36,594 bases of DNA, from NCBI GenBank assembly GCA_943354605.1, contig CALRCK010000007.1, forward strand, positions 2,450 to 39,043, in the 5' to 3' direction. The stretch is from Candidatus Uhrbacteria bacterium (GTDB lineage Bacteria; Patescibacteriota; Patescibacteriia; UBA9934). Of the stretch, positions 1 through 36,594 are shown piece by piece (positions within the stretch are counted from its first letter, which is position 1; every line of letters begins with the position of its first letter). The notes under the pieces are model-generated. The model made no database searches and was not told the origin of the DNA. It worked only from the letters and a program-made list of their open reading frames with translations. The position numbers and the translations under genes are program-made.

Positions 1-549
1 GGTGTAGCTGCCGTCGTTGGTGAAGGTGTAAGACTTGCTGAATGTTGCGCCGGTCTTTGTCATCGATCCCACAGACGATCCGCTGACGTATAAGTCGCAG
101 AATGTTGTTGCCGCTTCGCCGGATGGCGTTGTGCTGAATGTGGTGGCGCGATCTTCTATCGCCGTTGATGGCGACACTGCGGGGACAGTTGGGCCGACGG
201 TGTCGATTTCGAATGTGACTGATCCGGATGTGCTCACTGTGTTGCCGTTGTCGCGGGCGCGAACGTAGAACGTGTGCCAACCGTTGGGCAGGTTCCAGAT
301 GGTGTACGAATCTACGTTGGAGACGTCCATCCAGTTTCCGTTATCGACCAAGATCTGGTACCAGGTTGCGCCGGAAGGGCGATCCCAGGTTGCGGTTGGG
401 GTGGTGTCGTTGGTGTAGATGCCCCCTTCAAGCGTGACGTTCGTTGGGGCGGCAAGCCATGCGGCGCCGACCGTTGATGGGAAGAAGCCTGTACACAGAC
501 CAAAGACCGTCAGAAACGCGAGAATCCTCCGAATTGAGAGGTTCGTCAT
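1..549 (-). CDS. Secreted Ig/FN3-like repeat protein, 5' part only
   Basis: An open frame of 183 codons runs from ATG at 549 off the left edge of the window, so only the N-terminus is present. It begins with a signal-peptide-like stretch (LSIRRILAFLTVFGLCTGF, then a small-residue region). Next comes a beta-rich segment, with ATWDRPSGATWYQ and WHTFYVRARDNGN, typical of an FN3/Ig-like fold, then FEIDTVGPTVP, the usual linker into the next bacterial Ig-like repeat. I infer an exported cell-surface or adhesin-like protein. There is no SD before the ATG, but a good promoter lies just upstream (584-612), giving a leader of about 25-30 nt. The exact family and full length cannot be judged from this fragment. 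Confidence 0.8.
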   Translation of the reverse strand, partial: MTNLSIRRILAFLTVFGLCTGFFPSTVGAAWLAAPTNVTLEGGIYTNDTTPTATWDRPSGATWYQILVDNGNWMDVSNVDSYTIWNLPNGWHTFYVRARDNGNTVSTSGSVTFEIDTVGPTVPAVSPSTAIEDRATTFSTTPSGEAATTFCDLYVSGSSVGSMTKTGATFSKSYTFTNDGSYT

Positions 550-583
550 AAGCCAGGAGGTTAAAAATAAGGCCTTACCCTTT

Positions 584-612
584 ATTTCATGCCTGTTGGG
601 TGGGGATGTCAA
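584..612 (-). promoter_or_regulatory. Sigma70-type promoter for the secreted Ig-like protein
   Basis: On the minus strand a perfect -35 TTGACA (612-607) is followed after exactly 17 bp by TGAAAT (589-584) as the -10 box. The predicted start near 577 leaves a leader of roughly 28 nt before the ATG at 549. Confidence 0.6.
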
Positions 613-680
613 TGACGCAAAATGTGGATCGATTTTCCGGCGATTGGTAGAATGAGCGCAGAAATATTTATCGATCGATT

Positions 681-992
681 ATGACATCATGCATCACGTG
701 CGGAATGCCACTGGAGGGAGATCATGCGGGAGACGTGGGGATCGAAACCGCAGAAGGCTTTGTGTGCAAGTACGATGTTGTCGATGGTGCAATCAAACCT
801 GCAGAAGATATTTTTGAAGGGGGAGTGCAATTTTTCTTGAGCGAAGTCGCCGACGGCGATCGTGCGTTGGCTGAACGGCTGACGCGAAAGAATATGTCTG
901 CATTGCCACATTGGCAGGCAAATCCATTTGCGCTGCTTGAAGGAGAGCGATCAACCGACGAAGAGTTTGGTGCCGCAATGATGAAGCTGTAA
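681..992 (+). CDS. Small zinc-ribbon-like protein
   Basis: A 103-aa protein starting MTSCITCGMPLEGDHAG. The CxxCGMPL start followed by a later VCKY resembles the 'putative zinc ribbon' family (Zn_ribbon_2-like), in which the N-terminal cysteines bind zinc. The second half is helical and ends in AAMMKL, with no other motif. Only three cysteines are visible (C4, C7 and the C of VCKY), so a complete four-ligand site is not assured. No SD precedes the ATG. A hairpin at 1001-1024 follows the stop. Function is unknown; a regulatory or binding role is a guess from the zinc-ribbon resemblance. Confidence 0.75.
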   Translation: MTSCITCGMPLEGDHAGDVGIETAEGFVCKYDVVDGAIKPAEDIFEGGVQFFLSEVADGDRALAERLTRKNMSALPHWQANPFALLEGERSTDEEFGAAMMKL

Positions 993-1000
993 AACGCATG

Positions 1001-1024
1001 AAGGCCGCCGGTAAGGGCGGCCTT
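1001..1024. terminator. Hairpin between convergent genes
   Basis: AAGGCCGCC (1001-1009) pairs with GGCGGCCTT (1016-1024) around a 6-nt loop. It lies between the zinc-ribbon gene and the stop of the minus-strand gene at 1029, so it could serve both. No long T-run follows. Confidence 0.55.
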
Positions 1025-1028
1025 CGCG

Positions 1029-1820
1029 TTAGCGGAGCGTTGTGAGGAACCCTGCCACGTTGGGGGTCTGGCGCATCACGTAGCTTGCCGCCTTCTGTTC
1101 CTCGCCGTGAAGACGGATGATCCGCGGCCACGTCGTCGGCAGCCCGGCTCGGATCCACAGGCCGTGCTTCCGACTGAGATCGGCCAGTTCCTGGAGGAAC
1201 CGATCGAGCCCGTGCGAGAGGTGGCTCGGCCCGCGGCCCTGCTCGGACCGGAGCATCCTGTCCATCAGGTGCTCGCCGTGGGTGTTCGTGGCGCGGTAGC
1301 CCACTTCCTCCCCGAACGCTTCACCGATGACGGGCCACCAGGTGAGAGACCCACGCTGTTGCGCGACGATCCAGTAGTTACGTCGCCTGCAGAGCGCCTC
1401 CACCTCGTTCATGAACGCCAGGTTCAACTCGCGATCGCTGGTGGGAAGGTGGGGGAGGTTCGGGTACATCCGCGAGACAAGGCGCTCGGTGCCGGGAAGA
1501 TCGATCGGCGGCCACGCGTCACGGAGCTCGCTCCACGTCACGACGCGGAATGCTTCCGGTACCGCATTCATGTGGCCTTCGATGAACTCCTCCGGCGTCA
1601 CCGATCCACGGCCGTCCCAGATGTCGCCGCTCGGCGAGCGAACGCCACAGTGCGAGAGTGAGTACTCCGCAGTATCGATGGCAATCATCTCCCAGCCGGT
1701 GATGCGATGCACCGCGGCGGCGAAGGGGATACAGTGGCCGCGCCAGAAGATGTATTGTTGGGTTTCGAACTCTTCTTGAGCGTCCTCGTTCTCGAGGTTC
1801 AATGGAATGATGTGTGCCAA
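1029..1820 (-). CDS. Unknown protein with a possible Cys-His-Asp (papain-like) triad
   Basis: 263 aa from a TTG start at 1820. I chose this start because GGAG lies 5 nt upstream (1829-1826) and protein-like sequence begins here; the frame stays open to 2246, but that part is antisense to the M23 gene. Residues 28-72 contain GHC (C30), SHCGV (H57) and a glycine-rich WDGRG (D69). This arrangement matches small papain-fold hydrolases, where Cys, His and Asp form the site, but the assignment is inference. The C-terminal half is charged and helical, with no recognised domain and no signal peptide. The gene is clearly GC-richer than the adjacent plus-strand genes, prefers C/G at third positions, and has an SD, unlike most genes here. 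These are possible signs of transfer. Confidence 0.7.
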   Translation of the reverse strand: MAHIIPLNLENEDAQEEFETQQYIFWRGHCIPFAAAVHRITGWEMIAIDTAEYSLSHCGVRSPSGDIWDGRGSVTPEEFIEGHMNAVPEAFRVVTWSELRDAWPPIDLPGTERLVSRMYPNLPHLPTSDRELNLAFMNEVEALCRRRNYWIVAQQRGSLTWWPVIGEAFGEEVGYRATNTHGEHLMDRMLRSEQGRGPSHLSHGLDRFLQELADLSRKHGLWIRAGLPTTWPRIIRLHGEEQKAASYVMRQTPNVAGFLTTLR

Positions 1821-1949
1821 GGGTTCTCCAGGGGTGAAAACGGACCGAAAAGTGTAGCCGATCTCCGTTGTTCTGTCTATAGAAGTATCAACCGCGGTAT
1901 CCACACGATTTCTTCCAAAATGGTGGCGAAATTGATACGCTGGTTGCCT

Positions 1950-2762
1950 ATGAAGTATTGGATATGTTCCGTGCTTTTGCTCTTGGGCGCGCCAATGTTC
2001 GCTCATGCTGAGGGAACGCTTGACATCGAGTTTCCGGTGGTGGGCGACGTCTCGTACGCCGACACCTTTACGGCTCCACGAAGCGGCGGCCGCATTCATC
2101 ACGCCACGGACATCATGGCAGCAAAGATGTTGCCGGTGGTGGCGACGGTCGACGGCACGATTCTTTTCGCTCCAATGGTGGAGCCAAGCTACGGGTACAT
2201 GATCATGCTGGGCGGTGACGATGGGTATCAATATAATTACGTTCATTTAAACAACGACACGCCGGGAACCGACGACGGTCTTGGTGGCCCGGAAAACGCG
2301 TACGCCGCGGGTATCAAAAAGGGCGTCCATGTGAAGCGTGGTCAGCAGCTCGGGTATGTTGGTGATTCGGGAAATGCCGAGCACACGGACCCGCATCTTC
2401 ACTTTGAAATTCTTGATCTGAACAACGCGCCAATCAATCCGTATCCCATTTTGAAGGCTGCACAGGAAGCGGAAACACAAACCTTGAGTGCGACTGCTGC
2501 GGAAGCGGAAACGGAAGCCGCAAAAAGCCAAAACACGGTGGTTGAAGATCCTGCAGTCTGTGCGCCGGGCGACATGATCCGCACGGAAAGGAATCCCGAC
2601 GTGTACTTCTGTGGCCACGACGGTGGGCGATACTTGTTCCCAACTGAGGCGATTTTCCTCTCGTGGAACAAAGATTTTCACGAAGTGAAATTCGTTTCCG
2701 ACCCGTTCATGAACGCACTTCCAGTGAACGGCAACATCGGTATCAATCCGCAACACTCGTAA
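1950..2762 (+). CDS. Secreted M23 (LytM-type) peptidase with CPR C-terminal module
   Basis: 270 aa. Residues 1-20 (MKYWICSVLLLL to the AHA site) form a signal peptide. An in-frame ATG at 1920 would add 10 residues and is an alternative start. The LytM/M23 domain follows, with zinc ligands in H50-x3-D54 and HLH at 149-151, plus GYVGDSGN before DPHLHFE. The family cleaves peptide cross-links of peptidoglycan outside the membrane. After an Ala/Glu-rich linker (about 165-195), residues 200-270 hold VYFCGHDGGRYLFP, SWNKDF and PVNGNIG, matching a module seen by itself or in tandem on CPR surface proteins; its function is unknown. No SD is visible. A perfect 15-bp hairpin follows the stop. Confidence 0.9.
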   Translation: MKYWICSVLLLLGAPMFAHAEGTLDIEFPVVGDVSYADTFTAPRSGGRIHHATDIMAAKMLPVVATVDGTILFAPMVEPSYGYMIMLGGDDGYQYNYVHLNNDTPGTDDGLGGPENAYAAGIKKGVHVKRGQQLGYVGDSGNAEHTDPHLHFEILDLNNAPINPYPILKAAQEAETQTLSATAAEAETEAAKSQNTVVEDPAVCAPGDMIRTERNPDVYFCGHDGGRYLFPTEAIFLSWNKDFHEVKFVSDPFMNALPVNGNIGINPQHS

Positions 2763-2769
2763 TACAACA

Positions 2770-2804
2770 CGCAAAATGCAGCTCGTGATGAGCTGCATTT
2801 TGCG
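2770..2804. terminator. Strong bidirectional hairpin
   Basis: A perfect 15-bp stem (2770-2784 with 2790-2804) around a 5-nt loop. The arms contain AAAA and TTTT tracts, so it can end the M23 transcript and, on the other strand, the cupin-like gene. Confidence 0.8.
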
Positions 2805-2841
2805 TTGGGCACGAGCGTTGCGTTCTCGTGCCGCGTTGATC

Positions 2842-3378
2842 TCAGTCAATCATCCCGTAGATCATCCGAGCGTCCCTCACGAGACGAGCGAAGCGATCCG
2901 GCGGGAGAGCTGAGAGCTCTTGGAACGTCGTGCGTTCGGGAACACCCGGATGCCCGTGTCCGAACACATTCACACTCATGACGGAATGGCGCACCGGGCA
3001 GACCCAGTGCCATGCATCTGGCCGAATCATCACGCGACGTTCCCCGGGAAGACAGAGATGCCGTTCGACGACGCTTGGCGGCAGCCCGTCGGGTGTTCCG
3101 ATTCCACGTCCCTCCCAGTACGCGCCGTCCTTCAGAAGAAATCCTGTTGGTCGACGATGACGGTGGAGGAGCGGTGTTGTGCCTTTTGGAACGGGAAGGA
3201 TTCGGTGAACGACGGCGAGATGCCCGCCTTCCATCCTCACCCAGATGCGCTCGACGTTCGGAAGTACGTCGTCCACGAGCATGGAGAACCACTGGGTGGT
3301 TGGATCTGAAAGGCAGTGTTCGATGGTGTTGTCCGCGAGCTCGAGTTGTTCGAGCATGAAGTGTTCGGTGATGGTCAC
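2842..3378 (-). CDS. Cupin-like protein
   Basis: 178 aa from a GTG at 3378, supported by an SD (GAGG, 4 nt upstream). The middle reads PLLHRHRRPTGFLL, then EGRG, and later MIRPDAWHWVCPV. This resembles the two cupin motifs (HxH plus a later His in a beta-barrel), which in the family bind a metal and small substrates. The match is by pattern only, and the usual Glu of motif 1 is not obvious, so enzymatic activity is uncertain. There is no signal peptide. Like the genes at 1029-1820 and 3956-4798 it is GC-rich and has an SD, unlike the surrounding genes. The shared hairpin at 2770-2804 lies just past its stop. Confidence 0.7.
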   Translation of the reverse strand: MTITEHFMLEQLELADNTIEHCLSDPTTQWFSMLVDDVLPNVERIWVRMEGGHLAVVHRILPVPKGTTPLLHRHRRPTGFLLKDGAYWEGRGIGTPDGLPPSVVERHLCLPGERRVMIRPDAWHWVCPVRHSVMSVNVFGHGHPGVPERTTFQELSALPPDRFARLVRDARMIYGMID

Positions 3379-3440
3379 GTTTCCTCAAAAGTGGTGAGTA
3401 TAGTAAGACAGCATCTTGCCGAAAGGTCAACGAAAATCCC

Positions 3441-3839
3441 TTATTTCTCATGTTTTGCGCAGCGGCAGTGTTTCCCGATGAAAAAGTTGAAGTATTCGCG
3501 GCCGTAGTCGTAGCAGAGTTCCTCGCCGGGTTTGATGGCGCGCTTGGAGTAGACGAAGACTTTGTTTCCCTTTACTTCTACCTCGCAATTCGGGCGGCAG
3601 GAGTGGTTGATGTATCGCGCGAGGTTTTTTCGTGTGGTACCGTTGATGGTTTTGCCGTTCCCAAGCTCGAAAAGATACTTTCCGCCAATACGGTTTGCTT
3701 GGTCTTCTGTGACGACATCGCCCCAGTATTCAATAATGAATCGGCGCTTGGGGATGGCAATATTCGTAAAGATGCCCAAGCCCGCAGCGCTTTTGCGCGG
3801 CACAACGGTGAATGCGGTCTTGCGTGGCGTGTAGGCCAT
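3441..3839 (-). CDS. SET-domain protein (putative protein lysine methyltransferase)
   Basis: 132 aa, essentially a bare SET domain. GLGIF (20-24) is the start of the SAM-binding fold. RYINHSCRPNCE (75-86) is the pseudoknot motif whose NHS binds SAM. ELCYDYG (107-113) carries the catalytic Tyr. HCRCAKH (124-130) looks like a reduced post-SET zinc motif. Known SET proteins transfer methyl groups from SAM to lysine side chains of proteins; bacterial versions act on ribosomal, DNA-binding or host proteins. The target here is unknown. The frame continues upstream for another 370 codons, but that part is antisense or out of frame to the lipoprotein gene, so the ATG at 3839 is the sensible start. 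No SD. Codon use resembles the general genome more than the GC-rich neighbours. Confidence 0.9.
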   Translation of the reverse strand: MAYTPRKTAFTVVPRKSAAGLGIFTNIAIPKRRFIIEYWGDVVTEDQANRIGGKYLFELGNGKTINGTTRKNLARYINHSCRPNCEVEVKGNKVFVYSKRAIKPGEELCYDYGREYFNFFIGKHCRCAKHEK

Positions 3840-3896
3840 AAACAAAAAATAACCGTGAACGATAGTAGAAATTTTGAAAAACGTCCAGAACGCGCG

Positions 3897-3922
3897 AAGG
3901 CTGCACCCGAGGGTACAGCCTT
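3897..3922 (-). terminator. Hairpin after the HExxH lipoprotein gene
   Basis: AAGGCTGCACCC (3897-3908) pairs with GGGTACAGCCTT (3911-3922) with one mismatch. It lies 33 nt past the stop of the minus-strand gene ending at 3956. There is no strong T-run immediately after it. Confidence 0.5.
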
Positions 3923-3955
3923 CCGTTCGTCGTCGTAGTCTGTCTGCCTCTGACC

Positions 3956-4798
3956 CTACTCGTCGGCGCCCCAGCTGATCTGAAGGGCCTTCTCGGGATC
4001 CTCTTGCGCGCTGAGGAACCGGTCGTTCAGGCGGTCCAGTCGTTCTTCGAGTGTCTTGCCCTTGGCGCTCTTGCGGTCCAGGTCCACGTTCAGGTCGAAC
4101 AGCGCCTGCTGGTAGAACCAGGCTCGGGCGCGTTCGTGGTGAACGCTGAACAGGTCGAACAGCGCGGGGTCCACGTACACGGCGGTGAAACCGTTCTTGT
4201 CCGTGGGCGTTGCGACGCTGGCCGCCGTGCTCGCGATGAGCTTCGAGTACTGCCCATCGGACACGGTGTCGAGCGCCTCGCGAGCTGCGGCCCTGCCGAA
4301 GCGCTCGCGGCGGCTCTCGTTGTCCGGATCTCCGTGCTTCTGCATGTACGGCAGCGCCCGCTTCGCATGCGCGAGCTCGTGGGCGATCACCGCCACCGTC
4401 AGCCACTCGTTGTCGAGCGTGCCGTCGATGAGCACCACCGGAACCCCGGCGTCGCCTGCCGTCCACATCCCAAAGATGTTGTACAACATCAGGTGCGGAT
4501 TGAAGACCACGAAGTTGTACGCGCCGATGGGGTTGTCCGTGAGCACGGAGGCCATGCCTTCCGCGTCCGGCGCGCTGACTTCCGCTGGCTTGAACCGGCT
4601 GCGCAGCAGCTCGGCGAACGCGTGGAAGTCCTTCGCCGACGTGGCGTCTTGTCGCGTGGAGGCCTTGGTCTCCAGCTCGCCGAACTTCGTCAGCGCGGTC
4701 TGGTAGACGGTCGTTGTCTCCGCCAGGGTGAACGGCGCTTCTGCGGGAGTCGGTTCCGGCTCGACGACAAGCTCCTGGGCCGGGTCGTCCGCGGTCAT
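3956..4798 (-). CDS. HExxH metallopeptidase, probable lipoprotein
   Basis: 280 aa from ATG at 4798. HELAHAKR (H140, E141, H144) is a zinc-metallopeptidase motif, and RERFGRAAAREALD about 35 residues later could supply the third ligand, as in M48-like gluzincins. The substrate is unknown. The ATG lacks an SD. Upstream in frame, 30 more codons encode a hydrophobic stretch ending in the lipobox LLAAC followed by a Pro/Thr-rich linker, which strongly suggests the true protein is exported and lipid-anchored. That stretch has no ATG, GTG or TTG before the upstream stop, but an ATT at 4888 has GGAG 6 nt upstream, so the real gene may be 3956-4888 with an AUU start. GC-rich, with codon use unlike the neighbouring plus-strand genes. 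Confidence 0.8.
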   Translation of the reverse strand: MTADDPAQELVVEPEPTPAEAPFTLAETTTVYQTALTKFGELETKASTRQDATSAKDFHAFAELLRSRFKPAEVSAPDAEGMASVLTDNPIGAYNFVVFNPHLMLYNIFGMWTAGDAGVPVVLIDGTLDNEWLTVAVIAHELAHAKRALPYMQKHGDPDNESRRERFGRAAAREALDTVSDGQYSKLIASTAASVATPTDKNGFTAVYVDPALFDLFSVHHERARAWFYQQALFDLNVDLDRKSAKGKTLEERLDRLNDRFLSAQEDPEKALQISWGADE

Positions 4799-4939
4799 GG
4801 GCGGCTCGACGAGGGTCTTCGGGTCGATCCGGGCAGGGGTAGAGGGGGTGCCGCAAGCGGCGAGGAGAACAGTGAGGATGGAAAGAATAGCAGGCTCCGT
4901 GTGGGTGAGGTCTCCCCGAATCCGAAGAAACGGTGAGGG

Positions 4940-5734
4940 ATGAGAGTATCAGAAAAAGGGGCAAATGTACAGAACCTGATAGAATGTCCCCATCTGCACA
5001 GCGTCGCGCATATTTCGGATCTTCATATCGGCTCCTCGCCCGAGCGTTCGTTTGCGACGAAACAGATCTGTGACGCGATTCTCGCGACCGACATTGAGAC
5101 GATCATCGTGACCGGCGATGTTACGAATCGGGGGAGCGTTGCGGAGTTTGAGGAATTTCTTGCGTTAACATCGGAACTTCGTTCCAGCCGACACGTTGTG
5201 CTTCTCCCCGGCAATCACGATCGTTCGCGCGCAAACATCACCACGCGAATGATGGGCGGAGATACAGCGAATCTCGTGATGTGCAATGGGGCTGCGATTC
5301 TCCGGATTGATACAACGATTTGGTACAATCGCATCACGTTCGCAAGTCATGGGAATATTTCTCTGACAATGGTTCGCGAGGTTGATCGGCTGCTTGCGTC
5401 TCTTTCATCCGATACGGCAGTTATCGTTGCGCTCCACCATCATCCATTGCCACTTCCGGCGGAATTGCTCATTGAACATATCTCGTCGTGGTTCTCGCTC
5501 CCGTTCGCAGAAAGTCTTTCGTACGGTTCGCGATTACTGGAAACGGTGAAGGGCCGATGCGACCTTGTGCTTCACGGACACCGCCATGTTCCATCAGAGA
5601 TTGTTTTCCCTTACGCGCAGCGGCCGCTTGCGATCTACAATGCGGGTTCGTCCACCGGACTTGGCGCGTTCCGCCGATTCGACATCGACGACGCGAATCG
5701 TGTCTGCGAACCAACGTGGATACGTGTTGAATAG
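4940..5734 (+). CDS. Metallophosphoesterase (calcineurin-like)
   Basis: 264 aa with the full set of metallophosphoesterase motifs: DLHIG (27-31), GDVTNRG (about 65), GNHDR (about 95), a histidine run HHHPLP (about 156) and LHGHRH near 210. These residues bind two metal ions and hydrolyse phosphodiester or phosphomonoester bonds. The overall layout is closest to the cAMP phosphodiesterase CpdA/Icc type, but substrate cannot be read from motifs. It is soluble with no signal peptide. The ATG at 4940 follows TGAGGG with no spacing, so the start is somewhat uncertain. The gene converges on engB with only 21 bp between the stops and no visible terminator. Confidence 0.93.
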   Translation: MRVSEKGANVQNLIECPHLHSVAHISDLHIGSSPERSFATKQICDAILATDIETIIVTGDVTNRGSVAEFEEFLALTSELRSSRHVVLLPGNHDRSRANITTRMMGGDTANLVMCNGAAILRIDTTIWYNRITFASHGNISLTMVREVDRLLASLSSDTAVIVALHHHPLPLPAELLIEHISSWFSLPFAESLSYGSRLLETVKGRCDLVLHGHRHVPSEIVFPYAQRPLAIYNAGSSTGLGAFRRFDIDDANRVCEPTWIRVE

Positions 5735-5755
5735 ATCTCTCTGTTGTGAGCGGCG

Positions 5756-6430
5756 TTACCCAAGGTATTCGTTCGTTTCTTCAGGTAGCGGAGTAAGATC
5801 CACATTGAACGACGGTGCAGTCCACGAGCGCTCACCGGTGATGGTCATGTCGCGAGCCGGGGATCGTGTTGCGTTTTCAATCGCCCCCCACACTTCGTTG
5901 CGGTTGCGTCCGGAAGTAATGGAGTGTTCGATGCGGCGAACGCCAGGATATTTTTCTTCGAGTGTGCGATGAACCTTTGTAGCTTCCGATGCTGAGAGTT
6001 TGTCCATCTTGTTCGTCACGATGATGAACGGAATGCCGTTGTCTTGGAGCCATGCCGCCATGTCCGCATCGAGTTCCGTTGGCGGAATCCGTGCATCGAT
6101 CACAAGAAGCACTAGGCGCAGCTGTGGCGTGTGCAACAGGTACTCATGAATCATTTCTGCAAACATGACACGCTTTTCTTTTGATGTTTGTGCATAACCG
6201 TATCCCGGAAGATCCACAAGAAAGAACCGTCCGTCGATATCGTATAAATTGATGGTTTGTGTGCGGCCAGGGTCAGCACTGACGCGTGCGAGGTTTTTTT
6301 GTCCAGTGAGATGATTAATCATCGACGACTTTCCCACATTGGAACGCCCAACCATTGCGATGTGCGGTTTGGCATCCACCGGCAGGTCGGAGAGTTTAGT
6401 GGTTGCGGTAAAAAAAGACGCGGGAATCAT
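5756..6430 (-). CDS. engB: Ribosome biogenesis GTPase EngB/YsxC
   Basis: 224 aa. G1 is GRSNVGKSS (28-36), followed by the switch region GRTQTIN, G3 DLPGYGYA, and G4 TNKMDK. This is the TrmE-Era-EngA-EngB-Septin GTPase EngB, which assists late assembly of the large ribosomal subunit. I chose the ATG at 6430 because MIPASFFTATTKLSDLP lines up with the usual EngB start just before the P-loop, and because a -10-like TACGAT (6445-6440) ends 9 nt upstream, which would make the message nearly leaderless. An in-frame ATG at 6472 would add 14 residues not typical of the family. The protein has about 20-25 extra C-terminal residues of low complexity. Confidence 0.95.
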   Translation of the reverse strand: MIPASFFTATTKLSDLPVDAKPHIAMVGRSNVGKSSMINHLTGQKNLARVSADPGRTQTINLYDIDGRFFLVDLPGYGYAQTSKEKRVMFAEMIHEYLLHTPQLRLVLLVIDARIPPTELDADMAAWLQDNGIPFIIVTNKMDKLSASEATKVHRTLEEKYPGVRRIEHSITSGRNRNEVWGAIENATRSPARDMTITGERSWTAPSFNVDLTPLPEETNEYLG

Positions 6431-6554
6431 AGAAGGGCGATCGTACCACACCTGCGCCGTCATGAACATCATGCATTTGTCTGGTGGATAAGTTCCTGCA
6501 AGAATTCCTCGTTATCCTGATAGACTGAAGGAATGATTTTTAGCGACGCGACGT

Positions 6555-7079
6555 ATGATTGAGACGCCTTCTTCCGTAGACGCAGCGGTAATACAGCGGA
6601 CTGAGCGAGAGCGGTTGGAAGCCGAACGAGCAGAGCATTTTCCAGAGGTGGACGGCGCGCTTCGTGCATACGAATCTGCGGTTGCGGCACGGAAAGCGTT
6701 TCTTCAAACGCTTCTTGAGAGGGACGACGCTTGGGCTGAAGCAGATTATACTGTAGGAGATGTTGCAACGAACTTTATTCCAGGAATGACGACAATGAAA
6801 CACATTATTGCATTCGCGATGAGTGTTGTGACGCAGGGTCTTACGCGCAGCGAGTATAAACCCGCAACCTTCACCGATGCGAAAGACGCGATGAAACGCT
6901 ATCTTGCCCTCGAAGCCGCAGCAACAAAACTCAAGCTGGAGGACATGTTCCGTTCAACAGAAAAAGGCCTAGCTGATGCTGAGGCGGAACTGCAGACGGC
7001 GCTGGAACATGTGGACACGAACAGCGTTCTTTCAATGCTGGAGTTGCAGGAAAAAATTTTGAAGGAGAACGCGGCTTGA
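6555..7079 (+). CDS. Hypothetical helical protein
   Basis: 174 aa, not recognised. It is rich in Ala, Glu, Arg and Lys with long predicted helices (ERERLEAERAEHF, LEAAATKLKLEDMF, AEAELQTALEHV) interrupted by a moderately hydrophobic patch around ATNFIPGMTTMKHIIAFAM. There is no signal peptide and no cysteines. A possible -10 box TAGACT lies at 6521-6526 with no convincing -35; no SD precedes the ATG. It lies divergent from engB and 43 bp before the DUF2914-like gene, which may or may not share its transcript. A coiled-coil scaffold is a guess. Confidence 0.75.
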   Translation: MIETPSSVDAAVIQRTERERLEAERAEHFPEVDGALRAYESAVAARKAFLQTLLERDDAWAEADYTVGDVATNFIPGMTTMKHIIAFAMSVVTQGLTRSEYKPATFTDAKDAMKRYLALEAAATKLKLEDMFRSTEKGLADAEAELQTALEHVDTNSVLSMLELQEKILKENAA

Positions 7080-7122
7080 GTTCGCCGGGTTCGTGCGCGT
7101 GGTATGCTCGCAGCATACTTTT

Positions 7123-8181
7123 ATGATTCCGGGATCGCGACAGGCATTGCAAACATATAAGCGCGTTCGTGAATTTCTCAGTCAACATGAGCGATGGTTC
7201 ATGCCGATCATGCTTGTGATGGGAACGGCGTTTGATGTGTGGCAGTTCCGCGTATTGGACTTGCGCGAGAAGTTTGTGGTGATGAGCGTGTATGTTGCAA
7301 TGGTGATGGGATCGATGGCACTCACGGCATTTCAGAGAGCGGAGGAGATTTCATCGTTGCGATATTTCAGGCTTGCCGCACCATTTGCACAGCAATTCGC
7401 GATGGGAGGATTGCTGAGCACCGCGCTGTTGTTTTATTGGTTTAGTGGAACATTTTCAGTGACGTGGCCGCTCATCGCGCTTGTTGCGATCCTGATGATT
7501 TCGAATGAAACACTGCGGCACGTTGTGCTGAGGCCAATGGTGCAGGTTGGCATTTTGTATTTTGCGCTGTTCTCACTATTCGCTATTTGGTTCGCACATC
7601 TTTTTGATTCGCTCAGCTGGCCAGTGTTTTTGGCCGGAGGTTTGGCGAGCATGATTGTGATGACGTTGCTCCTCGTGCTTCTTATCAACCTTGGGGATCT
7701 CTACAAAGATCGTGTTCACATGTGGTTGGTGATTGCCGGCGTATTTGTATTTATGAACACGTGTTATTTTTTGAACATTATTCCGCCAATCCCTCTCGCG
7801 CTTCGTGACGCAACGATGGCGTACAGCGTAACGTCGGACTACGTTCTCGTCACTCCGGAAGAATCATGGCTTGATCGATTCATTTTTGGCGAAACCATTC
7901 TTGTCACTCCCGGTGATGCGTTGTATGCCTACACCGCGGTGTATGCGCCAGAAGGATTGACGACAACAATCGTTCACGTGTGGCAGCGCTATGATGCGGA
8001 CACCCATAGCTGGGAAACTGAACACGAATTACCGTTTCAAATCAGTGGCGGCCGGCCCGACGGCTATCGTGGCTATTCCATGGTGTCTTCCATCGCCGCT
8101 GGAAAGTGGCGCGTGAGCGTTGAGACAACAACGGGTCAAGTCTTGGGACGAATGACCTTTACGGTGGTGACGGGAGACTGA
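7123..8181 (+). CDS. Multi-TM protein with C-terminal DUF2914-like domain
   Basis: 352 aa. The first about 230 residues contain seven or so hydrophobic segments (for example FVVMSVYVAMVMGSMAL, WPLIALVAILMIS, MIVMTLLLVLLINLG, WLVIAGVFVFMNTCYFL). The rest is a soluble domain with VWQRYDADTHSWETEHELP, ISGGRPDGYRGYS and GKWRVSVETTTGQVLGRMTF, the pattern of DUF2914, a small beta domain of unknown function predicted to face the outside. The ATG at 7123 is preferred over one at 7093 because a -10-like TATGCT (7103-7108) lies between them, 14 nt before 7123. No SD. The rod-like RNA candidate begins 15 nt after the stop. Confidence 0.85.
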   Translation: MIPGSRQALQTYKRVREFLSQHERWFMPIMLVMGTAFDVWQFRVLDLREKFVVMSVYVAMVMGSMALTAFQRAEEISSLRYFRLAAPFAQQFAMGGLLSTALLFYWFSGTFSVTWPLIALVAILMISNETLRHVVLRPMVQVGILYFALFSLFAIWFAHLFDSLSWPVFLAGGLASMIVMTLLLVLLINLGDLYKDRVHMWLVIAGVFVFMNTCYFLNIIPPIPLALRDATMAYSVTSDYVLVTPEESWLDRFIFGETILVTPGDALYAYTAVYAPEGLTTTIVHVWQRYDADTHSWETEHELPFQISGGRPDGYRGYSMVSSIAAGKWRVSVETTTGQVLGRMTFTVVTGD

Positions 8182-8196
8182 GCCTTCCCCTAACAC

Positions 8197-8329
8197 GCAA
8201 GCGCCAGTGGCGAGGATACATTCTTCCAACGAGCACGCGCCCCACAGCTGCAGGTGAGCGAAAGCGAACCGTCGCAGCGTAGGGGATTCGCGCGGAGTGC
8301 AGAAGAATGTATCCGAGCCACCAGCTTGC
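8197..8329 (+). ncRNA. Rod-like structured RNA candidate (133 nt)
   Basis: This gap between genes folds end to end. GCAAGC (8197-8202) pairs with 8324-8329; TGGC (8208-8211) with GCCA (8317-8320); then a tandem G-A/A-G mismatch; a perfect 13-bp stem (8214-8226 with 8302-8314); GCAC/GTGC (8233-8236, 8297-8300); CCCC/GGGG (8240-8243, 8282-8285); GCTGC/GCAGC (8247-8251, 8274-8278); GGT/ACC; and GC-GAAA-GC at the tip (GNRA tetraloop). Seven T's follow at 8338-8344. Tetraloop and tandem GA mismatch point to RNA rather than a DNA site. Strand and promoter are not established. 6S RNA was considered, but the large open central bubble is missing. Confidence 0.5.
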
Positions 8330-8366
8330 ATCATTCCTTTTTTTCTGCTAACGTTCGCAAAATCCT

Positions 8367-8771
8367 ATGTACAACAAATATCACAGTCAGCGTTCTGGCA
8401 GCACGACAGATCGAAAACCCAGCAATCGTGGCACCTGGAACCGCGCAGGCGCAGGGCGCCCAGCGCCTCGCGAATTGCACGATGCCGTGTGTAGCGAGTG
8501 CCGTAAGCCATGCCAAGTGCCATTCTTCCCAAGTGAAGGACGCGCCGTAAAGTGTCGCGATTGTTTCCGCACCGACGGACCATCATTCGGTGATCGCGAT
8601 GATCGTCGTCCATCGTTCGACCGCAAACCATCGTATTCCGATCGTTTTGAGCGCCCAACGTATGCTCCTCGCGAGGATCGATCGTCTGGAAGCAGCGATT
8701 CCGTGCGCCTTGCCGCTATCGAACGCAAACTTGATCAGATTCTCGAATTGCTCGACGCAGACGAAATCTAG
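8367..8771 (+). CDS. CxxC...CxxC zinc-ribbon protein
   Basis: 134 aa with AVCSECRKPCQVPFFP and, 16 residues on, VKCRDCF: the four cysteines of a zinc ribbon common in CPR genomes ('CxxC-x17-CxxC' type). Flanking regions are disordered and rich in Arg, Asp, Ser and Pro (DRDDRRPSFDRKPSYSDRF). The C-terminus is a short amphipathic helix, RLAAIERKLDQILELL, likely a coiled coil for self-association. The composition suggests nucleic-acid or ribosome association, but this is inference. The start has no SD; TGCTAACGT upstream could hold an extended -10. Downstream come the 113-nt element (opposite orientation) and a hairpin. Confidence 0.88.
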   Translation: MYNKYHSQRSGSTTDRKPSNRGTWNRAGAGRPAPRELHDAVCSECRKPCQVPFFPSEGRAVKCRDCFRTDGPSFGDRDDRRPSFDRKPSYSDRFERPTYAPREDRSSGSSDSVRLAAIERKLDQILELLDADEI

Positions 8772-8781
8772 AACGCAGAAC

Positions 8782-8894
8782 TTCCCCATTTGGCCTCTTT
8801 TCGACTCTCGACGTCGCAAATTCGCTCAACGTACCGAGAAGTACGCCTCGCGAACTTTGCTCCTTGTTCATCGAAAATAGTCTCAAATGAGAAA
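8782..8894 (-). repeat. 113-nt palindromic element, copy 1
   Basis: Read on the minus strand this stretch matches 27636-27748 over its whole 113-nt length at roughly 80% identity. Differences concentrate in three short blocks that are loops in the predicted fold, while the paired arms are kept. The outer arms TTTCTCATTTG and CAAATGGGGAA pair, as do TTTTCG/CGAAAA and CGTAC/GTACG at the tip. It starts 11 nt after the stop of the zinc-ribbon gene. There is no ORF with protein sense inside. Confidence 0.75.
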
Positions 8895-8908
8895 GTTCTG
8901 ATCAATTC

Positions 8909-8935
8909 AAGGCCGCCTGAAAGGGCGGTTTTGTG
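8909..8935 (+). terminator. Hairpin with T-rich tail
   Basis: CCGCC (8913-8917) pairs with GGCGG (8924-8928) and TTTTGTGTT follows. It probably ends transcription from the zinc-ribbon gene just before the -10 box of the next gene (TACACT, 8937-8942). Confidence 0.6.
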
Positions 8936-8967
8936 TTACACTTTCTTCAACATTAACTGCTATTCCT

Positions 8968-9894
8968 ATGAAGGCACTTCCACGCTCCACTGCGAAAGAT
9001 GTGTTCTCGCATTTGTTCGCAATCGTGACGCTCTACGTTTCTGTGGTGTCGTTCATCATTCTTGGATTCCAGTATATCGACGTGACATTTCCCGATGCGC
9101 TGAGTTTTTATTACACCGGCGCACTCGATGCGATTCGTGGTGGCATGGCAAGTCTTATCGTCATGTGGCCGGCGTTCATTGCGATTTCGTGGTTTATGCA
9201 TAAGGACGCGAAGGCCGATGCCGAGAAGCGCGAGATTTCCATTCGCAAATGGTTGCTCTACCTCACACTTTTTGTGACTGCGATCACGATCGTTGTTGAT
9301 CTCATTACCTTGGTGAATTATTTCTTGAACGGCGAAATTTCGACACGATTCATTTTGAAAGTCCTCGTGGTGCTCGCAACAGCCGTTGTGGTGTTTGCGT
9401 ATTACCTTTGGGATTTGCGTACAGAATCCATCGCGAAGTCGGTGGTCCCAAAGAAGACCGCGATCGCGACATCGATTGTTGTGGTTCTTACAATCGTTCT
9501 TGGGTTCTTGCTTGTGGGTTCACCGGCACAACAGCGCAAGGTTCGGTTTGATGAGCAACGCGTTCAAGATCTTTCAACGATTCAGGGAGAAATCACGAGA
9601 TATTATTCAACGAAACAGGCTCTTCCTTCAGCGTTGTCCGATCTCACCGATTCAATAAGCGGATTTGTTGCCCCGGTTGATCCAACAACGAATGCTGCGT
9701 TTGAGTACAGTGTTCTAAGCCCGCTGCAGTTTCAGCTCTGTGCCACTTTTGAAGCAGATTCCGTCGGGAACCAAACGGATTGGACTCGGCCGTACGGAGT
9801 GTATAGTCCGTATAATGAAAACTGGATGCACGACGCTGGACGACAATGTTTCTCGCGCACGATTGATCCAACGATGTATCCTCCAGCGAAGTAG
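8968..9894 (+). CDS. DUF5671-like membrane protein with extracytoplasmic C-terminal domain
   Basis: 308 aa. Four hydrophobic segments in the first 160 residues (IVTLYVSVVSFIILGF, MASLIVMWPAFIAISWF, LLYLTLFVTAITIVVDLI, VLVVLATAVVVFAYYLW) match the DUF5671 layout. A fifth (IATSIVVVLTIVLGFLLVG, about 176-194) is followed by a soluble tail with RVQDLSTIQGEITRYYSTKQ and ALPSALSDL, resembling the C-terminal part of pseudopilin-like proteins. Two cysteines in the tail (LCATFE and RQCFS) could form a disulfide. Function is unknown. A -10-like TACACT preceded by TGT (extended -10) lies at 8937-8942, 25 nt before the ATG; there is no SD. A 13-bp terminator follows. Confidence 0.85.
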   Translation: MKALPRSTAKDVFSHLFAIVTLYVSVVSFIILGFQYIDVTFPDALSFYYTGALDAIRGGMASLIVMWPAFIAISWFMHKDAKADAEKREISIRKWLLYLTLFVTAITIVVDLITLVNYFLNGEISTRFILKVLVVLATAVVVFAYYLWDLRTESIAKSVVPKKTAIATSIVVVLTIVLGFLLVGSPAQQRKVRFDEQRVQDLSTIQGEITRYYSTKQALPSALSDLTDSISGFVAPVDPTTNAAFEYSVLSPLQFQLCATFEADSVGNQTDWTRPYGVYSPYNENWMHDAGRQCFSRTIDPTMYPPAK

Positions 9895-9900
9895 GAAATC

Positions 9901-9934
9901 AAAACGCCCCGTCGCAATGACGGGGCGTTTTTTT
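9901..9934. terminator. Strong intrinsic terminator
   Basis: AAAACGCCCCGTC (9901-9913) pairs perfectly with 9919-9931 around a 5-nt loop and runs into TTTTTTT (9928-9934). It directly follows the stop of the DUF5671-like gene. Confidence 0.9.
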
Positions 9935-9935
9935 G

Positions 9936-10015
9936 CCTCCCCCAACCACTCCATAAATGGAGGGGAGGATGTCGGTGATAGCCTCTCCCCCATTTATGGG
10001 GGAGTCGGAGGGGGC
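9936..10015. repeat. Imperfect inverted repeat of CTCCCCC...TTTATGG arms
   Basis: Two arms, each itself a palindrome around ATAAATGG or ATTTATGG flanked by C- and G-runs (9936-9969 and 9984-10015), are reverse complements of each other with mismatches. This looks like a dispersed palindromic element placed between two gene ends, and it may also act as a terminator for the minus-strand gene ending at 10016. Confidence 0.6.
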
Positions 10016-10813
10016 TTACTTCGCAATTTGGAACGTGTCCTTCTGTGTAATATTGTAATGCTTTGCAGCGCTCGATCCTTGCACGACGAGTTCCAGGAAT
10101 CGTTTGCTGCCGTAGCCGGAACTTCCCATCGTTAATCCTGTTTGGTAATTCGGAACTGTACGAAGCTGTTTGTAACACGTTGCTTTAATCGCAAGCCCGT
10201 TCAAAATGATTTCTCGTTCAGCACCTTCTTCGAATGCGATGTCTTCCGGAAGAAGTGTTGTTTTGCAGTTGCCGAAGGAATCAATGCGCCACACGTCGAG
10301 TGCCGCGTCGGGAATGTCGGTGAACATGAGTTTTTCCGATGGCACGTCCTTCTTGTCCCACACGATGCGGGCAAGGCGGGGAAGGTAGTCGAAGCTGCGG
10401 AACTGTGATGTTGCTGCGCGGTCGATAATCTCCTGATCATATCCGCCGAACGCCAGAACGGTGCGGATGTCGGTGACGTTTACGTGATCTGAGAGACCGA
10501 ATTTCTTCAGGAGCGAGAGCACTTCGCCATCAATGGTGCAGACCACAAGAATCTTGCCAATCCAGAGGTATCCAAATGGTGTGCCGTTCGGCCATTTTCG
10601 TGCAGCGCCATGGCGAGGAGCGACGTTCACGGCGATGATGCCCTCTTGGTCGTCTGAGGCGTCGAGCACGTCGATCAGGTTGCCTGCAGCTTCAATATCG
10701 GAGAACGCGCCGGCAAAACTCGACGGCACGCCCGGAAAGAGCACGCTGTATCGGGTTTGCTGACGAATCTGCGCGTTGCCGTCTTGGCAGTCAGTAATGA
10801 TGGAGATAAACAT
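10016..10813 (-). CDS. SAM hydroxide adenosyltransferase-like protein (DUF62 family)
   Basis: 265 aa from ATG at 10813. MFISIITDCQDGN matches the family start (ITDxGxxD-like), followed by IIAVNVAPRHG, a GYLWIGKILVVCTIDG segment, and a C-terminal domain ending in LELVVQGSSAAKHY, which matches the SAM-binding C-terminal barrel of this family. Members split S-adenosylmethionine with hydroxide (giving adenosine and methionine) or, rarely, halide. The DCQDGN start differs from the common D-F-G-x-x-D, so activity should not be assumed. An in-frame ATG at 10888 would add 25 residues overlapping the divergent ABC promoter, so I prefer 10813. No SD. It ends against the palindromic repeat. Confidence 0.85.
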   Translation of the reverse strand: MFISIITDCQDGNAQIRQQTRYSVLFPGVPSSFAGAFSDIEAAGNLIDVLDASDDQEGIIAVNVAPRHGAARKWPNGTPFGYLWIGKILVVCTIDGEVLSLLKKFGLSDHVNVTDIRTVLAFGGYDQEIIDRAATSQFRSFDYLPRLARIVWDKKDVPSEKLMFTDIPDAALDVWRIDSFGNCKTTLLPEDIAFEEGAEREIILNGLAIKATCYKQLRTVPNYQTGLTMGSSGYGSKRFLELVVQGSSAAKHYNITQKDTFQIAK

Positions 10814-10852
10814 AGGGAAAAGAGATTTCTGCGCTATGGTTACACAAAAAGT

Positions 10853-10881
10853 TTGAATAATCAAGCACGTTATGGTAGCAT
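10853..10881 (+). promoter_or_regulatory. Promoter of the ABC exporter operon
   Basis: TTGAAT (10853-10858), a 17-bp spacer and TAGCAT (10876-10881). The start codon at 10894 is 12 nt past the -10, so the leader would be only about 5 nt. Confidence 0.55.
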
Positions 10882-10893
10882 ATTTCACTTCCT

Positions 10894-12627
10894 ATGACCC
10901 AAGAAGCCTCAAAGAAATCGTCTCCGAGCATCTTTAGCGTGCTCACGCCGTATCGAAAATTCGTGGTGCTCTTGATTGGTTTGGCTGTTGCGATGAATAC
11001 GGTGAGCTTGGTTATTCCAAAGCTCGTTTCACGCGCGATCGACGCGTTTTTGACGCATCGGTTTGACCCTTCGGCAATCACGATCGCGTTCGTTGCCGTT
11101 GCGGTCGGTATTATGGTGCTGACGTATCTCCAAGGGATTGTGCAAACATACGCATCAGAGCGTGTGGCTCGCGATGTGCGGAATGCGCTGACGGCAAAAA
11201 TTTCCAATCAGAGCTTTGCATACATTCAAGAAAAGACACCGGCGCAGCTGCTCACAAATCTCACATCTGACATCGACGCCGTGAAGCTTTTTGTGTCGCA
11301 GGCGATTGTAACGCTGGTGTCGTCCGCGATCATTATTGTTGGATCCGCGATTGTGCTTCTTTCAATTCAGTATGAGCTCGCGATTGTGGTGCTGTGCGTG
11401 TTGCCGACAATCGGGTTTGCATTCGCAATGACACTTGCCCGAGTTCGTCCACTTTTTAAGGCGTCGCAAGAAGTCATCGACTGGTTGAACAAGGTGATTA
11501 ACGAAAGCATTCTTGGTGCTGCGTTTATTCGTGTCGTCAATGCCCGTCGCACTGAAGAGCAGAAATTCACCGTCGTCAACGCAAAGGCAAAAGACGTGAG
11601 CATGAATATTTTGTATCTTTTTGCTGGACTGATCCCAATTATTACGTTCGTTTCAAGTTTCGCGACGTTGTGTATTTTGTTCCTTGGTGGCCACCTCGTT
11701 ATTGGTGGCGGACTTTCGCTTGGAGACTTTGCGGCGTTCAACAGCTACGTTGGATTAATGATCTTCCCGATTCTCATGATTGGCATGATGAGCAACGTGA
11801 TTGCACGCGCCACAACATCGTACGAACGCATCACCGATGTGTTGAATGCACCAGACGCAAAGGACACTGGAGCACGTGTCGTCGATATTCGTGGCGATAT
11901 CGATGTGAAGAATGTCACGGTGATGTTCGGTGAAAAGTACGCGCTCAAGGATGTGTCGCTCTCGATGAAGGCTGGAACGAAAACGGCAATTCTCGGTCCA
12001 ACGGCTGCAGGGAAGACACAGTTGCTCTACGTATTGATCGGACTGATTGATCCGCAGGAAGGATTCGTGTCGTACGACGGTATTCCGATGAAAGATTTCG
12101 AGAAAGTCTCGTTCTACCGCCAAATTGGTCTGGTGTTCCAGGAGAGCATCATGTTCAACGTGTCGGTGCGTGAGAATATTGCGTTCGCTGGCATCGCAAC
12201 TGAGGCAGACATCGCAAAGGCGATTGCAACAGCAGAGCTGAACGATTTCATCAGCGCACTGCCGCAAGGATTGGATTCGATTGTTTCCGAGCGTGGAACG
12301 AGTCTTTCCGGCGGGCAAAAGCAGCGGATCATGTTAGCGCGTGCGTTGGCACTGAACCCGAAGATTCTGTTCCTCGACGATTTCACAGCGCGCGTTGATG
12401 CAAAGACCGAGCAAACAATCGTCGCAAATATCGGCGCGAACTATCCGGGCACGACGATTGTTTCCGTCACGCAGACCATTGCGCCGATCCAGCACTACGA
12501 TCAGATCGTGCTCCTGATGGAAGGAGAGATTCTCGCGAAGGGTACGCACGAAGAGCTCATGCGAACGTCGCCAGAGTACGTGCAGATGGTTGAATCGCAG
12601 CAAAGCACAAGTACGTATGAATTATAG
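10894..12627 (+). CDS. ABC exporter half-transporter, degenerate-site subunit
   Basis: 577 aa. A six-helix exporter domain (about 1-310) precedes a nucleotide-binding domain. Walker A is GPTAAGKT (about 369), the signature is intact (LSGGQKQR, about 472), but Walker B ends LDD in place of LDE, and the switch histidine is replaced (VSVTQT where partners have IAHR). So this subunit keeps a good signature but has lost two catalytic residues, the usual pattern for one half of a heterodimeric type IV exporter (LmrCD/TM287-288 type). Its stop overlaps the next gene's start by 11 nt, so the two are translationally coupled and form one transporter. Substrate unknown; drug, lipid or peptide are all possible. 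The promoter at 10853-10881 gives an almost leaderless message. Confidence 0.95.
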   Translation: MTQEASKKSSPSIFSVLTPYRKFVVLLIGLAVAMNTVSLVIPKLVSRAIDAFLTHRFDPSAITIAFVAVAVGIMVLTYLQGIVQTYASERVARDVRNALTAKISNQSFAYIQEKTPAQLLTNLTSDIDAVKLFVSQAIVTLVSSAIIIVGSAIVLLSIQYELAIVVLCVLPTIGFAFAMTLARVRPLFKASQEVIDWLNKVINESILGAAFIRVVNARRTEEQKFTVVNAKAKDVSMNILYLFAGLIPIITFVSSFATLCILFLGGHLVIGGGLSLGDFAAFNSYVGLMIFPILMIGMMSNVIARATTSYERITDVLNAPDAKDTGARVVDIRGDIDVKNVTVMFGEKYALKDVSLSMKAGTKTAILGPTAAGKTQLLYVLIGLIDPQEGFVSYDGIPMKDFEKVSFYRQIGLVFQESIMFNVSVRENIAFAGIATEADIAKAIATAELNDFISALPQGLDSIVSERGTSLSGGQKQRIMLARALALNPKILFLDDFTARVDAKTEQTIVANIGANYPGTTIVSVTQTIAPIQHYDQIVLLMEGEILAKGTHEELMRTSPEYVQMVESQQSTSTYEL

Positions 12628-14374
12628 CCTTGCAGAAAACAAGGGAACGTCGTCCAACGCGCTGCTTGCCGTGGCGAAGAAATTCGTTCCGTTCATTCGT
12701 GGAGAACAAACCGGAATGATCGTCGCATTCATTGCGATTCTTTTGAACTCCGGATTGAACCTCGCTGCGCCAATGATTATTGGTCACGTTGTTGATACGT
12801 ACATCGTCACCCGTCAGTTTGATGGCGTGATCACGTTTTCGTCGCTGTTGTTGGCCATCTTCGGTCTTGCCGCATTGGCGCAGTACACCCAAACTCGCGT
12901 GATGGGCGCCGTGAGCAACCGTGTGTTGTTCAATTTGCGCAACGCAATCTTTACAAAATTGCAGACGCTTCCCGTGGCGTTCTTCAATCAGAACAAGGCT
13001 GGTGACCTCATCTCGCGCATCAATAATGACACCGATAAATTGAACCAATTTTTTTCTCAGGCATTGATGCAGTTTGTGGGAAGCGTGTTTATGGTGATTG
13101 GTGCAGGAATCTCCGTCCTCGTCATCAGTCCTCGTCTTGGCGCTGCAGCACTTGCGCCGGCGTTGTTCTTGCTGGTGGTGACGCGTGTGCTTTCGGGTTG
13201 GATGAAGCGGAAGAATGCGCGAAGTCTTGAAACCACCGGCGACATGAGCGCGAGTATTCAAGAAAGCTTGAACAACTTTAGCGTGATCGTTGCATTTCAT
13301 CGCCAGGATTACTTCCGTGAGCGATTTATTGCGGTGAACGACAAGAACTTCAAAGCATCAATCACTGCCGGACTTGCGAACACTATCTTTACGCCGATTT
13401 ACGGTCTGTCGAGCAACATCGCGATTCTCGTCGTCATTGCGTACGGCGCACACCTCATCGGGCTCGGACTCCTCACGATTGGTGTGCTCATCAGTTTCTT
13501 GACGTACGTGACGCGCTTTTACGATCCGTTGCGCCAGATTGCGAACCTTTGGAGTTCTTTTCAGCTCGCGCTTGCGGCGTGGGATCGCATTTCCGATATT
13601 CTCAGCATGGAGTCGGAAATGGTTGAAGGCGCTGGCGGTACGATGAATACATCTGCACCAGTCTTGGAATTCCAGAATGTGAAATTCCACTATCCTAATG
13701 GAAAAACCGTGCTGCGAGACGTGAATCTGTCGCTTGAAGCGGGGAAGACGTACGCGCTTGTTGGCCCAACTGGTGGTGGAAAAACCACCACCGCGTCTTT
13801 GATGGCGCGGTTGTATGATCCGTCCGAAGGATCGGTATTGCTTCACGGCGTTGATATGAAGACGTATACGGCAGCAGACCGCGCGAAGCGCATTGGCTTT
13901 ATTCTTCAGGAGCCATTCCTGTTTACGGGAACGATTCGCGATAACATTGTGTACGGAAACGATAACCTTTCATCCGTGACATCGGAGCAGCTTGTGGAGA
14001 TTCTTACAAAGAGCGGGCTCTCGTCGCTGCTTCCTCGTTTTACCGAAGGGCTCGATACACCGGTTACATCAAACGGAAATTCCATGAGCCTTGGCCAGCG
14101 CCAGCTCATTGCGTTCATGCGTGCTGTGTTGCGTAAACCAGATATTCTTATTTTGGACGAGGCGACGGCGAATATCGACACGGTGACGGAACAGCTCCTT
14201 GAAGACATTCTCCGTCAACTTCCCGCAACAACAACGCGAGTCATCATTGCGCACCGTTTGAACACCATCGAAGCCGCGGACGAAATTTACTTCGTGAACG
14301 CCGGAACCGTAACCCCAGCAGGATCGTTGGAACACGCGGTGGACATGGTGATGCACGGCAAACGGGAATCGTAA
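12617..14374 (+). CDS. ABC exporter half-transporter, catalytic-site subunit
   Basis: 585 aa. I start at ATG 12617, which overlaps the previous stop by 11 nt; the frame is open slightly further upstream but inside the previous gene. A transmembrane domain (about 1-320) is followed by Walker A GPTGGGKTT (about 382), Walker B ILILDEATANID with the catalytic Glu, and an intact switch His (IAHRLNT). Its signature is MSLGQRQ instead of LSGGQ. The degenerate signature here and the missing catalytic residues in the partner meet in the same composite ATP site, so the pair has one active and one inactive site. Exported substrate unknown. No terminator is obvious after the stop; a repeat-rich gap follows. 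Confidence 0.95.
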   Translation: MNYSLAENKGTSSNALLAVAKKFVPFIRGEQTGMIVAFIAILLNSGLNLAAPMIIGHVVDTYIVTRQFDGVITFSSLLLAIFGLAALAQYTQTRVMGAVSNRVLFNLRNAIFTKLQTLPVAFFNQNKAGDLISRINNDTDKLNQFFSQALMQFVGSVFMVIGAGISVLVISPRLGAAALAPALFLLVVTRVLSGWMKRKNARSLETTGDMSASIQESLNNFSVIVAFHRQDYFRERFIAVNDKNFKASITAGLANTIFTPIYGLSSNIAILVVIAYGAHLIGLGLLTIGVLISFLTYVTRFYDPLRQIANLWSSFQLALAAWDRISDILSMESEMVEGAGGTMNTSAPVLEFQNVKFHYPNGKTVLRDVNLSLEAGKTYALVGPTGGGKTTTASLMARLYDPSEGSVLLHGVDMKTYTAADRAKRIGFILQEPFLFTGTIRDNIVYGNDNLSSVTSEQLVEILTKSGLSSLLPRFTEGLDTPVTSNGNSMSLGQRQLIAFMRAVLRKPDILILDEATANIDTVTEQLLEDILRQLPATTTRVIIAHRLNTIEAADEIYFVNAGTVTPAGSLEHAVDMVMHGKRES

Positions 14375-14430
14375 CCTGAACCGGAGCTGACCTTGGAGAG
14401 GGTTGTGAATCGGCAACGCGACGTGTACGT

Positions 14431-14494
14431 GAAGGGTAAGAATCTCTCGTAGGCGATCATGGATCAGATTCTTCACTTCGTTCAGAATGACTGA
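14431..14494. repeat. Inverted AGAATCTCTCGTAGG / CAGATTCTTC repeat
   Basis: AAGAATCTCTCGTAGG near 14438 is followed by AGATTCTTCACTTCGTTCAGAATGAC on the opposite sense. The same words occur at 24420-24453 (GTCATTCTGAGCGAAGCGA then AGAATCTCTCGTAGG). This is a dispersed intergenic repeat. Confidence 0.6.
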
Positions 14495-14579
14495 GGGAAA
14501 GACACTTTGATTTTTTCTTTCGCGCATGTCGTGTCGACATAACATTTTGTGCGTAGAAATGCCAATGATTTTGAATATC

Positions 14580-14603
14580 GGATGTCGTGTCCACACGACA
14601 TCC
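14580..14603. repeat. Perfect 11-bp palindrome upstream of trhO
   Basis: GGATGTCGTGT (14580-14590), CC, then ACACGACATCC (14593-14603). A related shorter palindrome, ATGTCG-TGT-CGACAT, lies 40 nt upstream (14526-14540). Together they look like paired protein-binding sites or an RNA hairpin. Confidence 0.5.
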
Positions 14604-14735
14604 TCAATATCGCAAAACGCACACGCCGAGGTCGCCGATGATGTGTTGCTGTCGCCATCCGTCCCCCTCACATCCATCCAAGGTCAGTCTCCGGTCTGGT
14701 CTCTTTCACTTTTTTCCCGTACACTTCCGCCGAAT

Positions 14736-15632
14736 ATGCTCACGTCAACAGAAATTATCATCTTCTATAAATACGTTCGGATCAGCGATCCGGTCGCGTT
14801 TGTGGCGTGGCAGCGGGCAACGTGCGAGGAGCTTGGATTGCGTGGCAGAATCCTCATCGCTGAAGAGGGAATCAATGGCACGCTCGAAGGACCGACAGAA
14901 TCGATCGCGGAGTACGAGTCGCGGATGCACGGTCGACCTGAGTTCTCCGACCTCTGGTTTAAATCGAGTCCGGGCACAGGCGAGGCGTTTAAGAAGCTTA
15001 TCGTCAAGCTTCGTTCTGAGATTGTCGCAACCGGATTGCCGAAGGGATGTGACATCGATCCGAATGTGGTTACTGGGAAGCACATCGGTCCCGAAGAGCT
15101 GAAACGCTGGATTGAAAATGGCGAAGACTTCGAAATTATCGACATGCGCAACGATTACGAGTACGCTGTGGGCCACTTTGCCAACTCCAGAAATAGCACA
15201 ATGGCGAACTTCCGGGACTTACCGAAGATTGCGGCGAAGTTTGAAGGGCTGAAAAAGAAGAAGGTACTGACCGTGTGCACGTACGGTGTTCGGTGTGAGA
15301 AGGCATCGGGCTTCTTGAAACAAGAAGGCTTCGAAGACGTCTATCAATTGCACGGAGGCATTGGGACATACATGAAACAATTCCCGGGCGAGGACTTTTT
15401 GGGCTCCTTATACGTCTTTGACGGACGAATGACTGAACAATTTACAAGCAAGTATATGGTGATTGGTGAATGTACGGCGTGTGGTTCAAAAACAGAGCGA
15501 TTCGGGAACTGCGCGTGGCACGATTGCCATAAGCAATTGCTGATCTGTTTCAACTGCGCAAAACACGAAAAAGGCATTTGGTGCAACGACGACTGCATGG
15601 TTGGTGCGGCATCAGGTGTTCCTGTCCGATAA
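14736..15632 (+). CDS. trhO: tRNA uridine(34) hydroxylase TrhO (rhodanese family)
   Basis: 298 aa. An N-terminal domain with GRILIAEEGINGTLEG is followed by a rhodanese domain (DMRNDYEYAVGHF) with the active-site loop CTYGVRCEKAS (first Cys about 181), and a cysteine-rich C-terminus (ECTACGSKTERFGNC, HDCHK, CFNCAKHE, WCNDDC) likely binding zinc. TrhO (YceA) hydroxylates uridine at the tRNA wobble position on the way to 5-methoxyuridine and related modifications. The common CTGGIRC loop reads CTYGVRC here. ATG 14736 fits the family start; the 210 nt of open frame upstream is repeat-derived. TACACT (14721-14726) sits 9 nt before the ATG, so the message is probably near-leaderless. The ABC-F gene begins 9 nt after the stop and probably shares the transcript. 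Confidence 0.95.
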   Translation: MLTSTEIIIFYKYVRISDPVAFVAWQRATCEELGLRGRILIAEEGINGTLEGPTESIAEYESRMHGRPEFSDLWFKSSPGTGEAFKKLIVKLRSEIVATGLPKGCDIDPNVVTGKHIGPEELKRWIENGEDFEIIDMRNDYEYAVGHFANSRNSTMANFRDLPKIAAKFEGLKKKKVLTVCTYGVRCEKASGFLKQEGFEDVYQLHGGIGTYMKQFPGEDFLGSLYVFDGRMTEQFTSKYMVIGECTACGSKTERFGNCAWHDCHKQLLICFNCAKHEKGIWCNDDCMVGAASGVPVR

Positions 15633-15640
15633 TCTTTTTT

Positions 15641-17095
15641 ATGGACCACGGGAATGTCATTGTTCGATTCGAAAATGTGTCGTACGCCTACGACGGGGAT
15701 TACCCCATTCTTGACGACGCAAATTTTTCGATTCGCGAGAACAGTAAAATGACCCTGATGGGACAGAATGGTGCGGGGAAGAGCACCATTTTTAAAATGA
15801 TTTTGGGGGAGATCAAACCCGACGCCGGGCAGATCCATATTCAGAAAGGTGCGACCATCGCCATTGGCCGGCAGGTGATGGGCCGTGAGCATCTCACAGA
15901 ATCGGTTCGTGAGTTCTTTGCACACGCGTTTCCAGAAATCACCTACGACCTTGATAAGCGCATTGCCGAGGTACTTGAGGCGGTAAACCTTGTTGCGCCG
16001 CTTGAAAAGATCGTCGGCGAGTTTTCCGGCGGTCAGCAGGCGCGATTGTTGCTTGCGTACGCTTTAATTCAAAATCCAGACATTTTGTTGCTCGACGAGC
16101 CGACGAATAACTTGGATCGCGACGGTATTGATCATCTCACCGGGTTCTTGATGATGTACCCAAAGACGGTGCTCGTCATTTCCCACGATGCGGATTTCTT
16201 AAATGCATTTACGGAAGGCGTGTTGCACCTGGATGTGTATCGTCATCAGACGGACATCTACGTTGGAAATTATTCCGACGTGATTGAGGAAATTGCTGCT
16301 CGTGTTGAACGCGACCGCGCAAAGAACGCGCAGTTGCTCAAAGAAATCCAAGATCGTAAGGACAAGGTGAACTTCTTTGCGAACAAAGGAGGAAAGATGC
16401 GTAAGCTCGCAAGTAAGCTGAAGGATCAAGCCGAAGAAGCGGAGGAGAATATGGTTGAGGTGCGTCGCGATGATCGAACGATTAAAGATTTCACCATTCC
16501 AACGCAGGACTTCATTGAAACCATGGTGACGATGACATCGGTGAAAGTGATCAAGAATCACGAACCGCACGATGCAAAAGTCCATATTAAGCTGCGTCGT
16601 CGTCAGAAACTGCTGGTGTCTGGCACAAACGGCATCGGTAAAAGCACGTTGCTTCGCGCATTGGCCGCAGGAAAGACCGACGGACTCTCCATCGATCCGG
16701 GCGTGAAGGTTGGCTACTACCGCCAAGATTTCTCCGGTCTCGACTTTGAGCAAACCGCGTACGATTCACTTGCATCGGTTATGGAGCTGAAGTCGAACGA
16801 AACGCTGCGTGCGGTCGCATCGCAGTTCTTGCTGACGAGTGCGGTGCTCCAGAATACGGTCGGATCATTGTCTGAGGGACAGAAAGGGCTGCTCTGTTTT
16901 GCGCGATTTGTACTGCAAGCTCCGGGATTGTTGATTCTCGACGAGCCAACAAACCACATTAACTTCCGACATCTTCCAGTCATCGCAAAGGCGATCGATG
17001 AATATCAGGGTTGTGTGATCATGGTAAGCCACGCGCCAGAATTTGTTTCGCAAATTCACTTTACCCAAACGCTCGACATGAGCACGTTGAGTTAA
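15641..17095 (+). CDS. ABC-F family ATPase, first of two
   Basis: 484 aa from ATG 15641. Two ABC ATPase domains sit in one chain without membrane segments. Domain 1 has GQNGAGKST, FSGGQQARLLL and LLLLDEPTNNLD. The linker is a charged helical hairpin (EEIAARVERDRAKNAQLLKE and so on). Domain 2 has SGTNGIGKST, LSEGQKGLLCF and LLILDEPTNHIN. ABC-F proteins bind the ribosomal E site and reset the peptidyl-transferase centre; some confer antibiotic protection. The short linker and absence of a C-terminal coiled coil are closer to EttA/YbiT-like housekeeping forms than to Uup, but assignment within the family is not secure. It follows trhO by 8 nt, so both translation-related genes are probably co-transcribed. 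A strong hairpin follows. Confidence 0.93.
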   Translation: MDHGNVIVRFENVSYAYDGDYPILDDANFSIRENSKMTLMGQNGAGKSTIFKMILGEIKPDAGQIHIQKGATIAIGRQVMGREHLTESVREFFAHAFPEITYDLDKRIAEVLEAVNLVAPLEKIVGEFSGGQQARLLLAYALIQNPDILLLDEPTNNLDRDGIDHLTGFLMMYPKTVLVISHDADFLNAFTEGVLHLDVYRHQTDIYVGNYSDVIEEIAARVERDRAKNAQLLKEIQDRKDKVNFFANKGGKMRKLASKLKDQAEEAEENMVEVRRDDRTIKDFTIPTQDFIETMVTMTSVKVIKNHEPHDAKVHIKLRRRQKLLVSGTNGIGKSTLLRALAAGKTDGLSIDPGVKVGYYRQDFSGLDFEQTAYDSLASVMELKSNETLRAVASQFLLTSAVLQNTVGSLSEGQKGLLCFARFVLQAPGLLILDEPTNHINFRHLPVIAKAIDEYQGCVIMVSHAPEFVSQIHFTQTLDMSTLS

Positions 17096-17102
17096 AACCG
17101 TG

Positions 17103-17132
17103 AACGGGACGAGCTGCGAAGCTCGTCCCGTT
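17103..17132. terminator. Bidirectional terminator hairpin
   Basis: A perfect 13-bp stem, AACGGGACGAGCT (17103-17115) with AGCTCGTCCCGTT (17120-17132), around a GCGA loop. It serves the ABC-F gene and possibly the minus-strand gene ending at 17190. Confidence 0.75.
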
Positions 17133-17189
17133 TCGTTGACCGGCTTTCGCCGATCCGTCGTCATCGCCGCGTGTGGCGAGACGGTGTTC

Positions 17190-17519
17190 CTACCCGCCGA
17201 TGTGCCAGGGCTGGCCGCGTTTCGAAAATCGATCCTCGCGAGGACGCGAGAAGCTGCGGGCCTCGCGATCACGCTGGTTGCCGGAGATGAATCCGGTTTC
17301 GTGGTCGAAGGCGAACGACTTGAGCCCTCGCGCGTAGAGCACCAGGTCCGACATGGGCGGACAGATACCCTTCACCTTGGGATAGTTGCGCGTCTTGTGG
17401 AAGCCGGGAATCACCGTGCGGATCTCCGCAATGGCGCTCGCGGTGGTCTGGTGACCGAGTTCGCGGAGTGCGTTGCGGCGGAACTTCTTTTTCTGCGTAT
17501 CACTGAGCGTGGTGGACAT
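17190..17519 (-). CDS. Small basic protein of unknown family, GC-rich
   Basis: 109 aa from ATG at 17519, supported by an SD (AGAGG, 9 nt upstream). I do not recognise it. The N-terminal third is basic (DTQKKKFRRNALRELGHQ) and predicted helical. The middle contains PGFHKTRNYPKVKGICPP and a probable beta region (FAFDHETGFISGN). The end is Arg- and Ser-rich (RSFSRPREDRFSKRG). One cysteine, no signal peptide. The basic composition suggests nucleic-acid binding, which is only a guess. It shares high GC, C/G-ending codons and a visible SD with the genes at 1029-1820, 2842-3378 and 3956-4798. Confidence 0.65.
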   Translation of the reverse strand: MSTTLSDTQKKKFRRNALRELGHQTTASAIAEIRTVIPGFHKTRNYPKVKGICPPMSDLVLYARGLKSFAFDHETGFISGNQRDREARSFSRPREDRFSKRGQPWHIGG

Positions 17520-17871
17520 GAATAGGAACCTCTGCGGGACGGGGTGTTTGGCCTCAGGCAAAGCCGGGGGAGTAAGTGAACGCCTGAAGAAAAACGACCT
17601 GTCGTTTGGACAGATCGTTTTTCTTCAGTAATGCACGTTTGCACGATGCGTTATACAGAATGAATCGATCTGTCGTTCTGGCAAGGAAGGACACACGTAA
17701 AATCACAGAAGCCATGAATTGGCATTGCTGCGATCGCGACGGTCTTCTTTGCGTACGACTGAGCGTTCATAAGGATGCATTGAGAATACCACAGATTTTT
17801 TGCTTTGCAAGACGTTTGTGGATATTGTGGCTTCACGGTTCCTTCATGCGATGTCTGTATACTACCTGTGT
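17520..17871. other. Divergent intergenic region of 352 bases
   Basis: It contains a long hairpin (17584-17628) and the promoter region of the response regulator. A -10-like TATACT lies at 17858-17863, 8 nt before the ATG at 17872, with no good -35. An 89-codon open frame here (17606-17875) has no protein-like composition. Confidence 0.5.
17584..17628. terminator. Long two-part hairpin with A/T-rich arms
   Basis: CTGAAGAAAAACGA (17584-17597) pairs perfectly with 17615-17628. The loop contains a second stem, CTGTC/GACAG. The TTTTT tract in the 3' arm gives it a terminator look, but it lies between two divergent genes and terminates no obvious transcript. Confidence 0.45.
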
Positions 17872-18537
17872 ATGAAAATCCTCGTGGTTGAAGACGAACA
17901 AAAATTGAATGCTGCCATTGTGCAGGGTTTGCGGAGCCGTGGGTATACAGTCGATGCGGCGTTTGATGGGGCGGAAGGGGAGCGGATTGCAAAGGAGAAT
18001 CCGTACGATTGTATTGTGCTCGACGTGATGATGCCGGTGATGGACGGGTTTGAGATGTGCAAGAAACTGCGGGCATCGGGCGTACAGACTCCCGTACTTT
18101 TCTTGACGGCAAAGAGCGACGTACACGAGAAGATTACGGGGTTCAACGTTGGCGCAGACGATTACGTCGTGAAGCCGTTTTCCTTCGACGAACTTGTTGC
18201 CCGCATTCGCGCCATTACTCGTCGTGCTCCGAACGTTCAAGGCGATGTGCTCACGCTCGACGGGTTGATGCTGGACACCCGGTCGCAAATAGTGACGATC
18301 AATGGAAAACCGATCGAGCTGACGTTGCGAGAGTACGCATTGCTTGAGTATTTCCTGCGGAACCAAAATGTTGTTGTGACGCGCGAAGATATCTTGTCGC
18401 ACGTGTGGGATCGGTTCTTTGATTCGCTGAGCAACGTGGTAGACGTTCATCTGAAAAATCTTCGAAAGAAATTGCCAAAGGACTATGCAAAGCGGATTCA
18501 AACCGTTTGGGGGAAAGGATACCGGCTCGTTTCGTGA
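17872..18537 (+). CDS. OmpR/PhoB-family response regulator
   Basis: 221 aa. Receiver domain: acidic pair E7-D8, phospho-acceptor D51 in IVLDVMMP, LTAKSD, and the conserved Lys in VVKPF (about 104). The C-terminal winged helix (about 128-221) contains LTLREYALLEYFL, SHVWDRFFD, NVVDVHLKNLRKKL and VWGKGYRLV. It should bind DNA once phosphorylated by the kinase whose gene overlaps its end by 53 nt. Predicted targets include the adjacent secreted-protein and flavin genes, but no repeated half-sites characteristic of PhoB-type boxes could be singled out. TATACT ends 8 nt before the ATG, so the message is probably leaderless. Confidence 0.96.
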   Translation: MKILVVEDEQKLNAAIVQGLRSRGYTVDAAFDGAEGERIAKENPYDCIVLDVMMPVMDGFEMCKKLRASGVQTPVLFLTAKSDVHEKITGFNVGADDYVVKPFSFDELVARIRAITRRAPNVQGDVLTLDGLMLDTRSQIVTINGKPIELTLREYALLEYFLRNQNVVVTREDILSHVWDRFFDSLSNVVDVHLKNLRKKLPKDYAKRIQTVWGKGYRLVS

Positions 18538-19519
18538 GCACTACTTCCGAACGCGCATTGCGCTGACGGCAATTTATACGGGGATTCTCGTGGTGCTTTT
18601 GCTTGTTTCCAGCGGCGTGACGCGAGAAGTATTTTCTGAGCGATTGAGTCAGCGATTTGCACTGGTGATTGATCGGAACGATCGGATTCATCCGGTGGTG
18701 TTTCCGGTGAACGTCACCGACGTGACGGCCGAGCTTTCAGATACGTTGCTCATCGTGAACGGTATTCTTGTGCTTCTTTCTGTTTTTATCAGTTACCGAC
18801 TTGCAACACGAACGCTGAGGCCAATCGAGGAAGCCTACGAGCGTCAGCGACAGTTTTTAAGCGATGCGTCGCATGAACTCCGCACACCACTCGCGATTCT
18901 TCAGGCGAATCTGGAGAACGAGCGCGACAGTGGGAACGCGGATCTTCGCGCGTCTGCAGAAAATCATCTGGAGGAGGTAAAGCGTATGAGCGTGTTGGTG
19001 AGTGATGTCCTTTCGCTGTCCAAGCTCGAACACACAGGATCCGAGGCTGTGCGAAGCGCATTGACGGTCAACGATGTGTTGCAGAATGTGATTGATCGAC
19101 TCTCGCCAATCGCTGCGAAGCATCACGTCGCTCTGACGCTTGAAGACGCTCCAGAAACGTTCAACGTTCTTGCGGCCGAAGAGCCGTTGATTCGCGTACT
19201 CACAAACGTGATCGAGAACGCAATTCTCTACAACAAGACCGACGGATCCGTGACGGTTTCACTGGAGCGCGAAGACGACAGCGTGCGCATTGATGTTGTT
19301 GATACAGGTGTTGGCATTGGAGAAAAAGATGTTCAGAAAATCTTTGATCGGTTTTATCGCGCCGACAAAAGTCGTTCGCGACGAACTGGTGGGAGCGGGT
19401 TGGGGCTCTCTATTGCGCGATCCATTGTGGAGGCATTCGGTGGAACCATCGCAATGAAAAGCACTGTCGATGTTGGGACAACGGTGAGTATTCTCTTGCC
19501 TATCCACAACGCTTCATGA
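18485..19519 (+). CDS. Membrane sensor histidine kinase
   Basis: 344 aa. Two membrane segments (about 27-43 and 88-104) bracket a short external loop of about 45 residues. There is hardly a HAMP domain, just a short linker, then the H-box SDASHELRTPL (H130), N-box NVIENAILYNK, G1 DTGVGIGEKD, F-box FDRFYRADKSRS and G2 GGSGLGLSIARSI. It autophosphorylates on His and passes phosphate to the response regulator upstream. The ATG at 18485 lies inside the regulator gene, preceded by AAAGGA, and gives translational coupling. The small sensor loop suggests sensing within or near the membrane. The protein is compact compared with typical 450-aa kinases but has all catalytic motifs. Confidence 0.95.
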   Translation: MQSGFKPFGGKDTGSFREHYFRTRIALTAIYTGILVVLLLVSSGVTREVFSERLSQRFALVIDRNDRIHPVVFPVNVTDVTAELSDTLLIVNGILVLLSVFISYRLATRTLRPIEEAYERQRQFLSDASHELRTPLAILQANLENERDSGNADLRASAENHLEEVKRMSVLVSDVLSLSKLEHTGSEAVRSALTVNDVLQNVIDRLSPIAAKHHVALTLEDAPETFNVLAAEEPLIRVLTNVIENAILYNKTDGSVTVSLEREDDSVRIDVVDTGVGIGEKDVQKIFDRFYRADKSRSRRTGGSGLGLSIARSIVEAFGGTIAMKSTVDVGTTVSILLPIHNAS

Positions 19520-19574
19520 TTACTTCATTGCGGTTTTTCTATAGTACCGGTGTTACTCTTAACCGCATTGTTCT

Positions 19575-20129
19575 ATGACGATGACCAAGAAATCCGTGAT
19601 CGCTGCAGCGATCGTCGCAACGCTCGGAATGGGTGCGTTTGGCGCAGCAACTGCGTTTGCCGCGACTGATACGTCGGACGGGCACAACCCAATGCAGAAT
19701 CTTATTACCGCAATTGCGGAAAAGTTTAACCTCAACGAGGCAGATGTTCAGGCGGTATTCGACGAACAGCATGCCGCAATGCAGGAGGCGCGCCAAGAGG
19801 ACGCGGCAGAACATCTCGCAAAAGCGGTGACCGACGGCAAGCTGACGCAAGCACAGGCTGATGCAATTACTGCAAACATGGCGTCGCAGAAAACATTCTT
19901 CGAAAGTCTGAAGGACATGACGCCGGAAGAACGACAGGAGGCGCTGAAGACGAACGCAGAATCGCAGAAGTCGTGGGCAGAGGAAAACGACATTCCAAAA
20001 GAATTCGCTCCAGGACACGGTCCACACGGCCGCGGCCCAGGACGATTCATGCGCGGCCAAGGAATGATGGGTGAACACGGTGAACAGCAGGGCGACAATG
20101 GGGGAGAGGTTCAAGAAGACAATGGATAA
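19575..20129 (+). CDS. Secreted helical protein, unknown function
   Basis: 184 aa. Signal peptide MTMTKKSVIAAAIVATLGMG with cleavage after AFA (about residue 29). The mature part is helical and Gln/Ala/Glu-rich: ITAIAEKFNLNEADVQAVFDEQ, DGKLTQAQADAITANM and DMTPEERQEALK. The 'KLTQAQADAI' unit is common in small secreted proteins of many bacteria with no assigned role. The C-terminus is rich in Gly, His and Met (GHGPHGRGPGRF, MRGQGMMGEHGEQ), which could bind metal; this is inference. TATAGT (19540-19545) may be the -10. A short inverted repeat TGCGGTT/AACCGCA flanks the promoter area (19530-19567) and could be an operator for the adjacent regulator. A hairpin follows the stop. Confidence 0.85.
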   Translation: MTMTKKSVIAAAIVATLGMGAFGAATAFAATDTSDGHNPMQNLITAIAEKFNLNEADVQAVFDEQHAAMQEARQEDAAEHLAKAVTDGKLTQAQADAITANMASQKTFFESLKDMTPEERQEALKTNAESQKSWAEENDIPKEFAPGHGPHGRGPGRFMRGQGMMGEHGEQQGDNGGEVQEDNG

Positions 20130-20142
20130 AGGAGCATATTCG

Positions 20143-20173
20143 CGAAGGCCGCCATCCACACTGGCGGCTTTCG
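20143..20173. terminator. Terminator hairpin after the secreted protein gene
   Basis: CGAAGGCCGCCA (20143-20154) pairs with TGGCGGCTTTCG (20162-20173), one G-T pair. It separates the secreted-protein gene from the flavin module. Confidence 0.75.
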
Positions 20174-20216
20174 TCGTTTCATCACAGCTTGTATACTTTT
20201 CGCACCAAAATTTCTT

Positions 20217-20669
20217 ATGCAAAATACCGTTCAACGTGTTTCGATTCTTGTTGCAGCATTGCTCCCGGTTGTTGTGCTTGGATTTTTCGTCATGAAGCCA
20301 AAGGACTCTCCGCAATCTTCGACATCGGTTGCTGCGGCAACGGTTCCGCTGACAGCCGCGGCTTCTGCGTTCACGTTCACCAATGGTACATACAGTACGA
20401 CGGTTTCATACAGCTCGCCAGGTGGCGCAGATAGTCTTGGAGTGAGCGTGACATTGAAAGGAGACGTGATTGTTGATGTTGCGGTGACCGAAATGGCAAA
20501 CGATCCCGCGTCGCAAACATTTCAGGATGCGTTTGTTGCTGGATACAAAACCTTTGTTGTTGGAAAGAATATTGCCGACGTTCAGTTGAGCAAAGTTTCC
20601 GGATCGTCGCTGACGTCGCAGGCATTTAACGATGCGCTGAGTGCTATCAAAACACAGGCCGAAGCGTAA
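20217..20669 (+). CDS. Exported FMN-binding domain protein
   Basis: 150 aa. An N-terminal membrane anchor or signal (VSILVAALLPVVVLGFFVM) and a Ser/Ala/Thr-rich linker are followed by an FMN_bind-type domain: FTNGTYSTTVSYSSPGG, LGVSVTLKGDVIVDVAV, and near the end KVSGSSLTSQAFNDALSAI. The SGSS-LTS segment (about 128-134) is where the family has SGAT, the site at which ApbE attaches FMN through a phosphoester to Thr or Ser. The next gene, 1 nt after the stop, is apbE itself, which strongly supports covalent flavinylation outside the membrane. TATACT (20192-20197) is a likely -10, 19 nt before the ATG; there is no SD. Alanine in place 3 of the motif is replaced by Ser. Confidence 0.88.
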   Translation: MQNTVQRVSILVAALLPVVVLGFFVMKPKDSPQSSTSVAAATVPLTAAASAFTFTNGTYSTTVSYSSPGGADSLGVSVTLKGDVIVDVAVTEMANDPASQTFQDAFVAGYKTFVVGKNIADVQLSKVSGSSLTSQAFNDALSAIKTQAEA

Positions 20670-20670
20670 T

Positions 20671-21543
20671 ATGCGCCGGAACGAATTCGATGCGATTGGC
20701 ACGCATTGGTGCATCGATCTTCCTGCAACACTCGACGCCCAGCGCGTCGAGTTTGTGATGAAGCGGATTCGCGATCGGATCGAGGTGTTCGATAAAACAT
20801 ATTCACGCTTTCGTTCGGATTCGATGGTCACGGTGATGTCGAGGGCTGCTGGTCGGTACGAACTTCCTTCCGATGCTGCGCCAATGCTTGCGTTGTATCG
20901 GAAACTGTACGACCTCACTGCCGGATCGGTAACGCCGCTGATCGGTCAAGCGCTTTCCGACGCAGGATACGACGCATCGTACTCGTTGAAGACGAAACCG
21001 ATGATGGCGCCGAAGCCGTGGGACGACGTGATGCGTGTTTCTGGATCGGTGGTCGATCTCGCCGAACCTGTGCTTCTCGATGTCGGTGCCGCAGGAAAGG
21101 GGTATCTTATCGACATCGTTTCTGATCTCATTGAGAGTGAAGGAATCCGTTCGTACTGCGTTGATGCTGGGGGAGATATTCGATATCGAAACGAGACTGC
21201 CGAAGCGCTGCGTGTTGGACTGGAGCATCCGATGAACACGTCGCAAGTCATCGGCGTCGCGACCCTCGTGAACAGAAGCATTTGTGGATCGGCGGGGAAT
21301 CGTCGTGCGTGGGGAACGTTCAATCACATTCTTGATCCACAATCACTGACGTCGCCAAAACATATTCTTACGGTGTGGGTTGTTGCGGATTCTACAATGG
21401 TTGCTGACGGCCTCACGACAGCGCTCATGTTTGCTGATCCGAACGCGTTGCAGTCAGTATTCGATTTTGAGTACGCCATTGTGCACGAGGACTTCTCGTT
21501 GACGCGATCTGAGGGTTTTCCGGGCGAGTTCTTTCAATCGTGA
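20671..21543 (+). CDS. apbE: FAD:protein FMN transferase ApbE
   Basis: 290 aa from ATG 20671. Family motifs are TYSRFRSDS near the N-terminus, LDVGAAGKGYLID (about 145), DAGGDIRY (about 167), NHILDP (about 225) and ADGLTTALMF (about 257), the last contributing to Mg2+/FAD binding. ApbE transfers FMN from FAD to Thr/Ser of exported proteins. The typical DPxTG after the His reads DPQSLTSP. No clear signal peptide or lipobox is visible at the N-terminus, although many ApbE proteins act outside, so the location is uncertain. It is in an operon with its likely substrate (previous gene, 1-nt gap) and is followed 43 bp later by a DoxX-like gene. Confidence 0.95.
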   Translation: MRRNEFDAIGTHWCIDLPATLDAQRVEFVMKRIRDRIEVFDKTYSRFRSDSMVTVMSRAAGRYELPSDAAPMLALYRKLYDLTAGSVTPLIGQALSDAGYDASYSLKTKPMMAPKPWDDVMRVSGSVVDLAEPVLLDVGAAGKGYLIDIVSDLIESEGIRSYCVDAGGDIRYRNETAEALRVGLEHPMNTSQVIGVATLVNRSICGSAGNRRAWGTFNHILDPQSLTSPKHILTVWVVADSTMVADGLTTALMFADPNALQSVFDFEYAIVHEDFSLTRSEGFPGEFFQS

Positions 21544-21586
21544 CCATTCCCATGTACGCTGTGGCTAAGAATTCTTAACCATTGGT

Positions 21587-21946
21587 ATGGAAACACTATT
21601 TCTCGTTGGGAAGATTGTGCTTGGTGCGTACTTTATTTTCGCCGGCGTTCCACACTTCACCAAGGCAAAGGGACTTATTGAGTATTCAAAGTACAAGAAG
21701 GTTCCCATGCCGGAAGTTGGTGTGTACGTGAGCGGACTCATCTTGGTTCTTGGAGGAGTAGGAATTCTCTTCCAGATGGATCTTGTGTGGGCATACGGCG
21801 CGCTCGCAGCATTGCTCGTGGTGTTCGCGGTGATGATTCACAATTTCTGGGCAACCACCGACGAAAAGCAGAAGATGACCGACATGATCATGTTCCAAAA
21901 GAACATCGCGATCGCTGCGGCGCTCCTGATGTTGCTCGCGAAATAG
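21587..21946 (+). CDS. DoxX-like small membrane protein
   Basis: 119 aa with four hydrophobic segments: LFLVGKIVLGAYFIFAG, VYVSGLILVLGGVGILF, LVWAYGALAALLVVFAVM and NIAIAAALLMLL. AGVPHFTKAKGLIEYSK after the first helix is typical of the DoxX/DoxD family, small quinol- or redox-associated membrane proteins. Its place after the FMN-binding protein and ApbE suggests a membrane electron carrier partner, but that is inference. A palindrome TAAGAATTCTTA (21566-21577) sits just before the start, and TACGCT (21555-21560) may be the -10. A repeat and terminator follow. Confidence 0.88.
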   Translation: METLFLVGKIVLGAYFIFAGVPHFTKAKGLIEYSKYKKVPMPEVGVYVSGLILVLGGVGILFQMDLVWAYGALAALLVVFAVMIHNFWATTDEKQKMTDMIMFQKNIAIAAALLMLLAK

Positions 21947-21960
21947 CATTTACCTTCAAT

Positions 21961-22006
21961 CAGTCATCCCCGCGGCCTGTCCCCCGGAGGGGGAAGGCGG
22001 GGATCC
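21961..22006. repeat. GTCATCCCCGC...GCGGGGATCCAG dispersed palindrome
   Basis: GTCATCCCCGC and GCGGGGATCCAG arms with an inner CCCCC/GGGGG stem. Related copies are at 24368-24394 (shorter loop) and 29626-29651. All lie between genes, past gene ends. Confidence 0.65.
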
Positions 22007-22009
22007 AGA

Positions 22010-22036
22010 CGCCCCGTTGGCACGACGGGGTGTTTT
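22010..22036. terminator. Terminator hairpin between convergent genes
   Basis: CGCCCCGT (22010-22017) pairs with ACGGGGTG (22025-22032) and TTTT follows. It ends the flavin/DoxX transcript and lies next to the greA stop. Confidence 0.75.
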
Positions 22037-22038
22037 GT

Positions 22039-22551
22039 TTAGGCAATGGCGACGACGGTGTAGTGCGTGACGCGATCCCCAACGGTGACATCGGCCACGT
22101 CGCCAATTGCACAGCCAAGAAGCGCTTTGCCAATCGGGGAGTGATGAGAGATCTTTCCTTTCATCGGATTGCTCTCTTGAGAACCAAGGATCTCGTACGT
22201 GTAGGTCGCGGAGCCAGGTTCGAGTTTTACCGTGACGACGGAGCCGATGCGAACCCGAGTGGATCCCGCTTCGTGCACAATGGGAATCGCGTGATTGATT
22301 TTTTCGGTTAGGGAAAGAATCCGAGCGTTGATTCGCCTGAGGTTTTGCTTTGCCCACTGATACCCCGCGTTCTCCGAGAAATCACCCATTTCGCCGGTGC
22401 GCACCACTTCCGCCGCGGCAATACCACGTTCGGTATCGATGAGCCGTTGAAGCTCGCGTTTCATCGCGTCAATTTTTTCTGGCGTGAAATGCAAATCAGG
22501 TTCCTCGGTTTGCTGACGCTCGAGTTCTTTCTTTCGGGTTGGAAGACGCAT
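22039..22551 (-). CDS. greA: Transcription elongation factor GreA/GreB family
   Basis: 170 aa. An N-terminal coiled coil (FTPEKIDAMKRELQRLID through RINARILSLTEKI) carries the acidic tip GEMGDFSENAGYQWAKQ, whose Asp and Glu reach the RNA polymerase active site and trigger cleavage of backtracked RNA. The C-terminal FKBP-like domain includes YTYEILGSQESNPMKGKIS and SPIGKALLGCAIGD. The N-terminus is about 15 residues longer than typical (MRLPTRKKELERQQTEE). On the minus strand TACACT (22563-22558) ends 6 nt before the ATG, so this message should be leaderless; it overlaps the -10 of the divergent ABC-F gene. Confidence 0.94.
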   Translation of the reverse strand: MRLPTRKKELERQQTEEPDLHFTPEKIDAMKRELQRLIDTERGIAAAEVVRTGEMGDFSENAGYQWAKQNLRRINARILSLTEKINHAIPIVHEAGSTRVRIGSVVTVKLEPGSATYTYEILGSQESNPMKGKISHHSPIGKALLGCAIGDVADVTVGDRVTHYTVVAIA

Positions 22552-22567
22552 AGAAGTAGTGTACGCT
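22539..22567 (+). promoter_or_regulatory. Promoter of the second ABC-F gene, overlapping the greA promoter
   Basis: TTGGAA (22539-22544), 17 bp, TACGCT (22562-22567). The -10 ends 7 nt before the ATG at 22575. The minus-strand -10 of greA (22563-22558) shares two bases with it, so the two start sites sit within a 23-bp intergenic gap. Confidence 0.6.
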
Positions 22568-22574
22568 TTTGCCC

Positions 22575-24359
22575 ATGTCTAAGCCACTCCTCGACGTGAA
22601 AAACCTCCGAAAGTCGTACGGCAAGCAAGTGGTCTGCGACGATATTTCGTTTGTGGTGGGCGAGGGGGAGCATATTGCGTTGATTGGTCGAAACGGTGCC
22701 GGAAAGTCCACGCTCCTGAATATGCTCATGGGAATTGAGGAGCCGGACGCGGGAATCGTGAAGCTCATGCCGTGGACGAAGCTTGGCATGGTTGCACAGC
22801 ACGACATTCTTCCGGGCGACGTCACGACCGAAGAATACTGTTCATCGATCTCGGGTAAGCCGACGTGGGATGTCCGCAAGCTCGCGGCGAAGTTTGGATT
22901 CCATGGCGCCGACCTCGAAAAGCCGCCAACGGCGTTGTCGGGCGGATACCAGATGCGCGTGAAGATTGTCGCGATGTTGTTGTGTGATCCGAATCTCCTG
23001 CTCCTCGATGAGCCGGTGAACTATCTCGACCTTCCAACGTTGTTATTGCTCGAGCGATTCCTCGTGGAGTACGAGGGAAGCTTCATCATGACGGCGCACG
23101 ATCGAGAGTTCCTCCAGAATACGTGTACGTCAACGTACGAAATTGAGCGTGCGGCGATGACGGAGTATCCAGGAACTGTCGAGGACTATCTTGTCTGGAA
23201 AGCGGAGCAGTTGGAGTTTGTGCGGAAGAGCAACAAGCGCGTGGCTCGCGAAATGGCGCATCATCAAGAATTCGTGAATCGATTCCAGTACAAGGCGAGC
23301 CAAGCGTCGCGTGCGCAGAGCAAGATCAAGCATATTGAGAAACTTCGTCGGAGCATTGTTGCGATCAAAAAAGATTTATCGACGACGCGAATTGTTATTC
23401 CAACACCGGTAATTATTCCGGGCATTGCGGTTCGCGTTGAAAAACTTTCGATCGGTTACGGAGATAAAGTGATTGGATCGAATATTTCGTTTACGTTTAA
23501 TCGTGGAGAGAAAGTGGTCATTGCCGGAGAGAACGGAAAGGGGAAATCGACACTCTTGAAAACGCTTGCGGGAATCCTCGAGCCGATCGAGGGGTCCGTG
23601 AAGTGGTGGCATCGCGCGGACATTGGGTATTACGACCAAAAGACGGATGCGACACTCATCCCAACAGAAACGGTACTGCAATATCTCACACGGCTTGCTC
23701 CACCAATGGCATCGGGGGAGCGTATTTTGATGATGGCGGGAAACTTTTTGTTTCGTGGTGACGATTTGGAGAAGACGACGAGCGTACTCTCTGGTGGGGA
23801 ACGTGCGCGATTGTGTTTAGCGGGGATGTTGCTCCACGAACACAGTGTGTTGATTCTGGACGAACCGACGAACCATCTTGATGTTGAAACGGCGGAGTCA
23901 CTCGCGTCGGCGTTGAAGGAGTATGGCGGAACCGTCCTCTTTGTTTCGCATGCTCGAACGTTCGTGAATGCGCTCGCTGAGCGAATCTACGAAATTCGTG
24001 GCGGAACCGTTCGCCATTATGTTGGGACGTACGAAGACTACGTTCGCGATTTGGAAGCCATCATGGACGCGGATGATGTTGAAGTGCTACCGAAAGAATT
24101 ATCTGATGACGCCGAAGCAAGGTCGCTCCGCCGACAGATGCTCAAGGAGAAACAGCGGCTTGCGGAACGGATGCAGATGCAGATTGAAAAGCTCGACAAA
24201 GAAAAAAGTGGAATCCTCGCGTACTTTTTTGAAAATCCAACGGACTATTCACCAGAAAAGAATCGTCGACTTTCTGAGCTCGATGACGAGTTGAGTCGAA
24301 TCGAACACCAATGGCTCGTGCTCTGCGAAGAAATCGAAATGCTGAAGGCTGCGAAATAA
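22575..24359 (+). CDS. ABC-F family ATPase, second of two (Uup-like architecture)
   Basis: 594 aa. Domain 1 has GRNGAGKST, LSGGYQMRV and LLLLDEPVNYLD (the usual EPTN reads EPVN). The linker helix pair (KAEQLEFVRKSNKRVAREM onward) is followed by domain 2 with AGENGKGKST, LSGGERARLCL and LILDEPTNHLD. A C-terminal charged coiled coil of about 75 residues (RQMLKEKQRLAERMQMQIEK and so on) is the hallmark of Uup-type ABC-F proteins, where it binds nucleic acid or the ribosome. It acts in the cytoplasm on ribosomes. Different architecture from the copy at 15641-17095, so they are not a recent duplication. No SD; the leaderless promoter overlaps greA's. Confidence 0.94.
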   Translation: MSKPLLDVKNLRKSYGKQVVCDDISFVVGEGEHIALIGRNGAGKSTLLNMLMGIEEPDAGIVKLMPWTKLGMVAQHDILPGDVTTEEYCSSISGKPTWDVRKLAAKFGFHGADLEKPPTALSGGYQMRVKIVAMLLCDPNLLLLDEPVNYLDLPTLLLLERFLVEYEGSFIMTAHDREFLQNTCTSTYEIERAAMTEYPGTVEDYLVWKAEQLEFVRKSNKRVAREMAHHQEFVNRFQYKASQASRAQSKIKHIEKLRRSIVAIKKDLSTTRIVIPTPVIIPGIAVRVEKLSIGYGDKVIGSNISFTFNRGEKVVIAGENGKGKSTLLKTLAGILEPIEGSVKWWHRADIGYYDQKTDATLIPTETVLQYLTRLAPPMASGERILMMAGNFLFRGDDLEKTTSVLSGGERARLCLAGMLLHEHSVLILDEPTNHLDVETAESLASALKEYGGTVLFVSHARTFVNALAERIYEIRGGTVRHYVGTYEDYVRDLEAIMDADDVEVLPKELSDDAEARSLRRQMLKEKQRLAERMQMQIEKLDKEKSGILAYFFENPTDYSPEKNRRLSELDDELSRIEHQWLVLCEEIEMLKAAK

Positions 24360-24367
24360 GAAAATCA

Positions 24368-24394
24368 GTCATCCCCGCGCAGGCGGGGATCCAG
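24368..24394. repeat. GTCATCCCCGC dispersed palindrome, second copy
   Basis: GTCATCCCCGC-GCAG-GCGGGGATCCAG style hairpin 8 nt after the ABC-F stop; same family as 21961-22006 and 29626-29651. It could also end transcription. Confidence 0.65.
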
Positions 24395-24419
24395 TTCATC
24401 GCTCGTTGGTGGCTCACTC

Positions 24420-24453
24420 AGTCATTCTGAGCGAAGCGAAGAATCTCTCGTAG
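24420..24453. repeat. GTCATTCTGAGCGAAG...AGAATCTCTCG repeat
   Basis: Matches the repeat at 14431-14494 in its AGAATCTCTCGTAGG and ATTCTGA words. The rest of the gap (24454-24628) holds GGTCC/GGACC and CCCCGGAGGGGGCGGGG palindromic pieces and no gene. Confidence 0.55.
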
Positions 24454-24628
24454 GTTAATCGATCCTCTCACTCATCAACGGGTCCTGTCGCCTCGGACCC
24501 CGTTACGGTGCTCAGCTCGCAGGTGAGCGTATCCGGTAATCATCATCGACATTCTGTGCTCGTTGCGCTCCGTACTTGTCCCCGGAGGGGGCGGGGACCT
24601 CCCTCGGCGCCACCCGTTGAATCACTCG

Positions 24629-25024
24629 CTACGCTCGGTCGGTTCCGCTCTGCTTCGGCTTGAAATCGAGCGCCAATGAATTTACGCAATATCGCATTCC
24701 GGTTGGGGCAGGGCCGTCGGGGAACACATGGCCAAGGTGAGCATGGCAGTTTGCGCAAAGAATTTCCGTTCGCGCCATGCCGAGCTCACGATCAGGCTCT
24801 GTTGCGACGTTTGCAGAGTTCGCGGCATCCCAAAAGCTTGGCCAGCCGGTTCCGGAGTCGAATTTTGTCTCCGAACTGAACAATTCATGTCCGCAATTGG
24901 CGCAAACGTACATCCCCGCGTCCGTGGTTTTGTAGTATTTTCCGCTAAATGGCGGCTCGGTGCCTTTTAAGAAACAGACGTTCTTCTGTTCTTCCAAAAG
25001 ATTCGGGTTGAGTTGTTCAGACAT
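24629..25024 (-). CDS. msrB: Peptide methionine-R-sulfoxide reductase MsrB
   Basis: 131 aa from ATG 25024 (an in-frame ATG at 25042 would add six residues). Zinc-binding pairs CANC (in VCANCGHELF) and CANC (in LCANCHAHLGHVF), the FDSGTGWPSF signature and the catalytic Cys in RYCVNSLAL (C113). MsrB reduces methionine-R-sulfoxide in proteins using thioredoxin. The N-terminal resolving Cys of some MsrBs is not evident; KNVCFLKG provides one cysteine that could serve. Soluble, no signal peptide. The tail PKQSGTDRA is short and normal. The gene is divergent from the large RNA. Confidence 0.95.
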   Translation of the reverse strand: MSEQLNPNLLEEQKNVCFLKGTEPPFSGKYYKTTDAGMYVCANCGHELFSSETKFDSGTGWPSFWDAANSANVATEPDRELGMARTEILCANCHAHLGHVFPDGPAPTGMRYCVNSLALDFKPKQSGTDRA

Positions 25025-25149
25025 AGATGTGTTTTGCGACACTTGATCGTAAAATTTTTGATTTCAACATCTGCAGTATATCGAAAACCAAAGATACGGA
25101 GAAAGTGCTCTATTTATTGGGCTTTTTGATCATTATTTGCTCGTTCCAC

Positions 25150-25178
25150 TTGACGAAAGTGGAAATTTGTGGTATGCT
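25150..25178 (+). promoter_or_regulatory. Strong promoter of the large RNA
   Basis: TTGACG (25150-25155), exactly 17 bp, TATGCT (25173-25178). The upstream region is A/T-rich. Expected start is about 25185. The next annotated gene on this strand starts 950 nt later, past a terminator. Confidence 0.75.
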
Positions 25179-25184
25179 AGTTTT

Positions 25185-26037
25185 CGTTACTTCATTTGCC
25201 AGATCGAACCGTGAGGTCTGGTGAAGTTGCCGGGATTCGTCCCGGGATCCTCGAAATCCTCCACGGAGCACAGACAGTCAGCTCCCCACACCGTAAGGTG
25301 GCGTTCCTTGCGAGAGATCGCTAGGAATGAAAGGGGATGTCACGCTACCGGGACAGACCGGAGCGTGTGCGGCCCGCAGAGGGCCGCGGCGAGAAGTCCG
25401 GTTCTGGGCTCTCAGGGCTCCAGCCGGCATAGCCAGGGCGTAGCGCGTTGGACAGGAAGTCCCTCGCAACCCAGGTTGTCGCCTGGAACGTTGGTGAACG
25501 ACACACCTAGGACCGACAAGGCCCGAAAGGGATTCGATCGGCCGAGAGGTGATTCATCAATGGCAACCAAGCCCGAGTTTGTTCCAAAGTGGCCGCAAAC
25601 CACGTGGACAACAAGGCGTTGCCAAGTCACGCGATCACGTTGAGGCGACGAGGGACCGATGAGGTTCTGCCCGTCACCACAACGTAGGACGTGATGTCCG
25701 TGCTCGTGTCTGAGCCTTGCAAGCCGGACCGAGTGAAGCCGAGATCTCTACCCGAGGTCGCGGCAGTGGGAGTGCAACGGAGCACCAGGGTTAGTAGCGT
25801 CCGGCCGGCGCGAACATCGTCACCACACGGGAAAGGCCGGTCGTTTGGCGGAGGTTCGCCTCCGCCAGCGACCGGCCCAGTACCCCAAAAACAGGTTCCG
25901 GCCAATTAGGTAACTGAGGCTGGGTTCGCTCATCCTCATCCGTTGCGATTCCATCGCAACGGCTCACGACGATTTGCTCTTCGGAGCGACTTACTGGCCA
26001 CCTTTCCCCTCGGGGACTGGTGGCCAGCTTGCTTTTT
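25185..26037 (+). ncRNA. Large structured non-coding RNA, about 850 nt, unknown family
   Basis: Bounded by a consensus promoter and a strong terminator, with no protein-like ORF. It is GC-richer than its surroundings and folds locally throughout. Examples: CCGGGA-TTCG-TCCCGG (25230-25245); CACC-GTAA-GGTG (25289-25300); TTCCT-GCGA-GAGA-TCGC-AGGAA (25304-25327); CACGCT/AGCGTG enclosing CCGG/CCGG (25341-25367); GCGGCCC/GGGCCGC (25369-25387); CCAGG/CCTGG (25471-25486); CCC-GAAA-GGG (25522-25531); a long arm TGGCAAC/GTTGCCA (25561-25624) with inner GTGG/CCAC; a 17-bp arm capped by TTCG (25835-25877); and CGTTGCGAT/ATCGCAACG (25941-25961). GNRA and UUCG caps are RNA hallmarks. I could not find RNase P core words, a tmRNA acceptor end or group II domain V. 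Function unknown. Confidence 0.75.
25994..26037 (+). terminator. Intrinsic terminator of the large RNA
   Basis: CTGGCCACC (25994-26002) pairs with GGTGGCCAG (26019-26027), with an inner TCCCC/GGGGA stem; T-run 26033-26037. Confidence 0.88.
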
Positions 26038-26064
26038 GCGTCGATGTATTTTTTCCGGTACCAT
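26036..26064 (+). promoter_or_regulatory. Promoter of proS
   Basis: TTGCGT (26036-26041), 17 bp, TACCAT (26059-26064), directly after the RNA terminator. A start near 26071 would give a leader of about 59 nt containing the three repeats below. Confidence 0.55.
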
Positions 26065-26079
26065 CGGCATATCAGAAAA

Positions 26080-26125
26080 CAAACTAAGTTAGCGACTAAC
26101 TTAGTTTGGGACTAACTTCGTTTGT
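26080..26125 (+). promoter_or_regulatory. proS leader with three CTAACTTAGTTT-type arms
   Basis: Arm 1 AAACTAAGTTAG pairs perfectly with arm 2 CTAACTTAGTTT across a 3-nt loop. Arm 3 CTAACTTCGTTTG can pair with arm 1 instead (one mismatch), and TTTTT lies between arm 3 and the ATG. Two mutually exclusive hairpins suggest attenuation; as DNA the same arms could be a dyad operator. I cannot tell which. Confidence 0.5.
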
Positions 26126-26129
26126 TTTT

Positions 26130-27377
26130 ATGCGCTACTCGAACGTTTTCTCAAAATCTTCGAAATCGGTTCCGTCAGATAGTGATTCTGTCAACGCTCG
26201 GCTTCTTGTTCAGGCCGGATTCGTTGATCAGGAAATGGCTGGCGTGTACACGTGGTTGCCGCTTGGACTTGCTGTTCTCCGCAATATTGAGCAGATCGTG
26301 CGCGAGGAAATGAACGAGCTTGGTGCGAGCGAAATTTTCATGCCATCGCTTCAACCGAAGGAGTATTGGGATACCACGAATCGGTGGGAAGGGGTTGATG
26401 TGTTGTTTAAGCTGAAGTCACAAACGGGAAAGGACTACGCGCTCGGCTGTACGCACGAGGAAGTTGTGACGCCACTCGTGAAAAAGTTTGTGCAGTCGTA
26501 CAAGGATCTTCCATTGGCAACGTATCAAATCAACACGAAGTTCCGCGACGAGCTTCGTGCAAAATCCGGCGTTCTCCGCGGCCGTGAGTTCCGCATGAAG
26601 GACATGTACAGCTTCCACACCACGCAAGAGGACCTTTCCGCGTTTTATCAAAAAGCGCTCAAGGCATACGTTCGCGCCTACAACCGTTGTGGCCTTCAGG
26701 TGAAGGTGGTCCAGGCAAGCGGTGGTGTCTTTACACAAAATCTTTCCCACGAATTCCAGGCGCTGACCGATGCCGGTGAAGACGTGCTTATTGCGTGCGA
26801 TCATTGCGAGTTTGGTGAGAACTCCGAAATCGCAACACACAAGGCAGGCGATCCATGCCCAATGTGCACATCGACGCTTGTTTCAACAAAGGGTATTGAA
26901 GTGGGAAACATCTTCGACCTCGGCACAAAGTATTCCGATGCATTTGAACTCGATTTTACGAACGAAGACGGCAAGCGCCAGCGTGTGTTGATGGGATGCT
27001 ACGGCATTGGCACAAGTCGTTTGGTTGGCGCAATCGTTGAGGCGTCGCACGATGACAAGGGAATGATCTGGCCAAGGAGCGTCGCTCCGGCGCTCGTTCA
27101 TCTTGTGCACATTGGTGAAGACACAGAGTCGATTGAATCGGCAGACGCACTGTACAACGAGCTTCGCGAGGCGGGATTCTCCGTGTTCTACGACGACCGC
27201 GACGCATCGGCTGGCGCAAAGTTTGCCGATGCCGATTTGATGGGGTTGCCAATCCGTCTCACCGTGAGCAAACGCATGCTCGCTGAAAACGTTGTTGAAT
27301 GGAAGGAGCGTACGTCTGAGGAACTCAAGAAGATTCCTCGGTCGGAGGTTCTCGCGGCTGTTCGGGCGGATGCCTAA
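26130..27377 (+). CDS. proS: Prolyl-tRNA synthetase lacking the editing insertion
   Basis: 415 aa from ATG 26130 (MRYSNVFSKSSK). Class II synthetase: GCTHEEVVTPL (about 106), motif 2 FRDELRAKSGVLRGREFRMKD (split here as FRDELRAKSG, about 138, and VLRGREFRMKD), GGVFTQNLSHEF, motif 3 GCYGIGTSRLVGA (about 289), and an anticodon-binding domain (about 320-415). It charges tRNA-Pro. The common bacterial enzyme is about 570 aa and carries a roughly 180-residue INS editing domain; here that place holds only CDHCEFGENSEIA...CPMC (C224, C227 and C244, C247), a possible small zinc knuckle. Post-transfer editing of Ala-tRNA-Pro by this protein is therefore not expected. The stop codon is inside the 20-bp terminator stem. 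Confidence 0.96.
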   Translation: MRYSNVFSKSSKSVPSDSDSVNARLLVQAGFVDQEMAGVYTWLPLGLAVLRNIEQIVREEMNELGASEIFMPSLQPKEYWDTTNRWEGVDVLFKLKSQTGKDYALGCTHEEVVTPLVKKFVQSYKDLPLATYQINTKFRDELRAKSGVLRGREFRMKDMYSFHTTQEDLSAFYQKALKAYVRAYNRCGLQVKVVQASGGVFTQNLSHEFQALTDAGEDVLIACDHCEFGENSEIATHKAGDPCPMCTSTLVSTKGIEVGNIFDLGTKYSDAFELDFTNEDGKRQRVLMGCYGIGTSRLVGAIVEASHDDKGMIWPRSVAPALVHLVHIGEDTESIESADALYNELREAGFSVFYDDRDASAGAKFADADLMGLPIRLTVSKRMLAENVVEWKERTSEELKKIPRSEVLAAVRADA

Positions 27378-27420
27378 GGAATCAAAAACCCGCCGAGTGA
27401 TCGGCGGGTTTTTGATTCCT
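27377..27420. terminator. Perfect 20-bp bidirectional terminator
   Basis: Arms 27377-27396 and 27401-27420 are perfect reverse complements with a GTGA loop. AAAAA/TTTTT tracts in both arms make it work on both strands. It overlaps both the proS stop and the stop of the small gene on the other strand. Confidence 0.92.
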
Positions 27421-27566
27421 TACTTTGCAGACTTTGCGGCGGCCTTGGCTTCCAGCTTGCGCATGCGGATCGCCTTGGACTTTCGGTGGGTGGCAAAGGC
27501 TTTTTCGCGTTTGATGGCGAAAAGAGCGTTTTGGGCCTTTCGGGAGAGATGGTGACGTGATGGCAT
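27420..27566 (-). CDS. 48-aa highly basic protein
   Basis: A short gene from ATG 27566 to TAA at 27422-27420. The protein starts MPSRHHLSRKAQNALFAIKR and ends in KLEAKAAAKSAK; nearly a third of residues are Lys, Arg or His, predicted as a single helix. I do not recognise it. Size and charge suit a ribosomal, ribosome-bound or nucleoid protein, which is inference. Support for it being real: a promoter with TTGACT and TACTCT in the correct place, a shared strong terminator exactly at its stop, and steady codon use. No SD is visible. Confidence 0.7.
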   Translation of the reverse strand: MPSRHHLSRKAQNALFAIKREKAFATHRKSKAIRMRKLEAKAAAKSAK

Positions 27567-27594
27567 AGTCGAAACGTGAATCAATGATGGTGTA

Positions 27595-27624
27595 GAGTAT
27601 GCCCCATGAGTCGAGATTAGTCAA
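27595..27624 (-). promoter_or_regulatory. Promoter of the 48-aa gene, overlapping a divergent -10
   Basis: Minus strand TTGACT (27624-27619), 18 bp, TACTCT (27600-27595), 28 nt before the ATG. On the plus strand TAGAGT (27593-27598), a candidate -10 for the ferredoxin-like gene, overlaps it. Confidence 0.5.
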
Positions 27625-27635
27625 TTCACTAGGGG

Positions 27636-27748
27636 TTTCTCATTTGAGACTATTTTCGCTAAGCGAAGAGCAAATACGCGAGGCGTACTTCATGTGTACG
27701 TTGAGCGGATTTGCGATGAAGCGAGGCGAAAAGAGGCCAAATGAGGAA
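27636..27748 (+). repeat. 113-nt palindromic element, copy 2, in the leader of the [2Fe-2S] gene
   Basis: Same element as 8782-8894, opposite orientation, same length. Outer arms TTTCTCATTTG and CAAATGAGGAA pair; next TTTTCG/CGAAAA; then GCAAAT-CGC with GCG-ATTTGC; and CGTAC/GTACG at the tip. It ends 12 nt before the ATG at 27761 and is probably transcribed with that gene. The upstream extension of the ORF through it (to 27599) is not likely to be protein. Confidence 0.78.
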
Positions 27749-27760
27749 GCCCTAACAAAT

Positions 27761-28066
27761 ATGAGGGATATTAGCCAAAAACTCTATAAAGCCGTGGTTC
27801 TCGTGTGTGAAAACCGGCGGGACGACGGCAGGGAATCCTGCGGCGTTACCGAGCCTGGCCTTCGGGCAGCCATCAAAGAGGCGATGAAAGCCGCCGGGTT
27901 GCCGGTTCGTGTCCTTTCAACGTCGTGCATGGACCATTGCAAAGAGGGTCCGACGGTCGCCTTCATGCCAATGGATGTGATGTTTGGGGATGTTCACATT
28001 GACGATGTGCCTGAGCTTGTGAATAAGATGAGCTCGTACCTGAAGACTAACTTAGTTAGTGATTAA
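27761..28066 (+). CDS. Thioredoxin-like [2Fe-2S] ferredoxin
   Basis: 101 aa from ATG 27761. Four cysteines are spaced C16-x10-C27 and C56-x3-C60 (VLVCENRRDDGRESCG and TSCMDHCKEGP), the pattern of thioredoxin-fold [2Fe-2S] ferredoxins and of NuoE-type domains. VAFMPMDVMFGDVHIDDVPEL completes the fold. It would carry single electrons in the cytoplasm; partners are unknown. I reject a longer start at 27599 because that part is the dispersed element, and the family begins close to KAVVLVC. The leader carrying element copy 2 could regulate it. The aminopeptidase ATG follows 10 nt after its stop, so the two form an operon. Confidence 0.9.
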   Translation: MRDISQKLYKAVVLVCENRRDDGRESCGVTEPGLRAAIKEAMKAAGLPVRVLSTSCMDHCKEGPTVAFMPMDVMFGDVHIDDVPELVNKMSSYLKTNLVSD

Positions 28067-28076
28067 TCGGAGGATT

Positions 28077-29585
28077 ATGACGAATGCTATGAATATCCTT
28101 GGAGAAAAGATGGATGTGTTTGCCGCGAAAGCCGAGGTGCTCGTGCTCCCGGTGTTTGGTGGGGAAGGATTTTCCGCGGAATCCGTCGTGGCGCGAATGC
28201 CTGAATCGGTGCGGAAGAGCGCTGCTCGATCGATAAAGGCTTCCGAATTTGCCGCGAAAGCCGGGGAAGTTCTTGCGGTCGATGTCCATGATGCTGCGCA
28301 TCATCACATTCTGGTGATTGGTCTGGGCTCTGCGGCCGATGCAACGCTCGAATCCGCTCGCGAAATGATTGGAACGGCGATTGCGTGTACACGACGATTT
28401 GGCGCGAAAACCTTGGCAGTCGAAATTCCCGTCACCGAGGACGGTGATACCGCCGATGTTGCAGAGGCGATGGTGGTTGCAGCACAACTTGCGGACTACG
28501 CATTCGATACATACAAGGAAAAGAATGGTGCAAAGCGCATGAAGGAAATGACATTGGTGATTCGCGAAGGCCGCGACGTGCTTCGTGTCCGCAAAGCCGT
28601 AGAACGTGGTTGCGCAATTGCTGGTGGTGTTGCCGTGGCACGCGATCTCGTCAATATGCCAGCGCAAGTGATGACACCTTCTGCGCTTGCGGAAGCCGCA
28701 GAGCGCATTGTGAAAGAGGCGGGAAAGAATTTCTCGCTGAAGGTTCTCGATCGTGCGGAATGCGAGGAGCTTGGCATGGGATCGTACTTGGCGGTTGGCC
28801 TTGGTTCCGACGAACCCGTGAAGTTTTTGCACCTTACCTACACGCCGGAGCGATCAACGCGAAAGCGTCTTGCGGTTATCGGTAAGGGCGTCACGTTTGA
28901 TTCCGGAGGACTGTCGCTGAAGCCGGGCGACAGCATGATGACGATGAAGTGCGACATGGCGGGTGCCGCGGCGGTCCTCGGATTCTTCACGGTCCTCGGT
29001 CAACTTCAGCCTCGATGCGAAGTGCACGGAATCGTTGCCGCGGTCGAAAACATGCCGTCGGGCAAAGCGATCCGTCCGGGCGATGTGGTGAAGGCAAGCA
29101 ACGGAAAGACTATCGAAATTCTTAATACTGATGCCGAGGGTCGGCTCACGCTCGCTGATGCGCTCACCTACGCGAAGAAGCTCGAGCCAACCGCAATGGT
29201 GGATCTCGCAACCTTGACCGGAGCCTGCGTCGTCGCACTCGGTGAGGAAATTACAGGATTGATGAGCAACAATGATGAACTCGCGCAGTCGGTTCTCGAT
29301 TCCGCAGAAGACGCCGGGGAGAAGATGTGGCGCATGCCGCTTGAGAAGCGATACCGATCGCTCATTGAGTCCGATATTGCCGACCTGCGGAATATTCCAA
29401 CGTCGCGCTACGGCGGATCATTGACCGCGGGACTCTTCCTTGAGGAATTTGTGGACGGCTTGCCGTGGATACACCTCGATATCGCTGGACCAGCATTTGC
29501 CGAAAAGCCAATGGGAAGCTACTTGGGCAAAGGGGGAACGGGTCACGGTGTCCGAACATTGGTGGAGTTGGTCGAGCGGATGTAA
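28077..29585 (+). CDS. pepA: Leucyl aminopeptidase (M17)
   Basis: 502 aa. ATG 28077 has an SD GGAGG (28069-28073), one of few in the non-GC-rich genes and the reason for choosing it over an upstream in-frame start at 28059. An N-terminal macro-like domain (1-170) is followed by a catalytic domain with GKGVTFDSGGLSLKP, KCDMAGAAAVLG and the family signature NTDAEGRL (about 349), whose Lys, Asp and Glu residues hold two metals. It removes N-terminal residues from peptides, probably as a hexamer in the cytoplasm. Coupled to the preceding ferredoxin-like gene. A dispersed repeat and a 15-bp terminator follow. Confidence 0.96.
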   Translation: MTNAMNILGEKMDVFAAKAEVLVLPVFGGEGFSAESVVARMPESVRKSAARSIKASEFAAKAGEVLAVDVHDAAHHHILVIGLGSAADATLESAREMIGTAIACTRRFGAKTLAVEIPVTEDGDTADVAEAMVVAAQLADYAFDTYKEKNGAKRMKEMTLVIREGRDVLRVRKAVERGCAIAGGVAVARDLVNMPAQVMTPSALAEAAERIVKEAGKNFSLKVLDRAECEELGMGSYLAVGLGSDEPVKFLHLTYTPERSTRKRLAVIGKGVTFDSGGLSLKPGDSMMTMKCDMAGAAAVLGFFTVLGQLQPRCEVHGIVAAVENMPSGKAIRPGDVVKASNGKTIEILNTDAEGRLTLADALTYAKKLEPTAMVDLATLTGACVVALGEEITGLMSNNDELAQSVLDSAEDAGEKMWRMPLEKRYRSLIESDIADLRNIPTSRYGGSLTAGLFLEEFVDGLPWIHLDIAGPAFAEKPMGSYLGKGGTGHGVRTLVELVERM

Positions 29586-29625
29586 TTCTCCGGTTCCTTT
29601 TTCAGACGTTCTATATTCATTTCTG

Positions 29626-29651
29626 GTGATCCCCGCCTGCGCGGGGATGAC
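29626..29651. repeat. GTGATCCCCGC dispersed palindrome, third copy
   Basis: GATCCCCGCCTGC-GCGGGGATGAC type hairpin, reverse orientation to the copies at 21961 and 24368, 40 nt after the aminopeptidase stop. Confidence 0.65.
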
Positions 29652-29663
29652 GGAAAGAAAATG

Positions 29664-29699
29664 ATGCACACCTCATCGCATCGATGGGGTGTGCATTTT
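29664..29699 (+). terminator. Terminator of the ferredoxin-aminopeptidase operon
   Basis: Stem 29664-29678 with 29682-29696 (15 bp with one G-T pair), 3-nt loop, followed by TTTT. The next promoter's TATACT begins 3 nt later. Confidence 0.8.
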
Positions 29700-29701
29700 G
29701 T

Positions 29702-29707
29702 TATACT
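29702..29707 (+). promoter_or_regulatory. Extended -10 box TGT-TATACT
   Basis: TATACT preceded by TGT, the extended -10 form, 26 nt before the ATG at 29734. No clear -35 is seen because the terminator occupies that region. Confidence 0.5.
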
Positions 29708-29733
29708 TGTGCCAATACTCTTTGCCTTCAGCT

Positions 29734-30033
29734 ATGTCGCAACCAACACTCGAGCAGTTCGTGGAGAATTTGCTTGTAGAACGAGGATTAACGTCGGTGG
29801 ACGAAGCGGTGCTTGCCGAGCTTCGTGCGGATTTGATGACGCGAATTGGCGAGCGATTGAATGCGGAGATGGTTGCGTTGCTTGAAACAGATAAAATTGA
29901 AGAACTCAACGACCTCATGGACGCCGACGCCGAACCAGACGTTGTTCGCGAGTTTTTCGTCAGCAACGTTCCAAACTACCAAGAGGTGCTTGCCCGAACA
30001 CTCATGGATTTCCGTACGTCATACCTAAGCTAA
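29734..30033 (+). CDS. DUF5663-like small protein
   Basis: 99 aa from ATG 29734. All-helical and acidic: LEQFVENLLVERGLTSVDEAV, LRADLMTRIGERLNAEM, IEELNDLMDADAEPD, then VREFFVSNVPNYQEVLARTL and MDFRTSYLS. The order 'short helices, ..NVPN..EVLARTLxxFRxxYL' matches DUF5663, a small CPR-enriched protein of unknown function. I start at 29734 because the longer frame upstream overlaps the terminator and promoter. No SD. The giant glycosyltransferase protein begins 5 nt after its stop, so the two are probably co-transcribed and may act together. Confidence 0.88.
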   Translation: MSQPTLEQFVENLLVERGLTSVDEAVLAELRADLMTRIGERLNAEMVALLETDKIEELNDLMDADAEPDVVREFFVSNVPNYQEVLARTLMDFRTSYLS

Positions 30034-30037
30034 TCGT

Positions 30038-33000
30038 ATGGTTGCACCAGCAAGACCTCGCTCACCAGAATCGTCCAGAGAATCACGACCAACGATGAGT
30101 GCGTTGGATCGTATTTTGAAAGCGGTTCACGCCGGATGGGCCGACTACAATCAGTCAGATGAGGCGAGCACTGAGGCGCAGGCTCGCTTTGCACGCCGTA
30201 TCGGAAAAAATGACATCATTCACCTTGAAGGTGAAGATTGGAAAATTGTGAGCGTTAACAAGGGCGATGATAAAGCTCCGGTGATTATCGAAAATGGAAA
30301 GGTTCACCGCACCATCGCTTCGCTCGACCTTGAGCGCGTGGAGATTGCGGCGCGATTGATTCGTTCGGTTGATGTTCCACCAGAGCGTCCAGAGCCAGCG
30401 GTTGTTCCAACCGGCGCTCCTCGACGACCAGCTCCAACGCCAGTAGTGGTTGAGCTCGAGGACGAAGAAGTTGAAAAGCCTGTTGCAAAAAAGGGTGTTC
30501 CTTTGAAACTGCGCTATGGTGCGGTTGATGTTTCGGAAGCCGTGGAAGATCGTGCACGTGATACCGCAGAAGAATCGTTGCATGCGGAAAAGCGTGATGC
30601 GGGATTTTTTGCCAAGATTTTCAAGCACAACATCGCATACGAAGTGTATCGTCAGATTGCGATTTCGCGTTCTCGAAGTAAGATTCTTAACGAGAAGAAC
30701 TTGTACGCGTCGGATAATTTCGATCGCGACGCACATCGAAAGGCAACTGGCGCTGTTGTGGATCGGTTCTTGATCGAGCACGACGATTTTCTTCATGGCG
30801 AAGGAAAGACTGCGGAAAAGAAGAAAGTGTTCGGCGACAGCCCAGAGGAAAAAGCGGTGAAGAAGGATTTGGAAGCGCTTGTTCGCGAATACGCCACAAA
30901 TCCAGAAATGGATGCCGAAGAACTCGCTGCTCGTAAAGATGCCATTTTTGCGTCTGCAAATAAGCTTGCTGGTGATGCAAAGGGCCGCGGCGTCATGTAC
31001 GCCGACAACCTCGACAAGATCGCCGAGCAGGTTCGTCAGCAGGCGGCGCATGCGGGTGGTATTGCAAACCTCGATCTGGATCTTGAGATTACGCTTGGAC
31101 GAGCAAAGCTTGGCGCACGAACAGAACGTGACCGAAACCTGCTCGACCGTGCGCTTGATGGATTGCAGCGATACAGCATGTCTGGACGTGTTGGATCCGG
31201 AATTTTGAACGCAATGCATAACGAAGTTGTTGTTGCGCTCAGTACCGCGTATGTCGTCGGCGGATTGATCGGTCGTGCAAAGGCTGGTGCTGCGGCACTT
31301 GCAACATTTGGAACGTCGATGCTCGTGACTGGCGCATACAGTGCGTACAAAGAAAAGAGTCGCCTTGGTCGCGAGCGATCGCTCCACGAACGTCAAATGG
31401 CGCTTGGCGGGGAAACGAAGAACGACGATCGTGCGGCCGTTGAATCGGAGCTGCTCAGAAAGAAGGCGAGCTTGAAATGGTGGAATGTCATGGAGCGTCA
31501 TGCGATTGACAAGGAACTTGAGGAGCTCAAGAACGGTCGCGAGATTCAGCCTCGCCGTGCAGAAATGGAGAAGTTTGCGCTTGCTCGCGAAAGTGCGAAG
31601 GGTCTTGCGGAGAGCGTCCGCGGATTCTTGAGTGCGGACGGCAAAGAGTTGCGTGGCGATGTTTCGGTTGCGAATGCGGCATCGGTACTCGCAGATATCG
31701 AGGCGCGTATTCGCGTCAGCGACCGCGAAAAGATCGACTTACTGAAATACACAAGCGTCGCAGAGGCGGAAGCAGAGCGATTGAATTTGGACGTTGCACG
31801 CGCAAGTTTGAAAGCCGCGCTTCGGAAGGCGCACGATGGTGCATTCTCGACGACGGACAAGAAGGAATACGCAAACTTCCAGGAGTACTACAACGAAGTC
31901 TACAAGCTTCGTGAGGGCGCACTGTACGGCAAGGAGAGCGCAGCGCAGAAGCAGCACAGGGCGTTCTCGGATTGGTCAACTCGCCAAGCGTTGAAGCGCG
32001 GTGCGTCTACCATGCTGATTGGTGCGGTTGTCGGTACTGTTGGTCACGACTTGTGGGCGCTCGGAACCGGCGGCGGAGCCAACGACACGACGCTTGGCAG
32101 CGCATGGCATGCGCTCATGGGGTACTTCAACCATGCTTCCGCAGCCGTCGGTTCGCCGAATGTTGAAGCGATTGGTGGGGGAACGTTCACCACTCCTGCG
32201 GGAACCGATCTCGTTCCACAAGCAGACGGAAGTTTCGTCCTCGAGTCGGTCGCGGATCATCACGCAATTGCATCGGGCTTGCATATTGATGCGTCAGGTC
32301 ATCTCGACGCCGCATCGGAGGCAACGCTGCGCAGTGCCGGCGCGAATATCGTAGAATCCGACACCGCGGTGAGTTCAACAGCAACTACCTCGAGCACCGA
32401 AAGCGCATGGGACTGGTTGCGTCATCATGCGATGCAGAAAATCCACCGTGATCATTGGATGGATAATGATACGCCGATGCACTTCTCTGAAGATTTGAAG
32501 CGTTGGCTTGGTGCGGATTACAACGAGCTGAAATTGGAATGGGGTGGAGTAATGGGGCCAGACGGCGTGCATCCGATGGGCTTGGATTCCCACGGTCAGA
32601 TTGTGATGACCATGGGCCACATGACTCCGGACGGATCATGGCACGACGGACTGACGGAAAACGCTCCAGCAGAAATTGTTGAGCGTAAGGTTCGCCTCTT
32701 GCTGACGATGAATGACCATTCGCAGAATAGCGCGATCGAGATTCTGTCCGATCAACACGGCCAGTTCCACATTGATCCAAACTCCGATATCGGAAAAACG
32801 TTCTTCCGCATTGATCACGGCAAGGTTGTTCCGCTGTACCACACGGCAGAAGTTGGAATTTCCAAGGGCTTCACCGGCAGAGTAAACCACTTCAATATTC
32901 TCGCCACCGCCCAGGGCGCCGGCGTTCATTCTGGTATTACATCCACCGAACTTCCTGAATGTATTGATCAACACGTCACAACTATCGATCTTCCAAATCG

Positions 33001-34432
33001 TGAAGTTCCCCCAATCGCCGTTCCTTGGTTCGTCCCAATCCGCGGCAGGCAGCCGATGGAGCCACTCAAGAAGGGCGGACGACGGATCATTACGCCACCG
33101 CCCCCTCCGCCGCCCCCGGGAGATGGTGAAGGGGAACCATTGCCGCCAAGAGGGAGAGCGAGAGATGGTGCGGGGTATTATTACGGTGCTGAAGGGCACG
33201 ACTACGGTCTGCTTCCAAGAGAAAAGTACAATGAACGTATTGTTGGTGGGCTACGGAATGATGCTGAATATGACACCGCCGAACACGAAAATGAGTTAAT
33301 CGATGCTTACCTCGCAAAGCAACCAAATGCATACATGGCGGAGCTTGAAAGGCTTGTGGCCAGCGCTCCAGAAATGAAAAAGGAAGTCGACCTTGTTATC
33401 ACTGCTCCGGCATACGGGGAAGGAAAGAATATTGAAGCGACGATCAGGAACTATGCAAAGATGAAGGATCGCCATCGTTTCGAGATTGTGATTTTTGAGA
33501 ACCATCCGGTATCGAAAGAGCGAGATGAAACATCAAAAGTTCTTGAACGCATGCGGTCTGAATTCCCAGACATGAATATTGTTCATCTCTACAAGGAATT
33601 CGACGTAAAGGAACCAATCGGAAAGATTAGAAAGTACTTAGTAGATTCAGTTCTTCTTCGAAAGCAGAAGGCGGGAATTCAGCACTCAATTGCAATCGCG
33701 AGCAACGATGCGGACCTGGAGGATATTTCTCCAAATTACGCACGTGATATTGCGACAGCATTTAATGAAGACCCTGGTTTGGACGCTTTGGCCGCCCGTT
33801 GGGACTTCCCGAAGGAGACGTACAAAAAATTCCCATTGCTCCATGCAAGTCAGCGGCTTTGGCACTATATGGATATTGCTTTCAGGCATAACTTCATGAA
33901 GTCACCGGAATTGATTGGCCGAAACTCAGCGTTCCGTGCTGGAACCTATGCTGCGATTGGTGGATACAGTGAGACTTCTCAGCTTGCGGAAGACCTTGAA
34001 ATCGGTTGGATGATCAAGAACGCACGTAAGTACGATTCAAGTCGAATTACGTACTTGAATAAGGCGAAACTGGTTTCAAATCCAAGACGTGCCGCCATCA
34101 AGATGCTTTCCGGAGGACGGCTCGTTCAGCAATACGGCGACTTCCACGTGAACGAGGAGGTTCGCAACACGCCGCTTGAGAGTCTTCTCGATGTTCGGCG
34201 AGACTTTCAGATCGAAGAATTCAGCAAGGAAGTTCAGGCCATTTACGATCACTATTCTCGATGGGAGGCATCGAAGGGCGGCTGGGCCCCGGACGATGCC
34301 GTTGAGAATTCCTTTGCTCGTGCAATGGGTTTCCTTGGTCTTAAGTTCTCTATCGACCGATTTGGCGAGGTTCACATTGTTGATGCATCAAAGCTGGCCT
34401 CTGGACTCGAAGAGTATAAGGACAAAGACTAG
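30038..34432 (+). CDS. Giant fusion protein: coiled-coil/membrane region plus C-terminal GT2 glycosyltransferase
   Basis: 1464 aa. Residues 1-110 form a small acidic domain (IHLEGEDWKIVSVNKGDD). About 110-390 is a Pro-rich linker and charged helices. About 396-436 is a hydrophobic hairpin (VVVALSTAYVVGGLIG, AALATFGTSMLVTGAY). About 440-650 is a long Ala/Glu/Arg coiled coil. About 655-680 is another membrane-like stretch (STMLIGAVVGTVGHDLWAL). About 690-1010 is a Ser/Thr/His-rich globular region (HMTPDGSWHDG and so on), then a proline run (PPPPPPPP, about 1019) and a Gly/Tyr linker. About 1115-1350 is a GT-A domain: VDLVITAPAYGEGKNIEATI, SNDADLED (DxD-like, about 1222), GRNSAFRAG and AEDLEIGW (about 1318). 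The enzyme part should transfer a sugar from a nucleotide sugar; acceptor unknown. No SD. Confidence 0.88.
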   Translation: MVAPARPRSPESSRESRPTMSALDRILKAVHAGWADYNQSDEASTEAQARFARRIGKNDIIHLEGEDWKIVSVNKGDDKAPVIIENGKVHRTIASLDLERVEIAARLIRSVDVPPERPEPAVVPTGAPRRPAPTPVVVELEDEEVEKPVAKKGVPLKLRYGAVDVSEAVEDRARDTAEESLHAEKRDAGFFAKIFKHNIAYEVYRQIAISRSRSKILNEKNLYASDNFDRDAHRKATGAVVDRFLIEHDDFLHGEGKTAEKKKVFGDSPEEKAVKKDLEALVREYATNPEMDAEELAARKDAIFASANKLAGDAKGRGVMYADNLDKIAEQVRQQAAHAGGIANLDLDLEITLGRAKLGARTERDRNLLDRALDGLQRYSMSGRVGSGILNAMHNEVVVALSTAYVVGGLIGRAKAGAAALATFGTSMLVTGAYSAYKEKSRLGRERSLHERQMALGGETKNDDRAAVESELLRKKASLKWWNVMERHAIDKELEELKNGREIQPRRAEMEKFALARESAKGLAESVRGFLSADGKELRGDVSVANAASVLADIEARIRVSDREKIDLLKYTSVAEAEAERLNLDVARASLKAALRKAHDGAFSTTDKKEYANFQEYYNEVYKLREGALYGKESAAQKQHRAFSDWSTRQALKRGASTMLIGAVVGTVGHDLWALGTGGGANDTTLGSAWHALMGYFNHASAAVGSPNVEAIGGGTFTTPAGTDLVPQADGSFVLESVADHHAIASGLHIDASGHLDAASEATLRSAGANIVESDTAVSSTATTSSTESAWDWLRHHAMQKIHRDHWMDNDTPMHFSEDLKRWLGADYNELKLEWGGVMGPDGVHPMGLDSHGQIVMTMGHMTPDGSWHDGLTENAPAEIVERKVRLLLTMNDHSQNSAIEILSDQHGQFHIDPNSDIGKTFFRIDHGKVVPLYHTAEVGISKGFTGRVNHFNILATAQGAGVHSGITSTELPECIDQHVTTIDLPNREVPPIAVPWFVPIRGRQPMEPLKKGGRRIITPPPPPPPPGDGEGEPLPPRGRARDGAGYYYGAEGHDYGLLPREKYNERIVGGLRNDAEYDTAEHENELIDAYLAKQPNAYMAELERLVASAPEMKKEVDLVITAPAYGEGKNIEATIRNYAKMKDRHRFEIVIFENHPVSKERDETSKVLERMRSEFPDMNIVHLYKEFDVKEPIGKIRKYLVDSVLLRKQKAGIQHSIAIASNDADLEDISPNYARDIATAFNEDPGLDALAARWDFPKETYKKFPLLHASQRLWHYMDIAFRHNFMKSPELIGRNSAFRAGTYAAIGGYSETSQLAEDLEIGWMIKNARKYDSSRITYLNKAKLVSNPRRAAIKMLSGGRLVQQYGDFHVNEEVRNTPLESLLDVRRDFQIEEFSKEVQAIYDHYSRWEASKGGWAPDDAVENSFARAMGFLGLKFSIDRFGEVHIVDASKLASGLEEYKDKD

Positions 34433-34433
34433 C

Positions 34434-34469
34434 AAATAAAATCAGAGCCTCACGGCTCTGATTTTATTT
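34434..34469. terminator. Perfect 16-bp bidirectional terminator
   Basis: Arms 34434-34449 and 34454-34469, loop TCAC, with AAATAAAA and TTTTATTT ends. It ends the giant gene and the peroxiredoxin gene from the other side. Confidence 0.92.
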
Positions 34470-34480
34470 TGTGGATGAAT

Positions 34481-35005
34481 TTACGCCTTTCCCAACGTCT
34501 TCTCACCTGGTTCCCATTCCACCGGGCAGAGTTCGCCGGATTGGAGTGCGGTGAGGACGCGGATCACTTCTTTTACGGAGCGACCAACCGATCCTGCGGA
34601 GATGAGGGCGAATTTCACAACGCCTTCTGGGTCGATGATGAAGAGGCCGCGGTCGGAGGATCCGTCGTCTTCGTTCAGTACGCCGTAGTCACGGGAAACT
34701 TTTTGTGTGGTGTCGGCAAGGATAGGGTAGGCGACTTCTGGAAGCTCGCGTTCAAACCATGCTTTGTGGCTCCATTCACTGTCGGTGGAAGCGCCGATCA
34801 CTTTTGCATTGAGCGCAGCAAAGTCTGCTTCGTGCTTTTGGAATCCCTTAATTTCTGTTGGGCAGATGAACGTAAAGTCGCGAGGGTAGAAGAACAGCAC
34901 CACCCAACCCCCTTTGTATGTGCTCAGGCTTGTTTTGGTAAATTCGCCTTTGGTGTACGACGTAATGTTTTCAAAGCTTGGTGCCGGCTTGTTGATTGAG
35001 ATCAT
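34481..35005 (-). CDS. Peroxiredoxin (AhpC/Prx1 type, typical 2-Cys)
   Basis: 174 aa. Peroxidatic Cys48 in FYPRDFTFICPTE, with the conserved Pro, Thr and later Arg (SSDRGLFIIDP), and resolving Cys160 in GELCPVEW near the C-terminus. The family reduces hydrogen peroxide and organic peroxides, recycled by thioredoxin or AhpF-like reductases. It is shorter than E. coli AhpC (187 aa) but has all key residues. Cytoplasmic. No SD. The start at 35005 is the natural N-terminus (MISINKPAPSFE). With MsrB and the [2Fe-2S] protein it forms a small redox theme in this window. Confidence 0.96.
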   Translation of the reverse strand: MISINKPAPSFENITSYTKGEFTKTSLSTYKGGWVVLFFYPRDFTFICPTEIKGFQKHEADFAALNAKVIGASTDSEWSHKAWFERELPEVAYPILADTTQKVSRDYGVLNEDDGSSDRGLFIIDPEGVVKFALISAGSVGRSVKEVIRVLTALQSGELCPVEWEPGEKTLGKA

Positions 35006-35093
35006 AGTTTTACGACACTTGAAGATAGGATTTTTAAAATCTCAATGAATACTGACCTATGAATAGGACTGAAGGAACAAACGGGCCGGACAA

Positions 35094-35167
35094 TGGACCC
35101 GATGGGATTTGAACCCACACTTCTGCGGATGATAAGCCGAGTAGGCTACCAATTACATCACGGGCCC
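35094..35167 (-). tRNA. tRNA gene with irregular anticodon arm, isotype unclear
   Basis: 74 nt on the minus strand. The acceptor stem GGGCCCG/CGGGTCC pairs along all seven positions (one G-T), the T arm GTGGG-TTCAAAT-CCCAT is normal, the D loop has AATTGGTA, and the discriminator is A; CCA is not encoded. The anticodon arm does not fit: CTCGG faces TCCGC or CCGCAG, leaving an 8-nt loop CTTATCAT and a bulge. TAT or ATC would be the anticodon depending on which T is U33. Its 3' anticodon side (TATCATCCGCAGA) also forms a perfect 13-bp inverted repeat with 35242-35254. A promoter is present. It may be a divergent tRNA, a tRNA damaged by one indel, or a remnant. Confidence 0.65.
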
Positions 35168-35187
35168 ATAATAGTCCGGCAGAGTCG

Positions 35188-35216
35188 ATTGTATCAAATC
35201 TCTTATCCAACAAGAA
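35188..35216 (-). promoter_or_regulatory. Promoter of the tRNA gene
   Basis: TTCTTG (35216-35211), 17 bp, TACAAT (35193-35188, one mismatch to consensus), 20 nt upstream of the tRNA 5' end. Confidence 0.6.
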
Positions 35217-35218
35217 AA

Positions 35219-35275
35219 TCACGCTTTCGCGTGACTTCTTGTATCATCCGCAGATCGGGTTTCCCTTGCGGGAAA
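35219..35275. other. Cluster of hairpins between tRNA and DUF3179-like gene
   Basis: TCACGC-TTTC-GCGTGA (35219-35234), TATCATCCGCAGA (35242-35254, inverted copy of part of the tRNA), and TTTCCC-TTGC-GGGAAA (35260-35275). No gene. The first has T-rich sequence after it on the minus strand. Confidence 0.5.
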
Positions 35276-35312
35276 TTCCACTCGGCTTGAGGGATGTATA
35301 CCACAATTTTCT

Positions 35313-35341
35313 TTTACAATCAAGGGGATATCCGCTACACT
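35313..35341 (+). promoter_or_regulatory. Promoter of the DUF3179-like gene
   Basis: TTTACA (35313-35318), 17 bp, TACACT (35336-35341), 10 nt before the ATG at 35352, so the leader would be about 3-4 nt. Confidence 0.6.
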
Positions 35342-35351
35342 TCTCCCATCT

Positions 35352-36497
35352 ATGACACAAGCACAAAAGCAAAATTTGGGACTGTTCGTGGGGGCCATTG
35401 TGGTGATTGCTGGGCTAACTTGGGCCTATAGCGCATACCAATCCAGCAAAGTGAACGGCTCTGCATGGCCGGCGCTCGATGGCGGTGTATACGCATCCGC
35501 AGTAACACGCGATGGCGTGACATCGTTGATTCCCGGCGATCAGCTTTACGATAGTGGAGTGGTTGAAGGCGGAATTCCTGCACTCACGAACCCAAAATAC
35601 GATTCCGTTCTCGCATCCGACGCCGTGATTGCCGACGACTTGTTGGGAATTGATCTTGATCTTGGCGATGGACATCGGTTCTACCCGGTGCAGATCATGA
35701 ACTGGCACGAGGTGGTAAACGACACAGTGAATTCGCAACACATCGTCGTCACATATTGTCCGTTGTGTGGAACCGGAATTGTGTATAGCGGAGACGTCAA
35801 CATGTCCTCAGTGACGCTGTCGGCAACGGGGAAGGTATACAACAACAATACGGTCTTGAAGGACGAAGAAACTGGATCACTTTGGCTTCAGGCTACCGGA
35901 GAAGCGGTTCAAGGATCCTGGATTGGCGAATCTCTTTCCGTCATTCCTTCACAGATGATGAAGTGGAGCACGTGGAAGGATCTGTATCCATCTGGATTGG
36001 TGCTTTCCGCAAATACCGGCGTTACTCGCGACTACACCCGTCATCCGTACGGCAATTACGACACAAGCAAAGGCGTGTATTTCCCAATCAACCACACCAG
36101 TGCAGATTTCACATCGAAATGGACCGTGTACGGCGTCGGGAACGAAAGTGCTGGTCTTGCATTCTCAACCATTGCGCTTGAAGGAACGGGAATGATGACG
36201 GCAAAGCTTGGTGATGTGCCGGTGATTGCGGTGTATAACTTTGAAACCGATGCCGTTCGTGTGTTTAAAACAATGTCAAAGAATGGTGATGTTCATACGT
36301 TCTCGTACGATTTTGCGAAAAAGCGTTTAACGGACAACGAAACGGGAAGTGTGTGGTATGCCGACGGCTGGAACGTGAAGAATAACGATGAAGATCACGC
36401 GCTCGTTGAGATTCCAACGGTTCGTGGGTTCTGGTTCTGTATTGCAGCAATGCACCCAACATGGAAAGCGGTGACCACGAGCGAGGTTAGCGAATAA
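35352..36497 (+). CDS. Membrane-anchored DUF3179-like protein
   Basis: 381 aa. One N-terminal membrane segment (LGLFVGAIVVIAGLTWAYSAY) and the rest outside. The domain matches DUF3179: GIPALTNPKYDSV, GHRFYPVQIMNWHEVVND, then VTYCPLCGTGIVYSG with the invariant CPLC, TGSLWLQATGEAVQG, and WKDLYPSGLVLSANTG. The family is widespread, extracytoplasmic, and has no established function; the CPLC pair might bind metal or be redox-active, which is inference. Leaderless-type promoter upstream. rsmI begins 5 nt after the stop. Confidence 0.93.
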   Translation: MTQAQKQNLGLFVGAIVVIAGLTWAYSAYQSSKVNGSAWPALDGGVYASAVTRDGVTSLIPGDQLYDSGVVEGGIPALTNPKYDSVLASDAVIADDLLGIDLDLGDGHRFYPVQIMNWHEVVNDTVNSQHIVVTYCPLCGTGIVYSGDVNMSSVTLSATGKVYNNNTVLKDEETGSLWLQATGEAVQGSWIGESLSVIPSQMMKWSTWKDLYPSGLVLSANTGVTRDYTRHPYGNYDTSKGVYFPINHTSADFTSKWTVYGVGNESAGLAFSTIALEGTGMMTAKLGDVPVIAVYNFETDAVRVFKTMSKNGDVHTFSYDFAKKRLTDNETGSVWYADGWNVKNNDEDHALVEIPTVRGFWFCIAAMHPTWKAVTTSEVSE

Positions 36498-36502
36498 CAT
36501 TT

Positions 36503-36594
36503 ATGCTCTACGTCGTCGCGACTCCGATCGGAAATCTTGGCGATGTGACTGATCGTGCGAAGGCAATTTTTGCGAGCGTTGAGATTGTGTTGTG
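36503..36594 (+). CDS. rsmI: 16S rRNA (cytidine-1402-2'-O)-methyltransferase RsmI, 5' part
   Basis: Only the first 30 codons are in the window. MLYVVATPIGNLGDVTDRA followed by IFASVEIVL is the characteristic RsmI start (LYxVATPIGNLxDxTxRA), part of the SAM-binding tetrapyrrole-methylase fold. RsmI adds a 2'-O-methyl to C1402 of 16S rRNA in the decoding centre. It probably shares the transcript of the DUF3179-like gene. Truncated only by the window edge. Confidence 0.93.
   Translation, partial: MLYVVATPIGNLGDVTDRAKAIFASVEIVL

Follow-up and report, generated by a model that had tools for sequence, protein, structure and literature searches.

The stretch between msrB and proS in a Candidatus Uhrbacteria genome (0.94 Mb, 11 contigs) raises the question of whether some 850 nt ahead of proS encode a large structured RNA in this ultra-small freshwater bacterium. 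Bacterial RNAs this large, other than rRNA or introns, are few. A preliminary description, which rightly took the lineage to be CPR, had proposed a new large RNA class in this lineage and suggested as checks a nucleotide search in relatives, covariation analysis of the homologs and an Infernal search of Rfam; a strong Rfam match, or protein-like substitutions in one frame, would have spoken against the proposal. We followed it up in the 36,594-nucleotide stretch of contig CALRCK010000007.1 that we call the window. Coordinates are window positions, and W denotes the RNA of the window genome. The RNA-bearing relatives are the Candidatus Uhrbacteria bins G003 (CAIKHN010000009.1), G004 (CALRHV010000001.1) and G001 (CALRAI010000015.1). 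The element very probably represents a non-coding RNA family, on the basis of its promoter and terminator, the lack of a conserved ORF, the msrB-proS synteny and a 3'-proximal core. The fuller reading, which we consider the probable one, is a large non-coding RNA that is structured and transcribed on its own. It would be the first of its family to be described, and we infer for it a scaffold mechanism.

The predicted transcription unit between msrB and proS

The locus is arranged as follows.

24629-25042, minus strand: msrB (SelR domain), the 5' flank of the RNA element
25144-25164, no strand assigned: inverted repeat TTCCACTT-GACGA-AAGTGGAA overlapping the -35 element, a candidate operator
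25150-25178, plus strand: RNA promoter TTGACG-17-TATGCT with extended TG, kept in G001 and G004 as well
25185 to about 26037, plus strand: predicted large structured RNA of about 850 nt with inferred ends (fold z -6.6, syntenic homologs)
25994-26027, plus strand: 3' terminal hairpin CUGGCCACC..GGUGGCCAG followed by CTTGCTTTTT, a terminator whose G003 counterpart was flagged as such
26035-26064, plus strand: proS promoter TTTGCG-18-TACCAT, kept in each of the five genus members
26130-27377, plus strand: proS, the 3' flank of the RNA element

The near-consensus promoter of the preliminary description is present, and its letters TTGACNAAAGTG-N8-TGNTATGCT are kept ahead of the orthologous RNA in G001 and G004, with 80-88% promoter identity between species. 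It is the sole promoter-like site in a scan of 24400-26300; since shuffles yield 0.8 such sites by chance, the count alone is not significant. The inverted repeat over the -35 element has a shorter form in G004 (CCACTTGACCAAAGTGG) and only one half in G001, and could serve as an operator. At the 3' end, the terminator reported earlier as strong does consist of a strong hairpin; its U run is interrupted and the terminator scan flagged the close G003 counterpart, not this one, so that "strong" was slightly overstated. A promoter and a terminator of the RNA were found in all four RNA-bearing species. Read from its sequence, the element is a stand-alone unit with a dedicated promoter and terminator.

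The promoter form TTGACNAAAGTG-N8-TGNTATNNT is common to unrelated genes across the family (G019:C3:17428-17456, G005:C5:44681-44709 and others) and is apparently a lineage-typical strong promoter. A match in G019 (C3:17427) was discarded as a homolog, as it has only the promoter in common and an unrelated protein gene downstream.

Several other features of the window were recorded. The sequence AACTAAGTTAGCGACTAACTTAGTTTGGGACTAACTTCGTTTG is repeated threefold at 26080-26127, in the interval from the proS promoter to the start codon, and GACTAACTTAGTTAG near 28045 is a piece related to this repeat. From an ABC-ATPase gene to msrB, the intergenic sequence at 24560-24680 is repetitive and includes TCGTTGCGCTCCG and CGCTACGCTCGGTCGG elements; similar elements occur beside msrB in the genus member G002 (L042 1900-2060). 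A tRNA at 35094-35167 (minus strand) matches its Rfam model at 41 bits and was missed by ARAGORN; its anticodon arm appears unusual.

Homologs and the conserved core

The suggested nucleotide search, carried out on 193 related genomes, returned homologs as patches in three genus-mates. Reading the msrB-proS gap in five species of the genus placed the RNA unit in four of them (W, G001, G003 and G004). The gap of the fifth, G002, contains sequence without the RNA, which this species lost or never had; the RNA is therefore not essential across the genus. Estimates of the distance from promoter to terminator are about 850 nt (W), 740 nt (G004), 980 nt (G003, with two cores) and 665 nt (G001). The msrB genes of these species are 76-82% identical in DNA, yet outside the patches the RNA cannot be aligned, so the conserved patches are likely to be under selection. 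Further patches are kept between W and G004: CCCAGGUUGUCGCCUGGAA(C)GUUGGUGAACGACAC (34/35 letters), GAUUCAUCAAUGGC and AGCCUUGCAAGC.

The patches common to the family centre on a core near the 3' end.

25766-25877, plus strand: core of about 110 nt comprising P1, P2, P3 and P4 (model R1, covariation)
25766-25769 / 25823-25826, plus strand: P1, GUGG/CCAC, enclosing P2 and P3
25772-25785, plus strand: P2, GUGC-AACGGA-GCAC, with loop (A)AACGGA
25790-25818, plus strand: P3, a hairpin with an AGUA/GAA internal loop and variable letters
25835-25877, plus strand: P4, a long hairpin with two-sided pair changes

P1 enclosing P2 and P3, followed by P4, folds in all four species and in a second G003 core when P1 and P2 are enforced; when the five core units are folded freely, P1 and P2 form in three and P4 in all five. 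The single-stranded loops are nearly invariant while the pairs change on both sides. A U-A pair of P2 becomes C-G in G001 and in the second G003 core with the loop retaining ACGGA, and the changes in P4 include C-G to U-A. P3 is constant in position as a hairpin and completely different in its letters between species; its AGUA/GAA internal loop, common to W and G004, may resemble the loop-E (bulged-G) motif.

A model of the core (R1) matches the RNA in four of the five genus members at E 1e-19 to 1e-22, scores that follow by construction because the same four sequences built the model. The second G003 core is an independent find: it scores 22.9 bits (E 0.005-0.034), and its helices again run in the order P1-P2-P3-P4. 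In G003 the two diverged cores stand in tandem (L009 1905-2028 and 2280-2385), possibly separated by an internal terminator. R1 found no member in other genera, the search covering 23 family genomes, 73 genomes from the order and a sample of 381 from the class; the 23 chance pattern matches drawn from bacterial genomes and one viral contig yielded none either. Core-motif pattern scans of genomes and viral contigs gave three Uhrbacteria loci that pass the model, the rest being at chance level, and phage and plasmid records contained no match to the RNA. Minus-strand matches on the P4 hairpin were dismissed as mirror artefacts, and the gap ahead of proS in genus g3 (G006, G015) was rejected as a homolog, its structure coming from tRNA genes. 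The RNA family has so far been seen in one Candidatus Uhrbacteria genus only.

Covariation was assessed on a sequence-only alignment of the core (A2), in which 94.8% of the pair cells are standard pairs, compared to 27-53% with the partners slid by 1-3 columns. Two-sided changes occur in 4 of the 24 named pairs (0-1 when slid), and RNAalifold reported 7 pairs changed on both sides. Of 500 column-wise shuffles, 14 attained a covariation score as high as that observed. The covariation is modest, because only four or five sequences are at hand, and we regard the core covariation among four sequences as supportive, not conclusive. The longer W/G004 alignment (about 440 nt) has a consensus energy z of -4.1, attained by none of 200 shuffles, and an unexceptional number of compensatory pairs (21, compared to 14 +/- 3.6). 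Helices aligned by hand between W and G004 show 26 two-sided pair changes; a few of these ignore bulges and the count is illustrative only. A hand-made five-row core alignment (z -13 to -17) was set aside as evidence, being fitted to the structure and carrying an extra G in the G001 row, and a first MAFFT alignment that included the second G003 core was misaligned and discarded.

Predicted fold

The RNA folds at a minimum free energy of -396.5, compared to -338.7 +/- 8.7 for 60 dinucleotide shuffles (z -6.6; -6.45 with 20 shuffles and -4.7 with 15). The homologs give z values of -6.2, -7.8 and -7.3. Other 850-nt windows of the contig lie mostly between -1.7 and +1.4, and the exceptional low-z windows, at 17001, 27201 and 34001, are those with hairpin terminators. 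The antisense strand reaches an equally low energy and so the strand cannot be read from folding energy alone; the promoter, the terminator, the AGUA/GAA loop and the GNRA loops favour the plus strand. All four types of hairpin cap listed in the preliminary description were located: GTAA (25293), GAGA (25313), GAAA (25513-25541) and UUCG (25856; 25980). Upstream of the core, the following helices are predicted.

25273-25341, plus strand: helix UCCCC/GGGGA around hairpins CACC-GUAA-GGUG (25289-25300) and GUUCCU..GAGA..AGGAAU (25303-25328); hand alignment gives a similar architecture in G004 (UCCUC/GAGGA)
25445-25467, plus strand: hairpin GCG..GGAC-AGGAA-GUCC..CGC, with outer pairs UGA/UCA in G004
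25471-25503, plus strand: block kept in G004 (34/35 letters, 97% identity) with hairpin CCAGG-UUGUCG-CCUGG
25490-25561, plus strand: helix GUUGGUGAA (25490-25498) / UUCAUCAAU (25553-25561) around the GAAA-capped hairpin 25513-25541
25562-25623, plus strand: stem GGCAAC/GUUGCC around hairpin GUGG-CCGCAAA-CCAC, its loop kept in G004
25708-25729, plus strand: hairpin GUCUG-AGCCUUGCAAGC-CGGAC, loop kept and stem altered in G004
25738-25764, plus strand: hairpin GCCG.GAUCUC-UACCC-GAGGUC.CGGC directly 5' of the core, with counterpart stems in G004 and G001

The loop UUGUCG (25476) may pair with CGACA (25499-25503) as a pseudoknot. The stem of the GAAA-capped hairpin shows two-sided changes in G004. 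The loop of hairpin 25708-25729 includes the 8-nt palindrome CUUGCAAG. This loop was considered as a kissing contact and dropped, as the palindrome spans 8 nt in W and G004, only 4 nt by eye in G003 and G001, and is not significant.

Candidate functions and their alternatives

The large size, the conserved loops on changing stems, the caps, the loop-E-like motif, the pseudoknot and the palindrome, as far as they can be predicted, point to a function in tertiary shape. The RNA would be a stable molecule working through its three-dimensional form, a scaffold that associates with itself or binds protein in the manner of OLE, ROOL and GOLLD. It would act neither via an encoded peptide nor through cis control of proS or pairing with conserved targets. 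The core loops would provide the contact points, namely (A)AACGGA, the AGUA/GAA internal loop and the upstream palindromic loop, and the fast-diverging 5' domain and the 3' tail would be peripheral. We put forward this scaffold or self-assembly mechanism tentatively, at somewhat less than an even chance, and favour it over a trans-acting regulator because of the anatomy and the GOLLD-like layout.

A trans-acting regulatory RNA, whether a 6S-like polymerase decoy, a sponge for RNA or protein or a base-pairing regulator, would fit a stand-alone unit with a near-consensus promoter and exposed loops that hardly vary, (A)AACGGA among them. However, in size and ornateness the RNA far exceeds the usual base-pairing regulator, the complement UCCGU is not kept across all four RNAs, and Rfam returned no 6S match, making this reading unlikely, if still the second choice.

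The size, GNRA loops, long-range helices and loop-E-like AGUA/GAA element would also suit a ribozyme, or a decayed relative of the group II intron, RNase P, GOLLD, ROOL or OLE, and large RNAs diverge quickly. Searches of Rfam with cmscan argue against this. In the window, nothing relevant appeared at the gathering threshold or at E up to 10, where microRNA-type and other chance matches were the only ones. The three homologs matched none of these families up to E 2. The RNase P RNA gene (G000:C1:166217-166642, 95 bits) and the tmRNA gene (G000:C2:94533-94931, 90 bits) lie elsewhere in the genome, away from the RNA element, which excludes the element as either. Since the element moreover occupies a fixed chromosomal site that is neither a phage nor a tRNA array, we consider this alternative improbable. 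With no relevant Rfam match, homologs in four of five genus members and covariation in the core, the proposal of a new large RNA class in this lineage has held.

The known RNAs closest in kind are compared on this footing. With GOLLD, ROOL and OLE the element shares large size and elaborate conserved secondary structure. GOLLD and ROOL are encoded by phages or prophages, often near tRNA islands, whereas the element here keeps its msrB-proS locus in four species and its one viral-contig match is at chance level. In GOLLD, conservation is higher in the 3' region than in the 5' region (PMC12286853). The RNA here is likewise ornate, stand-alone, above 800 nt, 3'-conserved and 5'-variable, but it does not match the GOLLD model and is chromosomal at a fixed site without phage or plasmid match. 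It resembles ROOL as a large, stand-alone RNA without an associated protein gene, with many hairpins and possible pseudoknots, and differs in being unmatched by Rfam, free of phage or prophage association and devoid of search-detectable common sequence or structure. In OLE, palindromic loops kiss between two copies (PMC12286853). OLE is similarly a large stand-alone bacterial RNA, but belongs to another lineage, its Rfam model is unmatched, and the palindromic loop CUUGCAAG here is only suggestive. The raiA motif and HEARO RNAs, compact structured bacterial RNAs of unknown function or protein-bound, are smaller and unmatched by Rfam, and no IsrB-like protein gene was noted beside the RNA here.

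In four species the RNA immediately precedes proS and shares its strand, a position that could suggest a very long 5' leader of the riboswitch or T-box-like type. Against this, the terminator is followed by a separate proS promoter, its -35 overlapping or directly following the terminator tail, which is conserved in five species (TTTGCG/TTTGGA-18-TAC(C/T)AT), including G002 without the RNA. In G004 the RNA is present beside an unrelated ProS of 477 aa, only 25-26% identical, over short stretches, to the ProS of relatives, and in G001 the terminator and proS are separated by sequence accommodating a further ORF of about 110 aa. Rfam gave no T-box or riboswitch match. The separate promoter and the non-orthologous ProS of G004 do not agree with a cis-leader that shares the transcript of its gene and is retained with it, making a leader highly improbable, in keeping with the preliminary description. 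The G004 gene (L008 225-1658) appears as a non-orthologous ProS replacement at the same locus that retains the conserved proS promoter. Two gaps read in other genera contain tRNA genes and a small ORF ahead of proS.

Slightly less credible still is a non-functional, hairpin-rich spacer decaying at a mutation-prone site: the rapid divergence outside the patches, the absence from G002 and the hairpin-rich nearby intergenic stretches fit it, but promoter and core letters are 72-97% identical while the intervening stretches are unalignable, pairs are maintained through two-sided changes, and promoter and terminator recur in four species. That the region encodes a small or an antisense protein is barely conceivable: a 140-aa frame with a GTG start does exist (25221-25643), but the ORFs of the region match no Pfam family above cut-off (DUF7542, at E 0.004, lies below it), similarity to the homologs is spread over all six frames with frame-shifting indels instead of showing a protein-like pattern in one, and the core is conserved as paired structure.

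Returning to the scaffold reading, we consider doubtful its furthest-reaching form, in which a CPR bacterium with a reduced genome has a new chromosomal, vertically inherited class of ornate RNA that builds multimers of RNA alone, independent of any phage. The occurrence of a large RNA at a fixed site in a genome of less than one million bases suggests that large ornate RNAs also exist beyond phages and Gram-positive bacteria. The speed at which this RNA diverges, leaving only about 110 nt recognisable between species within a genus, shows how such families escape Rfam.
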